DNA from: a virus
Length of the DNA stretch: 64,000 nt
Direction: 5' to 3' (one strand)
IMG/VR virus record: IMGVR_UViG_3300049440_000308
Location: 62,001-126,000 of that record
Position 1 is the stretch's first letter. Every line of letters begins with the position of its first letter. The position numbers and the translations under genes are program-made. Below, piece after piece: positions 1 through 64,000 of the stretch. Under the pieces are notes generated by a model. The model did not search any database. It was given only the letters and a program-made list of their open reading frames with translations, and had not been told where the DNA came from.

Positions 1-2
1 AC

Positions 3-116
3 GGGCACGCTGAGACGGTCCGTGAGGCGCTGAGGCTCGCGCAGGACACTGCCCCGAACGCCGCTGCGGCCCTGCGGTTCGCTGAGGCGCTAGCCGCGAC
101 GGAGGGCCAGCCATGA
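3..116 (+). CDS. 3' end of a small hypothetical protein (partial)
   Basis: An open frame enters from the left window edge and stops at a TGA at 114-116. The visible tail (about 37 residues) is alanine-rich and looks helical (pattern ETVREALRLAQD ... LRFAEALAA). No family recognised. It is the first of a run of tightly packed small genes on this strand. Confidence 0.5.
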   Translation, partial: GHAETVREALRLAQDTAPNAAAALRFAEALAATEGQP

Positions 117-146
117 GCTTCACCGCCGGGCGAACATCCTAATGAC

Positions 147-230
147 GTGCGCGAGGGCTACTGCGGGCACTGTCATGACTGGACAAGCCCCCGGAAGCAA
201 GGGAGGCGGCACCGATGGGCCATCAAGTGA
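147..230 (+). CDS. Tiny CGHC-containing protein
   Basis: A 27-residue frame from a GTG start; it contains the pattern YCGHCHDW followed by a basic tail. The CxxC is suggestive of half a zinc knuckle. Its stop overlaps the start of the gene at 215, as is usual in this cluster. It could be a chance frame: it is short, and a competing ATG frame exists in the same place. Confidence 0.25.
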   Translation: MREGYCGHCHDWTSPRKQGRRHRWAIK

Positions 231-550
231 TTAAGCAACCGGACGGCCGGTACGCGATCTTCTCCAGCGTGGTCGACTCGTGGATCGTCTACGACGCCAC
301 CCGGCAGGACGTGATCGACTACTACGTGGAGAAGGCTGCCGAGGACGCCCGCCGCTCGGCAACCCGCACCCTGGACCTGATCGAGGAAGACCCCCGCAAG
401 GCCTACTGCCAGTTCACCATGACCTTCGCCGAGGCCAACGCCACCAGCAAGCACTCCGGCGGCGAGGTACTTGACGGGCCGGTCGATGAGAAGGTGCTGG
501 CCGAGCTGGCAGCCGCATGGGGCGATACGGAGGATGACGACGATGACTGA
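215..550 (+). CDS. Hypothetical acidic phage protein (111 aa)
   Basis: Family not recognised. ATG start preceded by a purine-rich stretch (GGGAGGCGG). The protein is mixed alpha/beta in appearance, with aromatic residues near the N-terminus (YAIFSSVVDSWIVYD) and a run of aspartates at the end (DTEDDDDD). Its stop overlaps the ATG of the next gene (ATGA-type coupling), so the two are probably co-translated. Likely an early-type accessory protein of the small-gene cluster. Confidence 0.65.
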   Translation: MGHQVIKQPDGRYAIFSSVVDSWIVYDATRQDVIDYYVEKAAEDARRSATRTLDLIEEDPRKAYCQFTMTFAEANATSKHSGGEVLDGPVDEKVLAELAAAWGDTEDDDDD

Positions 551-989
551 CGCGTACGCGGTGATCACCCCGGCGGGGGAACTGTCCTGGTACCCGCTGA
601 GCAAGACGGCCGAGGTGGAGGCCCTGGTTGGCGGGACGGTCGCCCCGGGGGCACTGGACACGGTGACGGTGGCCCCTGCCCGTATCCCGGGGCGCGGCCC
701 GCTGAAGTGCCTCGCCTCCGACATCGGGGCGCTGTTCCCTGACGACTACCCGGCTAACCCGCTAGCGGGGTGGGTGCTCATGTACCTGTCCGGCGGCCGG
801 TATGACCAGGCATCGTGGCACGGCACGGTCGCCCTCACCGAGTATTCGGCCGACCCGGTTACCGGCGAGGTGCTGTGGCCGGGCGAGATGTCGCCCCGCT
901 GGGCGGATGTCATCACCGTCGCGGTGGGCCGTGCCCGGGAAGCCCTGAGTACGAAGGGAGCCGATCATGGCGATACGCCGCGTGCCTGA
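543..989 (+). CDS. Hypothetical protein, possibly DUF3846-like
   Basis: Start chosen at the ATG overlapping the preceding stop, not at the longer upstream ATG (471), which would overlap the previous gene heavily. The 148-residue protein has AYAVITPAGEL near the start and a NPLAGWVLMYLSGG segment in the middle. Its arrangement of a beta-rich N-half and an NPxA-type core is reminiscent of DUF3846 phage proteins, but I cannot confirm this. Function unknown. Confidence 0.6.
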   Translation: MTDAYAVITPAGELSWYPLSKTAEVEALVGGTVAPGALDTVTVAPARIPGRGPLKCLASDIGALFPDDYPANPLAGWVLMYLSGGRYDQASWHGTVALTEYSADPVTGEVLWPGEMSPRWADVITVAVGRAREALSTKGADHGDTPRA

Positions 990-1299
990 GATCACCGCCG
1001 AGCAGGAGAACTTCCGGGTTGAGCCGGTCGACCTGGGGCCCCGCGTCCGCGCGGTCACCGTCCGCCGTGACCCGGTAGAGCCCGTCCCGGCCGGCACCTA
1101 CGTGGCCATGGTGTTCCGGGTAACCGGGTACGACCGGGACTGCGACGGTCACCTGATGGCACGGGTGGAGAACGTGGGCGCGGACGGCGAGGCGACCGGC
1201 TGGGAGCAGAACTGCCTCGGTCTGTCCCCGGGGAGCACCTGGGTTATTGACGGGCCGGGCGAACTGGACACGATGACGGAAGGCGGCGGCGAGCGGTGA
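967..1299 (+). CDS. Hypothetical beta-rich protein (110 aa)
   Basis: ATG with upstream GAAGGGAG ribosome-binding site inside the end of the previous gene. Predicted beta-rich (VRAVTVRRDP ... AGTYVAMVFRVTGYD), no membrane segment. No family recognised. The stop overlaps the GTG of the following small gene by four bases. Confidence 0.6.
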   Translation: MAIRRVPEITAEQENFRVEPVDLGPRVRAVTVRRDPVEPVPAGTYVAMVFRVTGYDRDCDGHLMARVENVGADGEATGWEQNCLGLSPGSTWVIDGPGELDTMTEGGGER

Positions 1300-1440
1300 G
1301 CAGCGACTACTACGGCTTCCTCGCCGGGGAGATAGCCGACGCGGGGCGACCCGGACTTCGAGGTCTTCGACCATGACCCGGATGACCCGGACTGCCCGTG
1401 TGACGAGTGCCAGGTTGACCGGGATGACGGCGATGCCTGA
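1296..1440 (+). pseudogene. Small Cys-rich gene with a +1 frame disruption
   Basis: A GTG overlapping the previous stop opens a frame reading SSDYYGFLAGEIADAG and then hits an early stop. One base on, the frame continues as DPDFEVFDHDPDDPDC and CPCDECQVDRDDGDA to a stop at 1438-1440, which overlaps the next start at 1433. Removing one G from the GGGG run at 1343-1346 restores one 47-residue acidic protein with a CPCDEC motif that exactly fills the gap. It is a single-base insertion, a sequencing indel, or a +1 slip. Confidence 0.55.
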
Positions 1441-1774
1441 CGCCCGCGAGGTGAACGAGATGCTGCTGTCACTTGCCCTCCTGCGGCGCTACCCCGCCGC
1501 CTTGCAGTACGCGGAGGACTTCGGGCGGGTGTGGCGCGCGACCGTGAACGACCCTGAGGGACGCGCGGCCCTCACCCTCACTTACCGGCAGGCGCAGGCT
1601 GACGGGGAGGCCCGCGGCGGCGTGCGGTGCTGCGGGACCACGGGCGAGGTCCACAACCCCTGGTGCAGGACGGGCCCGCGCCGCCGCCGGGCGGAGGACC
1701 GCGAGGAATGGGACGCCGACCGGGACGAGAAGGACATGGACCCGCACTACTACGACGGAGCGGACGATGCCTGA
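1433..1774 (+). CDS. Hypothetical Cys/His-containing protein (113 aa)
   Basis: Start taken at the ATG overlapping the preceding stop; the upstream ATG at 1373 would run through the previous gene. The N-half is helical (MLLSLALLRRYP). The middle has RCCGTTGEVHNPWC, which could bind zinc, and the C-terminus is highly charged. No family recognised. Confidence 0.55.
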   Translation: MPDAREVNEMLLSLALLRRYPAALQYAEDFGRVWRATVNDPEGRAALTLTYRQAQADGEARGGVRCCGTTGEVHNPWCRTGPRRRRAEDREEWDADRDEKDMDPHYYDGADDA

Positions 1775-1964
1775 GGTCCTGACCCCCAACTGCCCGTTGT
1801 GCGGCCATCCGCCCCTGTTCACGATCGGCACCACCCAGGCACTGTGCGGGAACCGGGACGGCTGCAACCTGATCATGTGGGACCCGACGCAGAGCCTTGA
1901 CGCCAACCTGACAGACGCCGGGATGGTCCACTTCCCGGCAGAGGGAGCGGTGCACGATGAATGA
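1767..1964 (+). CDS. Small zinc-ribbon protein (65 aa)
   Basis: Contains CPLCGHPPLF and a second pair in CGNRDGC, the four-cysteine spacing of a zinc ribbon, followed by NLIMWDPTQS. Such tiny ribbons are common in actinophage genomes and are of unknown function; they may bind DNA or proteins. It overlaps both neighbours by 8 bases, implying translational coupling. Confidence 0.65.
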   Translation: MPEVLTPNCPLCGHPPLFTIGTTQALCGNRDGCNLIMWDPTQSLDANLTDAGMVHFPAEGAVHDE

Positions 1965-2262
1965 CGAGGACGACCCGGGCCTGCAGCGCATCAGGGACCT
2001 GATCGAAGCCTCTTCCCTGGGCACCCCGTCCGCTAAGCGGCTCCGTGAGAGGACCGGCGACGACGTGATCGAGGACGTGCTGCGGCGGGTGAACGGCAGG
2101 CGGCCGGACATGATCACCGGCACCACTTACCTTGAGCGCGGCAAGCCCGTCCGGGTGATCGCACGCTGGGGACCAGGCGGCGGCCCCAGGAACGTGCTGG
2201 TCGAGCGGGAGGACGGCAGCAGGGTGGTGCGCCCGTTCCGGGGGCTGAGGAGGCCACGATGA
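1957..2262 (+). CDS. Hypothetical protein (101 aa)
   Basis: N-terminal helical half (LQRIRDLIEASS) and a C-terminal basic beta-rich half (GKPVRVIARWGPGG ... VLVEREDGSRVV) that resembles a short SH3-like or KOW-like strand pattern. Family not recognised. Four-base overlap with the next ATG. Confidence 0.55.
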   Translation: MNDEDDPGLQRIRDLIEASSLGTPSAKRLRERTGDDVIEDVLRRVNGRRPDMITGTTYLERGKPVRVIARWGPGGGPRNVLVEREDGSRVVRPFRGLRRPR

Positions 2263-2498
2263 CCGAGGATGACCCGCTGACGGGCTTCAGCCCGGACGAG
2301 GCGCTTGAGGAGATCCGCGAGCTGACCAGGGGATTCGGCACGCGCCTGGCGATCTTGGTGCGCCAGCTTGACAACTGCATCGTCCGCTCCGGGGGGACGG
2401 CCCTGCCGCAGGAGTGGCAGTACGAGCCTGCCGTCCACTTCGAGCGCCTGACGAGGAACCAGCCGAGGCGGACGTCAAGGAAGGAGCGGCGACGGTGA
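2259..2498 (+). CDS. Hypothetical protein (79 aa)
   Basis: Helical with a basic C-terminus (RRTSRKERRR). Starts MTEDDPLTGFSPDEALEEIREL. No domain recognised; soluble. Stop overlaps the GTG of the next gene. Confidence 0.55.
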   Translation: MTEDDPLTGFSPDEALEEIRELTRGFGTRLAILVRQLDNCIVRSGGTALPQEWQYEPAVHFERLTRNQPRRTSRKERRR

Positions 2499-2902
2499 GC
2501 GGCGACGGCCTGTTCGCGGGCATGCCCCTTGAGGTTGACCCGGAGATGCCGCCCGGCACGGTCGACCTGCGCTCAGGCAGGCACTGGCGCCGGATGGTGC
2601 TGCCTGACGCGGTGCGCGTGAAGGCGGACGCCCTGCTGCAGCGCGCCGACGCCGACCCGGAGTTCGCCGCTGAGCTTGCCGAGGAACTCGCTTCCCTCGC
2701 TGAGTCAAGGGACCTCATCACCTACCCGGGGGAGATGACGGCGCCGGAGGCGTGCGGGGCGTGCGGCACGCCGGTCACGCTCGTGCCCGAGAGGCCAGTG
2801 AGCGCCCCGCGTGACAGCGACCTGGAGCTCGCGCGGTGGGAGACAGCGCAGTGGCGCAAGCACACCCCGCGACGGTGCGAGGCGATGCGGGAGGAAGCGT
2901 GA
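2495..2902 (+). CDS. Hypothetical protein with one CxxC (135 aa)
   Basis: GTG start selected because it overlaps the previous stop and follows AAGGAGCGGCGA; the longer frame from 2414 would bury the upstream gene. The sequence has an acidic helical middle (DPEFAAELAEELASLAE) and EACGACGTPVTL, a possible zinc-binding pair. Function unknown. Confidence 0.6.
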   Translation: MSGDGLFAGMPLEVDPEMPPGTVDLRSGRHWRRMVLPDAVRVKADALLQRADADPEFAAELAEELASLAESRDLITYPGEMTAPEACGACGTPVTLVPERPVSAPRDSDLELARWETAQWRKHTPRRCEAMREEA

Positions 2903-3240
2903 TGACCCTCCGCGCACGGTTCGCCCGCAGGCTCCGCTTCGCCGCTGACCGTATTGACCCCGCCGGGGCGCCGAGGGCCATGAGCGCCTCGTTCACATTC
3001 GAGGAGCGGACTGGGATCGTGTTCCGGGATGACGGCCGGGGATGCCGCCTGTGGTACTACGCGGACTACGAGCGGGCGCACGACGAGGCCGGGCCGACAG
3101 CCAGCGGGAGCACGGAGGTGTGGCTGCCGCAGCGGGTCCCCGCGGGCACCGTGCTCACCGGACGGCACCGCGAGCCCGCGCCCCCCACGGCCGCTCCCGT
3201 GTTCACCATGACGTTCAACGTCCCGAAGGAGCCCGGATGA
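2902..3240 (+). CDS. Hypothetical protein (112 aa)
   Basis: Either the GTG at 2899 or the adjacent ATG at 2902 can start it; both overlap the previous stop. Basic N-terminal helix (LRARFARRLRFAADRI), then a mixed region with GCRLWYYADYE, and a proline-rich end. No family recognised. Confidence 0.55.
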   Translation: MTLRARFARRLRFAADRIDPAGAPRAMSASFTFEERTGIVFRDDGRGCRLWYYADYERAHDEAGPTASGSTEVWLPQRVPAGTVLTGRHREPAPPTAAPVFTMTFNVPKEPG

Positions 3241-3650
3241 TGAGCGACGACAACCCGCGCGATGCCTGGGAGCTGAGCCGTCACCGCTACGAGCAGGCGC
3301 TCGCCCGGGTGGAGGCCGCCGTGACCGCCGGCTGCCCGCCGGGGGACCCTGACCTGCTCAACGAGATGCGGATTATCCGGATGGTCGGGATCACCCGGGC
3401 ACCGTGGTACGGGATGATCATCGACCCGGAGGACAGCAGCGTCGACGTCGGCGTGATGATGCGCAACGCCTTCGAGGCGGTAGGCGACCACGTTGACTAC
3501 CCGACGGACAAGGGCCTGGAGACGCGGGCCCGGCACTACTTCACCCTGCGGTACCTGCCGTTGTGGCGGCGGGGCAAGCGCGAGTACCACCAGTGGCTGG
3601 ACACCCTGAGCTTGCAGAGGCCGCCGGAACGGGAGGCACCCGGTGACTGA
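3237..3650 (+). CDS. Hypothetical protein (137 aa)
   Basis: The ATGATG start overlaps the preceding stop. Helical, charged protein with PWYGMIIDPEDSSVD in the middle and an aromatic/basic C-terminal part (LRYLPLWRRGKREYHQW). It resembles other unassigned actinophage proteins in style, but I recognise no domain. Confidence 0.55.
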   Translation: MMSDDNPRDAWELSRHRYEQALARVEAAVTAGCPPGDPDLLNEMRIIRMVGITRAPWYGMIIDPEDSSVDVGVMMRNAFEAVGDHVDYPTDKGLETRARHYFTLRYLPLWRRGKREYHQWLDTLSLQRPPEREAPGD

Positions 3651-3828
3651 GCCGCTGGGCCGGAAGATACGGATCGGCGTGAAGTCCGCGTGCGGTCACT
3701 CATGGACTGAGACGAGGCCGCCGAACGTGACCGCCCCGGTGAACGGCGAGATGCGCGCGTGCGGCCACCCGGACTGCTACCCGGCCCCTTACCCGGTCAC
3801 CTACTCTGAGCCGGTCGAGGTGCCGTGA
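3643..3828 (+). CDS. Small Cys/His zinc-binding protein (61 aa)
   Basis: GTG start in an 8-base overlap. CGHSW and ACGHPDCYP give a C-x-H ... C-x-H-x2-C pattern consistent with one zinc site. Likely a small nucleic-acid- or protein-binding module; function unknown. Confidence 0.55.
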   Translation: MTEPLGRKIRIGVKSACGHSWTETRPPNVTAPVNGEMRACGHPDCYPAPYPVTYSEPVEVP

Positions 3829-3995
3829 GCAAGCTGAAGCGCCGCACTCGCCGCCTGCTCATCGGCGTCCTGGCAGGGGCCGGGGCGCTGTTCTCGTCCC
3901 TTGCCGCGATCGCCCCCCAGTTCCCCGGCGGGATCTTCGGCGCGCTGAGTTCCCTGTCCTGGCTGGCGGCTGTCTGCCTGGCGGCGAGGCGGTGA
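3825..3995 (+). CDS. Small two-segment membrane protein (56 aa)
   Basis: GTG overlapping the previous stop. A basic start (KLKRRTRR) is followed by two hydrophobic stretches (LLIGVLAGAGALFSSLAAIA and FGALSSLSWLAAVCLAA). This fits a positive-inside membrane hairpin and could be a holin-like or other membrane peptide. It is the last gene of the first plus-strand cluster and runs into the convergent gene at 3999. Confidence 0.5.
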   Translation: MSKLKRRTRRLLIGVLAGAGALFSSLAAIAPQFPGGIFGALSSLSWLAAVCLAARR

Positions 3996-3998
3996 CCG

Positions 3999-4250
3999 TC
4001 AAGCTCTGCGCAAGACCTGCTGCCCGTACCGCACGCCCTTGACGTAGAGCTCGAAGCCTTCGGCAAACCCGTCCGGCACCGTGGCCAGAGGGCGCCAGTC
4101 CCCTTCCCCGTCGGTTGTCCCGATCTGGCCATGTTCGGCGAGGTACGCCATGACGGCCTCCCTGGCGGCGCTGCCGCTGGCGTATCCGGGCTCTTGCGGC
4201 ATGCCGCCGTACGGCCACCAAATCCAAAGCTCTGGCGTCTGCTCTGTCAT
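3999..4250 (-). CDS. Hypothetical protein (83 aa), reverse strand
   Basis: Starts MTEQTPELWIWWPYGG and ends with a helix rich in R. The tryptophan-rich start and the REAVMAYLAEHGQIGTTD segment are coherent, so the frame looks real. It is transcribed away from the divergent control region at 4251-4331. Function unknown. Confidence 0.55.
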   Translation of the reverse strand: MTEQTPELWIWWPYGGMPQEPGYASGSAAREAVMAYLAEHGQIGTTDGEGDWRPLATVPDGFAEGFELYVKGVRYGQQVLRRA

Positions 4251-4286
4251 GCGATTACCCTAGGGCACCTCATCGCGCTCGTGTGA

Positions 4287-4333
4287 CTGCACGTGCATCT
4301 GCACAGTGCACGCGGCTACGCTTTAGGTACTAT
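4287..4333 (+). promoter_or_regulatory. Control region A: TGCACGTGCA operator and candidate promoter
   Basis: CTGCACGTGCATCTGCAC at 4287-4304 is followed by AGTGCAC. The same 18 bases recur exactly at 27384 and, inverted, at 52790. A GTGCAC box (4306-4311) lies 16 bases before TACTAT (4328-4333), a plausible -35/-10 pair; TACGCT (4317) is an alternative -10. It lies in the divergent gap between the genes at 4250 (-) and 4332/4394 (+). Confidence 0.6.
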
Positions 4334-4397
4334 GACGACCGACCGCCCCGCCGACCGCGCTGACCTCACTGACGCGCCCCCCGGGGGCACCGCGTGA
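4332..4397 (+). CDS. Tiny possible peptide (21 aa)
   Basis: ATG-opened frame MTTDRPADRADLTDAPP ending in a stop that overlaps the next GTG. It has no obvious ribosome-binding site and may be leaderless, or only a spacer with the promoter -10 over its start. Listed because the overlap with the next gene is of the type used throughout this strand. Confidence 0.25.
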   Translation: MTTDRPADRADLTDAPPGGTA

Positions 4398-4504
4398 GGC
4401 TCCGCTGGCTGGCTGCCCTCGCCGCTGCCGCCGTCGCTGCCGTCATCGCCCGGGTACTGCGCCGCCGTGCCGCCGGGAACCCCCCGCCGGAGGGGCACCC
4501 GTGA
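4394..4504 (+). CDS. Single-pass membrane peptide (36 aa)
   Basis: GTG start overlapping the previous stop. One alanine/valine-rich transmembrane helix (WLAALAAAAVAAVIARVL) followed by an RRR stop-transfer and a proline-rich tail. It is coupled to the membrane protein at 4501. Could belong to a lysis or membrane module; no family recognised. Confidence 0.45.
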   Translation: MRLRWLAALAAAAVAAVIARVLRRRAAGNPPPEGHP

Positions 4505-4881
4505 CCGGCGACATCACCGGGCCTGGCCTCACAGAGGCCCCCCGCACCGCCCTGGACAAGGCCCTCGGCTACGTGCCCCGCGCCCTGGCCAGTCACGCCC
4601 ACGTCCTGGCCCTCGGTGTCCTCGGCCTCTACCTCGTCCTGCTGCCGCTGCTGTCCGTGAACGTGTCCGCGAAAGCCGAGCTGATCGGCGGCAACTACTG
4701 CAACGTCACCAGCGACATCGGGGCGTGCATCGCCGCGGGCGGAACCGTGGCCCTGCTGCGGCACTCCCGCAGGCGGAACCGCATCGCGGAGGCCACCCAC
4801 CGGATCACCGCCGACCTGTACCGCTTCCACGCCGGCCAGGCCCACCCCGACGCCCCGCAGTCACCGGGAGGCGGCGCATGA
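4501..4881 (+). CDS. Membrane protein (126 aa)
   Basis: One strong transmembrane segment (VLALGVLGLYLVLLPLLSV) and a second weaker one around CIAAGGTVALL, then a basic helix (RHSRRRNRIAEATHR). Overlaps its neighbours by four bases each. The position just before the terminase genes and the link to a second membrane peptide and a coiled-coil protein suggest one small membrane complex, but the role is unknown. Confidence 0.55.
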   Translation: MTGDITGPGLTEAPRTALDKALGYVPRALASHAHVLALGVLGLYLVLLPLLSVNVSAKAELIGGNYCNVTSDIGACIAAGGTVALLRHSRRRNRIAEATHRITADLYRFHAGQAHPDAPQSPGGGA

Positions 4882-5189
4882 CCCGCACCAGGGACCAGCT
4901 CGACCGGATCGAGGCATCCCTCGCCCGCCTTGAGGAGGCCCTCAACGGCCACGCCGCCGTCCTGCGCGACCAGCTTGTCACCACCAGGATCGACGCCGCT
5001 GCCGCCCGCCGCTCCGCCGACTCCGCCCACGCCGGAGTCAGGGCACTCGCCGACATGCTCCCCCTCGACCCTTCCCCTAACCGGGCCCCGCAGCCGCCCT
5101 CTGCGGTGCCCACCGCGGCGGGCGGCGAACCAGGAGGGGAACCTGGCGCCGCCCGCCGCACCCCCACCGGGCCCACGGAGAAGATGTAG
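4878..5189 (+). CDS. Coiled-coil protein with disordered tail (103 aa)
   Basis: ATG overlaps the preceding stop. Residues 1-60 form heptad-like helices (DQLDRIEASLARLEEAL, AAAARRSADSAHAG). The rest is Pro/Gly-rich. Probably partners the preceding membrane protein. No family recognised. Confidence 0.5.
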   Translation: MTRTRDQLDRIEASLARLEEALNGHAAVLRDQLVTTRIDAAAARRSADSAHAGVRALADMLPLDPSPNRAPQPPSAVPTAAGGEPGGEPGAARRTPTGPTEKM

Positions 5190-5212
5190 ATGACGGGCAG
5201 CCGGGCGAACCC

Positions 5213-5800
5213 ATGACCGCGCGAACCCAGCGCGGCGGCAACGGCCGATTCACCCGCACCGCCGCTACCCGCAAACGCGACTGCCGCGCCGCGGAACTTC
5301 ACGGGCAGGGCTGGTCATACCAGCGGATCGCCGACGAGCTCGGCTTCGCCTCCAAGGGCCACGCGCACGACGCCGTGATGCGCGCCTACGCCGACATGCC
5401 CACCGAGGAGGCGCGGCAGGCCCGCCAGACCGACCTTGACCGCATCGACCGGCTTATCGAGAAGAACTGGGAGGCCCTGGAACGGCAGCACATCGCCGTC
5501 TCCAACGGCCGGGTCGTCCGCCGCTTCGTCGGCATCGAACGCGATGAGGACGGCATCGAGCGCCTCGACCCGGACGGGAAGGTAATCCCCGTCTTCGAGG
5601 ATGTCCTCGACGACGGGCCCGTCGCGGTCCACTCCACCGTCATCTTGCGGCTGATCGCGCAGCGAGAGAAGATCTTCGGTTACGGTGCCCCCGCCCAGTC
5701 CCGCATCGAGGTGATCACCGCCGACATGGTGGAGTCGCACATCGCCGAGCTTGAATCCCAGCTGGCCCGCAATGACCCTGCAGGTACAGGCCCCGCCTGA
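5213..5800 (+). CDS. Probable terminase small subunit / HTH DNA-binding protein
   Basis: A helix-turn-helix lies at residues 25-55 (CRAAELHGQGWSYQRIADEL), followed by a helical dimerisation-type region (DRIDRLIEKNWEALERQ). The length (195 aa) and the position directly upstream of, and overlapping, the large terminase fit the small terminase role: binding phage DNA and loading it on the motor. The assignment rests on context plus the HTH. Confidence 0.6.
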   Translation: MTARTQRGGNGRFTRTAATRKRDCRAAELHGQGWSYQRIADELGFASKGHAHDAVMRAYADMPTEEARQARQTDLDRIDRLIEKNWEALERQHIAVSNGRVVRRFVGIERDEDGIERLDPDGKVIPVFEDVLDDGPVAVHSTVILRLIAQREKIFGYGAPAQSRIEVITADMVESHIAELESQLARNDPAGTGPA

Positions 5801-7461
5801 CCGGCTGCGCTACCTGCTGGAACTGCAGCGGCGCGCGGCGAGGATCAAACCGGGGGTCGCCCGCTACTACCATGACCCGCTGGCGTTCGCCGCCGACTGC
5901 ATCGACTGGCGCGGTACTGACGGGCTGACCGGCTACCAGGAGGACATCATCGGGGGCCTGCCGCAGCGTAAGCGCACTGCGGTCCGCGGCCCCCATGGAT
6001 TAAGGACTAGGCAAATCGGCTATCTCCGCGGTGACGGTCCTGTGGTTCGCGCTGACCAGGGACGCCGCCGGGGTCGACTGGAAGGTCGCGACGACCGCCG
6101 GCGGCTGGCACCAACTGACACAGTACTTGTGGCCGGAGATCCACAAGTGGTCCGGGCGACTGCGCTGGGACAAGGTCCGCGACGGCCGGCCGTTCACCCG
6201 GTCCGAGCTGCAGAACCTGAACCTGCGGCTCGCCCACGGGCATGCCTTCGCGGGGGCATCCGCTAACGCCGCCCTGATCGAGGGCGCGCACGCCGACTCG
6301 CTGCTGTTCGTGTTCGACGAGTCCAAGGCGATCCCCGCGGGCACCTTCGACGCCTGCGAGGGCGCGTTCTCCGGCGCCGGGGAGGGCGGTACCGAGGCGT
6401 TCGCCCTGGCCCTGTCGACCCCGGGGGCACCGCAGGGCCGCTTCTACGACATCCAGTCACGCCGCCCCGGTTACGAGGACTGGCACCCTGTCCACGTTAC
6501 CCTCGCCGCCGCCATGGCCGCCGGGCGGATCACCGCCGAGTGGGCACGGCAGCGCCTGCGGCAGTGGGGCGAGCAGTCAGCGATCTACCAGAACCGTGTC
6601 CTCGGGGAGTTCCACGCCGAGGACGAGGATGCGGTCATCCCCCTCGCCTGGGCGGAGGCCGCAGTGGAACGCTGGCACCAGTGGGAGGCCGCGGGCAAGC
6701 CCGACACGGGCAGGCCTCGTACCGTCGGCGTGGACGTCGCCCGGTTCGGCGGAGACAAGACGGTCCTCGCGGTCCGCAACGGCCCGGTGATCACCGAACT
6801 GCGCCGGTACACCAAGGAAGACACCATGGCCACCACCGGCCGCGTGAAGGGCATCCTGGCGGCGGACGACTCCCGCATCGCGGTGGTCGACGTGATCGGC
6901 ATCGGCGCCGGGGTGGTCGACCGGCTCCGCGAGCAGCACGCCCGCGTCGTGGCGTTCAACGCCTCCCGTGGCTCCAAGGCCCGTGACAGCACGAGGGAGA
7001 TGGGCTTCTACAACCGCAGGAGCGAAGCCTGGTGGACGCTCCGGGAAGCCCTCGACCCGTCCGCCGGCCCTGACATCTGCCTGCCCGATGACGAGATGCT
7101 CCTCGGTGACCTGTCCACCCCTAAGTGGGAGGTCCGTTCCGGAGGCAAGATCCTGGTGGAAAGCACCGATGACATCCGGGAGCGCATCGGCCGTTCCCCC
7201 GACGACGGAACCGCGGTCGTGCAGGCGTTCGTCCCGCATCTCGGCGACGCCTCGCCGGCCACCGTCCGCCAGTGGGCCGGCGCTGCCGGCCTGGCTGACA
7301 TGGGCGTGAACGAGGAAACGAAAGCGCACAGGCGGATGCGGGAGATTCAGGGGCGCGCGGCGGAGGGCCTTGAGGACGCGCCTTGGGATCTAGACGGTTT
7401 CGGCCCGCAGGACGAGGCGGAGGCGAGGCCTCGCGGCAACAACGTCAGGACATGGCGGTAG
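5772..7461 (+). CDS. Terminase large subunit, frame-disrupted in the Walker A motif
   Basis: The DNA-packaging ATPase/nuclease. The first frame (from ATG 5772) reads to TAVRGPHGL; the second frame continues as GKSAISAVTVLWFALTRD to the stop at 7461. Together they give the P-loop GPHGLGKS, but 7 extra bases (6003-6009) separate the frames, so direct reading loses the motor. Walker B is LLFVFDES. The RNase-H-like nuclease acidic residues are in VGVDVARFGGDKT and VVDVIGIGAGVVD. Full length about 560 aa is normal for the family. It may be inactivated, a sequencing/assembly error, or rescued by a short translational bypass between the two GGA codons at 5997 and 6004. Confidence 0.8.
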
Positions 7462-7462
7462 G
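7441..7462 (+). repeat. Direct repeat, left copy (end of terminase gene)
   Basis: A 22-base segment covering the last codons and stop of the terminase gene. It recurs at 7604-7625 with 20 of 22 bases identical (differences at repeat positions 10 and 12). The copies bracket the structured segment 7463-7603. Confidence 0.8.
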
Positions 7463-7470
7463 CGTCGGGA

Positions 7471-13141: not shown

Positions 13142-14850
13142 CAGCCGTGACCACGTCCGCCCCTCCGCCGCAGCAAGGCCAGCCGCCGCCTCCGCCGCCG
13201 TCCGGCCTTGACGACCCGGCTCTTGCCGTCGCGGTCGCCGCGATCCTCGCGGGCATCCTCGGCCCCGCCATTACCGCCGCTGCCCTCGCCGCGGCGCTGA
13301 AGCGGTTCGCCCTGACTGCCGCCGCCCTCGGTGCCCTCGCCGCGGTACTCGGCCTGGTGCTCGACCACCCCCCGGCGGTCACCGGCACCATAGGGGCCGC
13401 CTCGGAGCAGGTAATGCGGATGAACGCGGCGCGACGGGCCCAGTACGCGACAGCGGCGGCCCGGCGGGTGCTGGCAGCCGAGCGGGAGGCGCGGGCGAAA
13501 GGCGAGCCCGTGGAGGCGGCGCGGACGGCCGCGCTCGAGCGGGAACGGCGCTATTACGAAGCCCATCAGGCAGCCATGTGGAACAGGGCGGTGGCCGCGG
13601 GCAGGACGGACATGACGGCGGCGGAGCTCGGCGATTTGCTTGGGTGGAACGCGATTCTGGACCGTCGCGTCTCGGCGGAATGCAGGGCGGCGGACGGTAA
13701 GAACTACTATGCGTCATCAATGCCTGACGTGGGGTACCCGGGCGCCGTTCACCCGCACTGCTTCCCGGCGGGCACGACGGTGGCGTCACCGTCCCTTCGC
13801 GCCGCCGCGGTGCGCTGGTACCGTGGCGAACTCATCGAGTTGACGACCTTCCGTGGGCACCACCTCGCCGTCACCCCAAACCACCCGGTACTGACCTCGC
13901 AGGGATGGGTCGCGGCGGGCCTGCTCCGCGAGGGCGCCGATGTAGTCAGCACTCGCCTCGGACAGGCGCTTCTTAGCCTGGTCGACCCACACGACTACCA
14001 GCAGCCAGCCTTGATCGAGGACGTACTGGGCGCGTTCAGCGAACATCCCGGCGTGCTTCCCCGAGCCGTGCCAGTTGCCCCCGAAGATTTCCACGGCGAC
14101 GCCGGCGGCCGGGATGGTGAGGTCGCAGTTGTATGGGCCGACCGCATGCTGGTGGACGACCTCGTGGCCGCGCATGCGCAGCCACGCCGCGTACAGCAGT
14201 TCAGTCGCGAGAGCGGGCACGGTGCCGTGCCGCCGCTTGGCGAGTTCGCACCGCTGCTCCCACGACCTGACCGAGCCCCGTGCGGCGTCATGGGCCGCCT
14301 GGGAATTGCGCGCGTTCTCCTCGGGGGTGCGGCCGGTCATCATGAGCCGGTTGGCGTCGGCGTTGCCGCGGCGCGGAATCCCGTGGCGCTCCAAGATCCT
14401 CTTGATGACGACCCGGCTGCAGTCGTGCATCTTCGCCAACTCGTTCTCACTGGCGCCGTCGGTGTAGGCAGCGCAGATGAAGTCCTCGGGGAAGTCGCGC
14501 GCGGCGAGGCGCGTACCTTGCCCGCGTTCCATGGCAAGGTTGTTGGCAGTCTTCTGGTCACGGAAGGTGCCGCGCTCGGTGAGGCGCGCGATCAGCAGCC
14601 GCCTGGGGACGTTCAGGTCATCGGCGATGCACTGGTATCCGAGGTCGCTGCTCTCGTAGAGTTCGACCGCCTTGTCGATGTTCGCCGTAGGACGGCCTGG
14701 TCTGGGCATGTGTTTAACCTCGAATCATCGGTTGGCTGGCTGATCACCGACAATATTATCACACATAACTGCCGCTGCTTTCCCGGACCACCACACCCTG
14801 GCGGGAAGCTCCTGCCGGGCAGCAGGCCGCCGCGTGCGAGGGCCGCGTGA
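13138..14850 (+). CDS. MuF-type minor head protein interrupted by an intein
   Basis: 570-residue precursor. The host protein is residues 1-207 plus 545-570: an Ala-rich N-terminus with hydrophobic helices, then RYYEAHQAAMWNRAVAAG and DRRVSAECRAADGKN, ending HPH^CRCFP, the cysteine/histidine end of the phage Mu gpF/SPP1 gp7 minor head family (binds portal or enters the cell with DNA). The intein (residues 208-544) splits HPHC from RC. After splicing, about 233 aa remain. GTG start overlaps the previous stop. Confidence 0.75.
   Translation: MTAVTTSAPPPQQGQPPPPPPSGLDDPALAVAVAAILAGILGPAITAAALAAALKRFALTAAALGALAAVLGLVLDHPPAVTGTIGAASEQVMRMNAARRAQYATAAARRVLAAEREARAKGEPVEAARTAALERERRYYEAHQAAMWNRAVAAGRTDMTAAELGDLLGWNAILDRRVSAECRAADGKNYYASSMPDVGYPGAVHPHCFPAGTTVASPSLRAAAVRWYRGELIELTTFRGHHLAVTPNHPVLTSQGWVAAGLLREGADVVSTRLGQALLSLVDPHDYQQPALIEDVLGAFSEHPGVLPRAVPVAPEDFHGDAGGRDGEVAVVWADRMLVDDLVAAHAQPRRVQQFSRESGHGAVPPLGEFAPLLPRPDRAPCGVMGRLGIARVLLGGAAGHHEPVGVGVAAARNPVALQDPLDDDPAAVVHLRQLVLTGAVGVGSADEVLGEVARGEARTLPAFHGKVVGSLLVTEGAALGEARDQQPPGDVQVIGDALVSEVAALVEFDRLVDVRRRTAWSGHVFNLESSVGWLITDNIITHNCRCFPGPPHPGGKLLPGSRPPRARAA
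13759..14769 (+). other. Intein (Hint domain) within the minor head gene
   Basis: 337 codons. It starts with Cys in CFPAGTTVASP (block A), then GHHLAVTPNHPVLTSQGWV (block B with the TxxH motif). It ends with HVFNLESSVGW (block F) and NIITHN followed by Cys+1 (block G). The middle reads PEDFHGDAGG and GEVAVVWADRML, which I recall from other phage mini-inteins. No same-strand endonuclease is evident; the opposite strand carries one. Confidence 0.85.
13786..14709 (-). CDS. Homing endonuclease-like protein antisense to the intein
   Basis: 307 aa, read opposite to and almost entirely inside the intein. The N-terminal half has two helix-turn-helix-like units (DKAVELYESSDLGYQCIADD; SENELAKMHDCSRVVIKRIL). 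The C-terminal half has YNCDLTIPAAGVAVEIFGGN followed by WHGSGKHAG and LVVVWVD, the pattern of Vsr/EDxHD PD-(D/E)XK homing nucleases. ATG preceded by CGAGGTTAAACAC and, further up, by GATAAT. The composition is that of a true protein, not a mirror frame. It probably mobilises the intein. Confidence 0.75.
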   Translation of the reverse strand: MPRPGRPTANIDKAVELYESSDLGYQCIADDLNVPRRLLIARLTERGTFRDQKTANNLAMERGQGTRLAARDFPEDFICAAYTDGASENELAKMHDCSRVVIKRILERHGIPRRGNADANRLMMTGRTPEENARNSQAAHDAARGSVRSWEQRCELAKRRHGTVPALATELLYAAWLRMRGHEVVHQHAVGPYNCDLTIPAAGVAVEIFGGNWHGSGKHAGMFAERAQYVLDQGWLLVVVWVDQAKKRLSEASADYIGALAEQARRDPSLRGQYRVVWGDGEVVPTEGRQLDEFATVPAHRGGAKGR

Positions 14851-14857
14851 GGGCCGC

Positions 14858-15448
14858 GTGAGGGCCCCGTCCGCCCTGGACCAGGAGGCGCTGCGGTTCC
14901 TGGAGGGAATCCGGGTGCACATCACCGTCCAGCTCGAGCGGATCACCGCGGAAGGGGAGATCCGGGCGAGGCTGCTGCAGGAGGAGATCGACCGGCGGTT
15001 CGCCGAGCTCGACAAGCTGAGCCTGCAGCGGCACGGGGACCTGAAGGAACTGATGCTGACCGGGCAGGTCTCCGCCCGGGACGCGGTGCAGTCGGCGCTG
15101 GCCGCCGCGGAGAAGGCCACCACCAAGGCCGAGACGGCGGCGGACAGGCGGTTCGACAGCGTGAACGAGTTCCGTAGGGCGCTAACCGACCAGACGGCGA
15201 CGTTCCTGCCCCGCACCGAGTACGACCAGGCGCACACTTCCCTCGCTGACCGGATCACCGTGAACGGCGAGCGGGTCGCGGCCCTAGAACTGCGGCTGAC
15301 AAGGCGGCTGGACCTGGGCGAGGGTCATGCCGCCGGGGAGCGGGGGCAGCGCACCGAGGCGAGGCTGAACACGGGCACGGTCATCTCGGCGGCGCTGCTC
15401 GTGATCGCCCTGGTGTCGTTCGTGATCGTTTACGTAGCAAAGAAATAG
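14858..15448 (+). CDS. Coiled-coil protein with C-terminal membrane anchor
   Basis: Long heptad helices (LLQEEIDRRFAELDKLSL; AAAEKATTKAETAADRR) and a final transmembrane helix (VISAALLVIALVSFVIVYVA) with KK end. GTG 14858 gives about 196 aa; GTG 14834 is an in-frame alternative. Similar coiled-coil plus TM proteins are frequent in actinophages and have been proposed as holin-like or membrane-tethering factors. No enzymatic motif. Confidence 0.6.
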   Translation: MRAPSALDQEALRFLEGIRVHITVQLERITAEGEIRARLLQEEIDRRFAELDKLSLQRHGDLKELMLTGQVSARDAVQSALAAAEKATTKAETAADRRFDSVNEFRRALTDQTATFLPRTEYDQAHTSLADRITVNGERVAALELRLTRRLDLGEGHAAGERGQRTEARLNTGTVISAALLVIALVSFVIVYVAKK

Positions 15449-15456
15449 AGGACCGG

Positions 15457-15663
15457 ATGAGCTGGCACCCGACGCTGAGCAGCATCGAGCGCAGGAGCGA
15501 CCTGGTGCAGGACCGGCCCCGGCCGCTCACGGACACGGCCTGGCGCGAGGCTGCGCTGAAGGTCATTGACACAGGGGGCTGCTGGTGCGGTGAGCAGTGG
15601 CCTCACGACTGGCCCGGCAAGGACGACGGGAAACCGCACCCGAGGCGGGAGGTGCGGTCATGA
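15457..15663 (+). CDS. Hypothetical protein with CWC motif (68 aa)
   Basis: ATG after AGAGGACCGG. TGGCWCGEQWPHDWPG contains a C-x-C and His/Trp cluster, possibly a metal site. Overlaps the next ATG. No family recognised. Confidence 0.5.
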   Translation: MSWHPTLSSIERRSDLVQDRPRPLTDTAWREAALKVIDTGGCWCGEQWPHDWPGKDDGKPHPRREVRS

Positions 15664-15863
15664 CAGGGCCCTGCTGGCAGGCCGGCTATGTCTACCTGCT
15701 GCCGGAGCGCACGCCGGTCGCGCGCACCGTGACAGTCAGCGACGACGTGATGGTGGACGTGGACGCCGAGGGCCGACCGATAGGCGTGGAGATGCTTGAC
15801 GGCGGGGACTGGACGGGCGCCCTGGCGACGCTCGCCATGCGCGGAAGGCTGAGGATCACGTGA
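15660..15863 (+). CDS. Small protein, DUF2283-like segment (67 aa)
   Basis: Start at the ATG overlapping the previous stop. VMVDVDAEGRPIGVEMLDGG is the characteristic short strand pattern of DUF2283-type proteins, whose role is unknown. Overlaps the next GTG by four bases. Confidence 0.5.
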   Translation: MTGPCWQAGYVYLLPERTPVARTVTVSDDVMVDVDAEGRPIGVEMLDGGDWTGALATLAMRGRLRIT

Positions 15864-16096
15864 GCGCTCAGATCATCGCCGCATTGCGCAGGCGGGCAGA
15901 CCTGCTGGAAGACGACGCGAAGGTCTTCCGCGCCGACCATGAGGTCGCCCTCGGCTACGCGCCCACCGTCGGGGACGCGGCGGTGGTGAATCCTGGCCTG
16001 CTGCGGTTCCTCGCCTCCCAGTTCCTCGCCCTGGCTGACGAGGCCGAGGGACGCGGGGCACTGGAGCCCGACAAGCGCGCCGGGGACGGGCAGTGA
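15860..16096 (+). CDS. Hypothetical helical protein (78 aa)
   Basis: GTG start. Two helices (IIAALRRRADLLEDDAKVF; LLRFLASQFLALADEAE). No family recognised; embedded in a chain of four-base overlaps. Confidence 0.5.
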   Translation: MSAQIIAALRRRADLLEDDAKVFRADHEVALGYAPTVGDAAVVNPGLLRFLASQFLALADEAEGRGALEPDKRAGDGQ

Positions 16097-16443
16097 GCCG
16101 GGCGAAGCCGCTCGACTACGCAGGCCGCTGCGCCCGGTACCTGCCCCGGCGCGGCATCACCTACGACCCTGAGCGCCTCTCGGTTGACCGGCTGACCTCG
16201 CGCCAGCGCAGGCGGGCGCTCAAGAAGGAACGCCACGCCCCGGCCTTCCCGCTGCTGCCTGACATTGACGGCGACCCGTACGACGGTGATGACGAGGACC
16301 CCCGCTGCACTCACTGCGACGGTGATGTCTGGGTTGAGTGCGACGATCCGATTCAGTGCTGTGACCCTCGCTGTGACGGTGAACTGCACCCCGACCCGGC
16401 ATGCGGCGGCACCGGCCTCTACAAGCACCAGGTGATCTTCTAG
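16093..16443 (+). CDS. Zinc-finger-like protein (116 aa)
   Basis: Basic N-half (RLTSRQRRRALKKER). C-half has CTHCDGDVWVECDD, CCDPRCDGELHPDPACGG: two or more CxxC/CxC pairs, a DnaJ-like zinc cluster style. May bind nucleic acid or act as an assembly factor. Immediately precedes the giant cargo-like gene. Confidence 0.5.
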   Translation: MSRAKPLDYAGRCARYLPRRGITYDPERLSVDRLTSRQRRRALKKERHAPAFPLLPDIDGDPYDGDDEDPRCTHCDGDVWVECDDPIQCCDPRCDGELHPDPACGGTGLYKHQVIF

Positions 16444-16451
16444 GAGGAACC

Positions 16452-19400
16452 GTGACCGTTACCACCTCGTACGACTGGGACGACCTGTGCGCCGTCATCG
16501 CCCTGACCGGGGACGCGAACCACATTCACATACCAGGCTCTCCGATGGAGTGGCGGCATGATTACGTCCCGATCGCCGAGTCTGCGGCCAGGTCCCACGG
16601 TCACGGGAAGGTACCGAAGGGCTGGAAGGCGCCGTCAGGGGGAGCCCGCGCGGGCAAGGCGGTAACGGCGGAGACTGGCAGCAGCGCGAAGGCACCGTCG
16701 GGCGGCCTGCGTGGCCTTGCCGCCAAGCACGGCATGAGGACCATGACGGGGAACGGCGAGACGCTGATCCTGCCAAAGGGCGGGGGGATCGTCTCCCCGG
16801 TGCTGCGCGTCCGGGACGGACACTACAGGACGGTGAACGGCGAGGATGTCGACCCCGGCGAGGTTGAGGCGTACCTGTCCGCGTACAGCCAGCACCCGAA
16901 GGCGCTGTCGGGTGGGCTGCTAGACCACATTCGCGGCGGCCCTGCGTCGCCCCCCGACGCCGACGCCGAGTGGAAGCGGACCATGGACGCGATGGCTGCC
17001 AGGGAGAAGGCGGCCGGCATAGCGAACGCGCGGGGCATGGACCGCATGCAGGCGCACCACGACGCGGCCCGGCAGCACCTGCGGGAGTCGGCCGGCATCA
17101 CCATCCCGTTCGCGCAGGAGTTCAGCCTCGGGCTGGGGCACAGCGATTACAGCCAAGCGGAGAACCACCTGCTGAACGGCCGGTACGGGGAAGCCGCAGC
17201 CGCGCTGGACCGGGCGCTCGCCGCTGAGCGCTCACGCCCCGGCCTGATGTCGAAGGCGCAGACGGCCCGGCTGGCCAAGCTGGAGAAGTTCCGCGACCAG
17301 GTGACGCAGGCCGCCGCGCACCCGAAGGCGACGCTTCCCGCCCTGGCCAAGCTGAACGGCACGCGGCAGCCGGACGGGTCGTTCACCGCCCTCGACCAGA
17401 ACGGCGCCGAGCACACGGTCAAGCTGGAAGGCACACCGAAGTCGGGCACGGTCACCGTGTCGACGGCCAAGGGCACCCGGTCCATGCCGGCACTCGGCGA
17501 CCCGACCTATGCCGCCCGGATCCTGGCGGGGAACCTGGCGGGCACCAACCCGGTGTACGGGGCCAGCAAGCGAGGTAAGCCGGTCATGCAGGGTGACACC
17601 GTGGTCGTCCCGTACAAGTCCGCCGGGAAGTGGTCGGAGACGGACGTGAAGGGCGGCAAGGGCGTGGTGTACGGGGCCACCGGAGGTGACCGGGTGCTGG
17701 TCGCCACCGGGGACAGCCGGGGTTACATCTCCGCGTCGCCCGCCGAGGTGACGCACGCTCACGCGGCCGGGACGGTACAGGCCGCCAACCCCGCCCTCGC
17801 TGCTGTCGAGTTGTCTTCCCGTACCCGTAAGGATGGTCCTGTGTCAGTTACGGCGGTTAAACCGAAGACAGGGCAGGGGATGGCCCGCTCCGGGCTCGCG
17901 CCCGGTTTCAGTCCGGTTGCCCGGGGGGCCGCGCCGGCGGGCCAGCGGCAGGCACCGGCCAGTCTAGCCAAGGCCCCGCCGTCCCGTCGCCCCAAGGTGA
18001 CTCCGCTGTCCCCGATGCGCCGTGATACCGCGAAGTCGATGCGTAAGCTTGCCGCTCACGTGCAGGGCACTCATCCCGACATGACGGTCCACGAGCACCT
18101 GCGGGACGCGGCGAGGACCCTGGAGAAAGGCAACGAGGAAGGGGCGCAACGGCACCTGCGGGCGGCGATGTTCGCCCTCACCCCCCAGTCACTCATGCGG
18201 AACGGGCTGCACACCGACGAGCACCATCAGGCGGCACGGGAGGCGATGCACGGCGTTCACCGGCACATGCTGCTGACGAAGGACATCGCGGACGTGGCGG
18301 CAAGGAACCAGCAGGCCCTTGCGAGGACCGGGACGGGGGACGACACGGCAGCCCCGCCGAGAGCAGACCCGAACGCCGGGTACGGGCCGGGTGCCCTCGC
18401 CCAGAAGCCGGCAGCACGGCAGCCCCCGGGAGACCAGGCGCTCAACGCGCCGGCCAAGGCGGACGGCGGGGGGTCTGATCCTGCGGTGGCGGACCCGAAC
18501 GGGCCGCAGCGACCAGGAAGCAAGCAGTTCAGCACCTGGGACGAGGTGTCCGCCGGGGTGCTCGACATGGCCGGGCCGGGCGGGTTCCTGCATGGCTGGA
18601 AGCCGAGCGGGCCGACAGCGGCACTCCACGACAAGGCGGCGAGGCTGCACACGCAGGCAGCAGAGAAGGCGAAGGACCCGGCAGTGAAGGCAAGGCACCT
18701 GCGGAGGGCGAGGGTCCACGCGCAGGTCGCCCGGAAGCTCCGGTCACTGACCCCGCCGTCTCCTGCTGCTCCCGCCGGGGGCGCGCTGCTGGCGTACGAC
18801 TGGGATGACGTGCTGAACGTCGCCGAGTTCTCCGCGAGGACGGCCATGCTGGAGGCAACCCCGGCACCGATCGGCAAGCCGGGAGGGCCGGGACTGTACG
18901 GGATCGCAGGGCTCGGCCACAGCAGTTATTTTGAGCAGGTCAGGAACGGCCTGATGAAGCGGGGCGTCCCTGAGGGCAGGGCGCACGCGATGACGTGGGG
19001 CATCCTGCGACGGTGGGCGGCCGGAGGCGGAAAAGTGCATCCGGAGGTGAGGGCTGCGGCCGCGAAGGCGCTCGCCGAGGAGGCAGCGAAGAGAGCGCAG
19101 GCGAAAGCACAGGGGCACGCGGTCACGGGAGATGACATCAGCGCGGTGATCACGCTGACCGGGGACGCGCGGCACCATCACATCCCGGGCTCTCCGATGG
19201 AGTACGAGCACGGTTACAACCCTCTGACCCCGGCTGCGGCGAAGTCGCACTTCGGTAAGGTCCCGAAGGGCTGGAGTCCCTCATCGGGCGGCGGCGGCAA
19301 GGCTTCCGGCCCGGCGCACCTCAAGTTCACCGACGCGTCTGGCCGGGTGTCGTATCACACCATCCACGACCCGGAGACGGCCGGCAAGATCCGCGACCAG

Positions 19401-20699
19401 GCGAAGCAGCGGGGCATGACCGCCGAGGAAGGCGGCGCGGCCCGTGACCCCGGTATCGAGAAGATGCCGAAGAACGCCCGCGCCCTGCACGAGGCGGCGC
19501 GGCAGGCGGGCTGGAACGTCTCCCACTACCCCGGTGAGGCGACCGACGTGAAGTTCGATGCCGCCGGGCACCCCATCCCCGGCACCGCCACTCCGCTGCA
19601 CGCGGTGTCCGCGCACAACCCGGTCACGGGGCAGACGGTCCGCCAGTCCTGGAACGGCAACAAGGTCAGCGCGCACCCGCAGGGCGAGTCGCTGTCGGCG
19701 TCGATTGCCGCGGTCAAGGCTCACCCGGTCACGCCGGAGCAACTGAAGGCACTCACCACGCCCGCAGGGAAGCAGGCCAGGATCGCCAGCCGGATCGGTG
19801 GTGACGCCACGGAGTTCAGCGCCCGCGGCCTGGGGACTAACGCGCAGAAAGTCGGGTACCTGATGGGCCAGGCTGCGGACGCGCTCAGCGCCGGAGACAA
19901 GAAGACCGCGATCAGCCACCTCCTGGCGGCGCAGTCAGCCAGCGTCACCGGCCACGAGGTTTTCGCCAAGGGAACCGGGTACGCGCAGGCCGTTATCGCC
20001 AAGCACCTGAAGTCGCTCGGCGCCGACGGGAACCCGCAGTTCGCCTACTCCTGGCGCGATCTTGACACCGTGATCGAGATGGCCGCTGCCCAGCCCGCCG
20101 CTGGCGGGGGTCCTCCTCCCGCGCCTCCTGCTGCTTCCCAGTCCGGGGGGTCCGGGTCTCCTCAGGCGAGGGTCCCGTCGGGTCAGGCGGGAGGCGGGCA
20201 GTTCGGCTCCGGCGGCGGGCAGGCGGCCGCACCCAAGCCGGACGCCCACCAGCAGCACGTCGCCCACCTGGCTCACCTCGCGCAGGTCGCCACCCAGAAG
20301 GCCGCCCTGCTAGCTACCGCCGCCGATGACCGGAACAAGGCCGCGGCGCTAGTCCAGCAGCGGGCCGTCCTGGTGAAGGCACTGGCGAGCGCCGGGGGGA
20401 AGGTGAGCGCCGGGCAGGCGGGGGCGAAGACCGCGACGACGGCGAAGACCAAGACAACCGCGCCCGCCACGACTGGCACCGCCGCGCCCGCAGCCGCGAG
20501 CACCGCCACTGCCGCCGCCAAGGCCCCGGCTAAGGCCGCCAGCACCACCGCTAAGGCCGCCACGGCGGCACCCGGGACCGCCGCGGCGAAGGCAACCGCG
20601 GCTCAGCTCACCACCCAGATCGGCGCCCTCAGCACCCAGATCAGCCAGCTCCTCGCGGCAGCTAACCAGGCGACGGCGCAGGCCACCGCGCTGAAGTGA
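16452..20699 (+). CDS. Large repeat-containing virion/cargo-like protein (1415 aa)
   Basis: GTG after TAGGAGGAACC, a good ribosome-binding site. Not a recognised family. A module is duplicated: LTGDANHIHIPGSPMEW with SHGHGKVPKGW near residues 20-60, and LTGDARHHHIPGSPMEY with SHFGKVPKGW near residues 895-945. A W-D/D-[VI] unit recurs four times (YDWDDLCAVIAL; YDWDDVLNVAEF; VTGDDISAVITL; YSWRDLDTVIEM). A helical GLMKRGVPEGRAHAMTWG segment sits around residue 840. The C-terminus carries PQARVPSGQAGGGQF and then Ala/Lys/Thr-rich helices. Size and location fit a polyvalent, virion-packaged protein. Confidence 0.65.
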   Translation: MTVTTSYDWDDLCAVIALTGDANHIHIPGSPMEWRHDYVPIAESAARSHGHGKVPKGWKAPSGGARAGKAVTAETGSSAKAPSGGLRGLAAKHGMRTMTGNGETLILPKGGGIVSPVLRVRDGHYRTVNGEDVDPGEVEAYLSAYSQHPKALSGGLLDHIRGGPASPPDADAEWKRTMDAMAAREKAAGIANARGMDRMQAHHDAARQHLRESAGITIPFAQEFSLGLGHSDYSQAENHLLNGRYGEAAAALDRALAAERSRPGLMSKAQTARLAKLEKFRDQVTQAAAHPKATLPALAKLNGTRQPDGSFTALDQNGAEHTVKLEGTPKSGTVTVSTAKGTRSMPALGDPTYAARILAGNLAGTNPVYGASKRGKPVMQGDTVVVPYKSAGKWSETDVKGGKGVVYGATGGDRVLVATGDSRGYISASPAEVTHAHAAGTVQAANPALAAVELSSRTRKDGPVSVTAVKPKTGQGMARSGLAPGFSPVARGAAPAGQRQAPASLAKAPPSRRPKVTPLSPMRRDTAKSMRKLAAHVQGTHPDMTVHEHLRDAARTLEKGNEEGAQRHLRAAMFALTPQSLMRNGLHTDEHHQAAREAMHGVHRHMLLTKDIADVAARNQQALARTGTGDDTAAPPRADPNAGYGPGALAQKPAARQPPGDQALNAPAKADGGGSDPAVADPNGPQRPGSKQFSTWDEVSAGVLDMAGPGGFLHGWKPSGPTAALHDKAARLHTQAAEKAKDPAVKARHLRRARVHAQVARKLRSLTPPSPAAPAGGALLAYDWDDVLNVAEFSARTAMLEATPAPIGKPGGPGLYGIAGLGHSSYFEQVRNGLMKRGVPEGRAHAMTWGILRRWAAGGGKVHPEVRAAAAKALAEEAAKRAQAKAQGHAVTGDDISAVITLTGDARHHHIPGSPMEYEHGYNPLTPAAAKSHFGKVPKGWSPSSGGGGKASGPAHLKFTDASGRVSYHTIHDPETAGKIRDQAKQRGMTAEEGGAARDPGIEKMPKNARALHEAARQAGWNVSHYPGEATDVKFDAAGHPIPGTATPLHAVSAHNPVTGQTVRQSWNGNKVSAHPQGESLSASIAAVKAHPVTPEQLKALTTPAGKQARIASRIGGDATEFSARGLGTNAQKVGYLMGQAADALSAGDKKTAISHLLAAQSASVTGHEVFAKGTGYAQAVIAKHLKSLGADGNPQFAYSWRDLDTVIEMAAAQPAAGGGPPPAPPAASQSGGSGSPQARVPSGQAGGGQFGSGGGQAAAPKPDAHQQHVAHLAHLAQVATQKAALLATAADDRNKAAALVQQRAVLVKALASAGGKVSAGQAGAKTATTAKTKTTAPATTGTAAPAAASTATAAAKAPAKAASTTAKAATAAPGTAAAKATAAQLTTQIGALSTQISQLLAAANQATAQATALK

Positions 20700-20718
20700 C
20701 CGCCGGTATTCTCGGGTA

Positions 20719-20940
20719 ATGGCCGGAATTGAGGTAAACGACAGCGAGGGGCCGTACCCGTACGCCTGGATCAGGTTCCGCGACGACCCCGCCGCGCCGT
20801 TCGCGTCCATGTTCGGCGACGGCAAGACGTTCACGCCGAACGTGGACCTGACCGACGAGGAAGAGGCGGAGCTGAAGGACCTGCGCGCCCGCTGGAAGGC
20901 GTGGCAGGACAGGCTGCTGGCGGCGGCCGGGGCCGGCTGA
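20719..20940 (+). CDS. Hypothetical protein (73 aa)
   Basis: ATG start. YPYAWIRFRDDPAAPFASMF then an acidic helix (DEEEAELKDLRARWKAW). No family recognised. Confidence 0.5.
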   Translation: MAGIEVNDSEGPYPYAWIRFRDDPAAPFASMFGDGKTFTPNVDLTDEEEAELKDLRARWKAWQDRLLAAAGAG

Positions 20941-20942
20941 CG

Positions 20943-21392
20943 ATGAGCCCCGAGGAGAAGGTCCGGGAGGCCAGGCTCCGGCGCGTCGCCAGCCGAAGAG
21001 GCTTGCGGCTGGTCAGGTCCCGCCGTCGCGATACCGGCGCGCTCACCTACGGGCGCTACTTCGTGGAGACGCAGGACGGGCAGGTTCCGGATGGCTACCA
21101 GACCGTCCGGGGGTTCACCCTTGACGAGGCAGAGGAACGGCTAGCGGCTGTTAGGGTGCGGCGCATGATCAACTCCATGGCTGAGCGCACCGACGCGGAG
21201 AAGCTGAGGTCCGCCGAGATCACGCTGGCGACGCTCCGGGAGCACGCCGAGCGGTCCGTGTCGCTGCCTGCCGATGTGCTCCGCAACGAGCATGCCCGCG
21301 GCTTCCAGAGCGCGATGCGGGACGTGCTGGCGATCCTTGACGCCCGCTGGCTGCCCGAGGGCGCCCCGGTCAGCCTCCCGGCGACGTCATGA
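20943..21392 (+). CDS. Hypothetical basic-helix protein (149 aa)
   Basis: ATG placed right after the previous stop; the longer upstream start would overlap that gene. The N-terminal part ARLRRVASRRGLRLVRSRRR followed by TYGRYFVET is a pattern I know from small actinophage proteins. C-half is helical (EKLRSAEITLATLREHAERS). Function unknown. Confidence 0.55.
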   Translation: MSPEEKVREARLRRVASRRGLRLVRSRRRDTGALTYGRYFVETQDGQVPDGYQTVRGFTLDEAEERLAAVRVRRMINSMAERTDAEKLRSAEITLATLREHAERSVSLPADVLRNEHARGFQSAMRDVLAILDARWLPEGAPVSLPATS

Positions 21393-21778
21393 GCGGCGAG
21401 ATTGAACGGCGGGGCGGGCAGGCGCCGGACCGCCCCGCGGAGGGCACGGGCGGCGGGCGGCCGCGCGACCGCGCCTACCCTTCCGGGCGGCAGGCCGGGT
21501 CACTGGACCCCGAGTGGGTCATGGTCGGCGTCGACGTTCCCGCCGGGAAGCGCCTGTACGCGTCCCGGGACCTGAAGGGCTCGGCGTTCGACCTCGCAGT
21601 CGACGCCTACGGCAACGGGCAGGGCTGGCAACTCGGCACCATGATGCAGCGGATGCTGGTGATCACCAGGCCCACCTACACCGAGTGCCTCGCTGAGCTG
21701 ATGACCATCTGGAGGAACTGGGACGTCGCCGGGCGTGAACTGCCCGCCGCGACAGGGAACGGGAGGGCGGTCTCGTGA
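21389..21778 (+). CDS. Hypothetical protein (129 aa)
   Basis: Disordered Gly/Arg-rich start, then YASRDLKGSAFDLAVDAYG and a helical end. No family recognised. Four-base overlaps on both sides. Confidence 0.5.
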   Translation: MSGEIERRGGQAPDRPAEGTGGGRPRDRAYPSGRQAGSLDPEWVMVGVDVPAGKRLYASRDLKGSAFDLAVDAYGNGQGWQLGTMMQRMLVITRPTYTECLAELMTIWRNWDVAGRELPAATGNGRAVS

Positions 21779-21996
21779 GCGCCGATGACATCCGCATCGC
21801 CTGGAACGTGGTGTCGGAGCGGCTAACCGCGGTCCACCCGGATGACGGCACGTACGCGGTCAAGGAGATCGCGTTCACGGAGACCGGCCGCACGGAACTT
21901 CCCGGCGGCCCCCGGCTGATCCTCGGCCCGACACTCGGAGAGATCGCCCTCATGTTCGGGGAACCGCCCGCCGTGACAGGAGGGCCGCTGCCGTGA
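21775..21996 (+). CDS. Hypothetical protein (73 aa)
   Basis: GTG start. ADDIRIAWNVVSERLTAVHP and EIALMFGEPP suggest a compact alpha/beta protein. Unassigned. Confidence 0.45.
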   Translation: MSADDIRIAWNVVSERLTAVHPDDGTYAVKEIAFTETGRTELPGGPRLILGPTLGEIALMFGEPPAVTGGPLP

Positions 21997-22283
21997 GCGC
22001 GATGAGGCCCGTCTACGTCGACGGCCCGCTCGAAGGCGGGGACCTCAGCATGCCGGACGACCTGGCCGTGGTCTACGACCTGCCCGGCGCGAGGGCCCCT
22101 GAACCGCAGGGCACCTACCGGTTCTTCCCGTACCGGTTCGCGGGGGGAGGCAAGGTGGTCACGGTCACGATCGGGTACTGCGGTGCCGAGCCGGACGCGG
22201 AGGCGGTCGCCCGGGCGCTGCTGAAGCCTGAGATATTCGAGCGCGCGGAGGTATGCGACATGACCGGGGACCTGGCGCGATGA
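21993..22283 (+). CDS. Hypothetical protein (96 aa)
   Basis: GTG start. DLAVVYDLPGAR, YRFFPYRFAGGGKVVTVTIG: beta-rich. Unassigned; stop overlaps the ATG of the next gene. Confidence 0.45.
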   Translation: MSAMRPVYVDGPLEGGDLSMPDDLAVVYDLPGARAPEPQGTYRFFPYRFAGGGKVVTVTIGYCGAEPDAEAVARALLKPEIFERAEVCDMTGDLAR

Positions 22284-23365
22284 GCATCACCGGGCAGGCC
22301 CTTGACCTAGCATTCAACCCGCTAGAGCCTCGCGACAAAGAGGGCCGGTTCTTCCACGGCACCACCGACAAGTACCAGCCTGGCGATGTCATCGACCCCG
22401 CTAAGCCGCACCGTGCCAACTTCGACCCGGAGCACAGCGAGCCGAAGTCGGTTTACTTCGCGGCGAAGGCAAGGCAGGCGATGCACTACGCGGAACGGGA
22501 CAAGGGCGGCCTGGGTGACCCTCACGTCTACGAGGTCGAGCCGACAGGCGAGCACTGGCCCATCGCCCCGGGCGTCACCCAGTACCAGACGAAACACCCG
22601 CTGCGGGTCATCAGGGAGGTAGACCCCGCTACCGAGATGGCGGCCGCGACGATCACCGGGCAGGCGCTTGACCTTGCACCCGCCGGCATCACCGCCCAGG
22701 CTGCCGGAAGCGCCCCGGACGTCACCCTCGCCAGGGGGTACGAGCTGAATCCCCGTTCCGGCATGATCTCCCTTGACCTGCCGCCGGGAACCATCCCGGC
22801 AGTACCGGGCGGGGTGACCGACTTTCACGTGACAGTTGTTTACCTCGGCCCGGACGTGGATGATGAGGCGCTCGCGGAGGCGTGCGAGAGGGCACAGGCC
22901 GCCGCGACGGCAATACCCGGGCCGCTACTCGGGACGGTCGGCGGGATCGGCACCTTCCCCCCGTCCGGCGGCAGCGACGGGAAGGTCCCCGCATGGGCAG
23001 GGGTGCTGCTGCCCGGCGCGGAGCGGCTCCGCTCAGCCCTGGAAGACCTCTCGGCGAGCGAGCACAAGAACTGGCATCCGCATGTCACCCTCGCGTACGT
23101 GGACCCCAGCGAGGCCCTGCCCCCTCCGGTGCCCGCAACGCAGGTCATGTTCGCTTACCTGTCAGTGCACCGGGGCGACGATGAGGTGAGGCGGTTCCCG
23201 CTCGGCGGAGGGACGGAACTAGCCGGGGAGACGATCAGCGGGCAGGCGGGCCCGGCATCCCCGGGTACAGGGGACGGGGGAGCAGTCAGCGGGCAGATGG
23301 CGGGCACCCCGCTAGCGGAGCGGCTTGACCTGGCAGGCCGCCCAAAAGCATCAGCGGCCAGCTAG
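22280..23365 (+). CDS. Arr-type ADP-ribosyltransferase fused to a 2H phosphoesterase
   Basis: 361 aa. Residues about 15-120 match the rifampin ADP-ribosyltransferase (Arr) pattern: GRFFHGTTDKYQPGDVI, VYFAAKARQAMHYA, HVYEVEPTG, TKHPLRVIREV. Residues about 150-310 carry two HxT motifs (FHVTVVYLG; HPHVTLAYV) of 2H phosphoesterases (LigT/2'-5' RNA ligase-like). A repeated I[ST]GQ linker (ITGQALDLA twice, then ISGQ, VSGQ) continues into the next frame. Arr uses NAD to modify a substrate; 2H enzymes cleave cyclic phosphates or 2'-5' links. Likely virion cargo or anti-defence. Ends at a TAG just after a slippery site. Confidence 0.75.
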   Translation: MSITGQALDLAFNPLEPRDKEGRFFHGTTDKYQPGDVIDPAKPHRANFDPEHSEPKSVYFAAKARQAMHYAERDKGGLGDPHVYEVEPTGEHWPIAPGVTQYQTKHPLRVIREVDPATEMAAATITGQALDLAPAGITAQAAGSAPDVTLARGYELNPRSGMISLDLPPGTIPAVPGGVTDFHVTVVYLGPDVDDEALAEACERAQAAATAIPGPLLGTVGGIGTFPPSGGSDGKVPAWAGVLLPGAERLRSALEDLSASEHKNWHPHVTLAYVDPSEALPPPVPATQVMFAYLSVHRGDDEVRRFPLGGGTELAGETISGQAGPASPGTGDGGAVSGQMAGTPLAERLDLAGRPKASAAS

Positions 23366-23369
23366 CCGC
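23341..23369 (+). promoter_or_regulatory. Candidate -1 ribosomal frameshift signal
   Basis: The heptamer C CCA AAA (23341-23347) is in the zero frame of the upstream gene, 15 bases before its TAG (23363). After a 6-base spacer, GCGGC (23354-23358) and GCCGC (23365-23369) form a 5-bp stem with a 6-base loop. Slippage joins ERLDLAGRPK to SISGQLAAGTISGQFDMAGG of the following frame, continuing the ISGQ repeat. Confidence 0.65.
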
Positions 23370-25149
23370 GGGCACGATAAGCGGCCAGTTCGACATGGCC
23401 GGCGGATGGGCGGCCGCGTGGCTGCATGAGCGGCGGGACTCCCGCGGCAAGTGGACGCGGAACCCCGGCCCTGCGGACGCTACCGGGGCCGATGACGCCG
23501 CGCAGCGGGGCGGCAGGAAGCCGGCCACGAGCAAGGACATCATCGGCGAGTCGCGCAAGTCCAAGGACGACCTAGTCCGCAAGCACCTCAAGGCGGCCGC
23601 CGCGCACCTGGACAGCGGCGATCACGCCGCGGCGGCGGATGAACTGAAGCAGGCCTCGAACATGGCCGGGATGCACGGCGACACCGAGACTAGCGACCGC
23701 CTGTTCGAGATGGGCCAGTCGCTGTCCGAGGAGTCCCGCACCAATGCCGCCGTGGCAGGCTTCGCCGGGAAAGCCGCCGTCGTCGTCCCGGGGCTGCTCG
23801 GCGGCGGACGGTCGGACTGGAACGGCAAGGTCGACCTGTTCAACGCGAAGGACAACCCGGCCGTCGCCGCGTACATGGGCTGGGACGGGACCATGGGGTT
23901 CCAGCGGGAGCTCGCCGGGCAGCTCGCCGGGGACACCGGGGGCGGGAAGGTGACCGACCCGGTTACCGCCTTCACGCCGCACATCGACGTCCTGCACGAG
24001 CTGATCCACAGCACCGTCCCCGCCGGCGGGGAGGCACCGGAGTGGAAGGCCCTCCCGCAAGGGCACAAGGCGGCGCTGTCCGCGTTCGCCGCCATGGACA
24101 AGGACAACCCGAGCGGCGGGGCGTACCCGACGGAGCACACCCTCGCCGGCGCCCGCGAGCGGGACGGCGGCATCACGCAGGCGACGGTGGATGACCTCAC
24201 CGGGCGCGGCCTCCTCACCCGCTCGTCAACCACGAGCAGCACCTGGAACCCGACGACAGGGCAGTCCACCCCGTCCGTGCACTCATGGCGGCTGGCCGCC
24301 AAGGGGAGCGCCATCCTCCCCGTCGCGCCGCAAACCCACGACATGCACAAGGACGCCTACCGTGACCCGCGCAACGCCGCAATCGAGGAGGGATTCACCG
24401 AGCTCGGCACCGTGCACCACGCGCCGGAGTTCCTGACGCGCATGGGCTTCGGGAGCCAGGAGACCGGCATGATCTCCGTCACCTCCGCCGGGAAGCCGCG
24501 GGAGGAGTTCGACAAGGCGGACCTGGCGGCCCGGAAAGACGAGATCGCGAAGCTCGTCGCGGAGGCGAACGAGACGACCAGCTTCTCCGCCGAGCTTCAC
24601 CTGCGGGGGGCCGCGAGGGAGATGGGCAAGGCGTCACCTGACGTCGGCTCCGTGATCGACCAGTTGTCCAGGGCGCAGTTCGAGGCGAAGGGCGAGGCCC
24701 TCAAGGCGGAGATCTGGGAGGCGATGAGCGCGCTGAACCTCGCGCCGAGCACGCTTAAGCGGGCCACTGTGACCGAGTACGCGAAGCGGCTGCGCGAGCC
24801 GGACAGGATCGCCAGCGGCAACGCCTGGGGTCATTACGCCTGGCAGACCGCCGCCGCGCAGGCGTGGGTGCTCGCCGCGGCGAAGGCCGAAGGAAAGGGG
24901 AAGACGTCACCGCGGGTCCGCGCCCTCGCCGACGAGATCAACCGGGAAGGCGTCGGCGGGAAGGTGCCCGCGATGGCCAGGCAGGTGATCCGGGCGGCCG
25001 GGGCGGACCCGGACAAGTTCCAGGGGGCACCGCTCGCGGCACTGGAGACCCGGATCCGGAGCCAGTGGGCGCAGGACCCGTCCGGGGCGGGGTCCTCGCC
25101 GTGGGCGTCGGCCATGGCGGTAGTGAGACAATACGACCGTGAGCACTGA
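23344..25149 (+). CDS. Metalloprotease-like cargo protein, -1 frame extension of the Arr/2H gene
   Basis: About 600 aa in the -1 frame. The first internal ATG (23395) lacks a ribosome-binding site, supporting frameshift expression. Near the start is WLHERRDSRGKWTRNPG. HELIH (23995-24009, an HExxH zinc site) is followed about 130 residues on by EEGFTE (24385-24402), a candidate third ligand. The rest is helical (KHLKAAAAHLDSGDHAAAAD; LSRAQFEAKGEALKAEIWEA). The fusion of ART, 2H and metallopeptidase modules is typical of polyvalent proteins injected with phage DNA. Confidence 0.65.
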   Translation, partial: KSISGQLAAGTISGQFDMAGGWAAAWLHERRDSRGKWTRNPGPADATGADDAAQRGGRKPATSKDIIGESRKSKDDLVRKHLKAAAAHLDSGDHAAAADELKQASNMAGMHGDTETSDRLFEMGQSLSEESRTNAAVAGFAGKAAVVVPGLLGGGRSDWNGKVDLFNAKDNPAVAAYMGWDGTMGFQRELAGQLAGDTGGGKVTDPVTAFTPHIDVLHELIHSTVPAGGEAPEWKALPQGHKAALSAFAAMDKDNPSGGAYPTEHTLAGARERDGGITQATVDDLTGRGLLTRSSTTSSTWNPTTGQSTPSVHSWRLAAKGSAILPVAPQTHDMHKDAYRDPRNAAIEEGFTELGTVHHAPEFLTRMGFGSQETGMISVTSAGKPREEFDKADLAARKDEIAKLVAEANETTSFSAELHLRGAAREMGKASPDVGSVIDQLSRAQFEAKGEALKAEIWEAMSALNLAPSTLKRATVTEYAKRLREPDRIASGNAWGHYAWQTAAAQAWVLAAAKAEGKGKTSPRVRALADEINREGVGGKVPAMARQVIRAAGADPDKFQGAPLAALETRIRSQWAQDPSGAGSSPWASAMAVVRQYDREH

Positions 25150-25345
25150 CCTGACCCCGGAGGGGAAGCGCGCCTACGAGATCCTGCGGCAGGCGCAGGA
25201 TGACCCCGTGAACCGGGCGGAAGCCGCGCAGGCGCAGGTGAGCGACCTGGCCCGGCCGCTGCTCGGCAACCCGGGGAAGGCGCAGGCGCTACGCGAGGTG
25301 CAGGACGCGGGCACGATGCTGGCCCGGCTGGCGGGCGCCCTGTAG
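25139..25345 (+). CDS. Small helical protein (68 aa)
   Basis: GTG start overlapping the previous stop. LTPEGKRAYEILRQAQDDPV, then further helices. Closes the plus-strand cargo cluster; the next gene is convergent and starts 3 bases away. Unassigned. Confidence 0.5.
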   Translation: MSTDLTPEGKRAYEILRQAQDDPVNRAEAAQAQVSDLARPLLGNPGKAQALREVQDAGTMLARLAGAL

Positions 25346-25347
25346 CG

Positions 25348-25701
25348 TCACCGGCTGGCCGCCCGCAGCGCTTCCCGTGCTTCCCGGGCCCGCCTGTGGC
25401 ACAGTGCCATGGCGGAGTCCCGTACCTTCTCCGGGACGTCCGCGCCGCCGTCGATCCCGGCGACGTCGCTCTTCCACACTGACGACGCCCAGGTTTTCCC
25501 GTCTGGGTCCACGTCCGCCCAGATGTCGACTCGCAGGCCCTGGACCTCATGGCCGTCGTAGCGGACGTGCGCGCTTCCGGGGCGGCACCCGCCGGGGCGG
25601 AAGTCGGCCTGCCCGCCGTCAGCGAACCCGACCGTGATCACGGGGCCGTCCTGCAGTCCGTGCGGGACGTAAGCGCCGTCCGGGTACGTGGCACTAGTCA
25701 T
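25348..25701 (-). CDS. Hypothetical protein (117 aa), reverse strand
   Basis: Start ATG overlapping the stop of the upstream reverse gene, preceded by GGGGAAGACG. VITVGFADGGQADFRPGG, then VQGLRVDIWADVDPDGKTW and a helical end. No family recognised. Translationally coupled to the gene at 25694. Confidence 0.6.
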   Translation of the reverse strand: MTSATYPDGAYVPHGLQDGPVITVGFADGGQADFRPGGCRPGSAHVRYDGHEVQGLRVDIWADVDPDGKTWASSVWKSDVAGIDGGADVPEKVRDSAMALCHRRAREAREALRAASR

Positions 25702-25945
25702 CGTCTTCCCCTGCCTCGAACTCGTCGGCGAACCGCTGCGCGAAGTCCCGGAACCCCTTCTTCGTCGCCGGCCGCTTGAAGCCGAACCGCTCCGGGTTGC
25801 GGACCTCGGCGGGGAAGCCGTGCCGGAACGCCAGCGGGTTAGCCAGTCCCTCGCCCCACTGGACTTCCATGCGGGCACCGTCTCCGCCTGTCCACGAGTA
25901 GCGGTAGGTGGCGAGTGCGGACTCGTTGGCTAGCTTGACGGTCAT
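25694..25945 (-). CDS. Hypothetical protein (83 aa), reverse strand
   Basis: MTVKLANESALATYRYSW, a strand region MEVQWGEGLANPLAF and a helix FRDFAQRFADEFEAGEDDD. Preceded by GGAGGGAAGTGGCGAG. First gene of a two-gene reverse operon driven from the divergent region 25946-26038. Unassigned. Confidence 0.55.
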   Translation of the reverse strand: MTVKLANESALATYRYSWTGGDGARMEVQWGEGLANPLAFRHGFPAEVRNPERFGFKRPATKKGFRDFAQRFADEFEAGEDDD

Positions 25946-25987
25946 CTCGCCACTTCCCTCCGGGGGAACCTCTCCCCGTCGCCGCCA

Positions 25988-26029
25988 GTGTATACACCTA
26001 CTGATATAGATACAACGGCCGGTGTACGC
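25988..26029. promoter_or_regulatory. Divergent AT-rich control region with palindrome
   Basis: GTGTATACAC (25988-25997) is a perfect 10-base palindrome in an AT-rich patch (GATATAGATACAAC) that contrasts with the GC-rich surroundings. A half-similar GGTGTACGC follows at 26021. It sits between divergent genes 25945 (-) and 26039 (+). The HTH protein encoded at 26039 is a candidate ligand. Confidence 0.5.
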
Positions 26030-26038
26030 TTTGCAGTT

Positions 26039-26257
26039 ATGAGTGAATCGGAGATCGAGCGCGAGCTAACCGAGGCGCAGGCCGACGTGATCAGGGTCCG
26101 CGAGGCCAGCAGCCGGCGCCGCAGGGCCGTCATGGCCGCACTCGCGGCAGATCCCCCCTGGACTAAGTACAAGATCGCGGCCGTGCTCGGCGTCGGAGGC
26201 CCGACCGTAGACGCGATCGTCAAGGCTGCGCAGCGCGAGGCGGGCACCGCGGGCTAA
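26039..26257 (+). CDS. Small HTH protein (72 aa)
   Basis: N-terminal coiled helix (SEIERELTEAQADVIRVREA) and a helix-turn-helix at the end (PWTKYKIAAVLGVGGPTVDA followed by IVKAAQRE), similar to the DNA-recognition end of small phage regulators. The only plus-strand gene in this reverse island. Likely autoregulates the divergent promoter; inferred from position. Confidence 0.6.
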   Translation: MSESEIERELTEAQADVIRVREASSRRRRAVMAALAADPPWTKYKIAAVLGVGGPTVDAIVKAAQREAGTAG

Positions 26258-26268
26258 GTTACCCCCGG

Positions 26269-26284
26269 GGCCGTCCCTTCGGCC
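26269..26284. terminator. Weak hairpin between convergent genes
   Basis: GGCCG TCCCTT CGGCC gives a 5-bp stem in the 153-base gap between convergent genes 26039 and 26411. The rest of this gap (26285-26410) shows no coding frame, and I do not accept it as a tRNA. Confidence 0.3.
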
Positions 26285-26410
26285 TGCACGGGCGCGAACC
26301 GGGGTCATGGCCATGGCCTTGCAGTCCGTGCCGCCGGTTCCGGAGGTCCTAGCCGGCTCGCCAGCGCTAGCTCACCGACCCGCTTGCGCGCCCCGGGGGT
26401 ACCGTCAAGC

Positions 26411-26635
26411 CTACCCGCGGCGGTTCGCGGGCGCGCTCGCCTCAAGCAGCGGCTGCCATCCGAGCCAGTCGACACCCTGGTAGCAGTAGGCGCACGGGGC
26501 GCACATCCCGCCGATGTCCGTAGCCTTCTCGGCCTTCTGGTGGCAGGCACCGGACACGGCGTGAGACTCCGGGCACGAGCAGGGGCGGCCGAGCAGGATG
26601 TCAAGGGCCGCGATCGCCTGCGCGGGATCGGTCAT
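26411..26635 (-). CDS. Cys-rich small protein (74 aa), reverse strand
   Basis: Helical start (AQAIAALDILLGRP) then CSCPESHAVSGACHQ and MCAPCAYCYQG, six cysteines and histidines fit for one or two zinc sites. Follows the gene at 26640 by 4 bases, same operon. Unassigned. Confidence 0.55.
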   Translation of the reverse strand: MTDPAQAIAALDILLGRPCSCPESHAVSGACHQKAEKATDIGGMCAPCAYCYQGVDWLGWQPLLEASAPANRRG

Positions 26636-26639
26636 GCCG

Positions 26640-27275
26640 TTACACCCGCCGCAGGGTGAACCCGGCGTCGGCGAGGCCGCCGATCAGGTCATCGCGGGTG
26701 AACGTGACCGCGTTGCCGTCGCGGGTGCCGACCTCGACCCGGAACGCCGCCGGGTCGACGGGGATCATGATGAACTCGCAGTTCGCCCACCGGCAGACGT
26801 CGGCCGCCTTCGGCCCGTACTGGACGTACCAGGCGTGGTCGGTGGTCCGCTCGCAGGCTGCCGGGTCGAACGGGCCGTCGCCGGGATGGCTGTAAGGGCC
26901 GCGGAGGAACTCCTCGTAGGCGGCGCGCTCCTGCTCGATCTCGGCCGCCCATTCCTCGTCGGTCTGCCACCACTCGGTCCGGTGGGCGACCAGGATGCCC
27001 ATCGCCTTGATGCGGTCGTCCTCGTCGCGGCGGTAGAAGGTGCTGGTCTCGATCACGAGGTCGCCGGGCTGCGGGTCTTTCATCCGCTCCCACATCCGCT
27101 TGACGACGGGTGCCTGGTTGCCGACGAGCACCGCGTCGCGGAGACACTTCGCCGTGCCGCCCATCATCATCCTGCGGGGAATGGCCGCTTCTTCGAGGGA
27201 CAGCAGGTCGTCGTCGCGGTCGGTGCCGGTGATGCCCTCGCGTGGCTGGGGGTAGGTTTGCGCGCCGTTGTTCAT
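26640..27275 (-). CDS. Hypothetical protein (211 aa), reverse strand
   Basis: Start ATG 27275 or 27284 (MDGMNNG). GDLVIETSTFYRRDEDDRIK, GILVAHRTEWWQTDEEW and CRWANCEFIMIPVDP are coherent, and I recognise the overall pattern as a recurring unassigned phage protein. Soluble alpha/beta. GGATAAT just upstream could be a -10 for a near-leaderless mRNA. Confidence 0.6.
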   Translation of the reverse strand: MNNGAQTYPQPREGITGTDRDDDLLSLEEAAIPRRMMMGGTAKCLRDAVLVGNQAPVVKRMWERMKDPQPGDLVIETSTFYRRDEDDRIKAMGILVAHRTEWWQTDEEWAAEIEQERAAYEEFLRGPYSHPGDGPFDPAACERTTDHAWYVQYGPKAADVCRWANCEFIMIPVDPAAFRVEVGTRDGNAVTFTRDDLIGGLADAGFTLRRV

Positions 27276-27306
27276 GCCGTCCATTATCCGGCACGGGCGC
27301 GTGAGA

Positions 27307-27346
27307 GGCCGGGCACGTGAAAGCGGCGCGCTAGCAGTGCCCGGCC
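27307..27346. promoter_or_regulatory. Inverted repeat in divergent gap
   Basis: GGCCGGGCAC (27307-27316) and GTGCCCGGCC (27337-27346) are perfect 10-base inverted repeats around 20 bases. They lie upstream of the reverse gene starting at 27275/27284 and upstream of control site C. Could be an RNA hairpin or a protein-binding site. Confidence 0.45.
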
Positions 27347-27383
27347 CCCCTGTTCGTAGAGCGTAACGGGAAGACGCGACCGC

Positions 27384-27431
27384 CTGCACGTGCATCTGCA
27401 CTGTGCATCAGCGCGTGCATGAGGCTATGAT
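27384..27431 (+). promoter_or_regulatory. Control region C: operator plus promoter of the capsid operon
   Basis: CTGCACGTGCATCTGCAC (27384-27401) is identical to site A. Overlapping it, GTGCAT (27403-27408) is followed after 17 bases by TATGAT (27426-27431), a good -35/-10 spacing. The gene start at 27471 has its own ribosome-binding site (GGGGAAGG), leaving a leader of about 35 bases. Confidence 0.65.
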
Positions 27432-27470
27432 GCGGAATCAAAGGCGGCGGCGCGCTGGGGGAAGGAACCA

Positions 27471-28442
27471 GTGCCGGCGTCCCTTGACCTTGCCGCGCCG
27501 AAGCTCGGCAGCGGTGCCCGGTTCAAGAAGCTGTCCTCAACGCTCGCCGCCCGCGGTGCCAGCAACCCGGACGCCCTCGCCGCCTACATCGGCCGCAAGA
27601 AGTTCGGCGCCAAGGGCATGGGCCGCCTGTCCGCCGGCAAGTCCCTCGCGAACCCTGACCTCGGCATCTACCTGTCCGAGACAACGAAGGACAGCCAGGG
27701 CTTCACCCTCACGTGCCCCGAGTGCGGCCATGTTGCCCCCTCCGGCGACTTCGGCGCCTCCGGCACGAGCACCGACTCCAGGCCCGCCGACCTGCGTACT
27801 CCCGCCCCCAGCACAGGCGGAGTGCGTGACGGGGTGCCCCTCACCGTGAAGACCGGCGCCGCCCACGCCCTGTCCAGCACCCGCGCGGCGGTTGAGCTTG
27901 CCACCGGAACCGTCCGCCGCCCCATCCACGGCCCCATGGACGTCCTGGTAAAGCGGGAACCGGATGGTACTGCCCTGCTGAGGCACCGCAACGGGGGAGC
28001 GGAGATCGCCCGCCTGCGCCGCACCGACGAGGGCAAGTGGGTCGCGTCCGTCAACGGCAGGGACCTCGCCCCCCGTGACCACCAGCGGACCGCCCTCATG
28101 GAAGCGGTCGGCCAGTGGAACGGGGCCGTCACCGCGGCCACCAGGCGGCAGGAAGCACCGTTGCAGCCGCCCCCGCAGCAGACGGAGCTGATGGCCGAGT
28201 ACGGCATCCCCGCGATGCGCTCCGCCGGGTTCGCCACCCCCACCGCCGGGGTGGGCGACGGGCCGCGCGTGACCACCTCGGCCGCGGCGGGTGACAGTGA
28301 CGGCGACAAGGACGCTCCCGGCGGGCTGAGCCCGAAGGCACTGGCGATCTACAAGAAGCTCCTCGCCAAGGGCTTCCCCGCCGCGCGGGCCCTCGCGTTC
28401 GCAAAGAACAGCCAGAAGTTCGGCAAGCCGGCGGCCGCCTGA
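27471..28442 (+). CDS. Structural/cargo protein with phage N-terminal motif (323 aa)
   Basis: GTG after GGGGAAGGAACCA. N-terminus GSGARFKKLSSTLAARGASN and AYIGRKKFGAKGM is a motif found in many actinophage head-region proteins. A CPECGH zinc pair is near residue 85. The middle (GPMDVLVKREPDGTALLRH) is beta-rich. The C-terminal helix KALAIYKKLLAKGFPAARAL echoes the N-terminal motif. First gene of the capsid operon; probably a minor head protein. Confidence 0.55.
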   Translation: MPASLDLAAPKLGSGARFKKLSSTLAARGASNPDALAAYIGRKKFGAKGMGRLSAGKSLANPDLGIYLSETTKDSQGFTLTCPECGHVAPSGDFGASGTSTDSRPADLRTPAPSTGGVRDGVPLTVKTGAAHALSSTRAAVELATGTVRRPIHGPMDVLVKREPDGTALLRHRNGGAEIARLRRTDEGKWVASVNGRDLAPRDHQRTALMEAVGQWNGAVTAATRRQEAPLQPPPQQTELMAEYGIPAMRSAGFATPTAGVGDGPRVTTSAAAGDSDGDKDAPGGLSPKALAIYKKLLAKGFPAARALAFAKNSQKFGKPAAA

Positions 28443-28714
28443 TGGCCACGCTCACGCACACCTTCACGCGGGTCCACCTCACCGTCACGCCTGCCAACCC
28501 GTTCCTCGCCTGCCGGACGTGCCGTAAGCGCGTTGAGGCGTTCCACGACGACGAGTGCGGCTGCGACGAGAGCGGCGGCCCGCTGCTCCTGATGCCGTGC
28601 TTCCACCGCAGCGACTACGACGACCTGTGCCCGTCATGGGGCCCGGTCGACGGCTGCCGGTGCCTGGAGCACCTCGGCCACGTCCCGCACCCGGCAGAAC
28701 TGCCGACCGCCTGA
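28442..28714 (+). CDS. Cys/His-rich small protein (90 aa)
   Basis: FLACRTCRKRVEAFHDDECG followed by CDESG, CFHRSDYDDLC and GCRCLEHLGH: many potential zinc ligands. Coupled by one-base overlaps to both neighbours. Unassigned; might chaperone the protease next to it. Confidence 0.55.
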   Translation: MATLTHTFTRVHLTVTPANPFLACRTCRKRVEAFHDDECGCDESGGPLLLMPCFHRSDYDDLCPSWGPVDGCRCLEHLGHVPHPAELPTA

Positions 28715-30066
28715 TGACCGCCGCGGTCCTCACCCCGTTCACCGCCGCGCAGGCGGTGGAGCTCGGCAACCGCCTGTGGCGCAAGAAGGTCCTGCCCATC
28801 GGCGACGTCGAATATAAGGGCCGCACCCTGCACTTCACCAGGGATTACCTCGGCCGCCTCGCCACGGCGTTCCAGAACCGCGCCTACGACCAGGTGCCGT
28901 TCCAGCTAGCCGACAAGGACAACAGCCACAGCAACGACCCGGAGCGGACCCGCGGCGAGGTGACCGCGATGGAGCTCGGCGACGACGGCCTTTACATCAC
29001 CGCGCAGCTCACCGAGGACGGGGAGAAGGTCCTGGCGGCCAACCCGAAGCTCGGCGTCAGCGCCCGGATCGTGGAGGGCTACCAGCGGTCCGACGGCAAG
29101 TTCTTCGGCGAGGCCGTCCAGCACGTCCTCGGCACCCTCGACCCGAGGATTCCCGGGCTGGGCGCATGGCAGGCGATCGAGGCGGCGTCACCGGAGCCGG
29201 AGAGCGTCCTTGACCTGTCCGCGGAGTCGTTCACGGACCTCGCAGTCAAGCCCGGGGACAAGGCGTCACGGAAGGCCGCGAAGGCCGAGCGGAAGGCCGC
29301 CGCGAAGGCAGCGGAACAGCAGACAGAACCCGCTGGCAGTCCCGCCGGCGCCGACCCGGAAGGGGGCGCCGACATGGCGGACCTCACCCAAGAGCAGCGG
29401 GCACGGCTGGACAAGCTCCTCGCCCTGCCCGACGACGTACTTGACCGCCTCGCCGCAGGCGGAACCGTGGTCACCCCCGCCGAACTGGAGGCCCTCACCG
29501 CCCCCGGCAGCGAGGACGAGGACGACGACGCGGACGGCATCGCGGAGGAGATCGCCGCCATGTCGGACGAGGACCTCGCCGCGCTCGAGGCCGAGTTCAA
29601 CGCCGAGATCGCGGACACGGGCACCCCCGCGCCCGCCCGTGAGAGGGAGCCCGTGGCAGCTGGAATGAGCGCCGAAGCCCAGTTCGCCATCGACCTGGCG
29701 AACGCGAAGGCCGACGAGACCGCCCGCGAGCTCGCCGTCGTCACCGCGCGCCTCCGCGAGGAGGACTTCCAGGGGGAGAAGCGGCGCCTCGCCGACTCCG
29801 GGGTCCCCCCCTACATCACCGAGCTGGCCCGGCCGCTCCTCGAAGGCGCAGGCCACGCGGTGGAACTGAGCAACGGCAAGACAGTCGACGCGGGGGCGAT
29901 CATGCGCCGGGTCCTGTCCGAGTACGCCCGCCAGGCCCGCCTCCTCGACCTCGGCGCCGAGCTCGGCAGCCCGATGGACGAGCCGGAGGACGCCGCCTAC
30001 GAGCAGCAGGCCACCTCCCGGGAGGCCGTCGTGGCGAAGTTCAAGAGCATGACGGGCCTGCGGTAA
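28714..30066 (+). CDS. Head maturation protease with fused scaffold (450 aa)
   Basis: N-terminal domain resembles Mu-type prohead protease: YKGRTLHFTRDYLGRLATAF, PFQLADKDNSHSNDPERTRG, LYITAQLTEDGEKVLAANPK, LGVSARIVEGY. HS in NSHSND and S in GVSAR are candidate catalytic residues. The C-terminal 250 residues are acidic coiled coil typical of a scaffold, which is removed by the protease during head maturation. ATG overlaps the previous stop. A downstream methionine in the acidic region (MADLTQEQRARLDKLLALP) could start a separate scaffold. Confidence 0.7.
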   Translation: MTAAVLTPFTAAQAVELGNRLWRKKVLPIGDVEYKGRTLHFTRDYLGRLATAFQNRAYDQVPFQLADKDNSHSNDPERTRGEVTAMELGDDGLYITAQLTEDGEKVLAANPKLGVSARIVEGYQRSDGKFFGEAVQHVLGTLDPRIPGLGAWQAIEAASPEPESVLDLSAESFTDLAVKPGDKASRKAAKAERKAAAKAAEQQTEPAGSPAGADPEGGADMADLTQEQRARLDKLLALPDDVLDRLAAGGTVVTPAELEALTAPGSEDEDDDADGIAEEIAAMSDEDLAALEAEFNAEIADTGTPAPAREREPVAAGMSAEAQFAIDLANAKADETARELAVVTARLREEDFQGEKRRLADSGVPPYITELARPLLEGAGHAVELSNGKTVDAGAIMRRVLSEYARQARLLDLGAELGSPMDEPEDAAYEQQATSREAVVAKFKSMTGLR

Positions 30067-30106
30067 TGGCCCGCCCTAGCAACCGAGACCAGGAGGGGGC
30101 CCGCAC

Positions 30107-30604
30107 GTGACCGCGGTCCTAGCGCACTACACCAAAGGCCCGGCCAGCTACCAGGTCTCCACCCTCATCTACGGCGGCCAGTGGGTCATGCCGACCACCC
30201 TGACCGCCGGAACCACCGACCTGACCGTGAAGGTCGCCACGAGCGCGACCGTGAACGCCCTCGGGGTCGCGGGCACTGACGCGAACGTGGTCGCCGCCCA
30301 GACGGGCGCCGTCAACAGCTACGGGCAGCCGCTGATCGACATCTCGGTGCTGACCGACTACGCGAGCGTCTACGCGGGCGGCTGGGACATCTGGTGCTGG
30401 TACGTGGGGGCGGCGATCCTCGGCCAGCGGCTGATCATCGGCGCGACCGGCGGCGCCGTCACCGGGGCCGGCGCCGGGCCTGCCGCGGACCAGGTGGTGG
30501 GCGTCTGCTCCCACCCGGGCGGCGTCTCAACCGGGATGCTCACCCAGCAGATCGGGGGCTCGGGAAGCGCCGTCTACTTCCTGGGCCGGGCCCGGGTCCT
30601 TTAG
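30107..30604 (+). CDS. Head decoration protein candidate (165 aa)
   Basis: GTG after AGGAGGGGGCC. Beta-rich, Gly/Thr-rich protein (GGQWVMPTTLTAGTTDLTVK; ISVLTDYASVYAGGWDIWCW) directly between protease/scaffold and capsid genes, the usual position of lambda gpD or DUF2190-type decoration proteins that clamp capsomers. Assigned by position and composition. Confidence 0.6.
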   Translation: MTAVLAHYTKGPASYQVSTLIYGGQWVMPTTLTAGTTDLTVKVATSATVNALGVAGTDANVVAAQTGAVNSYGQPLIDISVLTDYASVYAGGWDIWCWYVGAAILGQRLIIGATGGAVTGAGAGPAADQVVGVCSHPGGVSTGMLTQQIGGSGSAVYFLGRARVL

Positions 30605-30616
30605 GAGGAACGGCAG

Positions 30617-31528
30617 ATGCCCACTGGCGCAAGAGGTTACAGCGACTCACCGCGGCTTACCGTCTCCGAGCTGCTGAAGGACCCGCTGGTCATCCCGGCC
30701 TTGATCCTGGATATCACCGCCAACGAGTTCATCATGGACAGCGTGTTGCGGATGGGCGGGGCGGCCCCGTCCGGCGCGGTCCGCTACTCGGAGAGCACCC
30801 CGCTGTACGCGGACGACTTCCCAGAGATCCGGGCCGAGTTCGCCGAGGTGCCCGTCGTGCCGACGTCCATCGGCGTGCCCCGCGTCGTGTTCTCCCACGA
30901 GCGGGCCATGGCGATCATGGTCAGCGACGAGATGCGGCGCCGTCAGGCCATCGATCCTGTAACCAGGCAGCTACTCCAAGTCAAAAACACGATGGTCTAT
31001 AGCTGGAATACGGCATTTTATTCGGCTGTCGTGGCCAATGCCAGTATCCAGACGCTCGCAGTAGCGAATGCGTGGGCCTCAGCTTCGGCGACGATCCGCA
31101 GCGACATCGCCCAGGCCGTGTACCTGGTCGAGAACAGCAACATCGTCAGCCCGTCCGGCGTCACCCAGTGGCTCGGCTTCGAGGCCGACACGATGATCAT
31201 CAACCACGGGACGAAGAACACGCTCCTGCAGTCGAGCACGTTCGCCGCGCCCTACATCGGCGACATCGCCAGCGAGAACCTGCAGTACACGGGCGTGCTG
31301 CCGAACAAGGTGTTCAACCTTGACGTGCTGGTCTCGCGTCAGGTGCCCGCGGGCAACGCGATCATCATGCAGCGGCACCGGGCCGGCTTCTACGCCGATG
31401 AACTGCCCTTCATCGCCGGGCCGCTTTATCGGAGCGAGGAAAGAAAGGTCTGGAGGAGCGACACCCAGAGGTCATCGGCAATCGGGCTTGACCAGCCGTT
31501 GGCCGTTGCCCTCCTGAGCGGCGTCTAG
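30617..31528 (+). CDS. Major capsid protein
   Basis: 303 aa, start ATG with TTTAGGAGGAACGGC. Segment VFSHERAMAIMVSDEMRRRQ then VTRQLLQVKNTMVYSWNTAF is the long helix region of HK97-like capsids. AADxx-type end (VPAGNAIIMQRHRAGFYADE). Genomic position after protease and decoration genes supports it. Codons from about 30952 to 31095 are noticeably AT-richer than flanking codons. Confidence 0.75.
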   Translation: MPTGARGYSDSPRLTVSELLKDPLVIPALILDITANEFIMDSVLRMGGAAPSGAVRYSESTPLYADDFPEIRAEFAEVPVVPTSIGVPRVVFSHERAMAIMVSDEMRRRQAIDPVTRQLLQVKNTMVYSWNTAFYSAVVANASIQTLAVANAWASASATIRSDIAQAVYLVENSNIVSPSGVTQWLGFEADTMIINHGTKNTLLQSSTFAAPYIGDIASENLQYTGVLPNKVFNLDVLVSRQVPAGNAIIMQRHRAGFYADELPFIAGPLYRSEERKVWRSDTQRSSAIGLDQPLAVALLSGV

Positions 31529-31531
31529 CTG

Positions 31532-32089
31532 ATGACGGAGACTGCCGAGCAGGCCCGTCCGCTCACCGAGGACGAGAAGAAGGTCCTCCGCGACCTGATG
31601 ACCCGGGAGAACGCCTGGTCCACCCCTGCGACCAGGGTCGGCACCCCGCATGAGGCGCTGGTCAACCTGTCGGTGCCGCGCCGTGGCGACAGGGACCGCA
31701 ACTGCGACCTGGTGATGGCCGGGGAGACGGTCTACCTCACCGACGAGGAGGCCCGCCAGTTCAACCGGCGCGGCTCCCGTGACGGCCGGCAGGTCGACGT
31801 GGTCCGGAAGCTGTCCGGGCCGGACGGCTCCCGTGAGCCGCTGCCGCGGGTGCTGCCCCGTCATGTCTCCGGCCGGCTGTTCCGCCCCCCGCCCCCGCCG
31901 CCGGGCTCGGAGATGGCCCGCCCCGACCCCGAGGGCTCCTCCCAGGTTCAGGTCATCGAGGACGGCCGCGCCCCCGAAACCGAGGGCGCGATGAGCGCGA
32001 GCCCCTCGGAGATGGCCGACAACCTCAGTTCCGCCCCCGCGGTCGACGCCCTTGACCTGCCCCCGCGCGGCCGGGCGAGAGGCAGGTAA
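31532..32089 (+). CDS. Hypothetical post-capsid protein (185 aa)
   Basis: N-half charged (LTEDEKKVLRDLMTRENAW; DLVMAGETVYLTDEEARQFN), C-half Pro/Arg-rich and disordered. The phrase 'VYLTDEEARQF' is common in small head-region proteins next to capsid genes. Probably a minor head or connector protein; unassigned. Confidence 0.5.
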   Translation: MTETAEQARPLTEDEKKVLRDLMTRENAWSTPATRVGTPHEALVNLSVPRRGDRDRNCDLVMAGETVYLTDEEARQFNRRGSRDGRQVDVVRKLSGPDGSREPLPRVLPRHVSGRLFRPPPPPPGSEMARPDPEGSSQVQVIEDGRAPETEGAMSASPSEMADNLSSAPAVDALDLPPRGRARGR

Positions 32090-32092
32090 CCG

Positions 32093-32722
32093 ATGCCTGT
32101 CACCGGCGCCCAGGTCATGCCGGCGGAGATACCGCAACTGCGGTGCCCCCGCTGCTGGGCCGTGCGCCCGTTCATCCCGTCCGCGTCGCTGACATGGCGC
32201 TGCACCGGGTGCGAGTGGCCGTGGTCCCTCGCTGCCCCCACCGTTGCCGCCCCCGCGATCCCGACGTCGGGAACCGCGACCACCAACCTGGTCGCGAACT
32301 CCACGGGCACGGTGGTGGACGTCAACGTGATCGCCGGGACCGTCACCAAGGTTTACGTCAACGGCGCCGACACCGGGCAGACGTCCGGTCACGTGTACGT
32401 CCCCGTCGGGGGGACGGTCAGCATCACCTACTCGGTTGCGCCGACGTGGACGTGGGCGCTGCCGGTCACCAACGCGGGGGTCACCGCGGGGGGGACGGCG
32501 CTGCCGTTCGCCGCCTGGGGGACCGCGTTCACCCGCGGCCAGGTCCTCATCGCCGACCCCGCCGGGGCCTCCGACGTGGTGACCGTCTCCGGTACCCCGA
32601 CGGGGACGAGCGTGCCGGTGAACAGCCTGGGGGCGGCGCACAACTCCGGCGTGAGCGTCACCGTCGCGGTCCTGGCCCCGTACCTGTCCTCCGTTGAGGC
32701 CGTGCCTGTTACCGCTTACTGA
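32093..32722 (+). CDS. Zinc-ribbon plus beta decoration-like protein (209 aa)
   Basis: N-terminal ribbon (LRCPRCWAVRPF ... WRCTGCEWPW). Then GTATTNLVANSTGTVVDVNV and KVYVNGADTGQTSGHVYVPV, beta strands resembling head decoration or fibre domains. Shares the GTxTNxVAN pattern with the protein at 34058, suggesting duplication. Confidence 0.55.
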   Translation: MPVTGAQVMPAEIPQLRCPRCWAVRPFIPSASLTWRCTGCEWPWSLAAPTVAAPAIPTSGTATTNLVANSTGTVVDVNVIAGTVTKVYVNGADTGQTSGHVYVPVGGTVSITYSVAPTWTWALPVTNAGVTAGGTALPFAAWGTAFTRGQVLIADPAGASDVVTVSGTPTGTSVPVNSLGAAHNSGVSVTVAVLAPYLSSVEAVPVTAY

Positions 32723-32746
32723 CCCCGGAAGGAGGCGACCCGCAGC

Positions 32747-33427
32747 ATGGAACCGTACTTCGCCGATGACCTCGTGACGTTGTTTCTCGGTGACTGCCGT
32801 GAGGTCGCCGAGTGGCTTGAAGCGGACGTGCTGGTCACCGACCCGCCGTACGGTCGCGGGTGGGGTCAGCACGGAACAGCAGTACGCCGGGGCTGGCGTG
32901 ACGACTCTCATCCCGGAATCGCCAACGACACTGACACGTCTGCCCGCGACGGCGCGCTGGCGGCATGGGGCAGTGACAGGCCGGGGCTGGTGTTCGGCGA
33001 CCTCCTGTCGGTGCCGCCCGGCGCAAAGCAGGCGCTCGTCTACGACAAGGGCGTGCAAGCGGCGTTTATGGGAGCGCTCGCCGGCTTCCGACGCAACGCC
33101 GAGGCTGTCTACATCATCGGGCGCGGATGGCCGACAGGACTTGGCGGCAGGTCGTGCGTCATCACCACCAGCGGCCCGGTCGGCGGCAACCTGACGCGCC
33201 GCTACGGCCACCCCCATGTCAAGCCGGTCGACGTGATGGAGACGCTGATCGCCGCGTGCCCGCCGGGCGTGATCGCCGACCCGTTCGCTGGCTCAGGGTC
33301 AACGCTGGTCGCCGCCCGGAACCTCGGGCGCCGCGCGATCGGCGTGGAGGTTGACGAGCGGTACTGCGAGCGTGCCGCTAACCGCCTGTCTCAGGGTGTC
33401 CTTGACCTTGCGGGGGCGATCGCATGA
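32747..33427 (+). CDS. DNA (adenine or cytosine-N4) methyltransferase
   Basis: 226 aa. Motif IV DPPYGRGW near residue 30 and motif I DPFAGSGSTLVAARNLGRRA near the C-terminus define the beta-class order of AdoMet-dependent DNA methyltransferases. No restriction partner nearby, so it is an orphan enzyme that probably protects phage DNA. It stands among virion genes with its own ribosome-binding site (GGAAGGAGG), consistent with a recently acquired moron gene. Confidence 0.8.
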   Translation: MEPYFADDLVTLFLGDCREVAEWLEADVLVTDPPYGRGWGQHGTAVRRGWRDDSHPGIANDTDTSARDGALAAWGSDRPGLVFGDLLSVPPGAKQALVYDKGVQAAFMGALAGFRRNAEAVYIIGRGWPTGLGGRSCVITTSGPVGGNLTRRYGHPHVKPVDVMETLIAACPPGVIADPFAGSGSTLVAARNLGRRAIGVEVDERYCERAANRLSQGVLDLAGAIA

Positions 33428-34359
33428 CGTTCGGCCGCTACGTGCTGACCGCCAATGTCACCGTCCCCGCGGGCACCGCCGGGTTCTCCGCGGGGGGCCC
33501 GGGGGTCACCACGACCGCGGTCACCTCCGCGGCACCTGCAGGGGGAACGACGGTCACCTCGCAGGCCGCGGGCCCCGGCTCGGTCCTCCTGTCGTGGACG
33601 GTCGCCCTGCAGACCGCCGCCGCCGCGGGCGACGTGAACAACTTCGGCCTCTACAACGGGGCGGTCCTGCTCGCCACGTCGGTGAACACGGGCACGGTCG
33701 CCAGTTTCCCGCAGGCCGCCGCCGTCACCTACCTGGAGGCCGCCGCCACGGTGGTGAGCGTCAAGAACATCGGCAACGGCACCGCCGGGAGCGTCTACTC
33801 GGCCACCCTCACCCTCACCCCGGCAACGACCGGGGGCGCCAACGGGACCGCCGGGTGGACCGGGGCGGGATCGCCCGCGGCATGGTCGGCGGGCCCGTTC
33901 CCCGTGACGTTCCTCGCCGGGACGCCGCTGTACCTGGACACCGCCGGGGCCCTGTACGCGGCTCTCGGGGCCGCGAGCCTCCGGGCGTGGATAGACGGAA
34001 CCGACGGCCAGCCCCACGGCAAGTGGGGGGCGCTGAGCAACTTATGGGAGCGATACCGTGATCATCCAGCCGGCAGTACCCGCGACCAGCGCGGCCGGGA
34101 CCACGAACTTTGTGGCAAATCCCACCTCGAACACCGCCTACGTGACGGTGGGCGCGAACGGCGCCACCATGGCCAACTACTGGGTGTCGGCCGTCTCCGT
34201 GGCCACGTCGGCGACCGGGTTCATGATGACGGTCCCTCCTGGCGGCACCGCGGCGCTGCAGTACACGGTCGCGACCCCCGTCTGGTACTGGAGCGAGTGC
34301 ACCCCCGCCCTGCCCGCCAGCACCGTCGCAGCGGTCAACACGACCGGCCGGGACCTTGA
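33424..34359 (+). CDS. Decoration-like beta protein with unusual 3' extension
   Basis: ATG overlaps the methyltransferase stop. Residues 1-202 are Ala/Thr/Gly-rich beta (TANVTVPAGTAGFSAGGPG; YLEAAATVVSVKNIGNGTAG; GALYAALGAASLRAWIDG). After KWGALSN, where family-like proteins would be expected to end, the codon is TTA rather than TAA. The frame then runs 302 bases through the next gene with mirror-like sequence. The native end is probably near 34032. Confidence 0.55.
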   Translation: MTFGRYVLTANVTVPAGTAGFSAGGPGVTTTAVTSAAPAGGTTVTSQAAGPGSVLLSWTVALQTAAAAGDVNNFGLYNGAVLLATSVNTGTVASFPQAAAVTYLEAAATVVSVKNIGNGTAGSVYSATLTLTPATTGGANGTAGWTGAGSPAAWSAGPFPVTFLAGTPLYLDTAGALYAALGAASLRAWIDGTDGQPHGKWGALSNLWERYRDHPAGSTRDQRGRDHELCGKSHLEHRLRDGGRERRHHGQLLGVGRLRGHVGDRVHDDGPSWRHRGAAVHGRDPRLVLERVHPRPARQHRRSGQHDRPGP

Positions 34360-34687
34360 CGTGATCTTCACCGGCGGCGGGTCCGTCTCCGCGGTCACCA
34401 TCAACGGGCTGACCACCAACATCACCCAGGCCCCCACCATGAACACGGGGGCCGTCCCGCTGACCTCCGGGGCCACCATCGCCGTCACCTACACCGGCAC
34501 CGTCTGCTGGGCGTGGCTCGACCCGATCTGCATGGTGTCGGTGGGGCACTCCGACGCCAGCAACTACGCGGCGTCCAACACGGTCGCGCCCACCGGGGCC
34601 AACGGGTTCAGCCCCCTCAACACCCTCCCCTACGCGGTGCACGCGGCCACCGGGGCGACCGGCTTCGCGGTGGGCGTGAGCAACTAG
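34058..34687 (+). CDS. Beta-rich decoration/fibre-like protein (209 aa)
   Basis: GTG start. SAAGTTNFVANPTSNTAYVT, GATMANYWVSAVSVATSATG, and later ISTNG-like strands. Paralogue-like to the C-terminal part of the gene at 32093. Probably displayed on the head surface; inferred. Confidence 0.55.
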   Translation: MIIQPAVPATSAAGTTNFVANPTSNTAYVTVGANGATMANYWVSAVSVATSATGFMMTVPPGGTAALQYTVATPVWYWSECTPALPASTVAAVNTTGRDLDVIFTGGGSVSAVTINGLTTNITQAPTMNTGAVPLTSGATIAVTYTGTVCWAWLDPICMVSVGHSDASNYAASNTVAPTGANGFSPLNTLPYAVHAATGATGFAVGVSN

Positions 34688-34689
34688 CC

Positions 34690-34917
34690 ATGAGCCAGTT
34701 CCCGCAGCGGATCCTCTCCGACGTGAGCGTCACCTGGGACAAGCACGCCTCCGGCGTCCCGCTGACCACGTTCGTCCGCCGCGGGACCGTCGCCGACCTC
34801 ATCCCCGGCTCTGCCCTGTCGCTGGCTTACGGGGGACCGGGGAACCTCTCCGGGGTCATCCCAGTCAGCCAGCGGGGCAACGAGCAGTGCTGCTCGAAAG
34901 CGTGCGTGACGAATTGA
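34690..34917 (+). CDS. Hypothetical protein (75 aa)
   Basis: ATG two bases after the previous stop. FPQRILSDVSVTWDKHASGV and GTVADLIPGSALSLAYGG: short beta-type virion protein. Ends CCSKACVTN. Unassigned. Confidence 0.45.
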   Translation: MSQFPQRILSDVSVTWDKHASGVPLTTFVRRGTVADLIPGSALSLAYGGPGNLSGVIPVSQRGNEQCCSKACVTN

Positions 34918-35096
34918 GCGCCCCGAAGACGGTCACGGTCATCGACCTCACCGGGATGCCCCGCACCTTCCGGGCGGACGTATTCGACGTCGACGAGAAC
35001 GGCTACCTGATCCTGCGCGAGGGCGGGACGGTGGTCGCCCGGTTCTCCCCGGCGGCCTGGCACGGGGTTTACGGCGCCGAGGCGGTGACCGCCTGA
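34887..35096 (+). CDS. Hypothetical protein (69 aa)
   Basis: GTG inside the previous gene. TVTVIDLTGMPRTFRADVFD then GYLILREGGTVVARF, an Sm/SH3-like strand pattern. Unassigned; overlaps the next ATG. Confidence 0.5.
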   Translation: MLLESVRDELSAPKTVTVIDLTGMPRTFRADVFDVDENGYLILREGGTVVARFSPAAWHGVYGAEAVTA

Positions 35097-35449
35097 TGAG
35101 CGCTCGCATCGTGACGGAAACCCGGCACATCCTGTGGGACGGGGTTACCCAGCGCCTCCGCAAGGGCCAGGTGATCGACGTGCCCCCGGGCGGCGCGCTC
35201 GAGCGGGAGATCGGCGCTGAGTACCTGGTGCCGATGCCCGGGACGGTGCAGCCGGCGGCGGAAGAGGCGGCGGTAGCGGAAGAGACCGCCCCGCCAGCGG
35301 AGGAAACGGCGGTACGCGGCGGAGGCGGAGGCGAGTACGCGGGCACCGCCGCGTCCAGCGGGCCGCAGGTAACCAGGATCGTGCCGTCCCGGTCCCGCAC
35401 TGTCGGGAAAAAGCAGGACGACGGCAAGAAGCAGGACGGCAAGCCGTGA
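35096..35449 (+). CDS. Hypothetical protein (117 aa)
   Basis: N-half WDGVTQRLRKGQVIDVPPGG and EREIGAEYLVPM fits small head-region proteins; the C-half is acidic then Lys-rich and disordered. Unassigned. Confidence 0.5.
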   Translation: MSARIVTETRHILWDGVTQRLRKGQVIDVPPGGALEREIGAEYLVPMPGTVQPAAEEAAVAEETAPPAEETAVRGGGGGEYAGTAASSGPQVTRIVPSRSRTVGKKQDDGKKQDGKP

Positions 35450-35640
35450 CCGCCCCCGGCCAGCCGCAGGCCGTCGTCGTAGCCCCGTACTCGCTGCGCC
35501 GCATCCTCCTCGTGACCGGGACCGGGCTGTTCGTCCTCGCGTCGCTCGCGGCCGGGGGAGACACCATCGGGAGCATCCCCGCGTGGACGTGGGGGTTCGG
35601 CGGGTTCGCTGCCTGGGTGCTATCGGGGGCGGTGCCGTGA
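35446..35640 (+). CDS. Two-segment membrane protein (64 aa)
   Basis: Two hydrophobic helices (ILLVTGTGLFVLASLAAGG; WTWGFGGFAAWVLSG) separated by a short turn. Holin-like size and topology, but embedded in head genes and with no endolysin next to it. Confidence 0.5.
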   Translation: MTAPGQPQAVVVAPYSLRRILLVTGTGLFVLASLAAGGDTIGSIPAWTWGFGGFAAWVLSGAVP

Positions 35641-35840
35641 CCACGCCCATGACGCCGACATGGCCCTGTAGCCGGCCGTGCGCGAGAGCCGGCGAGACGT
35701 GCGACCGCAGCAGCCCGGACGGGACGTGCAGGCCGGCGGCCCTCCGCTTCTTCGGTGCGCACTCCCTCGGACTGTCCGTTGAGCAGTGGGATGAGCGGCT
35801 GGCTCTCCTTCGCGGAGCGGCGGGGGCGGTGACCGCATGA
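35637..35840 (+). CDS. Small Cys-rich protein (67 aa)
   Basis: GTG in overlap. CSRPCARAGETCDRSSPDG then CRPAALRF; four cysteines. C-half helical. Unassigned; translationally coupled with the connector gene that follows. Confidence 0.45.
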   Translation: MTTPMTPTWPCSRPCARAGETCDRSSPDGTCRPAALRFFGAHSLGLSVEQWDERLALLRGAAGAVTA

Positions 35841-36388
35841 CGACCCCGACCGCCTCCGGGACCCTGTACGCGAGCGTCGCCGACCTCCGCAACGGCATGG
35901 GCGGCACCGACGCGGGCACCGGCACCGCCGCGCAGCTCACCGACGCGCAGCTTGAACTCGCCCTGTACTCCGCGAGCAACCGCGTGTCGGTCTTCGCGGG
36001 CAATATCTACGACAGCTCAACTCCGCAGGCCGTGCCCCCGCCGATCCTGCACGATCTCACCCTTGACCTTGCCGCGTTCTGGGCCTGGAAGACGTATCTC
36101 AAGGGAAAGGCGATGCCGGCGGACCACCCGGTGATGATCGCCTACACCAACGCCATGCAGATGCTCGGCGACGTGCGCGACGGCAAGATCCAACTCGGCG
36201 TCAACCCGGCCCCCGGCGTCGGGGATGAGATCGGGACGGTGATAAATCGCATTCCCCCGGTGTTCACCGGCAGGGACTCGAATACCCGTATCGATGTGAC
36301 CACCGGGACGCTTGAGGCCGATTCGCCCTTTTACACGCCTCGTACCAGCGGCCTCTTCGACGGGGGGCCAGTCTATGGCGGGGGCTAG
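35837..36388 (+). CDS. Head-tail connector (adaptor) candidate (183 aa)
   Basis: DAQLELALYSASNRVSVFAG, PPILHDLTLDLAAFWAWKTY, DHPVMIAYTNAMQMLGDVRD and GKIQLGV are the helix pattern of gp6/DUF1320-like adaptor proteins, which ring the portal. Position after capsid genes agrees. The stretch 36240-36330 uses AT-richer codons. Confidence 0.65.
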   Translation: MTTPTASGTLYASVADLRNGMGGTDAGTGTAAQLTDAQLELALYSASNRVSVFAGNIYDSSTPQAVPPPILHDLTLDLAAFWAWKTYLKGKAMPADHPVMIAYTNAMQMLGDVRDGKIQLGVNPAPGVGDEIGTVINRIPPVFTGRDSNTRIDVTTGTLEADSPFYTPRTSGLFDGGPVYGGG

Positions 36389-36911
36389 CGGGACCTTCAG
36401 CGAGCGGATCGCCGAACTACGGCACCGGGTGGGCGGCGGATCGCGCTTGGTCGGCTCGGTCGCGTGCGACCAGCGGTACGCCATGGCACAGCACGAACAT
36501 GGCGAATGGCATCATCCACGCGGCGGCCACGCCTTCTACCTGCGCGAACCGCTGTTCGGCAACTACCGCGACTACCTCGCCGACTACGCGCGGACGGTCC
36601 TGCACGACGGCGGCCAGCCCGCGATGCGCCGGTCCATGGAGCACCTGTCCGATCAGGTCGAGATCACCGCTCCCCGGGAGTGGGGAGACCTTCGCTCCAG
36701 CGGGCACCCGAAGGTCACCCTCGGCGAACGAGTGGTCTACGACCGGCCGCCGAAGGCCGCGAGGCTCACCGCCGAGGAACTGAAGGCCAAGAGCCGCGCC
36801 ACGATGCGGATGCGGCTCGCCGAGGGCTTGACGGTCTACTTCATGCGCGGTGGCAAGGTCATGGTCATACCGGGCCGGAACGAGCCGCACGGGCTGCGGG
36901 GGCGGCTATGA
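36375..36911 (+). CDS. Head completion / neck protein candidate (178 aa)
   Basis: ATG inside the connector gene's end. SVACDQRYAMAQHEHGEWHH then AFYLREPLF and MRRSMEHLSDQVEITAPREW, GDLRSSGHP is a pattern of minor head or HK97 gp10-type completion proteins. C-terminal basic helix. Role inferred. Confidence 0.55.
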   Translation: MAGASGTFSERIAELRHRVGGGSRLVGSVACDQRYAMAQHEHGEWHHPRGGHAFYLREPLFGNYRDYLADYARTVLHDGGQPAMRRSMEHLSDQVEITAPREWGDLRSSGHPKVTLGERVVYDRPPKAARLTAEELKAKSRATMRMRLAEGLTVYFMRGGKVMVIPGRNEPHGLRGRL

Positions 36912-38116
36912 CGCCCTACTACAGCGATGACCTCGTGCGCCTGTACCAGGGTAATGCCGCGCACCTGCCGCTGGCGGACGGGTCGGTGGATCTCGTCGTG
37001 ACCAGCCCGCCGTACTGGGCTCTGCGGTCGTATTCCGATGACGGCGAGCACTACGCCGGGCAGGTCGGCAGCGAGGCAACGCCTGCGGAGTACGTCGCCG
37101 CCCTGCTCGATTGCACCCGCGAGTGGATGCGGGTCCTCAAGCCGCAGGGCAGCCTGTTCGTCAACCTCGGTGACAAGTACGCAGGCGGAGACCTGGGCGG
37201 ATGCCAGGCCAAGTCTTTGCACGGCCTCCCGTGGCGGTACGCGATCGGCTGCATTGACGACCTCGGCCTGATCCTGCGCGCGGAGATCGTCTGGAGCAAG
37301 CCGAACGGCCTGCCGGAAAGCGTCACCGACCGGGTGCGGCGCTCCCATGAGCAGGTGTTCCACTTCACGAAGTCGCCCCGGTACTTCTCGGCGGTTGATG
37401 AGGTGCGGGAGCAGTACGGCGCGAACACGCACGCCGGGCGCAAGGACGGTCACCCGAGCCCGGCGACTAGCGCCGTGCAGGGCGCGCGTCCGATGAACGC
37501 AGGGCCTACGCAGCTAAACGGCGACCTGTCAAGGCGCAATTCCCTCGGTAAGCTGCCCGGCTCCGTCTGGGAGATCCCCTCCCAGCCGCTCACCGTCCCC
37601 GCGAGCCTCGGCGTCGACCACTTCGCCGCGTTCCCGATGGAACTGCCGCGCCGCTGCATCCTCGGCTGGTCGCCGCCCGGGATCTGCACCGCGTGCGGCG
37701 AGGGACGGCGGCCGGTGACCGTGGCTGAGGCTGCGAACACGCCAGGGTGGGCGCTAAGCCAGCGCGCCGGCCGGTCGTGGCACGGAGACGGGGAAGATCC
37801 CAAGCGCGCCCTCGGCGTGGCCGCAGTGGACCGCTCGCGGCGCATCACCGGCTACGCCTGCGCCTGCCCGGACGCCACCGCGCCGACGCGCCCGAGCGTG
37901 GTGCTCGACCCGTTCGGCGGCACCGGCACCACTGCCCTCGTCGCCGCCATGCACGGCCGCGCGGGCATCAGCGTCGACCGCAGCGCCGACTACTGCCGCC
38001 TCGCCCGCTGGCGCGTCAGCGACCCCGCCGAGCGCGCCAGGGCCATGCAGGTACCCAAGCCGCCGCCCGTGCCCGAAGGACAGGACTCGCTGTTCGACAT
38101 GGCGGTGACCGCATGA
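36908..38116 (+). CDS. DNA methyltransferase (402 aa)
   Basis: YYSDDLVRLYQGNAAHLPLA at the start, motif IV SPPYWALRSY, then GSLFVNLGDKYAGGD, and motif I-like LDPFGGTGTTALVAA near residue 340: the order of beta-class N4-cytosine/N6-adenine methyltransferases. The middle (residues 150-320) would be the target-recognition part and includes a CTACGEGRRP Cys pair. ATG overlaps the previous gene. No restriction enzyme adjacent. Confidence 0.8.
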   Translation: MTPYYSDDLVRLYQGNAAHLPLADGSVDLVVTSPPYWALRSYSDDGEHYAGQVGSEATPAEYVAALLDCTREWMRVLKPQGSLFVNLGDKYAGGDLGGCQAKSLHGLPWRYAIGCIDDLGLILRAEIVWSKPNGLPESVTDRVRRSHEQVFHFTKSPRYFSAVDEVREQYGANTHAGRKDGHPSPATSAVQGARPMNAGPTQLNGDLSRRNSLGKLPGSVWEIPSQPLTVPASLGVDHFAAFPMELPRRCILGWSPPGICTACGEGRRPVTVAEAANTPGWALSQRAGRSWHGDGEDPKRALGVAAVDRSRRITGYACACPDATAPTRPSVVLDPFGGTGTTALVAAMHGRAGISVDRSADYCRLARWRVSDPAERARAMQVPKPPPVPEGQDSLFDMAVTA

Positions 38117-38547
38117 CCACGCCCCTCGTCATCACGACACCCCGGGTCACGATCATCATCGACTGGCTGACACTGGCCGGCTGGGACACCTCGCAGGAGG
38201 TCGGGTACCCGCTGCTCCCCGGCTCGGAGATCCTCACGATGCCCGACAAGGCGGTGTTCATCACCCCTTCCGGCGGGCCGGGGTTCGTGACGGAGGAAGC
38301 CGGGACGGACGCCTGGTCGTTCCAGGTGCGCCTGCGGGGCCCGGCCGATGACCCGCTGGCGGCGGACGCGGCGGCGCAGCTCCTCGACTACACGGTCCTG
38401 CACGGGCCTCACCCGGTGCTGGTGGACGGCGTGTGGGTGCTGAACGTGCAGCGCCTCGGCAGCCCGCCATCGCCGCTTCCCCTTGACCCGTCGGACCGCC
38501 GGTTCGAGTACGTCACCAACTACATCCTCACGACCGGAGGCGGCTAG
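38113..38547 (+). CDS. Tail terminator candidate (144 aa)
   Basis: TIIIDWLTLAGWDTSQEVGY, SGGPGFVTEEAGTDAWSFQV and RFEYVTNYILTTGGG match the size and strand pattern of minor capsid/tail terminator proteins that cap the tail tube. Its position two genes before the tail tube supports this. Confidence 0.6.
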   Translation: MTTPLVITTPRVTIIIDWLTLAGWDTSQEVGYPLLPGSEILTMPDKAVFITPSGGPGFVTEEAGTDAWSFQVRLRGPADDPLAADAAAQLLDYTVLHGPHPVLVDGVWVLNVQRLGSPPSPLPLDPSDRRFEYVTNYILTTGGG

Positions 38548-39014
38548 TGGCCACAGGAGCACGGGTAACCCTCAACCCCATCCCGCTCAGCCAGGCGAGC
38601 ACCGGGGCGCTGTGGCTCACCTCGGGGACCGCGGGCTACGACACGGGCACCGGCACCATTACCGCCTGGTCGGGGCAGCTCGGGGTGATGATCCCGCTGA
38701 CGGCGAAGAACGTGATCCTCGCGTTCGCGTGCGGGGCGACCCTCGCCGGGGCGACGCAGGTGCTGGTCGGGCAGACGGTCGGCAGCACCGGGGTTGTCGT
38801 CCCGGCGACCACGGAGGCGTACACGATCGCGGCGACCACCTCCGGGTGGCTGGGCCCCTGGGACGTGGCCACCTACGCGCAGGTCAACCCGACCGGGGTG
38901 ACGTACGCGGGGGCGATCAACACCACGGCGCTGACCTCGGCGGCGCAGGGCTGCGTCGTCATCGACTTCACGACGACGACGACCCTGGCGCTGCGCGCCT
39001 ACGGGCTGTACTAG
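38547..39014 (+). CDS. Hypothetical beta-rich tail-region protein (155 aa)
   Basis: GTG at the previous stop. Thr/Ala/Gly-rich (LSQASTGALWLTSGTAGYDT; TATYAQVN-like strands). Composition like virion surface proteins. Unassigned. Confidence 0.5.
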   Translation: MATGARVTLNPIPLSQASTGALWLTSGTAGYDTGTGTITAWSGQLGVMIPLTAKNVILAFACGATLAGATQVLVGQTVGSTGVVVPATTEAYTIAATTSGWLGPWDVATYAQVNPTGVTYAGAINTTALTSAAQGCVVIDFTTTTTLALRAYGLY

Positions 39015-39025
39015 GAGGCCGGGCC

Positions 39026-39319
39026 ATGACAGAGCAGCCGTCCGCCGTGCCGCCCGCGGGCAAGCAGGCGCCCTCAGCGCAGGACGCCGCGCGGGACCGC
39101 GTGGGCAAGCTCCGCGCGCAGCTCGCCGACGCGGAGGCCGCCCTTCCCGCCCCGCCCGGCACCGTCCGGCTGCGGGTCACCGGGCCGCACGACTCGTTCG
39201 CGTACGGCGGCCTGAGCGTAGGCCGTGATCCCGTCCCCGTTCCCGCGGGCGCCGTTCCGCAGCTGATGACCGCGGCGGGCGACGCGGGCGTCACCCTCGA
39301 GGAGGCCCCAGGTGCCTAG
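39026..39319 (+). CDS. Hypothetical protein (97 aa)
   Basis: ATG after CTAGGAGGCCGGGCC. Coiled helix (DAARDRVGKLRAQLADAEA) then TVRLRVTGPHDSFAYGGLSV. Unassigned; precedes the tail tube gene. Confidence 0.45.
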   Translation: MTEQPSAVPPAGKQAPSAQDAARDRVGKLRAQLADAEAALPAPPGTVRLRVTGPHDSFAYGGLSVGRDPVPVPAGAVPQLMTAAGDAGVTLEEAPGA

Positions 39320-39929
39320 CCTGACTTACACCCCGCCGACGTACGGGACCAGCGACGTCCTGTTCGGGACCGGGATCCTGTTCACCAACGCCAACCCGTC
39401 GCCGGGGGTGGGGGCGACGCTGCCGAGCGACGCGAACCTGGGCGTCGGGTCGTCCTGGCTCGGCCTCGGCTGGTCGTACGTGGGGGCCACAGAAGCCGGT
39501 GTAACTCAAACATATAACCCCACAACTCAGAACATAAACATCGAAGAACAACCAACACCCGTCGGCGTCGCGGTCAACACGGCCGATTTGACCTTCACGT
39601 GCAACCTCTCGGAAGAGACGTTGAACAACATCAACCTCGCCTACGGCAACTCGGGCTCGATCGCCACCACCCCCGCCGGGGCCGGGCAGCCCGGCAAGAG
39701 CGTGCTCACCCTCTCGACCACCTTCGCGACCCTGTCCGCCTGCCTCGTCGCGAAGAACAGCTACGGGTTCGCCACCGTCCTTTCCATCCCCGTCGTCGTG
39801 TCCGCCGGGCAGGTGCAGACCGCGTTCCGCCGGGCCGCCCAGCAGCGCCTCTACCCGCTCACGCTGAGCGCGATCTGCCCGTTCAGCTCAATCAGCTTCA
39901 TCCAGTTGACCGCAGTCGCGACCAGCTAA
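39312..39929 (+). CDS. Major tail tube protein candidate (205 aa)
   Basis: GTG start. YGTSDVLFGTGILFTNANPS, VAVNTADLTFTCNLSEETLN, GKSVLTLSTTFATLSACLVA and FRRAAQQRLYPLTLS fit tail tube proteins. The position directly upstream of the G/G-T chaperones is diagnostic. Codons at 39490-39552 are strikingly AT-rich (TATAACCCCACAACTCAGAA) against the surrounding sequence. Confidence 0.7.
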   Translation: MPSLTYTPPTYGTSDVLFGTGILFTNANPSPGVGATLPSDANLGVGSSWLGLGWSYVGATEAGVTQTYNPTTQNINIEEQPTPVGVAVNTADLTFTCNLSEETLNNINLAYGNSGSIATTPAGAGQPGKSVLTLSTTFATLSACLVAKNSYGFATVLSIPVVVSAGQVQTAFRRAAQQRLYPLTLSAICPFSSISFIQLTAVATS

Positions 39930-39963
39930 ATCCGGACACGCACACCGAAGGGAGGTGGGCTGA

Positions 39964-40437
39964 TTGGCGAAGTTCAACGCCGCAACCGTCGTCGAGGCCC
40001 TGGAGTGGACGTTCGAGCCGATGCTCAAGGCGAAGGGCGTCATCGCCGAGCCGACCGACGACCAGATCGTCAAGTTCCTCACCGACGTCAAGGCCCTCGT
40101 CGCGCGGCTGCAGGAGAAGGCACGGCAGCGGGCGGCAGGCGGGGCCGCCGAGCCCGGCACGGACCTGGCCGTTCCCGCCGGCCGTGACCCCGCCGACCTG
40201 GTTGACGCGATCGAGGAGCTTGACCCGTCGGTGGTCGGGGAGTTCCATCAGGAGCTCGCCGGGATCTTCGCGGAACTGTGCTCCGGTGACCCGGGCAAGG
40301 AGACGCTGCTGAAGCTCCCCATGCGGATCCGCGTCGTCTTTTACGGGTGGCTGCGGGAGCAGGTGATGAACCCGGAAGCCGCGCCCGGCGGTGGGAACGC
40401 GCAGGTGACGACCCTGCGGTCCGCAGCCGCCGGGTAA
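39964..40437 (+). CDS. Tail assembly chaperone G
   Basis: TTG start with strong GAAGGGAGGTGGGCTGA. Helical, charged: LEWTFEPMLKAKGVIAEPTD, QIVKFLTDVKALVARLQEKA, LPMRIRVVFYGWLREQVMNP. Binds the tape measure during tail assembly, with the G-T fusion made by -1 frameshift. Confidence 0.65.
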   Translation: MAKFNAATVVEALEWTFEPMLKAKGVIAEPTDDQIVKFLTDVKALVARLQEKARQRAAGGAAEPGTDLAVPAGRDPADLVDAIEELDPSVVGEFHQELAGIFAELCSGDPGKETLLKLPMRIRVVFYGWLREQVMNPEAAPGGGNAQVTTLRSAAAG

Positions 40438-40688
40438 TCCTCTATGCCGTCCGCCGCTGGCTGCACTTCACCGCGGGCGAGTGGGACGCCCTGTCCTGGG
40501 ACCTGCGGGAGGCCTACCTGGAGGGGCTGAGCGCGGAGGAGGGCATCCCGTTCCAGGTGCAGCAGGGGGCGCCCTCGGGAGGGGACCTGCCGGTGACGAG
40601 GCGGGCCGCGGCGGGGACCTCGGTGATCGACCTGGACGCGATGCGGGCGGAGCTGGAGGCGAACCCGGCGGCAAGACGGCGGATCTGA
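40392..40688 (+). CDS. T extension of the G-T tail chaperone (-1 frame)
   Basis: The -1 frame overlaps the end of G and continues ILYAVRRWLHFTAGEWDALS, LREAYLEGLSAEEGIPFQVQ to the stop at 40688; it lacks its own ribosome-binding site. The conserved WD-L-xE pattern is typical of T. The slip site is uncertain; GGT GGG AAC at 40390-40398 is the best candidate before the G stop, but it is not a classic heptamer. Confidence 0.6.
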   Translation, partial: WERAGDDPAVRSRRVILYAVRRWLHFTAGEWDALSWDLREAYLEGLSAEEGIPFQVQQGAPSGGDLPVTRRAAAGTSVIDLDAMRAELEANPAARRRI

Positions 40689-40705
40689 GAGGGAGGTGAC
40701 GGAGA

Positions 40706-43700
40706 GTGTTCGATGCCGGCGCGATCGAGAGCCGGCTCACCGTTGACCTCTCCCAGTTCGACCGGGACCTGAGCGCGGCGGAAGCGCGGGTCAAGAAGTT
40801 TGAGTCACAGAAGCACGAGGTTAAGCTCACCGCCGCCTTTGACTCCAGTTCGATGTCCCGGGCGAGGCAGCAATTCGCCCAGTTGGACAACCAGATCAGC
40901 AAGGACGCGATGTCCCGCCTGCGGTCCTCCCCGCAGGGCAGCATCCTCGGCGCCCTCAACGCCTTGTTCAGCCCCCATCCGGTGACGGGCGCCCCGTCGG
41001 CGCAGCAGGCGGCCACCCAGGGGCTGCTCGGCAAGATGGTGTCCGCCCCGGGCGGCGGGGGCCCGTCCGCCGCCCCGGCTGCCGGGAGCGGGAACGTGGT
41101 CCGTGACGTCCTGAGCCAGGCGGCGACCGCGGCCTCACCTCAGGCGCGCATCCCCGCCGGGCAGCCGGGCGCCGGGCAGTTCACCAGCACCGACACGATC
41201 ACCCAGAAGGTGGTCGGGACCGGACCGGGCGACGTCACCACCACCGACACGGTGAAGGAAAGGCTTGACCCGGCGTCCGCGGCGAAAACCGAGGGGGACG
41301 CGAAGGCCAGCGGGGACCGCTCCGGCCGGGGGTGGATGTCCTCGTTCGCCTCCTGGGTGAAGGACCTGCTGCCCGCCCCGGTGACGGGCAAGGCGGAGAA
41401 GGACGCGAAGTCGTCCGGGGACCGCTCCGGGACCAGTTTCTTCGCCGGGATGAGCGCGCACGCCGGCCCGTTCTTCGCCGGGTTCGTCAAGTCGTCGGGG
41501 AAGGCGGGCAGTGACGGCGGCAGCGCCCTCGACAAGGGGCTGATCGGCGGGATCGGGCCCAGCATCCTCGGTATCGGCACCCTAGTCGCCACCAAGTGGG
41601 TCGGGGGCATCAGCCTCGGCCTGAGCGCCCTGCCGGCCCTGGCCGGGGTGGCCGGGACCGGGGCGGGCGTCGCGCTGATCGGCGGGATCGTCGGGGTCGT
41701 GGCGAAGGGCGCGGTCGCCGCGGTGCAGCCCGCCGTGCAGGCGTTCCAGAAGCTGCAGGACGCGGCGCCCGGGCCGGCGCAGGTCGCCGCCCTGAAGGCC
41801 TACCAGGCTCAGCTCGCCCAGCTGACCCCCGCCCAGCAGGGCCTCGCGAAGTCCCTGGAGGGCATGCAGGCTGCCTGGCAGAACTTCGTTAAGTCGAACA
41901 CCGCCGGGGTCGCGACGATCGTCAGCGGCGGCCTCGGGCTGCTGCCCGGGATCCTCTCCCAGATGTCCGGCGTGTTCCAGGCGGTCGTCCCGCAGGTGGC
42001 GTCGGTCACGGCGAGCCTCGGCGGCCTCGTCCAGGGGCTGCTGTCCGTCGCGAAGACCGCCGTCCCCGCGTTCGCCCCGTTCGTGAACGGCGTCCTCAGC
42101 CTGGTCACGAACATCCTGCCCGGCATCAACGTGGCCATCAAGGCGACCCTGCCGTACGTGTCCCAGTTCGCGGGGATCCTCGGCACCCTCGGCAAGGGCC
42201 TGGGGGGCCTGTTCGCCGCGGCGGCGCCCGCCATCGGCGCGAGCATGCAGGTACTGTCCAGCCTCCTGGGGCTCCTGGACGCCCTGCTGCCCGCCGTGAC
42301 GCAGATCGCCGGGGTCTTCGCGAAGTCCCTCGCTCCCGTCTTCGGCGCGTTCACCGGGGTCATCAAGACGCTTATCCCGCCGCTGGTGCAGGTCAGCGGC
42401 GTCATCGCGTCGTTCGCCGGGGCGGTCATCGGTGACCTGACGTCCGCGTTCGGCGCCATCGTCACCCTCGTTCACAGCCTCGCCCCCAGCCTCACCATCC
42501 TCGCGTCCACCCTGTCATCGGTGTTCGTCGTCCTGGAGAACACGGGCGTGTTCGCGATCTTCGGCGACGCCCTGGAGAAGGTCGCCGTCCCCCTCGCGAC
42601 CCTGATCAACGCGCTGGTCACCGGCCTGGCGCCTATCCTGCCGGTCCTCGTCGGCGCCGCCGCCCAGCTGTCCGCGGCCCTGGTCGCCGGCCTGTCAGCC
42701 GCCCTCACCGCCGTGCTGACCGCCCTCGTGCCGGTAGTCACGTTCCTCGCCCAGGCGGCCGTCGCCGTCACCGGGTTCCTGCAGAGCACCGGCCTGCTGA
42801 TGCCGGTGATGGCCGGGCTGGGCATCGCGTTCGGCCCGGTCGCGTCCGGCCTCAAGGCGATGGCGGTCGGCCTGTCCCTGTTCGCCGGGTCCTCGTTCAT
42901 CAGCGGGATCGCCGGCATGGCGAACGCGGTCAAGGGCTTCATGATCGTCACCGAGGGCGCCACCGCGGCGGAGAAGGGCCTGCTGCTCGGCGAGATCGCC
43001 CTCAACGCGATCAGCCCCCTCGGGTGGGCGGTCATCGGGGCGGTCGCCGTCACCGGCCTCGTCATCGCGTTCAGCAAGCTGCGGGGCGGGTCACAGGACC
43101 TGCTGAGCGTCCTGACCGCCCAGGACCACGCCGTCGGCTACAACATCAGCGGCTACGAGAAGCTCGCCGGGCAGCTGACCACGGTCGCCGACGGGTACGC
43201 GAAGATGACGACGGCGCAGTCCAGCAACCTGCGCGGCCTCGGCACCACGGCCGCCAAGGCGGCCACCGACCAGCTCAACGCCCAGTCGCAGGCCTTCACC
43301 CAATTGGCCCTGAACATGCAGGACCGCCTCACCGCCCTGAGCGGCACCTTCGGGGTGTCGAAAACCCAGATCGAGCAGTGGGCGTCAGCGGCCGGGATCA
43401 GCGCGGAGCAGTTCGCCGGCGCCGGGGAAAGCGTCGGGTCACTCACCACGAAGATCACCGATTACGTCAACAAGAACGCGGCGGCCATCACCGCCACCTC
43501 GTCGCTGGCGCAGAACATCGCCCTGTTCGGCACCGACGTCTTCAATACGAACACGCAGCTCGACGCGTTCAACCAGATCTGGAACATCCTCGTCGGCAAC
43601 CTCCTCACCAAGCAGGAGGCGGTCACCGCGGGGCAGACCGCCTTCGACAACCTCAAGCAGTCGATCGCCCAGTCCGGTACCGCCTCCGACACCTCCAAGC

Positions 43701-45127
43701 AGTCATTCCAGGCGTACATCGACCAGATCCGGTCGAGCCTCGACGCGCTGGAGAAGGGCGGGGCGTCCGTCGGCGACCTCAACTCCTACCTGCAAACCCA
43801 GATCGACCACCTCTCCTCGCTGCACAACCTGACCCCGGGCGAACTGCAGGACCTCGGCAACCTCAAGCAGTTCCAGGATGCCCTCGCCAACTCAACCCAC
43901 GGCCTCACCGGCGCGCAGCAGACCCTGATCACCCAGTGGGAGAACTCCCTCATCCCCGACCTGGACAAAATGGGCGCCGACACCCCCAAGGTCACCACCG
44001 ACATCAGTAACCTGGCCAACTCCATCATCCAGACGGGGAACAACTCGGCTAGCACCGCCGCGGACCGGGCGAAGCTCATCGCCGACCTGGCGGACGTGGG
44101 GATCAAGGGGCAGGCGTCGAAGACGTTCATCGACAGCCTCCAGACATCGATCGACAACCTCAAGGGCAAGGTCGTCAGCGTCGCCGTCCAGGCCACCGCC
44201 CAGGGCACCCTCAACGCGATCAGCCACCTCGCCGGGCAGAACCCCTCCACGTCCATCCTCACGTTCGGCGCCGCCGGGATGCTCGTCTCCGGGGGGACCC
44301 CCGGCAAGGACAGCGTCCTGGCGATGCTCATGCCCGGTGAGGTCGTCGTACCGAAGGGGATGGTGCAGGCGGGCGCCGTCGACCACCTGAAAGGCAGCAT
44401 CCCCGGGTTCGCCGCCGGGGGCATGGTCAACCTCGACGGGCCCGCTTCATGGGCGGCCGCCAACGAGGGCACCTGGGGGACGGCGGTCGCGAGCATGTGG
44501 GCGCAGGCCTCCAAGAAGGCGTTCGACGCCGCGATGGCAGCGGCTGCGGCAGCGGTGCCGAGCGTCGCGACGGCGGGAGCGGCCGGCGGCATCATCGCCA
44601 CGATGATGAAGAACATGGCCGCCGCCCGCGGCTGGACCGGCGCGGAGTGGAACGCCCTGTACGCCCTGGAAATGGCGGAGGCGGGCTTCTCGCTTACAGC
44701 AACCAACCCGAGCAGCGGCGCCTACGGGCTCGCGCAGTTCATCAACGGGCCGTCCGAGTACGCGTCCTACGGCGGCAACTCGACCACCGCGACCGGCCAG
44801 ATCACCGGGATGCTCAACTACATCGCCCAGCGCTACGGCGACCCGGTCAACGCCGAGGCGCACGAGGTCGCCTACCACTGGTATGACCGCGGCGGGTCCC
44901 TGCAGCCCGGCTACACCCTCGCCTACAACGGCACCGGGCAGCCTGAGCACGTCATGACCGGCAAGTCGGTGGACGACCTCGCCGCCCGCCTCGACCAGCT
45001 CCACGCCGACATGCGGGAGATGGTCAGCGCCACCCGCGCGGTCCCGGCAGGGGTAGGGGCGCACGTGGGCGGAGCACTCAACGGGGCGGCGTCTGCAGCG
45101 TCATTTCGCGGGAGGTACCCGCGATGA
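40706..45127 (+). CDS. Tape measure protein with transglycosylase domain (1473 aa)
   Basis: GTG after GAGGGAGGTGACGGAGA. Starts with a typical ESRLTVDLSQFDRDLSAAEA coiled coil; long hydrophobic Ala/Leu/Val-rich helices in the middle (about residues 290-830). The C-terminal domain (about residues 1300-1400) has RGWTGAEWNALYALEMAEAG, NPSSGAYGLAQFINGPSEYA and a GDPVNAEAHEVAYHWY end, an SLT-type lytic transglycosylase with Glu/Gly-Leu-Ala-Gln motif. It sets tail length and opens peptidoglycan during entry. It also holds PQARIPAGQPGAGQF, a motif shared with the 16452 protein. Confidence 0.85.
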   Translation: MFDAGAIESRLTVDLSQFDRDLSAAEARVKKFESQKHEVKLTAAFDSSSMSRARQQFAQLDNQISKDAMSRLRSSPQGSILGALNALFSPHPVTGAPSAQQAATQGLLGKMVSAPGGGGPSAAPAAGSGNVVRDVLSQAATAASPQARIPAGQPGAGQFTSTDTITQKVVGTGPGDVTTTDTVKERLDPASAAKTEGDAKASGDRSGRGWMSSFASWVKDLLPAPVTGKAEKDAKSSGDRSGTSFFAGMSAHAGPFFAGFVKSSGKAGSDGGSALDKGLIGGIGPSILGIGTLVATKWVGGISLGLSALPALAGVAGTGAGVALIGGIVGVVAKGAVAAVQPAVQAFQKLQDAAPGPAQVAALKAYQAQLAQLTPAQQGLAKSLEGMQAAWQNFVKSNTAGVATIVSGGLGLLPGILSQMSGVFQAVVPQVASVTASLGGLVQGLLSVAKTAVPAFAPFVNGVLSLVTNILPGINVAIKATLPYVSQFAGILGTLGKGLGGLFAAAAPAIGASMQVLSSLLGLLDALLPAVTQIAGVFAKSLAPVFGAFTGVIKTLIPPLVQVSGVIASFAGAVIGDLTSAFGAIVTLVHSLAPSLTILASTLSSVFVVLENTGVFAIFGDALEKVAVPLATLINALVTGLAPILPVLVGAAAQLSAALVAGLSAALTAVLTALVPVVTFLAQAAVAVTGFLQSTGLLMPVMAGLGIAFGPVASGLKAMAVGLSLFAGSSFISGIAGMANAVKGFMIVTEGATAAEKGLLLGEIALNAISPLGWAVIGAVAVTGLVIAFSKLRGGSQDLLSVLTAQDHAVGYNISGYEKLAGQLTTVADGYAKMTTAQSSNLRGLGTTAAKAATDQLNAQSQAFTQLALNMQDRLTALSGTFGVSKTQIEQWASAAGISAEQFAGAGESVGSLTTKITDYVNKNAAAITATSSLAQNIALFGTDVFNTNTQLDAFNQIWNILVGNLLTKQEAVTAGQTAFDNLKQSIAQSGTASDTSKQSFQAYIDQIRSSLDALEKGGASVGDLNSYLQTQIDHLSSLHNLTPGELQDLGNLKQFQDALANSTHGLTGAQQTLITQWENSLIPDLDKMGADTPKVTTDISNLANSIIQTGNNSASTAADRAKLIADLADVGIKGQASKTFIDSLQTSIDNLKGKVVSVAVQATAQGTLNAISHLAGQNPSTSILTFGAAGMLVSGGTPGKDSVLAMLMPGEVVVPKGMVQAGAVDHLKGSIPGFAAGGMVNLDGPASWAAANEGTWGTAVASMWAQASKKAFDAAMAAAAAAVPSVATAGAAGGIIATMMKNMAAARGWTGAEWNALYALEMAEAGFSLTATNPSSGAYGLAQFINGPSEYASYGGNSTTATGQITGMLNYIAQRYGDPVNAEAHEVAYHWYDRGGSLQPGYTLAYNGTGQPEHVMTGKSVDDLAARLDQLHADMREMVSATRAVPAGVGAHVGGALNGAASAASFRGRYPR

Positions 45128-45144
45128 CGCTAAACGTCCGCCGA

Positions 45145-45864
45145 TCAGCGGCGAGCAGTCATCCACAGCGTGGCTCGCGTCACTCCGTATTCAGCAGCCA
45201 GGGCAGTCCGCGATTCCCCGGCAGCGTAGCGCCTGCGGGCCTCCTCTGCGATTTCCGGCGCGAGCCTTGCGCTACGGCCGCGATGTCGCGGATGAGATGG
45301 TGCGGCGTTAGGGAGCCACGTCCACGTGAGTCCTCTCATTGCGAGGCTCATGCAAGCCCGGGAGACGCCGTATTCATCGGCGAGAGCCGTCTGCGTCTCT
45401 CCGGCGGCATAGCGGCGGCGGCACTCAAGGACGGTCGTCTCCGTCAGCCGGGCGCCTTGATGCGAGTCGCCGCGGATAAGCGTCCCGTCCCGCAGCCTGT
45501 CCTCGCCGGAGTTCTTGACACGCGAGCCGTGGGAAAGGTTGGACAATCGGTTGTCCTGCGCCCCTCCAGGGCCGTGGCATACAACGAGGCCCTTTGGGCA
45601 CGGCCCGGCAAAAGCCTCCATGACCAGTTGGTGCACAAGCATGGTCTTCGGCCTGCCGTTCACGGACGGGGCGACGCTCAGGTGCCCGCTTTTGTCCGTG
45701 GCTGCCGGGCGAAGCACCTTCCCCCGGTAGGAATAGCGTCGTCCGTCGCTGTAGACCACTACCCGGTCGACACTCCGCACGCGACCCTGGTCACTGACCT
45801 CGTACGAGCCTTCCAGCCCCTGGGCCGGCAACCATCGCTCGGGCGTAGCATCACCTGTAGCCAC
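45145..45864 (-). CDS. NUMOD4/HNH homing endonuclease, free-standing
   Basis: GTG start with AAGGAGGCCGCA. N-terminal NUMOD4 (ERWLPAQGLEGSYEVSDQGR then VRSVDR), then HNH-type centre (VHQLVMEAFAGPCPKGLVVC, HGPGGAQDNRLSNLSHGS). The end has two DNA-binding repeats (CRRRYAAGETQTALADEYGV and ARRRYAAGESRTALAAEYGV). Inserted between tape measure and distal tail genes on the opposite strand, with its own promoter. Typical of mobile genes that cut homologous phages. Confidence 0.85.
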   Translation of the reverse strand: MATGDATPERWLPAQGLEGSYEVSDQGRVRSVDRVVVYSDGRRYSYRGKVLRPAATDKSGHLSVAPSVNGRPKTMLVHQLVMEAFAGPCPKGLVVCHGPGGAQDNRLSNLSHGSRVKNSGEDRLRDGTLIRGDSHQGARLTETTVLECRRRYAAGETQTALADEYGVSRACMSLAMRGLTWTWLPNAAPSHPRHRGRSARLAPEIAEEARRRYAAGESRTALAAEYGVTRATLWMTARR

Positions 45865-45894
45865 TGCGGCCTCCTTGTTAGGTCGTGGCGGTCA

Positions 45895-45930
45895 GGCCCG
45901 GATCACGGTGCTCGTAACACCGTCCGGGCC
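45895..45930 (-). promoter_or_regulatory. Leader hairpin of the homing endonuclease gene
   Basis: GGCCCGG (45895-45901) pairs with CCGGGCC (45924-45930), and ACGGTG (45905-45910) with CACCGT (45918-45923), leaving an ATC bulge and a CTCGTAA loop: 13 pairs. It lies between the promoter and start codon of the reverse gene and could also stop plus-strand transcription. Confidence 0.5.
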
Positions 45931-45948
45931 GCTATTAAGTTCCTGCTC

Positions 45949-45954
45949 ATTATA
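45949..45954 (-). promoter_or_regulatory. Consensus -10 box of the homing endonuclease
   Basis: On the reverse strand this reads TATAAT, a perfect -10, about 85 bases before the GTG start. No good -35 is evident at 17 bases (GCCGAA). An AT-rich island in otherwise GC-rich DNA. Confidence 0.5.
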
Positions 45955-46001
45955 GCGGATTCGTCCGCAATTTCGGCTGCCATCGGCGCGGGTGGCGGCT
46001 A

Positions 46002-49000
46002 ATGGGCGCAGATTCCCTAGTTCTAGCCAACGCTTTGGAGCTGCTGAACGGCAGCCCGCCGTCGGCCAACCCCATGTGCGCCGGCGCCCGGTTCTATCTC
46101 GGCCAGAACGCCGATCCCGGCGCACCCCAGCCGACGACCGATTTCGTGGCGTCCCTGCTGCTAGACGGGGAAAGGCCGTTCGGCCGGAGGGCCGGCAACC
46201 GGACAATCAAGTTGCCGGTAGTTATCGAGGCACCGAACCGCCAGCTACTGGCCGCTGCTCGCGAGGTCCTTGAACAGGCAATAGACCAGGATTACTGGAC
46301 GCTCGTGTGGACGAGGGACGCGACGGCGGGCAACCCCGGTAACACGCCGCTACCGCTGGTGTTCGACTGCTTCCGGGCCCAGGCGACGACGGTCACGTGG
46401 AACACGCGGCTCGAGAAGCAGCTCACCATGATGGAACTGGAACTCACCATCCCGGCGCTCCCCTACGGCCGGTCCGACACGCAGGTGCAGGTGAGTTTCG
46501 CGAGCCCGGCGCCGACGTCCCCCTCCGTTCCCCCGCCGCCGACGCCGGTAGTGCTGGACACGTTCGCGGCGATCTCCTCGACGCAGTTCTCCCAGTCGTC
46601 GCAGTGCGTGGTGGGCCCGTCAACAGCCTGCTGGGACCCGGACGCGTTCGGGGACTTCGGGGGGCAGGCGACGACGCTGAACTACGGGAGCTCGTTCACG
46701 TCCCCGGTGAACCTGGCGGGGATGGCGAGCCTTCAGTTCTGGTTCGGCCTCGGGTCCCGCTATTACAGCAACCTGGAGTACCACGGCAAGACGCACGGGG
46801 TGTCGTTCTCCTTCACCCTGACGGACACCGGCGGGAGCACGCTGTCGTTCTCGCGGGGGAACATGCGGCTGCCGGTGTCGGCCTCCGCGCAGTCCCCGGT
46901 GTTCACCTCGGTGACCGTCCCCATCCCGCAGGGGGATCCCTCGTTCAACTACGCGGGGGTTGAGTCGTGGAGCCTGTCGGTGCTGAACCGGCAGGACCGT
47001 ATCCGGCGCCTGTCGTGGGTGACCGCGTACCTGGACAACCTGACGGCCCTGCCCGGCTCCCAGCAGGTGAGCCCGGTGACCCGCGGCACGGTTTACACGG
47101 TGTACGGGGTGCAGGGGACCGCCAGGGCGCCGGTCAGCATGAGCTTCCAGCAGCCTCCCGCACCGGGCACGGTCACCACGATCACCGCGACGGGGCCGGG
47201 CTCGTACACGGTGCCGGCGAACACCACCTGGCTGCGGGTGGAGGCGATCGGCGGCGGCGGGGCCGGCGCGGGCCTCACCGCGGCCGGGGTCGGGCCGGGC
47301 GGCGGCGGGGCGGAGTACGCGGCGGAGCTCGTGTTCCCGGCGACCCCGGCGCAGGTGATCCCCTACGTGGTGGGGGCGGGGGACACGGCGGGAGCGTCCC
47401 CGGCGGGGGGGCAGGCGACCGTGTTCGGGCCCGCCCCGGGCGGGACGCTGCAGCTCATCGCGAACGGCGGCGGCTCCGTGGCCACGGGCGGGACGACGGC
47501 GGGCACGGGGGGGACAGGGTCGGCGAACAGCGTCCACTACGACGGCGGGCCGGGGCGGGCCAACCCGGCGGGGACGTTCGGCGGCGGCGGCGGCAGCAGC
47601 GGCGGGGACCTGTCCGCCGGTAACACGCCGATGGGCTCCGGGAGCGTGCTGTTCACCACGGCGGGGACGTTCTCCGGCGGGTCCGGGTGGCTGTGCCCGG
47701 CGGGCGTCACCAGCGTGCTGGCGGAGTGCTGGGGCAGCGGCGGGGGCGGCGGCTCCGCCGGGGTCAGCGTGGGGAACGGGGCGGGCGGCGGCGGCGGGGA
47801 GTACCGCAGCGCCCTGGTCGCCGTCACCCCCGGGACGCATTACGCGTTCACCGTCGGGGCGGGGGGCGCCGGGGGGGTCAGCTCAGGTAACGGGTCGGCG
47901 GGCGGGCAGTCGTCGTTCGCCGGGGACGCCTACACGGTTGTCGCCCATGCCGGCGGGGGCGGGCAGAACACGACCAGCTCGCACAGCGGCTGGGGCCTGG
48001 GCGGGTCGGGGGGCACGGGGAGCAGGGCCGGGTTCAGCGGGGGGAACGGCGGCAGCGCCTACCCGTACACGGGCGGCGGCGGGAGCTCGGCGGGCCCGGC
48101 GGCGCAGGGCAACAGCGGCAGCAGCCCCGGGGGGGCGCCGGCCCCGAACCCGGGCGGCGCCGGCGGGCCCGGGTCGGGGGCGGGCAACGGCGCCGGGACG
48201 GCGGGGTCGGCTCCCGGCGGCGGGGGCGGCGGGTCGTACTTCTCCTCCTACGCGGGCGGGGCAGGCGCACCCGGGCAGGTGCGGCTCACCTACCCGGCGA
48301 GCACCGGGGCGCCCACCTCGGCCGGGGCGACGGCGGTTGACGGGGGCGGGGCGGGCGGCAACGGCGGCGCCACCGCGGGCTCCGCGGGATCGGCGGGCGG
48401 GGCACCGGGCGGGGCGGGGGGCGGGGCGTTCTCCTCCGGCAGCACCCTGGCGGGCGGCGCGGGGGCCCACGGGCAACTGAAGATCACCTCGTACGCGCCG
48501 GCGGCGGCCAAGACCCTGATCGTGCACCGGCCGCCACTGGGGGCGAGCAAGACGTTCCAGCCCCTGGTCTCAGTGGGGGCGGGGGCGGACCCGCCGGACG
48601 GCACCCACCAGTACACGATGCCGCAGCCGGTCACCGGGGTGAACGCGGACTTCTCCGGCACGTACACCGTCTACCTCATCAATTCCTCGTGGTCGGGCAG
48701 CACCTCGACCGCGCGGGCCGTGCTCGTCACCGTCACCCAGTACGAGTACCCGGGCGGGCCCGGTTACCCCGTCAGCACCCTGCCGGTCATCGTCGCCCCC
48801 AACCAGGTCGCAAACGGGATCCTGACGGCGGGCGTCCTGACACTGCCCGTGAAGGCCGTGGCGCCGGACAACGTCGGCGGCTACTACACGGTCTCGGTCA
48901 CCGACTCTCAGACCTCGGACCGATTTTTCGAATGCATTTTCCTCGACACCCAGGGGCAGACCGTCGTCATCAACGAGCCGTCGAACGGTTATCTGAATTA

Positions 49001-49229
49001 TTACATTGATGCGCCTGATCCCAACGTGTCACTCGGCCGGATCATGGGCTCGCAGGGCGGGCGGCCCAACGCGATCTCGGTGATGGACAACACCCCGTAC
49101 ATCTCCGGCGGGCCCCTGTTCGTGGAGCCCGCCGACAGTGACAACCAGGTTTTCTGTTACTGCGCGGACGGAAGTGCACCTAACGTCTCTTTGTCCTATT
49201 TTGCCTCTTACTTTTTCGACAGAATCTGA
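46002..49229 (+). CDS. Distal tail protein with glycine-rich adhesin region (1075 aa)
   Basis: ATG overlaps a preceding TAA. Residues 1-165 resemble a distal tail domain (IKLPVVIEAPNRQLLAAARE; DQDYWTLVWTRDATAGNPGN; MMELELTIPALPYG). Residues about 190-370 form a beta sandwich (QFWFGLGSRYYSNLEYHGKT). Residues about 400-830 are two glycine-rich blocks (VEAIGGGGAGAG; ECWGSGGGGGSAG), each begun by a PANTTWL/PAGVTSV strand, like polyglycine-helix adhesins. The C-terminus is beta-rich; its codons after 48915 are AT-richer. Confidence 0.65.
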   Translation: MGADSLVLANALELLNGSPPSANPMCAGARFYLGQNADPGAPQPTTDFVASLLLDGERPFGRRAGNRTIKLPVVIEAPNRQLLAAAREVLEQAIDQDYWTLVWTRDATAGNPGNTPLPLVFDCFRAQATTVTWNTRLEKQLTMMELELTIPALPYGRSDTQVQVSFASPAPTSPSVPPPPTPVVLDTFAAISSTQFSQSSQCVVGPSTACWDPDAFGDFGGQATTLNYGSSFTSPVNLAGMASLQFWFGLGSRYYSNLEYHGKTHGVSFSFTLTDTGGSTLSFSRGNMRLPVSASAQSPVFTSVTVPIPQGDPSFNYAGVESWSLSVLNRQDRIRRLSWVTAYLDNLTALPGSQQVSPVTRGTVYTVYGVQGTARAPVSMSFQQPPAPGTVTTITATGPGSYTVPANTTWLRVEAIGGGGAGAGLTAAGVGPGGGGAEYAAELVFPATPAQVIPYVVGAGDTAGASPAGGQATVFGPAPGGTLQLIANGGGSVATGGTTAGTGGTGSANSVHYDGGPGRANPAGTFGGGGGSSGGDLSAGNTPMGSGSVLFTTAGTFSGGSGWLCPAGVTSVLAECWGSGGGGGSAGVSVGNGAGGGGGEYRSALVAVTPGTHYAFTVGAGGAGGVSSGNGSAGGQSSFAGDAYTVVAHAGGGGQNTTSSHSGWGLGGSGGTGSRAGFSGGNGGSAYPYTGGGGSSAGPAAQGNSGSSPGGAPAPNPGGAGGPGSGAGNGAGTAGSAPGGGGGGSYFSSYAGGAGAPGQVRLTYPASTGAPTSAGATAVDGGGAGGNGGATAGSAGSAGGAPGGAGGGAFSSGSTLAGGAGAHGQLKITSYAPAAAKTLIVHRPPLGASKTFQPLVSVGAGADPPDGTHQYTMPQPVTGVNADFSGTYTVYLINSSWSGSTSTARAVLVTVTQYEYPGGPGYPVSTLPVIVAPNQVANGILTAGVLTLPVKAVAPDNVGGYYTVSVTDSQTSDRFFECIFLDTQGQTVVINEPSNGYLNYYIDAPDPNVSLGRIMGSQGGRPNAISVMDNTPYISGGPLFVEPADSDNQVFCYCADGSAPNVSLSYFASYFFDRI

Positions 49230-49247
49230 GCGATAGGGAGACGGGTT

Positions 49248-49838
49248 ATGCGGTACGCGGCGGTCCTGGGCACGACGGCGCTGGTCGAGCTCATGGCGCA
49301 CTTCCTCAGTCTCGGCTGGGGGATCATGACCCTGCTCGCCGCGTTCGCCTGGGTGGCCCTCACGGGGGCGTCGACCGCCGCGAAGGCCCGCAGCACCGAG
49401 GACCGCCTCACCGCCCTGGTCCCCGTGGTCGGCACCGCCTACACGACGGCGGCCACGGCGAACGCGACCGCGAACACCGCTCACACCACGGCGACCGCCG
49501 CCCAGTCCGCCGCCAGCACCGCGCAGAGCACCGCGAACAGCGCCAGCAGCACCGCCAGCAGCGCCCTGTCCACCGCCAACGGCTGCCTGCCGCTGTCCGG
49601 CGGCACCATCTCCGGGGCCCTCACCGTCAACGGGGACGTCAAGTCCCACAGCAACCTGCTCGCCGACGGCACCCTGTACGTGAACAGCAGTGGCCACCAG
49701 CTCAACATCCCGGTGACGCGCCCCTACGGGCTGACCGGCTGCCCGAACCCGCCCACCAAGGCCTGGGGTGACACCGTCGTCAACGCCATCCTGGGCAGCA
49801 TCGGCGCCAACAAGTCCGCCGGGGTCTGGGTCGACTGA
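49248..49838 (+). CDS. Tail fibre-like protein with N-terminal hydrophobic segment (196 aa)
   Basis: ATG after GCGATAGGGAGACGGGTT. Hydrophobic start (FLSLGWGIMTLLAAFAWVAL), Ala/Thr/Ser heptad-like repeats (ATANATANTAHTTATAAQSA), then LPLSGGTISGALTVNGDVKS, the widespread 'LSGGTxxGxL' tail-fibre shaft motif. Likely a trimeric fibre or baseplate component. Confidence 0.6.
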   Translation: MRYAAVLGTTALVELMAHFLSLGWGIMTLLAAFAWVALTGASTAAKARSTEDRLTALVPVVGTAYTTAATANATANTAHTTATAAQSAASTAQSTANSASSTASSALSTANGCLPLSGGTISGALTVNGDVKSHSNLLADGTLYVNSSGHQLNIPVTRPYGLTGCPNPPTKAWGDTVVNAILGSIGANKSAGVWVD

Positions 49839-49878
49839 CCCCTGACAGCATCGAGCGCGGAGCGGAGGTGACGCGGGC

Positions 49879-52167
49879 ATGACGGTGACCAGGGACCAGA
49901 CGGCCACCGGGCAGGCGTCCGCCAGCGTCAGCACCCTCACCATCACCTGGCCGACGCTGCCCGCAGCGGGCAGCAAGGCGCTCATCGGCCTGACCATGGG
50001 CGGCGGGCAGACAGCCTCCGTGACCAGTGCCGTCGACAACGGCACCACCCCGAGGACCTTCACCGCGGACATAGGCGTCGCGGAGGGCGCCTCCAACGCG
50101 GGCAAGTACATCCTGCGGGCCGACAACATCACCCTGCCGTCATCCGGCAACTACCACGTCACCATCACCCTGTCCGCGACGGTCAGCTGGGTGACCGGCT
50201 GCGGGCGCACCTACCTGGGGGTGGCCTCCGGCGGGCCCACCTCGGCGCCGGCCGCGGCCACCGGCACCAGCAGTTCCCCCGCCACCCCGAACGTCACCCC
50301 CGCCGTCACCGGGGCGCTGCTGTTCGGCGTGTTCGATGACACCTCCGCCGTCAACCCCGAGTCGATCACGCTGACGACCAGCGGCGCGACCACCGTCTAC
50401 GCGCAGGTCAACGGGGCCAGCTTCCTCGCCGGGGCCGTCGCCGACAAGATCGCCACCACGACCAGCTCCCAGGGGCTCGCCTGGACGCTGGGCGACAGCC
50501 CCGACTGGGGCGCGTGGATCGCCGTCTACTCCCCGGGCGCCACCGCGCACCCGGCCGCCGCCGCCCTCACGGGCACCGGCACCCTGACGGCGGGCGCTGG
50601 GGTGGGCGTTCCCCGCGGCGTCACCCTCACCGGGACGGGCGCCCTCACGACGGCGCCCGTGATCGCGATCCCGGAGGCCGCCGCCCTGGCCGGGGACGGG
50701 ACGCTGACGGCGGGCGCGGACGCCCTCGCCCCCGGGCAGGTGTCCGCCGCCCTGACGGGCACCGGGACACTGGCGATCGCGGGCGGCCTCGGCTGGTCGG
50801 CCTCCGCCTCCCTCGCGGGCCTGGGAACGCTCACCGCGGGTTACACGGGCCTCATGCTGCAGTCCGCCGCCCTGTCCGGGGACGGGCTGCTCACCGTCGC
50901 GGGGACGGCGGCGCTGAAGTTCACCGCAGGCCTGTTCGGCGCCGGGTTCCTGAGCATCCCCCAGGTCGCCGGGGGCCTCGTCAGCGGGGTCGGCGGGGCG
51001 GGCTCCCCGATGGCGCTGCCTGGCTCCAGCCAGGTCGCCGTAGCGCCCCCCGGGTCCAGTAACTGGCAGTGGCTCGGCACTCTCGGGCACGTCACCGCCC
51101 TCACCTACTCCTACGTGTGCCCCGGCGGGGCCGACAAGCTCACCATGACGATCCTGGTGCCGCCCGCCTACCGCACCCAGCTGTTCAACCCGGGATGGCA
51201 GGTCAAGGTCACCCGCGGCGGCCACCAGGTATGGGCAGGGAAACTCGACGAGCCGCAGCCCTCCCCGCAGGGCTGGACCCTCACCGCCGTCGGCAACGGC
51301 AACCGGGGCACCGACTACCTCGCCGTCTACAGCGGCACCTGGCCGGCCGGGCAGCCCGACAACGCCGTCAACGCCGCCATCACCCGCGGCCTGCCCTGGG
51401 GCAACCCCGGCATCGGGTCGCCCGCCGGGATCTGGCTCGGGCAGTCCGTTGACAGCGGCGCGCAGACCATCACCGGGCTGCTCAACCTCGTCACGAGCAG
51501 GGGCGGGCTCACCTGGTACGTGAACTCGCAGCCGGGCGGGCTGTACGGCTCCGACGACCTGTCCGTGTTCCCGCTGCCGACGACGCCGAACCGGCTGCTG
51601 GTGGTCACGACGCCTGTAGCCCGCACGCTCGGTGGCGACGTCAACACCATTTACATCCGCTACCAGAGCGGATCGGAGAGCGCGACCACCGGCACGACGG
51701 CGACGTACTCGACGGTCACGGCGGTCAACGCGCAGTCGGTGGCAGCACACGGCACCCTCGAGCAGTTCATCGATATCAGCGACGCCGGCCTGCTGACCAG
51801 CGCAGCAGCGCAAGCTGTGGGGACGAACGCGCTGCTGTTGTTCCAGAGGGCGAGTTTCGCGGGACCGTTCCAGGCATCGTACGGGCAGCTGCTCAACATT
51901 GGCGGGGCGCCGATCGACCCTGGCACGGACCAGAGCGCCACCATGGTCCGGGTGCTCCTGTATGACTACGGGCTGGGCGGCGAGGTAGTGCCCGGACCCA
52001 TCACCTGGATCACCGGGGCCTACGAATGGGATGACTTCAAGATGGTTGCCACCCTCACGCCCATGCAGGTACTGGACCAGTCGCTAAGTTCACTTCTGAG
52101 CGCGGGCCACGCCTCGATCATGCCCGTCGCGGTCGCGGCCAGCTTAGGTCTCGACAAAGACCGGTAA
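49879..52167 (+). CDS. Minor tail protein with short tandem repeats (762 aa)
   Basis: ATG after GCGGAGGTGACGCGGGC. N-domain (residues 1-215) is a beta sandwich (AGSKALIGLTMGGGQTASVT) related to the N-terminal domain of the tailspike at 55748. Residues about 222-365 are repeats of [LA]xGxGTLTAGA. The C-terminal 380 residues (LTYSYVCPGGADKLTMTILV; WQVKVTRGGHQVWAGKLDEP; RGGLTWYVNSQPGG) match minor tail/hub-like proteins of actinophages. Confidence 0.6.
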   Translation: MTVTRDQTATGQASASVSTLTITWPTLPAAGSKALIGLTMGGGQTASVTSAVDNGTTPRTFTADIGVAEGASNAGKYILRADNITLPSSGNYHVTITLSATVSWVTGCGRTYLGVASGGPTSAPAAATGTSSSPATPNVTPAVTGALLFGVFDDTSAVNPESITLTTSGATTVYAQVNGASFLAGAVADKIATTTSSQGLAWTLGDSPDWGAWIAVYSPGATAHPAAAALTGTGTLTAGAGVGVPRGVTLTGTGALTTAPVIAIPEAAALAGDGTLTAGADALAPGQVSAALTGTGTLAIAGGLGWSASASLAGLGTLTAGYTGLMLQSAALSGDGLLTVAGTAALKFTAGLFGAGFLSIPQVAGGLVSGVGGAGSPMALPGSSQVAVAPPGSSNWQWLGTLGHVTALTYSYVCPGGADKLTMTILVPPAYRTQLFNPGWQVKVTRGGHQVWAGKLDEPQPSPQGWTLTAVGNGNRGTDYLAVYSGTWPAGQPDNAVNAAITRGLPWGNPGIGSPAGIWLGQSVDSGAQTITGLLNLVTSRGGLTWYVNSQPGGLYGSDDLSVFPLPTTPNRLLVVTTPVARTLGGDVNTIYIRYQSGSESATTGTTATYSTVTAVNAQSVAAHGTLEQFIDISDAGLLTSAAAQAVGTNALLLFQRASFAGPFQASYGQLLNIGGAPIDPGTDQSATMVRVLLYDYGLGGEVVPGPITWITGAYEWDDFKMVATLTPMQVLDQSLSSLLSAGHASIMPVAVAASLGLDKDR

Positions 52168-52268
52168 CGATGAGTACGCTAACGGACGCGGGCAGTAAAC
52201 GCTGTCCGTAAAGTCAGAGTCCGGTAGTTCTACGCACTCGGCGGCTGGTTACAAGAGGCGGTACACGG

Positions 52269-52293
52269 GAGGCGGCCCCCCGGGTGCCGCCTC
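52269..52293. terminator. Hairpin between convergent tail and reverse genes
   Basis: GAGGCGGC (52269-52276) and GCCGCCTC (52286-52293) form an 8-bp stem with a GC-rich loop, overlapping the stop of the reverse gene. Sequence 52168-52268 upstream of it shows no gene. Confidence 0.55.
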
Positions 52294-52729
52294 AGTCGTC
52301 AGCACTCCACGTCACCTCGTACACGCAGCCCTTTTCCGGCTCCGCGTAGTCTCCCGGCCCGTACACGTCGACCCGCTTAGGCCGGCCATCCCGGTCGACG
52401 CTGACGTTGACGGTCACCCCCGCGAAGTTGCACCACCACCTGCCGGTATCCATCTGCTCCAGGTGGATCCACTTGCCGATGACCAACTCATCGAACTCGG
52501 TTCCGGCTAGCACGGTGCACTCTACGGTGTCGGGAACGTCTGGCATGTCAGGGCGTATCGCGTTGAGTGCGCGCATCGTCTCGGCGTGCTTCGCAGGCTT
52601 GCCGGAGTCGTTGCTCACGTCGTAGGAGCGGTACTGCGCGGGGTCGGGCGAGCGCCTGTGCACGAGGATGCGCCACGGGGAGCCGGCGCGGCGCAGAGGC
52701 TTGCCGGGGACATCGGGCATGCCGCTCAT
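52292..52729 (-). CDS. Hypothetical protein (145 aa), reverse strand
   Basis: Start ATG (MSGMPDVPGKPLRRAG). WRILVHRRSPDPAQYRSYDV, VECTVLAGTEFDELVIGKWI, RWWCNFAGVTVNVSVDRDGR, VYEVTWSADD: a coherent beta-rich protein. A single reverse gene within the tail operon. Transcribed from the divergent site D. Unassigned. Confidence 0.6.
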   Translation of the reverse strand: MSGMPDVPGKPLRRAGSPWRILVHRRSPDPAQYRSYDVSNDSGKPAKHAETMRALNAIRPDMPDVPDTVECTVLAGTEFDELVIGKWIHLEQMDTGRWWCNFAGVTVNVSVDRDGRPKRVDVYGPGDYAEPEKGCVYEVTWSADD

Positions 52730-52770
52730 CCTCGCACCTGCCCGCGAGGCGCAGCAGGCAAGACTCGCTG

Positions 52771-52820
52771 CTGCACGTGCTAACGTCGCGTGCAGATGCA
52801 CGTGCAGTAAGCGTAGGCTG
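52771..52820. promoter_or_regulatory. Control region D: inverted operator copy, divergent promoters
   Basis: GTGCAGATGCACGTGCAG (52790-52807) is the exact reverse complement of the 18-base core of sites A and C. A further CTGCACGTGC lies at 52771-52780. TAGGCT (52815-52820) could be a -10 for the plus gene starting at 52826, which would then be leaderless. Lies between divergent genes. Confidence 0.6.
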
Positions 52821-52825
52821 TGCTC

Positions 52826-53101
52826 ATGCGCGTGGGCTGTAAGCAATGTGGCGCGGCGGTTGACCTGCCGCCCGGCGCTGACCCGCACGCGACCACCTGG
52901 TGCGGCTGCTGCACCCGCCCCCACCACCACGGCGCGGAAGCAGCCGCCTGCGGCCCGGACAGCCACGAGGGCGGCTGCTGGAACCCTCCCGCCGCCGGCA
53001 TACCGCTTGAGCTTCAGCCCGGCGTAGTGGCCGAGCGCCCGCCCGGCTGCGGCGTCTGCCGTCCCGTCGCGCACTACCCGGTCGCCGGGAGTCCGTTTTG
53101 A
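52826..53101 (+). CDS. Cys/His-rich small protein (91 aa)
   Basis: ATG 52826 or GTG 52820. VGCKQCGAAVDLPPGADPHA, then TTWCGCCTRPHHHGAEAAAC and HEGGCWNPP, ending PPGCGVCRPVAHYPV. At least four CxC/CxxC pairs plus His cluster, so probably several zinc ions. Unassigned. Confidence 0.55.
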   Translation: MRVGCKQCGAAVDLPPGADPHATTWCGCCTRPHHHGAEAAACGPDSHEGGCWNPPAAGIPLELQPGVVAERPPGCGVCRPVAHYPVAGSPF

Positions 53102-53565
53102 CCACTTACGGCATGACCGATTCCGCACGTGTCGCGGCTCTGCTCCAGGCGCTGTTCACCGCGACGGCCACGGGCGGCAGCCTCACCCCGGGCACCGGGG
53201 GAGGGGCAGGGTTCGCGATCTCGCCCCCGTACCACCTGCGGCTGATGACGACGGCAGGGTCGAACACGGTCAACGGCACCGAGGCGAGCGGCGTCAACTG
53301 CCCCGGTTACACGGCGGGCGGCTCGACGCTCGGCTCCCAGTTCTGCGCGGCCCCCGTCGCCGGGGTGCAGTCCAACGCCAACCCGGTCACCTGGAACGCT
53401 ACCGGCACCTGGACGACGGTCCCCGGCATCGAGGTGTGGGACACCGCCGCAACCCCGCTGCGGTGGCTGCAGGGCCTGGTGAGTACCCCGATCAGCGGGG
53501 TTGTCAACGGTGACAGCGTGATCTTCGCGGCGGCGGCCGTCACGAGCAACGCTCAGTCGTGGTGA
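53098..53565 (+). CDS. Tail-associated beta protein, copy 1 (155 aa)
   Basis: TTG start overlapping the previous stop, or ATG 53113. ARVAALLQALFTATATGGSL, SPPYHLRLMTTAGSNT, ANPVTWNATGTWTT and VPGIEVWDTAATPLRWLQG align with the protein at 53811 over its whole length: a tandem duplication. Probably a fibre or baseplate surface protein. Confidence 0.55.
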   Translation: MTTYGMTDSARVAALLQALFTATATGGSLTPGTGGGAGFAISPPYHLRLMTTAGSNTVNGTEASGVNCPGYTAGGSTLGSQFCAAPVAGVQSNANPVTWNATGTWTTVPGIEVWDTAATPLRWLQGLVSTPISGVVNGDSVIFAAAAVTSNAQSW

Positions 53566-53578
53566 CATAAGGGGGAAC

Positions 53579-53809
53579 ATGGCGATTCATGTGGCTTGTA
53601 CCAACTGCGGGACCTTCGACATCGCGGGCCCCGGGCACCCGGCGGTCACTTTCGACGAGGAGCAGCAGCGGCACGTGCTGACCGACCGGACGGCGCTGCG
53701 GCACTCGCACGCGGACGACTGCGAGCCGCACCCGGAGACCGGCCACTACCCGCTGCACTTCACGTTCTTCGCCGCGGTCGGCCCGGCCGAGACAGGCCCG
53801 GTTACCTGA
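53579..53809 (+). CDS. Small Cys/His protein between duplicated tail genes (76 aa)
   Basis: ATG after AAGGGGGAAC. VACTNCGTFDIAGPGHP (CxxC) then LRHSHADDCEPHPETGHYPL with further Cys/His. One zinc site plausible. Unassigned. Confidence 0.5.
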   Translation: MAIHVACTNCGTFDIAGPGHPAVTFDEEQQRHVLTDRTALRHSHADDCEPHPETGHYPLHFTFFAAVGPAETGPVT

Positions 53810-53810
53810 C

Positions 53811-54287
53811 ATGGCGATGACGGACCAGACGCTGGTAAACAAGCTCCTCTCCGCCCTGCTCACCAGCAGCACCACGTTCACGATCACCCCGGGGACCGGC
53901 GGCGGGTCCGCGTTCACTATCACCCCCCCGATGCGCCTGCACCTGTTCTCCACCACGGGCACCTCGACGGCGACCGGAACCGAGTGCGTGGCGGGCACCA
54001 GCCCCGGCTACACCAGCGGCTACCCATCCGGGGGGCTGTCGCTCGGCTCGAGCGCGTTCGGGACGTTCTCCGCCGGCGCGAGCACCAACGGCAGCGCGGT
54101 CACCTGGACGGCGTCGGGCACCTGGACGCTGGGGGTCGCCGGGGTTGAGATCTGGGACTCGGCGGGGACCGCGGTCCGCTACCTGTGGGGGCCGCTGTCC
54201 ACCGGGATCGGGGCCAGCGTCGTGGTCAGCTCAGACACGGTCTCCTTCGCCATAGGCGCCATTTCCGCGTCCGGGGCCGGCTGGTGA
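53811..54287 (+). CDS. Tail-associated beta protein, copy 2 (158 aa)
   Basis: TLVNKLLSALLTSSTTFTIT, TPPMRLHLFSTTGTST, GSAVTWTASGTWTLGVAGVE, IWDSAGTAVRYLWGPLSTG. Paralogue of the 53098 gene with the same order of strands. Followed by a strong hairpin. Confidence 0.55.
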   Translation: MAMTDQTLVNKLLSALLTSSTTFTITPGTGGGSAFTITPPMRLHLFSTTGTSTATGTECVAGTSPGYTSGYPSGGLSLGSSAFGTFSAGASTNGSAVTWTASGTWTLGVAGVEIWDSAGTAVRYLWGPLSTGIGASVVVSSDTVSFAIGAISASGAGW

Positions 54288-54295
54288 CCCGATGA

Positions 54296-54328
54296 CCCGG
54301 GTGCGCCGCGCCCGGCGCGGCACCCGGG
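54296..54328 (+). terminator. Large GC hairpin
   Basis: CCCGGGT (54296-54302) pairs with ACCCGGG (54322-54328) and GCCGCG (54305-54310) with CGCGGC (54316-54321), with a two-base bulge and CCCGG loop. A second stem, GACGAC/GTCGTC (54399-54414, GAAC tetraloop), follows before the next ribosome-binding site. The 156-base gap holds no gene. Confidence 0.55.
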
Positions 54329-54443
54329 GCCGGCTCTGCGTTCCCCTGCCGCGATCGGCAACAGCACCGCCGCGTCCTGGCCCGGCGACCAGCACCTAGA
54401 CGACGAACGTCGTCGCCATTCCGGCAAGAGAGGGAGATCAGTT

Positions 54444-55109
54444 ATGGCAGAGGAATCCGGGTCCGGCAGTGACGGCTTCGGCGCGGGGGTGCTGCTAGGG
54501 AACCGGGAGCACGGCCGTCACTGGACCAACTTCCAGGTGGAGAAGTGGGACGCCGGCCAGATCGCGTGGACGCTCACCCGCGACTACGATGACCTGCGGC
54601 TGATCAGCCAGGGCGCGGAGCCGCTGGCGGCTGACTTCGCCCGGCTGCGGTGCTGCCCGTTCGAGGTGTACCTGAAGGAAGACGCCAACCTGATCACGAA
54701 CGCGGGCTGGGTCAACATCATGGGCGGCATCGCGGGCACGACGCCCACGAAGTTCGTCAACGCGACCACTGGGCGTATCGGGCTCGGCGTCTCAGCAACA
54801 GCCGTTACAGCGGCTGACACCGCACTAGGCTCCGTCGCCGGCCTTAGCGCCAACAACTGGAAGGTCATCAACGCGGTCCCCACGGTCGGCTCAGGCACCG
54901 GGGCCGGTAACGGGCTGATCCTCTCAGCGCAGTTCATCACCACCGACGCCAACGGCGCGGCTATCGCGGAGTTCGCGGCAGACATGGGCACGACGAACAC
55001 GAACGTCGTCACCGCGCAGGGAACGTTCTTCAGCCACGGCAACGCGACGCCGGGCACCAAGACTTCCGCGCAGACGTGGAACGCCACGATCAGCTACCAG
55101 TGGACGTAG
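54444..55109 (+). CDS. Tail protein candidate (221 aa)
   Basis: ATG after GAGAGGGAGATCAGTT. HWTNFQVEKWDAGQIAWTLT, LRLISQGAEPLAADFARLRC, then a Gly/Thr/Ala beta domain (NNWKVINAVPTVGSGTGAG). Composition like minor tail or fibre proteins. Unassigned. Confidence 0.5.
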   Translation: MAEESGSGSDGFGAGVLLGNREHGRHWTNFQVEKWDAGQIAWTLTRDYDDLRLISQGAEPLAADFARLRCCPFEVYLKEDANLITNAGWVNIMGGIAGTTPTKFVNATTGRIGLGVSATAVTAADTALGSVAGLSANNWKVINAVPTVGSGTGAGNGLILSAQFITTDANGAAIAEFAADMGTTNTNVVTAQGTFFSHGNATPGTKTSAQTWNATISYQWT

Positions 55110-55115
55110 GCCGTC

Positions 55116-55709
55116 ATGTCGGGATACACGGGCACGATGTTCGAGGAACTGTACTCGCTCCCGGTCGCGGTCACGAAGAACACCTACACGACGATCGCCC
55201 CGGTCTCCGCCGCCGCCGCCACGTCAGTACCGCGCTGCGTCATCCCGGCGGGGTACTTCAGCGCGGCCGGCAAGTCGATTAGCTACCGGGCCAGGGGCAC
55301 GCTCCAGTCCGCGGCGGGCACGGCGACGTTCTCTTTCACCGGGGGGCTCGACTCAACGGCGGCGACGCTCGGCAAGACGCTGTTCGCGACGGCGAACCTG
55401 ACCCCGGCCACCGGCACGGCCGTGTTCGACATCGAGGGCGACATCGTTGCCCAGGCAGTCGGGCAGGCCGGGACGACGCTTCAGTCGAACGGCTCAGTGC
55501 GGGTGGCGGGCACCACCGCGAACGCGTGGCTCACGTCGCTGGCCGCCACGGGCGGCGCGGCGGCAGGCGCCCAGGTGCTGTTCTCGAACAGCGTCACCGC
55601 GCTGGACAACGAGGTGAGCCAGTACCTTGAGCTGTTCGGCACGTGGTCCGCGTCGTCGGCGACCAACTCGACTGTCCTTCAGGTGTTCAAGGTGTACGGC
55701 GAGAACTAG
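55116..55709 (+). CDS. Tail/baseplate beta protein (197 aa)
   Basis: GTMFEELYSLPVAVTKNTYT, RCVIPAGYFSAAGKSISYRA, TATFSFTGGLDSTAATLGKT, SVTALDNEVSQYLELFGTWS: a regular beta sandwich common as small tail-surface proteins next to tailspikes. Unassigned. Confidence 0.5.
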   Translation: MSGYTGTMFEELYSLPVAVTKNTYTTIAPVSAAAATSVPRCVIPAGYFSAAGKSISYRARGTLQSAAGTATFSFTGGLDSTAATLGKTLFATANLTPATGTAVFDIEGDIVAQAVGQAGTTLQSNGSVRVAGTTANAWLTSLAATGGAAAGAQVLFSNSVTALDNEVSQYLELFGTWSASSATNSTVLQVFKVYGEN

Positions 55710-55747
55710 CCGGAGCGGCCAGGGGCCAAGGTAAGGGAGGTGCCGCC

Positions 55748-58700
55748 GTGGCCGTGACCGTTGACGCCGTAGGCCCGTCTTCCTCCGGCCAGGCATCCGC
55801 CAGCGCCACCGCCCTTACCTGGACGCACACCGCCGGGGCCGGCGGCACCGCCGTGCTGGCGTGGGTCGGCTGCGTCGCCTCTGACGGGGTTGCCCTTTCC
55901 TCCATCACGGTGACCGTCACGTACGGCGGCACGCCGATGACGCTGCTGGCGCCCGGCGTCCCGGCCGGCGGCCCGGCGGCCACCACCGCCGGCGGCATCT
56001 TCGTCTTCGGCCTCACCGGGGCGCCGGCCGGGGCCAGCACGGTCTCGGTAACCGTCAGCGGGGACAGCGGCAACGCCGGCGGCAACGAGGGCGGCTCGGT
56101 CTCCTATAACGGCGCGGGCGGCTTCGGGACGCCGGGCACCGCGGGAAGCAACGGCGCGGCCGTCGCGTCCGGGACGGTCAGCGCCGCCGGCACCGCCTCC
56201 GGCAACCTGGTCGCCGCCGGCGTCGTCTGCGGGTCAGGCCCCGGGGTCACGTTCACCGCCCCGGCCGCCGGCGACGTCTCCTGCGCGAACAACAGCCTCT
56301 CCGGCGCCGGGTACCTGGGCATCTCGCACACGGCCTCGTCGTCCGGCACGGTCAGCACCGCCTGGACGCAGACCTCCGACTACTACGGCGCCGTGGCCGT
56401 CGAGGTCGTCGCGGCGGGCGCCGCCCCCGCGGTCGCGCCGCAGCCGCAGCCGCAGCCCGGAGGGCGCGCTTACCGCCGCCGCTGGCGGCGTGCCCAGCAG
56501 CGGGTGCTCACTACCGCGCCGGCTGCGGCTCCCGCCCAGTTCACCGAGGCGGGGGCCGCCGCGGACTCCCTGGGCGTCTCCTCCGCGGTGACACTCACGG
56601 AATCCGGCGCCGGCGCCGACCGGGGGCCGCTGGGGCCTCCCTATATTGCCGGGCTAGGGGGCGGCACCGGGACCGCCGGGTACTTCACGGACCAGTACGG
56701 GAACCCGCGCATCCTGTGGCTCGAGATGGCATGGGGCCTGCCGGGCAACGCGGGCCGGTGGAACAGCGGCAACTGGCAGTCCGACATGGACGCCTACTTC
56801 GCCGCCCGGGCAAGCCAGGGCTACACGGGCTGGTGGGGCGTCCCGTGGATCAACACCATCATCGACCCGGGCGCCGTCCACGCGGACGGCCGCACCTGGG
56901 ACGGCATCTACCCGCTGACAGTCAACGGCACCCCCGGGAGCATCGCGACCGGCAGCGAGACGCTAGGGCTCAACGGCAGCTTCTGGGCGCGGACCGACTA
57001 CATGGTCTCGTCGGCGCTCCGCAACGGGATCACGGTCTTCCTGAACCTGGGCATGGGCTACGACTTCTCGCAGTCCGGGTTCATCTGGCAGCACCTGAGT
57101 ACTACGCAGGCGCAGGCGTTCGGCGCGCTGGTCGCCGCCCGGTACCCGCAGGGCACCTACCCGAACCTGCAGTGGGTGTTCGGCGACGACACGCTGGCCG
57201 GCGCGTACGATACCTACTTCTCCGCGATGCTGACCGGGGTCCGGGGCACGGGGGACACGCGCAACGCGGTTGCCGTGGAGCAGCTGCTGGAGACCAACTG
57301 CCACATCGAGTTCGACACCGGGGCCGTGTACGTGCCCGGCGGGTTCGGCGTCACGAGCGCCCAGTGGAACCACGTCTACACCTACTGCCCTCCGTACCTG
57401 GCCGTTGAGGACTCCTACACCGAGTCGGGGACCACGCTGATCCCGGTCGTGTGGGGTGACGGCGCCTGGCACGGGGACACTGACAACGGCACGCCGGAGT
57501 ACACCATCCGCCGGCAGACCTGGTGGGCGCTGGCCTCGGGGGCGCGCGGCGTCAACCAGACGGCCGGGCCCTCGAATGCCGCCACCGCCACGATCTGGAC
57601 CTGGCAGTCCGGCGCGGCAGCGGGACTGGCATCCGACCCCGCCGGGCCGTGGTGCACGACCACCGGGCCGGCGGTCAGCGCGTACTTCACCAGCCTGCCG
57701 GGCTGGCACAAGCTCGTCCCGGACACGGGAAGCGCGCTGGTGACCAGCGGCCGGGGTTCGAAGTCCACTAGTGCCGCGCCCGGTTTCACCCCGGCCAACT
57801 CGTACGGCGACACCGACAACTACGTTGCCGCCAGCCGGGTCAGCGACGGGTCCCTGGCGGTCATCTACTGCGGGCAGCACTTCAGCATCACCATCGACCA
57901 GGCCAAGATGGCAGCCGGGTACACGGCCACCTGGGTTGACCCGTCGTCACTGGCCGTGACCGCGGCCACGGCCGGCTCCTCCTACAACTCGACTCCGCAG
58001 GGTAACAACAGCGCGGGCAACCCGGACTGGGTACTGGTACTCCAGGCATCTGTCACGGCTGCGTCACTGCCTGAAGCCGGCTCCGGTACCGACGCCCTGG
58101 CGGTCTCGCAGCCGGCCGGCCTCAGTGAGCCCGGCACGGCAAGTGACGCCCTCGCACTGGCGGGGCCGGCTCCGCTGGCAGAGACGGGTGCCGCGGCCGC
58201 CGCCCTGGCGGTCGTGCAGCCGGCGCCCTTCACTGAGGCGGGCGCCGGCGCGGATGCCCCCGGGATCATGCCGGGCCTTGCTGACACCGGGCAGGCCGCC
58301 GACACGCTCGCTGTCACGCTGGCCTCACTGACCGGGCTGACGGACGCCGGGGCCGGCACGGACAGCCTGGCGGTCGCACAGCCGGCCCCGCTGACGGAAA
58401 CAGGCGCGGGGTCTGATGCCCTGGCGCTGGCGCAGCCCGCAGGGCTCCCCGAGGCGGGCGCCGGGGCGGACGCGCTCGCCATCGCGGAACCCGCCAGCCT
58501 CACGGAGAGCGGCACCGGCACTGACCTTCTCGGGACCGTGCCGGGGCTGGCCGAGTCCGCCGGCGGCGCTGACGCGCTCGCGGTCTCGCAGCCGGCCCCG
58601 CTGAGCGAAGCGGGCACCGGGACCGACGCGATCGCGGTCTCGCAGCCGGCCGCGTTCCCGGAGTCCGGCACGGGCGACGGCCTGCCGGCGGTGACGCAGC

Positions 58701-59815
58701 CCACGGGGCTGGCCGGCAGCGGCACCGGGTCGGAGGCACTGTCGGTTACGCTCGTCACGCTCGCCGGCCTGACTGAGGGCGGCTCGGGAGCCGATGCCCT
58801 TGCGGCCGTCCCGGTCGCGCCCCTGAGTGAGTCCGGTACCGGGGCGGACGCCCTCGGGGCCATGCCAGGGCTCACCGGGACGGGCGCCGGCGCTGACGCG
58901 CTCGCGCTAGCCCAGCCGGCCGCGCTCACGGAGGGGGGCACGGGCGACGGCCTGCTCACGCTGGCGCAGTTCACGGGCCTCGCCGAACCTGGCGCGGTCA
59001 CGGACACGCTGGGGATATCGCAGGCCGCCGCCGTCGCCCTGGCCGAGTCCGGGGCGGGGGGTCCTGAGCAGCTTGGCGTGATGCCGGGGCTCGCCGACAC
59101 GGGCACGGGCTCCGGCTCGCTGGCGCTGGCGCAGCCCGCGGGGCTCACGGAGGCCGGCGCCGGGGATGAAACCCTGGCGCTAGCCCAGTCGGCCAGCCTG
59201 GCGGAGGCCGGCGCCGGGGCGGACTCCCTGGGTATCCCCAGCCTCAGCGTGATCAGCCTCGGCGAGGCCGGCGCAGGCAGTGACACGCTCGCCGTCACCG
59301 CCGGCACGGTTCCGCTCACGGACGCCGGGGCCGGCACAGACAGCCTGGCGGTGATGCAGCCCGGCACGGGCAGCACCGGCACCGTCACCTGGACGGCTCA
59401 TCCTGCCCCGCCCCGCTGGCGGGCCTCGCCTGCCCCGCCCCGCTGGAGGATCATCATGGCACTGTTCGAGCCGATCGCCGCGATCAGCCTGGAAGAGGTC
59501 AACGTCACCTGGCTGTCCCGGCTCGCCGGGACGACGGTTGACCCGACGGGCGTGAGCGAGGGGTCCACGCTGCTGCCGGTTCAGATGGCCTTCCCGGTAT
59601 CATCCGGGAACCCTGCGCTTCCCGCGGAGCCTGTTACGTGGTTCGCGGCGTCATGGCTGCTCGGCGGGACCAGCATCGGCTACATAGCGCAGGCGCTAGT
59701 CGGCCCTGGCGGGACAGTGACGCTGACCGCCGGCATGACCTATGACTGCTGGTCAAAGATAAGCGGGGCGCCTGAGAGTCCAGCGAAATTCGCCGGCTCG
59801 ATCGAGGTGTACTAG
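55748..59815 (+). CDS. Tailspike with DUF4038-like glycosidase and tandem repeats (1355 aa)
   Basis: GTG after TAAGGGAGGTGCCGCC. Residues 1-230: beta sandwich (AVTVDAVGPSSSGQASASAT). About 298-740: TIM-barrel glycoside hydrolase of the DUF4038/apiosidase-like type (YFTDQYGNPRILWLEMAWGL; TGWWGVPWINTIIDPGAV; PNLQWVFGDDTLAG; TIRRQTWWALASGARGV) with a C-terminal beta module. About 772-1205: 24 repeats of 16-20 residues, L[ST]E[AS]G[AT]G[AT]DxLAVxQPA, with two more before the enzyme domain. Likely digests host surface glycans. A second start at 59456 would yield the C-terminal domain alone. Confidence 0.7.
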   Translation: MAVTVDAVGPSSSGQASASATALTWTHTAGAGGTAVLAWVGCVASDGVALSSITVTVTYGGTPMTLLAPGVPAGGPAATTAGGIFVFGLTGAPAGASTVSVTVSGDSGNAGGNEGGSVSYNGAGGFGTPGTAGSNGAAVASGTVSAAGTASGNLVAAGVVCGSGPGVTFTAPAAGDVSCANNSLSGAGYLGISHTASSSGTVSTAWTQTSDYYGAVAVEVVAAGAAPAVAPQPQPQPGGRAYRRRWRRAQQRVLTTAPAAAPAQFTEAGAAADSLGVSSAVTLTESGAGADRGPLGPPYIAGLGGGTGTAGYFTDQYGNPRILWLEMAWGLPGNAGRWNSGNWQSDMDAYFAARASQGYTGWWGVPWINTIIDPGAVHADGRTWDGIYPLTVNGTPGSIATGSETLGLNGSFWARTDYMVSSALRNGITVFLNLGMGYDFSQSGFIWQHLSTTQAQAFGALVAARYPQGTYPNLQWVFGDDTLAGAYDTYFSAMLTGVRGTGDTRNAVAVEQLLETNCHIEFDTGAVYVPGGFGVTSAQWNHVYTYCPPYLAVEDSYTESGTTLIPVVWGDGAWHGDTDNGTPEYTIRRQTWWALASGARGVNQTAGPSNAATATIWTWQSGAAAGLASDPAGPWCTTTGPAVSAYFTSLPGWHKLVPDTGSALVTSGRGSKSTSAAPGFTPANSYGDTDNYVAASRVSDGSLAVIYCGQHFSITIDQAKMAAGYTATWVDPSSLAVTAATAGSSYNSTPQGNNSAGNPDWVLVLQASVTAASLPEAGSGTDALAVSQPAGLSEPGTASDALALAGPAPLAETGAAAAALAVVQPAPFTEAGAGADAPGIMPGLADTGQAADTLAVTLASLTGLTDAGAGTDSLAVAQPAPLTETGAGSDALALAQPAGLPEAGAGADALAIAEPASLTESGTGTDLLGTVPGLAESAGGADALAVSQPAPLSEAGTGTDAIAVSQPAAFPESGTGDGLPAVTQPTGLAGSGTGSEALSVTLVTLAGLTEGGSGADALAAVPVAPLSESGTGADALGAMPGLTGTGAGADALALAQPAALTEGGTGDGLLTLAQFTGLAEPGAVTDTLGISQAAAVALAESGAGGPEQLGVMPGLADTGTGSGSLALAQPAGLTEAGAGDETLALAQSASLAEAGAGADSLGIPSLSVISLGEAGAGSDTLAVTAGTVPLTDAGAGTDSLAVMQPGTGSTGTVTWTAHPAPPRWRASPAPPRWRIIMALFEPIAAISLEEVNVTWLSRLAGTTVDPTGVSEGSTLLPVQMAFPVSSGNPALPAEPVTWFAASWLLGGTSIGYIAQALVGPGGTVTLTAGMTYDCWSKISGAPESPAKFAGSIEVY
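58063..59362 (+). repeat. 24 coding tandem repeats in the tailspike
   Basis: Degenerate repeats of 48-60 bases encode units such as LTDAGAGTDSLAVAQPAP and LTEAGAGDETLALAQSAS. Asp follows the [AT]G[AT] turn in most units. Some units are shorter and end with MPG instead of AxPA. In-frame throughout. Confidence 0.8.
59456..59815 (+). CDS. Possible separate C-terminal tail protein by internal start (119 aa)
   Basis: In-frame ATG preceded by CTGGAGGATCATC, a strong ribosome-binding site inside the tailspike. Product starts MALFEPIAAISLEEVNVTWL and ends GSIEVY: beta-rich. The Pro/Arg-rich sequence before it (HPAPPRWRASPAPPRWR) looks like a linker. Either a separate gene whose stop upstream was lost, or a dual-start protein. 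Confidence 0.45.
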   Translation: MALFEPIAAISLEEVNVTWLSRLAGTTVDPTGVSEGSTLLPVQMAFPVSSGNPALPAEPVTWFAASWLLGGTSIGYIAQALVGPGGTVTLTAGMTYDCWSKISGAPESPAKFAGSIEVY

Positions 59816-59819
59816 ACAG

Positions 59820-59854
59820 CGGCACCCCCCGGCGGGAAGTACCGGGGGGTGCCG
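59820..59854. terminator. Strong bidirectional terminator at end of tail operon
   Basis: CGGCACCCCCCGG (59820-59832) pairs perfectly with CCGGGGGGTGCCG (59842-59854), 13 bp with a 9-base loop. It lies between convergent genes, so it can end both the tail operon and the reverse gene at 59885. Confidence 0.8.
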
Positions 59855-59884
59855 TAATGCTGTGCGCCTGGCCTAGCTCAAACG

Positions 59885-60916
59885 CTACGCGGTCACGAAG
59901 AACACGTAGCCGAAGTGAGATCCCGGCCACGGCGTGGTGCTGTGGGTGGAGCAGTCAGCCGGCCCGCTCACCGGCTGGTAGTACACGGTGTAGCCGTGGT
60001 GCTGCTCCAGCCCGCCGTACACCGCCACGTTCAGCCCGACCACGCCCGGCACCCAGCCCTGGTGGCCGTTGATCGCGCCGGGGCCGACGATGGTGAAGTG
60101 GTCGCACGAGGCCACGTTGCTCTGGATGAACGACACGTTCTCACGAGACGGGTTGATCCCCTCGGTGGCGCGCCCGCCGCTCAGCTTCGGCACTCCCTCG
60201 AAGAACGGCCCGACGACCGCGATGATCCCCTCGGTGGCCACGGAGCCGGCCGGGTCGGCGGCGCGAACGACGAACAGCGGGTACTTGCCGTTGACGGCGG
60301 TGCCGACCGACAGCGTCTGCGCGGTCCCGTCGAACACCACCCCGGCGGGCAGGTTGGACGCCGTCTCCGGCACGCTGCCCGGCACGGTCGAGAAGGTAAC
60401 CGCCCCGTTGGCGTTGGTCGGCGCGTTCAGGGTGACGGTGTCCGTCGTGATGGTCACGCTGTCATGCGCGGTGTCGTCGCCAGGGGTGACAACCACGGTC
60501 GCAACGCCCCGCGCGAGACCGGGCGAAAGCTCCGACGCGTCCACCTTGAACGTGTCCGTGTGCCCGGCCGGGAAGACGCCCGGCTGGAGCGTAACCTGCC
60601 CGACGCCGATCGTCGGGTCGGTGATCCCGTCAACGGGCAGGCCTGAATCACTCCAGTGGATGCCGGGGAAGGCGTTCAGGGTGCTGGTCGCGGCGAACTG
60701 GATGACCGACCCGACGGGCACCTGGGTGGCAGGGCTGTTGACCGGGATGGCGAACGAGCCGAACATCGCGGTGATGCTGCTGATGCTGTCGGAGTACGCC
60801 TCGGCGGCGGTGACGCCGTTGGGGGTCGCGGCGTGCGCGGTCCCTCCCGCGGCAAGGGCCGCTCCCGCAATCAGCGCGGGTACCGCCAGGGCGGCGGCAA
60901 GCCTGCGGATCTTCAT
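59885..60916 (-). CDS. Secreted protein with signal peptide (343 aa)
   Basis: MKIRRLAAALAVPALIAGAA then LAAGGTAHA^A is a typical Sec signal peptide with AxA cleavage. The mature part is Val/Thr-rich beta (VNSPATQVPVGSVIQFAATS; DTVTLNAPTNANGAVTFSTV, Ig/cadherin-like). The C-terminal 90 residues have NVASCDHFTIVGPGAINGHQ and two Cys. Start ATG after ATGAGGTCAT. Looks host-like: perhaps a lysogenic-conversion surface protein. Confidence 0.65.
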   Translation of the reverse strand: MKIRRLAAALAVPALIAGAALAAGGTAHAATPNGVTAAEAYSDSISSITAMFGSFAIPVNSPATQVPVGSVIQFAATSTLNAFPGIHWSDSGLPVDGITDPTIGVGQVTLQPGVFPAGHTDTFKVDASELSPGLARGVATVVVTPGDDTAHDSVTITTDTVTLNAPTNANGAVTFSTVPGSVPETASNLPAGVVFDGTAQTLSVGTAVNGKYPLFVVRAADPAGSVATEGIIAVVGPFFEGVPKLSGGRATEGINPSRENVSFIQSNVASCDHFTIVGPGAINGHQGWVPGVVGLNVAVYGGLEQHHGYTVYYQPVSGPADCSTHSTTPWPGSHFGYVFFVTA

Positions 60917-61008
60917 ATGACCTCATTCTCTCTTAACGTGCCCCCTCGCGACTGTCGCGGGGGAAGCACCTGATTCTGCACCGCACCAGAGGGGAATGCG
61001 GCGGTATA

Positions 61009-61056
61009 GGGGCAACCTGGGGGCAACCTGTTACCTGCACTGCCCCAGGTTGCCCC
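61009..61056. promoter_or_regulatory. Three-copy GGGGCAACCTG operator-like array
   Basis: GGGGCAACCTG occurs directly at 61009-61019 and 61020-61030, and inverted (CAGGTTGCCCC) at 61046-61056. The inverted pair can form an 11-bp hairpin. It sits in the 165-base gap upstream of the secreted-protein gene, 26 bases after the BldC-like gene ends. A smaller CCCGGG..CCCGGT..CCGGG stem adjoins it at 61054-61079. Confidence 0.6.
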
Positions 61057-61081
61057 GGTTTACCGGGAAAAGACCCGGGTG

Positions 61082-61282
61082 CTACTCCGGCTGCACCGGG
61101 ATGCCCGCGAGCAGCGCCCGGACTTCGGTTTCCCGGTAGCGGCGGTGGTTGCCGAGGGTGCGGATCGACGTGAGCTTCCCCGCCTTCGCCCACCGGGTGA
61201 CGGTCTTCGGGTCGACGCGGAACATCGTGGCGACCTCCGCCGGGGTCAGCAGCGGCTCGGCCTCCGGGTGCCTTGTGCTCAT
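61082..61282 (-). CDS. BldC-like MerR-type DNA-binding protein (66 aa)
   Basis: LLTPAEVATMFRVDPKTVTR then WAKAGKLTSIRTLGNHRRYR is the winged helix of BldC, the small developmental regulator of Streptomyces that binds direct repeats cooperatively. Reverse strand; ATG after GGGAGAGGAATACCGAGAG. It may bind the adjacent direct-repeat array. Confidence 0.8.
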   Translation of the reverse strand: MSTRHPEAEPLLTPAEVATMFRVDPKTVTRWAKAGKLTSIRTLGNHRRYRETEVRALLAGIPVQPE

Positions 61283-61357
61283 CTCTCGGTATTCCTCTCC
61301 CTTTAACGCGATATGGTTTCAGTCGTCGCAATACGGGGTGATCTTCCCTGTCCTGTC

Positions 61358-61383
61358 CCCGGCCGGAGTGCGATCCGGCCGGG
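61358..61383. terminator. Palindromic hairpin after the membrane protein gene
   Basis: CCCGGCCGGA (61358-61367) and TCCGGCCGGG (61374-61383) pair perfectly across GTGCGA. Located just after the stop of the reverse gene at 61393. Confidence 0.6.
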
Positions 61384-61392
61384 AACGGGGAA

Positions 61393-62040
61393 TCACGGGG
61401 TATCCGGGCCGACCGGCTCGGCGTCCCGGAACTGCTCGATGACCTCGGCAAGTTCGCGGGCGTCAGCGAACGCGAGCCCGGCGCGCATCGCCCGCGTCAT
61501 GTCCGGGTACGCCTTCAGGTGCCGCCGGAGCCAGTGCTCGCGGGGGCTCACGTCCTCAATGTCGCCGCCGGTCACCAGCAGGCTCATCCCGTCGCCCTGC
61601 CGCATCACCCGGGAGAACACCGGGTGCGCCCGGTAGCAGGTGAAGGTTGCCGCCACCTTCCCGCCCCCCGCCAGGCGCGCGTCATTGGCCTCACGGAGCA
61701 GGCCCTCGTCCATCACCATCAGCGCCCGCTCCCGCATCCCCGCGACCCGCCTGCGGTCCGGCGTGAACAGCACGCCCGCGTCCCGGTGCAGCCACGTGGC
61801 CGCGCCGGAGCCCGCCCTCTCATCGACCAGCCGGGCAAGCTCAGCGCGCAGCGCCTTCTCCCCGGACGCCGACCAGCGGACCCGCGAGCGGATCGCGGTC
61901 ACGCCGACCATGGCGGCGATGAGCCCGCAGCAAGCCGCCGGGAGGACATCGCCGACGACGGCCGCCCCCGCTGCCGTGAGAGCGGCCCATGCCGCCAGCA
62001 CGTACCAGATCCCGTAAGGGAACAGCCAGTTCCTCATCAT
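61393..62040 (-). CDS. Membrane protein (215 aa)
   Basis: Two N-terminal transmembrane helices (WYVLAAWAALTAAGAAVVG; AACCGLIAAMVGVTAI), then a cytoplasmic domain (RVRWSASGEKALRAELARLV; FTCYRAHPVFSRVMRQGDGM; SPREHWLRRHLKAYPDMTRA). Start ATG 62040 after AAAGGAACAGGGAGTGAGGACGGG-like purines. Unassigned. Confidence 0.55.
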   Translation of the reverse strand: MMRNWLFPYGIWYVLAAWAALTAAGAAVVGDVLPAACCGLIAAMVGVTAIRSRVRWSASGEKALRAELARLVDERAGSGAATWLHRDAGVLFTPDRRRVAGMRERALMVMDEGLLREANDARLAGGGKVAATFTCYRAHPVFSRVMRQGDGMSLLVTGGDIEDVSPREHWLRRHLKAYPDMTRAMRAGLAFADARELAEVIEQFRDAEPVGPDTP

Positions 62041-62080
62041 CCCGTCCTCACTCCCTGTTCCTTTTCATCTTGTCGCCGGC

Positions 62081-62440
62081 TCAGATCCGGATCACCTTCA
62101 CGCCGTCCGGCGACGGGTCGCCCAGCCCGGCGGTGACCTGGTCCATCATCGCTACCTCGGCGGGGCGAACCTCCCCGCGGGCGACCCGGGCGATCGCCTC
62201 CTGCCAGCGGGCGTCCGCGTCAACCGGGTCAACGGCAATTGCGGCGAGGGCCTCCCGCATCTCCGCCATGGGCGGGGCGGCAAACCAGAAGCTGCAGTAG
62301 GTGGCATCGAAGCTGTCGTCGGCGTCCCGCAGGTACAGCGGGTGCGCCTGCAGCGCCTCGTTGCAGGCGGCGAAGGCCTCCCGGTTCGGGCCGCCCTGCC
62401 GCGTGTAAAGGTGGATCTCCGGGCCGTCCTCGTCATTCAT
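62081..62440 (-). CDS. Hypothetical protein (119 aa)
   Basis: EIHLYTRQGGPNREAFAACN, SFDATYCSFWFAAPPMAEM, a helical part (ARWQEAIARVARGEVRPAEV) and GVKVIRI end. Typical single-domain actinophage hypothetical. Start overlaps the stop of the tiny upstream gene. Confidence 0.55.
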   Translation of the reverse strand: MNDEDGPEIHLYTRQGGPNREAFAACNEALQAHPLYLRDADDSFDATYCSFWFAAPPMAEMREALAAIAVDPVDADARWQEAIARVARGEVRPAEVAMMDQVTAGLGDPSPDGVKVIRI

Positions 62441-62552
62441 CGTGCACCGCGTCGCGAAACCGGCTTATCACCGGGTTGCCGAGCACGGCCAGCAGGACCG
62501 CGCCCCGCACGTGCTGGCGGCCGTCCGCTACCGCTACCTCGTACATGGACAT
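62433..62552 (-). CDS. Tiny hypothetical protein (39 aa)
   Basis: ATG shares one base with the stop of the HTH gene at 62552 and its own stop overlaps the next start: MSMYEVAVADGRQHVRGAVL then LAVLGNPVISRFRD. The overlap pattern on both sides supports expression. Unassigned. Confidence 0.5.
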   Translation of the reverse strand: MSMYEVAVADGRQHVRGAVLLAVLGNPVISRFRDAVHDE

Positions 62553-62737
62553 CAGGCGTTCCCCTCTCGCAGCGCCTTTACCTCTTCCTGCCGGTACTTC
62601 CGGTGCCTGCCCGAACCGGGGACCGGGGTGATCTTCCCTGCTTTAGCCCAGCGGGTGACCGTCTTGACGTCCACGCCGAACTCCGCGGCGACCTGCTCCT
62701 CAGTCAGCAGCGGCGCCTCCGGCGGTGATGCGGTCAT
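62552..62737 (-). CDS. BldC-like MerR-type DNA-binding protein, second copy (61 aa)
   Basis: LLTEEQVAAEFGVDVKTVTR then WAKAGKITPVPGSGRHRKYR, closely parallel to the 61082 protein. ATG 62737 has GAGGAGGAACAGC; an in-frame ATG at 62821 also has GGAGGCCTGAG and would add a 28-residue Pro-rich extension. Two related regulators in 1.5 kb suggest duplication and a regulatory pair. Confidence 0.75.
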   Translation of the reverse strand: MTASPPEAPLLTEEQVAAEFGVDVKTVTRWAKAGKITPVPGSGRHRKYRQEEVKALREGNA

Positions 62738-62845
62738 GCTGTTCCTCCTCGTGCTAGCAGCGGTCTGCGGGGGGCGCGGCCCGGGGGCACCGGGCCACGG
62801 GACCGTAGGCGTGGGGGGCATCTCAGGCCTCCTGCCTGTACGCGG

Positions 62846-63673
62846 TCACGCCGAGGCCTCCGGTACCGTGATCCCCTGCTGCGCGCAGGCGTCCATGCAG
62901 CGCAGGCAGCCCCGGACGTACGCGGCGCTGGCCCTGTGGTTCCAGAAGCCCGCGTGGCCCACCCCGGCACCAGGGCAGAACGGGTCCTCGGTGCACTCCG
63001 GGCCGTCGAAGTGCACGATCAGGCGCCCCGGGCAGCAGAGCCGCGGGTGCCTGCCCGGGTCCGCCGCCACCCACCTCTTCTCGTACCTGATCGCCGCGGA
63101 CAGGCAGTAGGGCTTCCCGGACCGCCGGTGGAAGATGACGGGCGGGCCGCCGGGGAGCAGCAGGTTCTCGCCCTCGAAGGCGACCGACTTCTGCCTGCTC
63201 GTCACCGGCTCCCCGCATGACCAGCAGCAGCCCGGCATGATCGCGGCGAGCCGTTCCATCTCCGCCGACTGCCTGCGGACCTCGTGCGTGATGTCGAGTT
63301 CCCGGCAAGGCCACGGCTCCCCGCACTCGGTGCAGACCGGGTAGTGCGGGTGCAGGACATAGGCCCGCGCCCGCAGCCCGGCGTACGGCCTGACCTCCAG
63401 GTGCTCCCGCCCGCCGCCCCTGGCCGGCTCCGCGATCAGGGCCAGCGGACGGAACCGCCACTCCTCCCCGGTGACGCCCTTGCGCCTGAACGGCTCGAAG
63501 TGCTCCCGGTCATCCTCGCCCCAGTCGATGACCGGGACCGGGCGGCTCTCGATGACCCGCCAGACCTCCCGGCCGAGCGCCAGCAGGTCACCGGGCCCCA
63601 CGTCGCGCCAGTCGCGCCGCTCCCCGCCTTCCGGCTCCCACGTGCCGCCGTAACTGCCCCAGTACAGGCTCAT
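62846..63673 (-). CDS. Zinc-binding actinophage hypothetical protein (275 aa)
   Basis: Starts SLYWGSYGGTWEPEGGERRD, a pattern I recognise from Streptomyces phages, then LGREVWRVIESRPVPVIDWG. Four Cys pairs (CTECGEPWPCR; GCCWSCGEP; RLCCPGR; CPGAG) and a CLRCMDAC end suggest two or three zinc sites. Function unknown. Overlaps the gene at 63670. Confidence 0.65.
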   Translation of the reverse strand: MSLYWGSYGGTWEPEGGERRDWRDVGPGDLLALGREVWRVIESRPVPVIDWGEDDREHFEPFRRKGVTGEEWRFRPLALIAEPARGGGREHLEVRPYAGLRARAYVLHPHYPVCTECGEPWPCRELDITHEVRRQSAEMERLAAIMPGCCWSCGEPVTSRQKSVAFEGENLLLPGGPPVIFHRRSGKPYCLSAAIRYEKRWVAADPGRHPRLCCPGRLIVHFDGPECTEDPFCPGAGVGHAGFWNHRASAAYVRGCLRCMDACAQQGITVPEASA

Positions 63674-63909
63674 GCCCGGCTCCCCCCGAGTGCCCTGAAC
63701 ACGGCGGCCACGGTACCCCGCAGTACCATCCCCGGGCCTCTCCTGGCGGGAAACTCATCATCCGCCCAGGCCTGGATCTCCTCTGTTATCGCCTCCGGGG
63801 CCCGCCCTTCCTCCTGCCTTGCCGCTATGACCGTGAGCAGTTCCAGGGCATCAGCGGGGTCCCCTGCCCTGGCGAGGGGGACACAGGGGAAGGGGACGGT
63901 CCGGCTCAC
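63670..63909 (-). CDS. Hypothetical helical protein (79 aa)
   Basis: GTG start overlapping the upstream stop. AGDPADALELLTVIAARQEE, ITEEIQAWADDEFPARRG: helical. Unassigned; co-translated with neighbours. Confidence 0.5.
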   Translation of the reverse strand: MSRTVPFPCVPLARAGDPADALELLTVIAARQEEGRAPEAITEEIQAWADDEFPARRGPGMVLRGTVAAVFRALGGSRA

Positions 63910-64000
63910 GCGGCGGTCCGCTTTCCGCCGGCCTTGCCCCGCTGCTTCGGCGGGGTCCCCTGCGAGCGGGGCGCCGCGGTAGTGCCCCTCGGCCTGCCCG
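63906..64000 (-). CDS. C-terminal end of a basic protein (partial)
   Basis: The frame enters from the right edge and reads GRPRGTTAAPRSQGTPPKQR then GKAGGKRTAA to a TGA that overlaps the next GTG. Lys/Arg/Gly-rich disordered tail, as in DNA-binding proteins; the rest lies outside the window. Confidence 0.45.
   Translation of the reverse strand, partial: GRPRGTTAAPRSQGTPPKQRGKAGGKRTAA

Follow-up and report, generated by a model that had tools for sequence, protein, structure and literature searches.

Can the two complementary strands of one short stretch of DNA encode both a protein-splicing element and the nuclease that would spread it? The question is raised by a MuF-type head gene in a virus represented by an IMG/VR record (IMGVR_UViG_3300049440_000308; 131,159 bases). 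Bases 62001-126000 of that record were analyzed, and this stretch of 64,000 nucleotides is referred to here as the window. An initial annotation, made from the letters of the window alone, had read the head gene as interrupted by an intein whose DNA encodes a homing nuclease on the opposite strand. The analysis presented here confirms this observation and supports the reading given to it. The locus is very probably a self-contained homing intein of phage MuF genes, and its nuclease is an antisense gene with start signals of its own. A broader proposition is also considered reasonably likely: that such loci form a class of inteins, widespread but so far undescribed, whose splicing protein and homing nuclease are encoded by complementary strands of about 900 shared bases and whose C-terminal motifs double as nuclease promoter, ribosome-binding site, and start codon.

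The interrupted head gene and the frame opposite its intein

A single open plus-strand frame (13138-14850; 570 aa) reads through the MuF N-extein, the intein, and the C-extein (Table 1). Upstream of this frame are genes for a terminase (6031-7461) and a Mu-type portal protein (8285-9895). The intein motifs CFPAGTT, TPNHPVL, HVFNLES, and NIITHN/C occur in this order (the slash marks a splice junction here and below), with a nucleophilic Cys at residue 1, T-x-x-H in block B, and the HN of block G followed by Cys. Residues C1, T39, H42, and N337 are invariant among 44 relatives, the element is in frame with both exteins, and precise empty alleles exist in relatives. The splicing (Hint) domain is modeled with confidence by AF2 (pLDDT about 95), and inteins lead the Foldseek list for this model, the best PDB matches being Mtu RecA and other inteins. 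Open frame, splicing motifs, and Hint fold thus bear out the earlier reading of a complete intein that splits a MuF-type head protein at HPH/CRC, and protein splicing of the MuF precursor may be expected from these features. The sense linker has a pLDDT below 50 at residues 139-181 and 193-292, and in the model the sense side of the overlap is mostly a poorly folding linker. Elsewhere in the window, the plus strand encodes a rifampin ADP-ribosyltransferase-like domain (PF12120, 1e-9) fused to a 2'-5' RNA ligase/phosphoesterase domain (PF13563) at 22253-23365, and, at 55643-59815, a protein of 1390 aa that contains an apiosidase-like glycoside hydrolase domain (PF13204).

Table 1. Positions of the sense and antisense features at the MuF locus, numbered within the window
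Feature	Position	Strand	Remarks
MuF-type head (minor capsid) N-extein	13138..13758	+	ends ...HPH; PF04233 (E 8e-4), phrog_115, TIGR01641
Intein, 337 aa	13759..14769	+	precedes conserved Cys of HPH/CRC; blocks A, B, F, G present
Block B TPNHPVL	13873..13893	+	complement encodes nuclease residues QYRVVWG
Sense linker joining the splicing halves	13960..14658	+	mirrors the nuclease; disorder predicted at residues 139-292
Block F HVFNLE	14707..14724	+	complement holds nuclease start ATG (facing His CAT) and Shine-Dalgarno sequence
Block G IITHN	14755..14769	+	complement holds predicted -10 of nuclease promoter
MuF C-extein	14770..14850	+	begins CRCFPGP
Homing-type endonuclease frame, 307 aa, ATG start	13786..14709	-	wholly inside the intein
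Nuclease HTH unit 1 (residues about 11-45)	14575..14679	-	AF2 helices
Nuclease HTH unit 2 (residues about 75-108)	14386..14487	-	AF2 helices; HTH_23/HTH_7/HTH_58 in relatives
Vsr/EDxHD-like catalytic core	14032..14202	-	E170...D196...E207...W213-H214...H219...R226; PF18741, PDB 3r3p, 3hrl, 1cw0
Shine-Dalgarno core GAGG	14718..14721	-	8 nt upstream of nuclease ATG
Extended -10 element TGT-GATAAT, predicted	14755..14763	-	45 nt upstream of nuclease ATG

The antisense frame stands in exact codon register with the intein, antisense position 3 lying opposite sense position 1. It contains two HTH units and GVAVEIFGGNWHG. The minus-strand protein with two HTH-like units that the initial annotation described is recovered both as an open frame and in the helices of the AF2 model (mean pLDDT 86), where a nuclease domain accompanies the two HTH units; the alignment used for structure prediction left out the phage-record sequences. 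As a single query, the window nuclease gave only weak matches in Pfam, NCBIfam, and PDB, and profiles were required. Profile searches found 3r3p (I-Bth0305I; E 1e-4), 3hrl (1e-6), and also Vsr, and 50 of 70 nuclease members matched PF18741. I-Bth0305I is likewise the top Foldseek match of the model, Vsr also being found, with an E-value that is modest (0.017) because a multidomain model is set against a single domain. Among the 70 proteins, Y193, D196, E207, and R226 are invariant, and E170, H214, and H219 are kept in 67, 60, and 48, respectively; the catalytic residues presumably map one-to-one onto those of Vsr. Homology to the I-Bth0305I catalytic domain, conservation of the catalytic E, D, and H, and the predicted fold support assignment to the Vsr/EDxHD type, as first suggested, and a relationship to the intron homing enzyme I-Bth0305I. 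The protein is probably the agent that spreads the intein.

Recurrence and coding on both strands

The arrangement is not peculiar to the window. With the antisense protein as query, 73 viral loci and 121 phage records were matched (e.g., from phages of Gordonia, Salmonella, Pseudomonas, Klebsiella, Escherichia, Vibrio, and Acinetobacter, among others), the matched records nearly always being annotated just as head or minor capsid protein. Antisense homologues with a conserved EIFGGxWH core, which were specifically sought, are present in large numbers. Of 96 loci selected by their nuclease (the window and 95 fetched loci, including 22 annotated phage regions), 95 have a sense frame of the same phase that crosses the region without a stop, and the intein junctions in this set are HPx/C or a related site. 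In the reciprocal direction, whole-intein queries recovered the antisense nuclease in 81 of 81 loci. Queries with the splicing domain alone gave more than 550 matches; of the 79 best, a selection that favors close relatives, 78 have the antisense frame in this phase together with its nuclease. The search for inteins lacking the antisense frame therefore yielded one example among these 79, a mini-intein (L180) with five antisense stops. This mini-intein occupies the same HPR/CRC site without a nuclease, and it likely represents either a state of nuclease loss or the ancestral form. The phages that carry a MuF-intein antisense nuclease range from 36 to 71% GC, and later matches in Haemophilus phage Aaphi23 (43% GC) and a Helicobacter prophage (36% GC) are equally double-open; a scan of genome contigs found one locus. 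The antisense-nuclease arrangement is a widespread MuF-intein family.

Several individual loci depart from the common pattern. One MuF gene (L055) holds two inteins, a 384-aa intein of another type and one with an antisense nuclease. Two loci (L018 and L032) have one stop each in the antisense frame with the sense frame still open, possibly reflecting the nuclease decay that the homing cycle predicts once an element is fixed. In Salmonella phage vB_StyS-sam, part of the antisense nuclease frame (894-1295, plus strand) is annotated as a hypothetical protein, BBO65996.1; in most other records viewed, the head gene alone is annotated.

In this phase, antisense stops correspond to the sense codons TTA, CTA, and TCA, so that sequence of about 70% GC is often open by chance; antisense openness by itself, at 70% GC, proves nothing. 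The number of stops to be expected was computed from the sense protein and the codon usage of each locus. Across 76 non-redundant loci, 466 antisense stops are expected and 2 are seen; given the nuclease, 347 sense stops are expected and none is seen. Loci found by similarity are biased against stops, though insufficiently to produce a deficit this large. A natural control is provided by Acinetobacter phage BUCT629, in which the MuF gene is intact and adjoins a free-standing nuclease homologue (2348-3241, on the strand opposite to the MuF gene). This homologue carries 9 sense stops against 8.6 expected, and its counterpart in a close relative, likewise on the opposite strand, carries 12. The free-standing nuclease suggests a homing gene without an intein, or an ancestral or derived state of the arrangement. 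When used as a query, it found one 97% copy in viral contigs, whereas the phage records matched were mainly further MuF-intein copies.

Substitutions in 12 independent pairs follow different codons in different parts of the gene. In the exteins, the rates at sense positions 1, 2, and 3 are.157,.128, and.360, position 3 being fastest; in the linker they are.276,.108, and.158, so that the fastest position is the third base of the antisense codon. Sense-silent divergence is.357 in the exteins against.087 in the linker (p 3e-49), the N splicing half being intermediate at.155; antisense-silent divergence is.063 facing the N splicing half and.282 in the linker (p 6e-17). From this silent-site pattern, conservation of the linker serves chiefly the antisense protein, and that of the N splicing half serves both proteins. 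Part of each strand's apparent constraint is mirrored from the other, and it is the position-specific and silent-site tests that separate them. By these comparative measures selection is taken to act on both strands, and the initial impression that both code over about 900 bases agrees with the stop deficits as well as with the strand-by-strand tests of synonymous constraint.

These data bear on two simpler accounts of the locus. The sense protein alone could be real, with antisense openness arising from high GC and antisense conservation from the complement; the window is indeed about 70% GC, and open antisense frames are commonest in the in-register phase that it shows. Yet phages with a GC content of 36-50% also have double-open loci, independent homologues of the antisense protein exist, some of them free-standing, and this protein is modeled as confidently folded whereas the sense linker is not. 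The codon-position test, in which linker substitutions track the antisense codon, refutes this account, to which we assign almost no probability. Alternatively, the nuclease could be real and the intein not a functional splicing element, its sense frame being merely tolerated. The variable, predicted disordered linker would fit such a frame, but the complete lack of sense stops, the invariance of the four splicing residues, the fourfold rarity of antisense-silent changes facing the N splicing half, and the insertion of the element before a conserved Cys of a capsid gene together make it very improbable.

Start signals, probable mobility, and a proposed homing cycle

The C-terminal splicing motifs lie opposite the beginning of the nuclease gene, and codon bias in them was examined in 146 non-redundant inteins. 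The window's nuclease ATG (14709-14707, minus strand) faces the first codon of block F. The same exact alignment of the antisense start codon is found in 119 of the 146 inteins (92 ATG, 27 GTG), and the remaining start codons are mostly 3-12 nt inside. The block F His is encoded by CAT in 92 of 119 cases (background 35%, p 1e-20), which supplies the antisense ATG, and the Leu by CTC in 96 of 134 (background 27%, p 2e-26), which supplies the GAG core of a Shine-Dalgarno sequence. In block G, I-I-T is typically written ATT-ATA-ACA, the antisense of which is TGT-TATAAT, 45 or 48 nt before the start; Ile is ATA in 48 of 86 cases against 13%, and Thr is ACA in 37 of 59 against 14%. A -10 match of at least 5/6 is present in 111 of 146 inteins where synonymous shuffling leads one to expect 40.6, and an extended -10 in 46 where 4.9 are expected; the window's own match is 5/6.

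No -35 box is recognizable; its position would fall in the C-extein. Scans for sigma-70 promoters found none on the minus strand near the nuclease start because such scans require a -35 box, and the nuclease promoter is thus predicted from the extended -10 alone. In a small control drawn from intein C-termini of 388 bacterial genomes, nine heterogeneous C-terminal Hint matches lack the -10 excess (2 against 2.8 expected), and a control search with one unrelated intein matched only itself. The nuclease-free mini-intein, which together with these nine matches makes up the few controls that lack an antisense nuclease, has neither the -10, nor the Shine-Dalgarno sequence, nor the start codon.

Exact empty alleles of the MuF gene, which the initial annotation had named as a check, are common, since joined exteins match relatives without a gap: many Kagunaviruses align to the joined exteins of coliphage Snoke along 600 of 600 bases, and Gordonia phage Vivi2 gives the same result with many relatives. 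Near-identical MuF genes can also carry intact yet unrelated inteins (L076 and L091; L074 and L087), and in another pair (L092 and L093) divergence is far greater in the intein than in the exteins. Sporadic presence and apparent exchange between near-identical hosts fit homing.

A cycle can be proposed on this basis. Late transcription and translation of the sense strand would produce the MuF precursor, in which the N- and C-terminal splicing halves, of about 67 and 38 residues, would fold, excise the intein, and ligate HPH to CRC, while the mirror-translated middle would serve as a mostly passive, stop-free linker. The extended -10 promoter in the block G I-I-T codons would give rise to a short antisense transcript, for which the N-L-[QE] codons of block F would supply the Shine-Dalgarno sequence and the preceding His CAT the ATG. 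Antisense expression would be separate, plausibly early, while late transcription is off. During mixed infections the nuclease would cleave intein-less MuF alleles at the insertion site, and repair of the break would copy the intein together with the nuclease. Splicing, antisense transcription and translation, cleavage, homing, and their timing are all components that we infer from sequence.

Two further alternatives concern how the nuclease is expressed and what it does. The nuclease might be translated from read-through antisense RNA, the -10 being a by-product of A+T-rich Ile and Thr codons. Favoring this possibility, there is no -35, many of the -10 matches are 5/6, and the sense amino acids leave no choice but A at hexamer positions 2 and 5; but shuffling that preserves both amino acids and locus codon usage predicts only 41 matches rather than 111, the spacing to the ATG is mostly 45 or 48 nt, and the mini-intein that is free of a nuclease is also free of the -10. 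We regard read-through as rather unlikely, at perhaps one chance in several. The antisense protein might instead serve a role other than homing (e.g., repression, host DNA cleavage, or the exclusion of competing phages), as its function is supported by homology, HTH units occur in regulators too, and Vsr/DUF559-type folds include non-homing nucleases. Such a role is judged unlikely, given that the nearest profiled homing relative is I-Bth0305I and that the nuclease resides within a sporadic splicing element with exact empty sites and exchange between hosts. The preferred reading remains that of a homing intein with an independently expressed antisense nuclease.

Relation to known mobile elements

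The EDxHD family was reportedly named by Dassa et al. in 2009. Its known homing endonucleases are intron-encoded or free-standing, and also occur between split-intein genes; to our knowledge, none is on record as an antisense overlap of an intein. The MuF-intein nuclease resembles members such as I-Bth0305I in its nuclease fold, its Vsr-like motif, its phage origin, and its multidomain structure with HTH-type DNA binding, and differs in lying antisense inside an intein. Canonical HEN inteins (LAGLIDADG or HNH, e.g., PI-SceI) and the MuF inteins have in common that a nuclease divides the splicing domain, that the element sits in an essential gene ahead of a conserved residue, and that empty alleles exist. 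In canonical inteins the nuclease is on the same strand, in frame, and excised with the intein (PMC3943268), the normal state of affairs with which the initial annotation had contrasted this locus. In contrast, the MuF-intein nuclease is a separate protein of the opposite strand that overlaps even the N splicing half. Classification as a canonical HEN intein was rejected, the nuclease being on the complement in all dual loci, and classification of the window as a mini-intein was rejected because of its antisense nuclease; only L180 fits that description.

The ShiLan-type insertion in phage methylases, an out-of-frame HNH nuclease (PMC11855218), is similar in that a homing nuclease is hidden in another frame while the host frame is left open. 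Unlike the MuF inteins, it is on the same strand, is of the HNH type, and has no splicing domain or detectable ribosome site; this assignment too was rejected, given a nuclease on the opposite strand and a complete Hint domain. Antisense HEGs inside nuclear group I introns (e.g., I-DsqI) provide another parallel, being homing genes antisense within a self-splicing element and with their own expression (PMC9548176), but group I introns are non-coding RNA, and hence there is no double protein coding. Literature searches turned up no account of an intein with a nuclease on its antisense strand, and the initial annotation likewise named no described example. PMC11855218 cites a preprint about inteins of actinobacteriophages with "non-canonical architecture", which could overlap with the present findings, and priority is to that extent uncertain.

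Few natural examples show as clearly as the MuF inteins how two unrelated proteins, both under selection, can be encoded codon against codon by opposite strands. Because the example is replicated in about 150 distinct phage sequences, it allows one to measure how far double coding can go. The MuF inteins also illustrate a route by which a homing nuclease could be expressed at another time than its late structural host gene. The mobile element is portable because its start signals travel within its own splicing motifs. Gene callers drop antisense overlaps, and a whole nuclease family has consequently been missed in phages already described, among them coliphages and Salmonella phages. Both kinds of component are already known from other elements; as far as the literature was searched, what is new is their arrangement and the start signals embedded in it.
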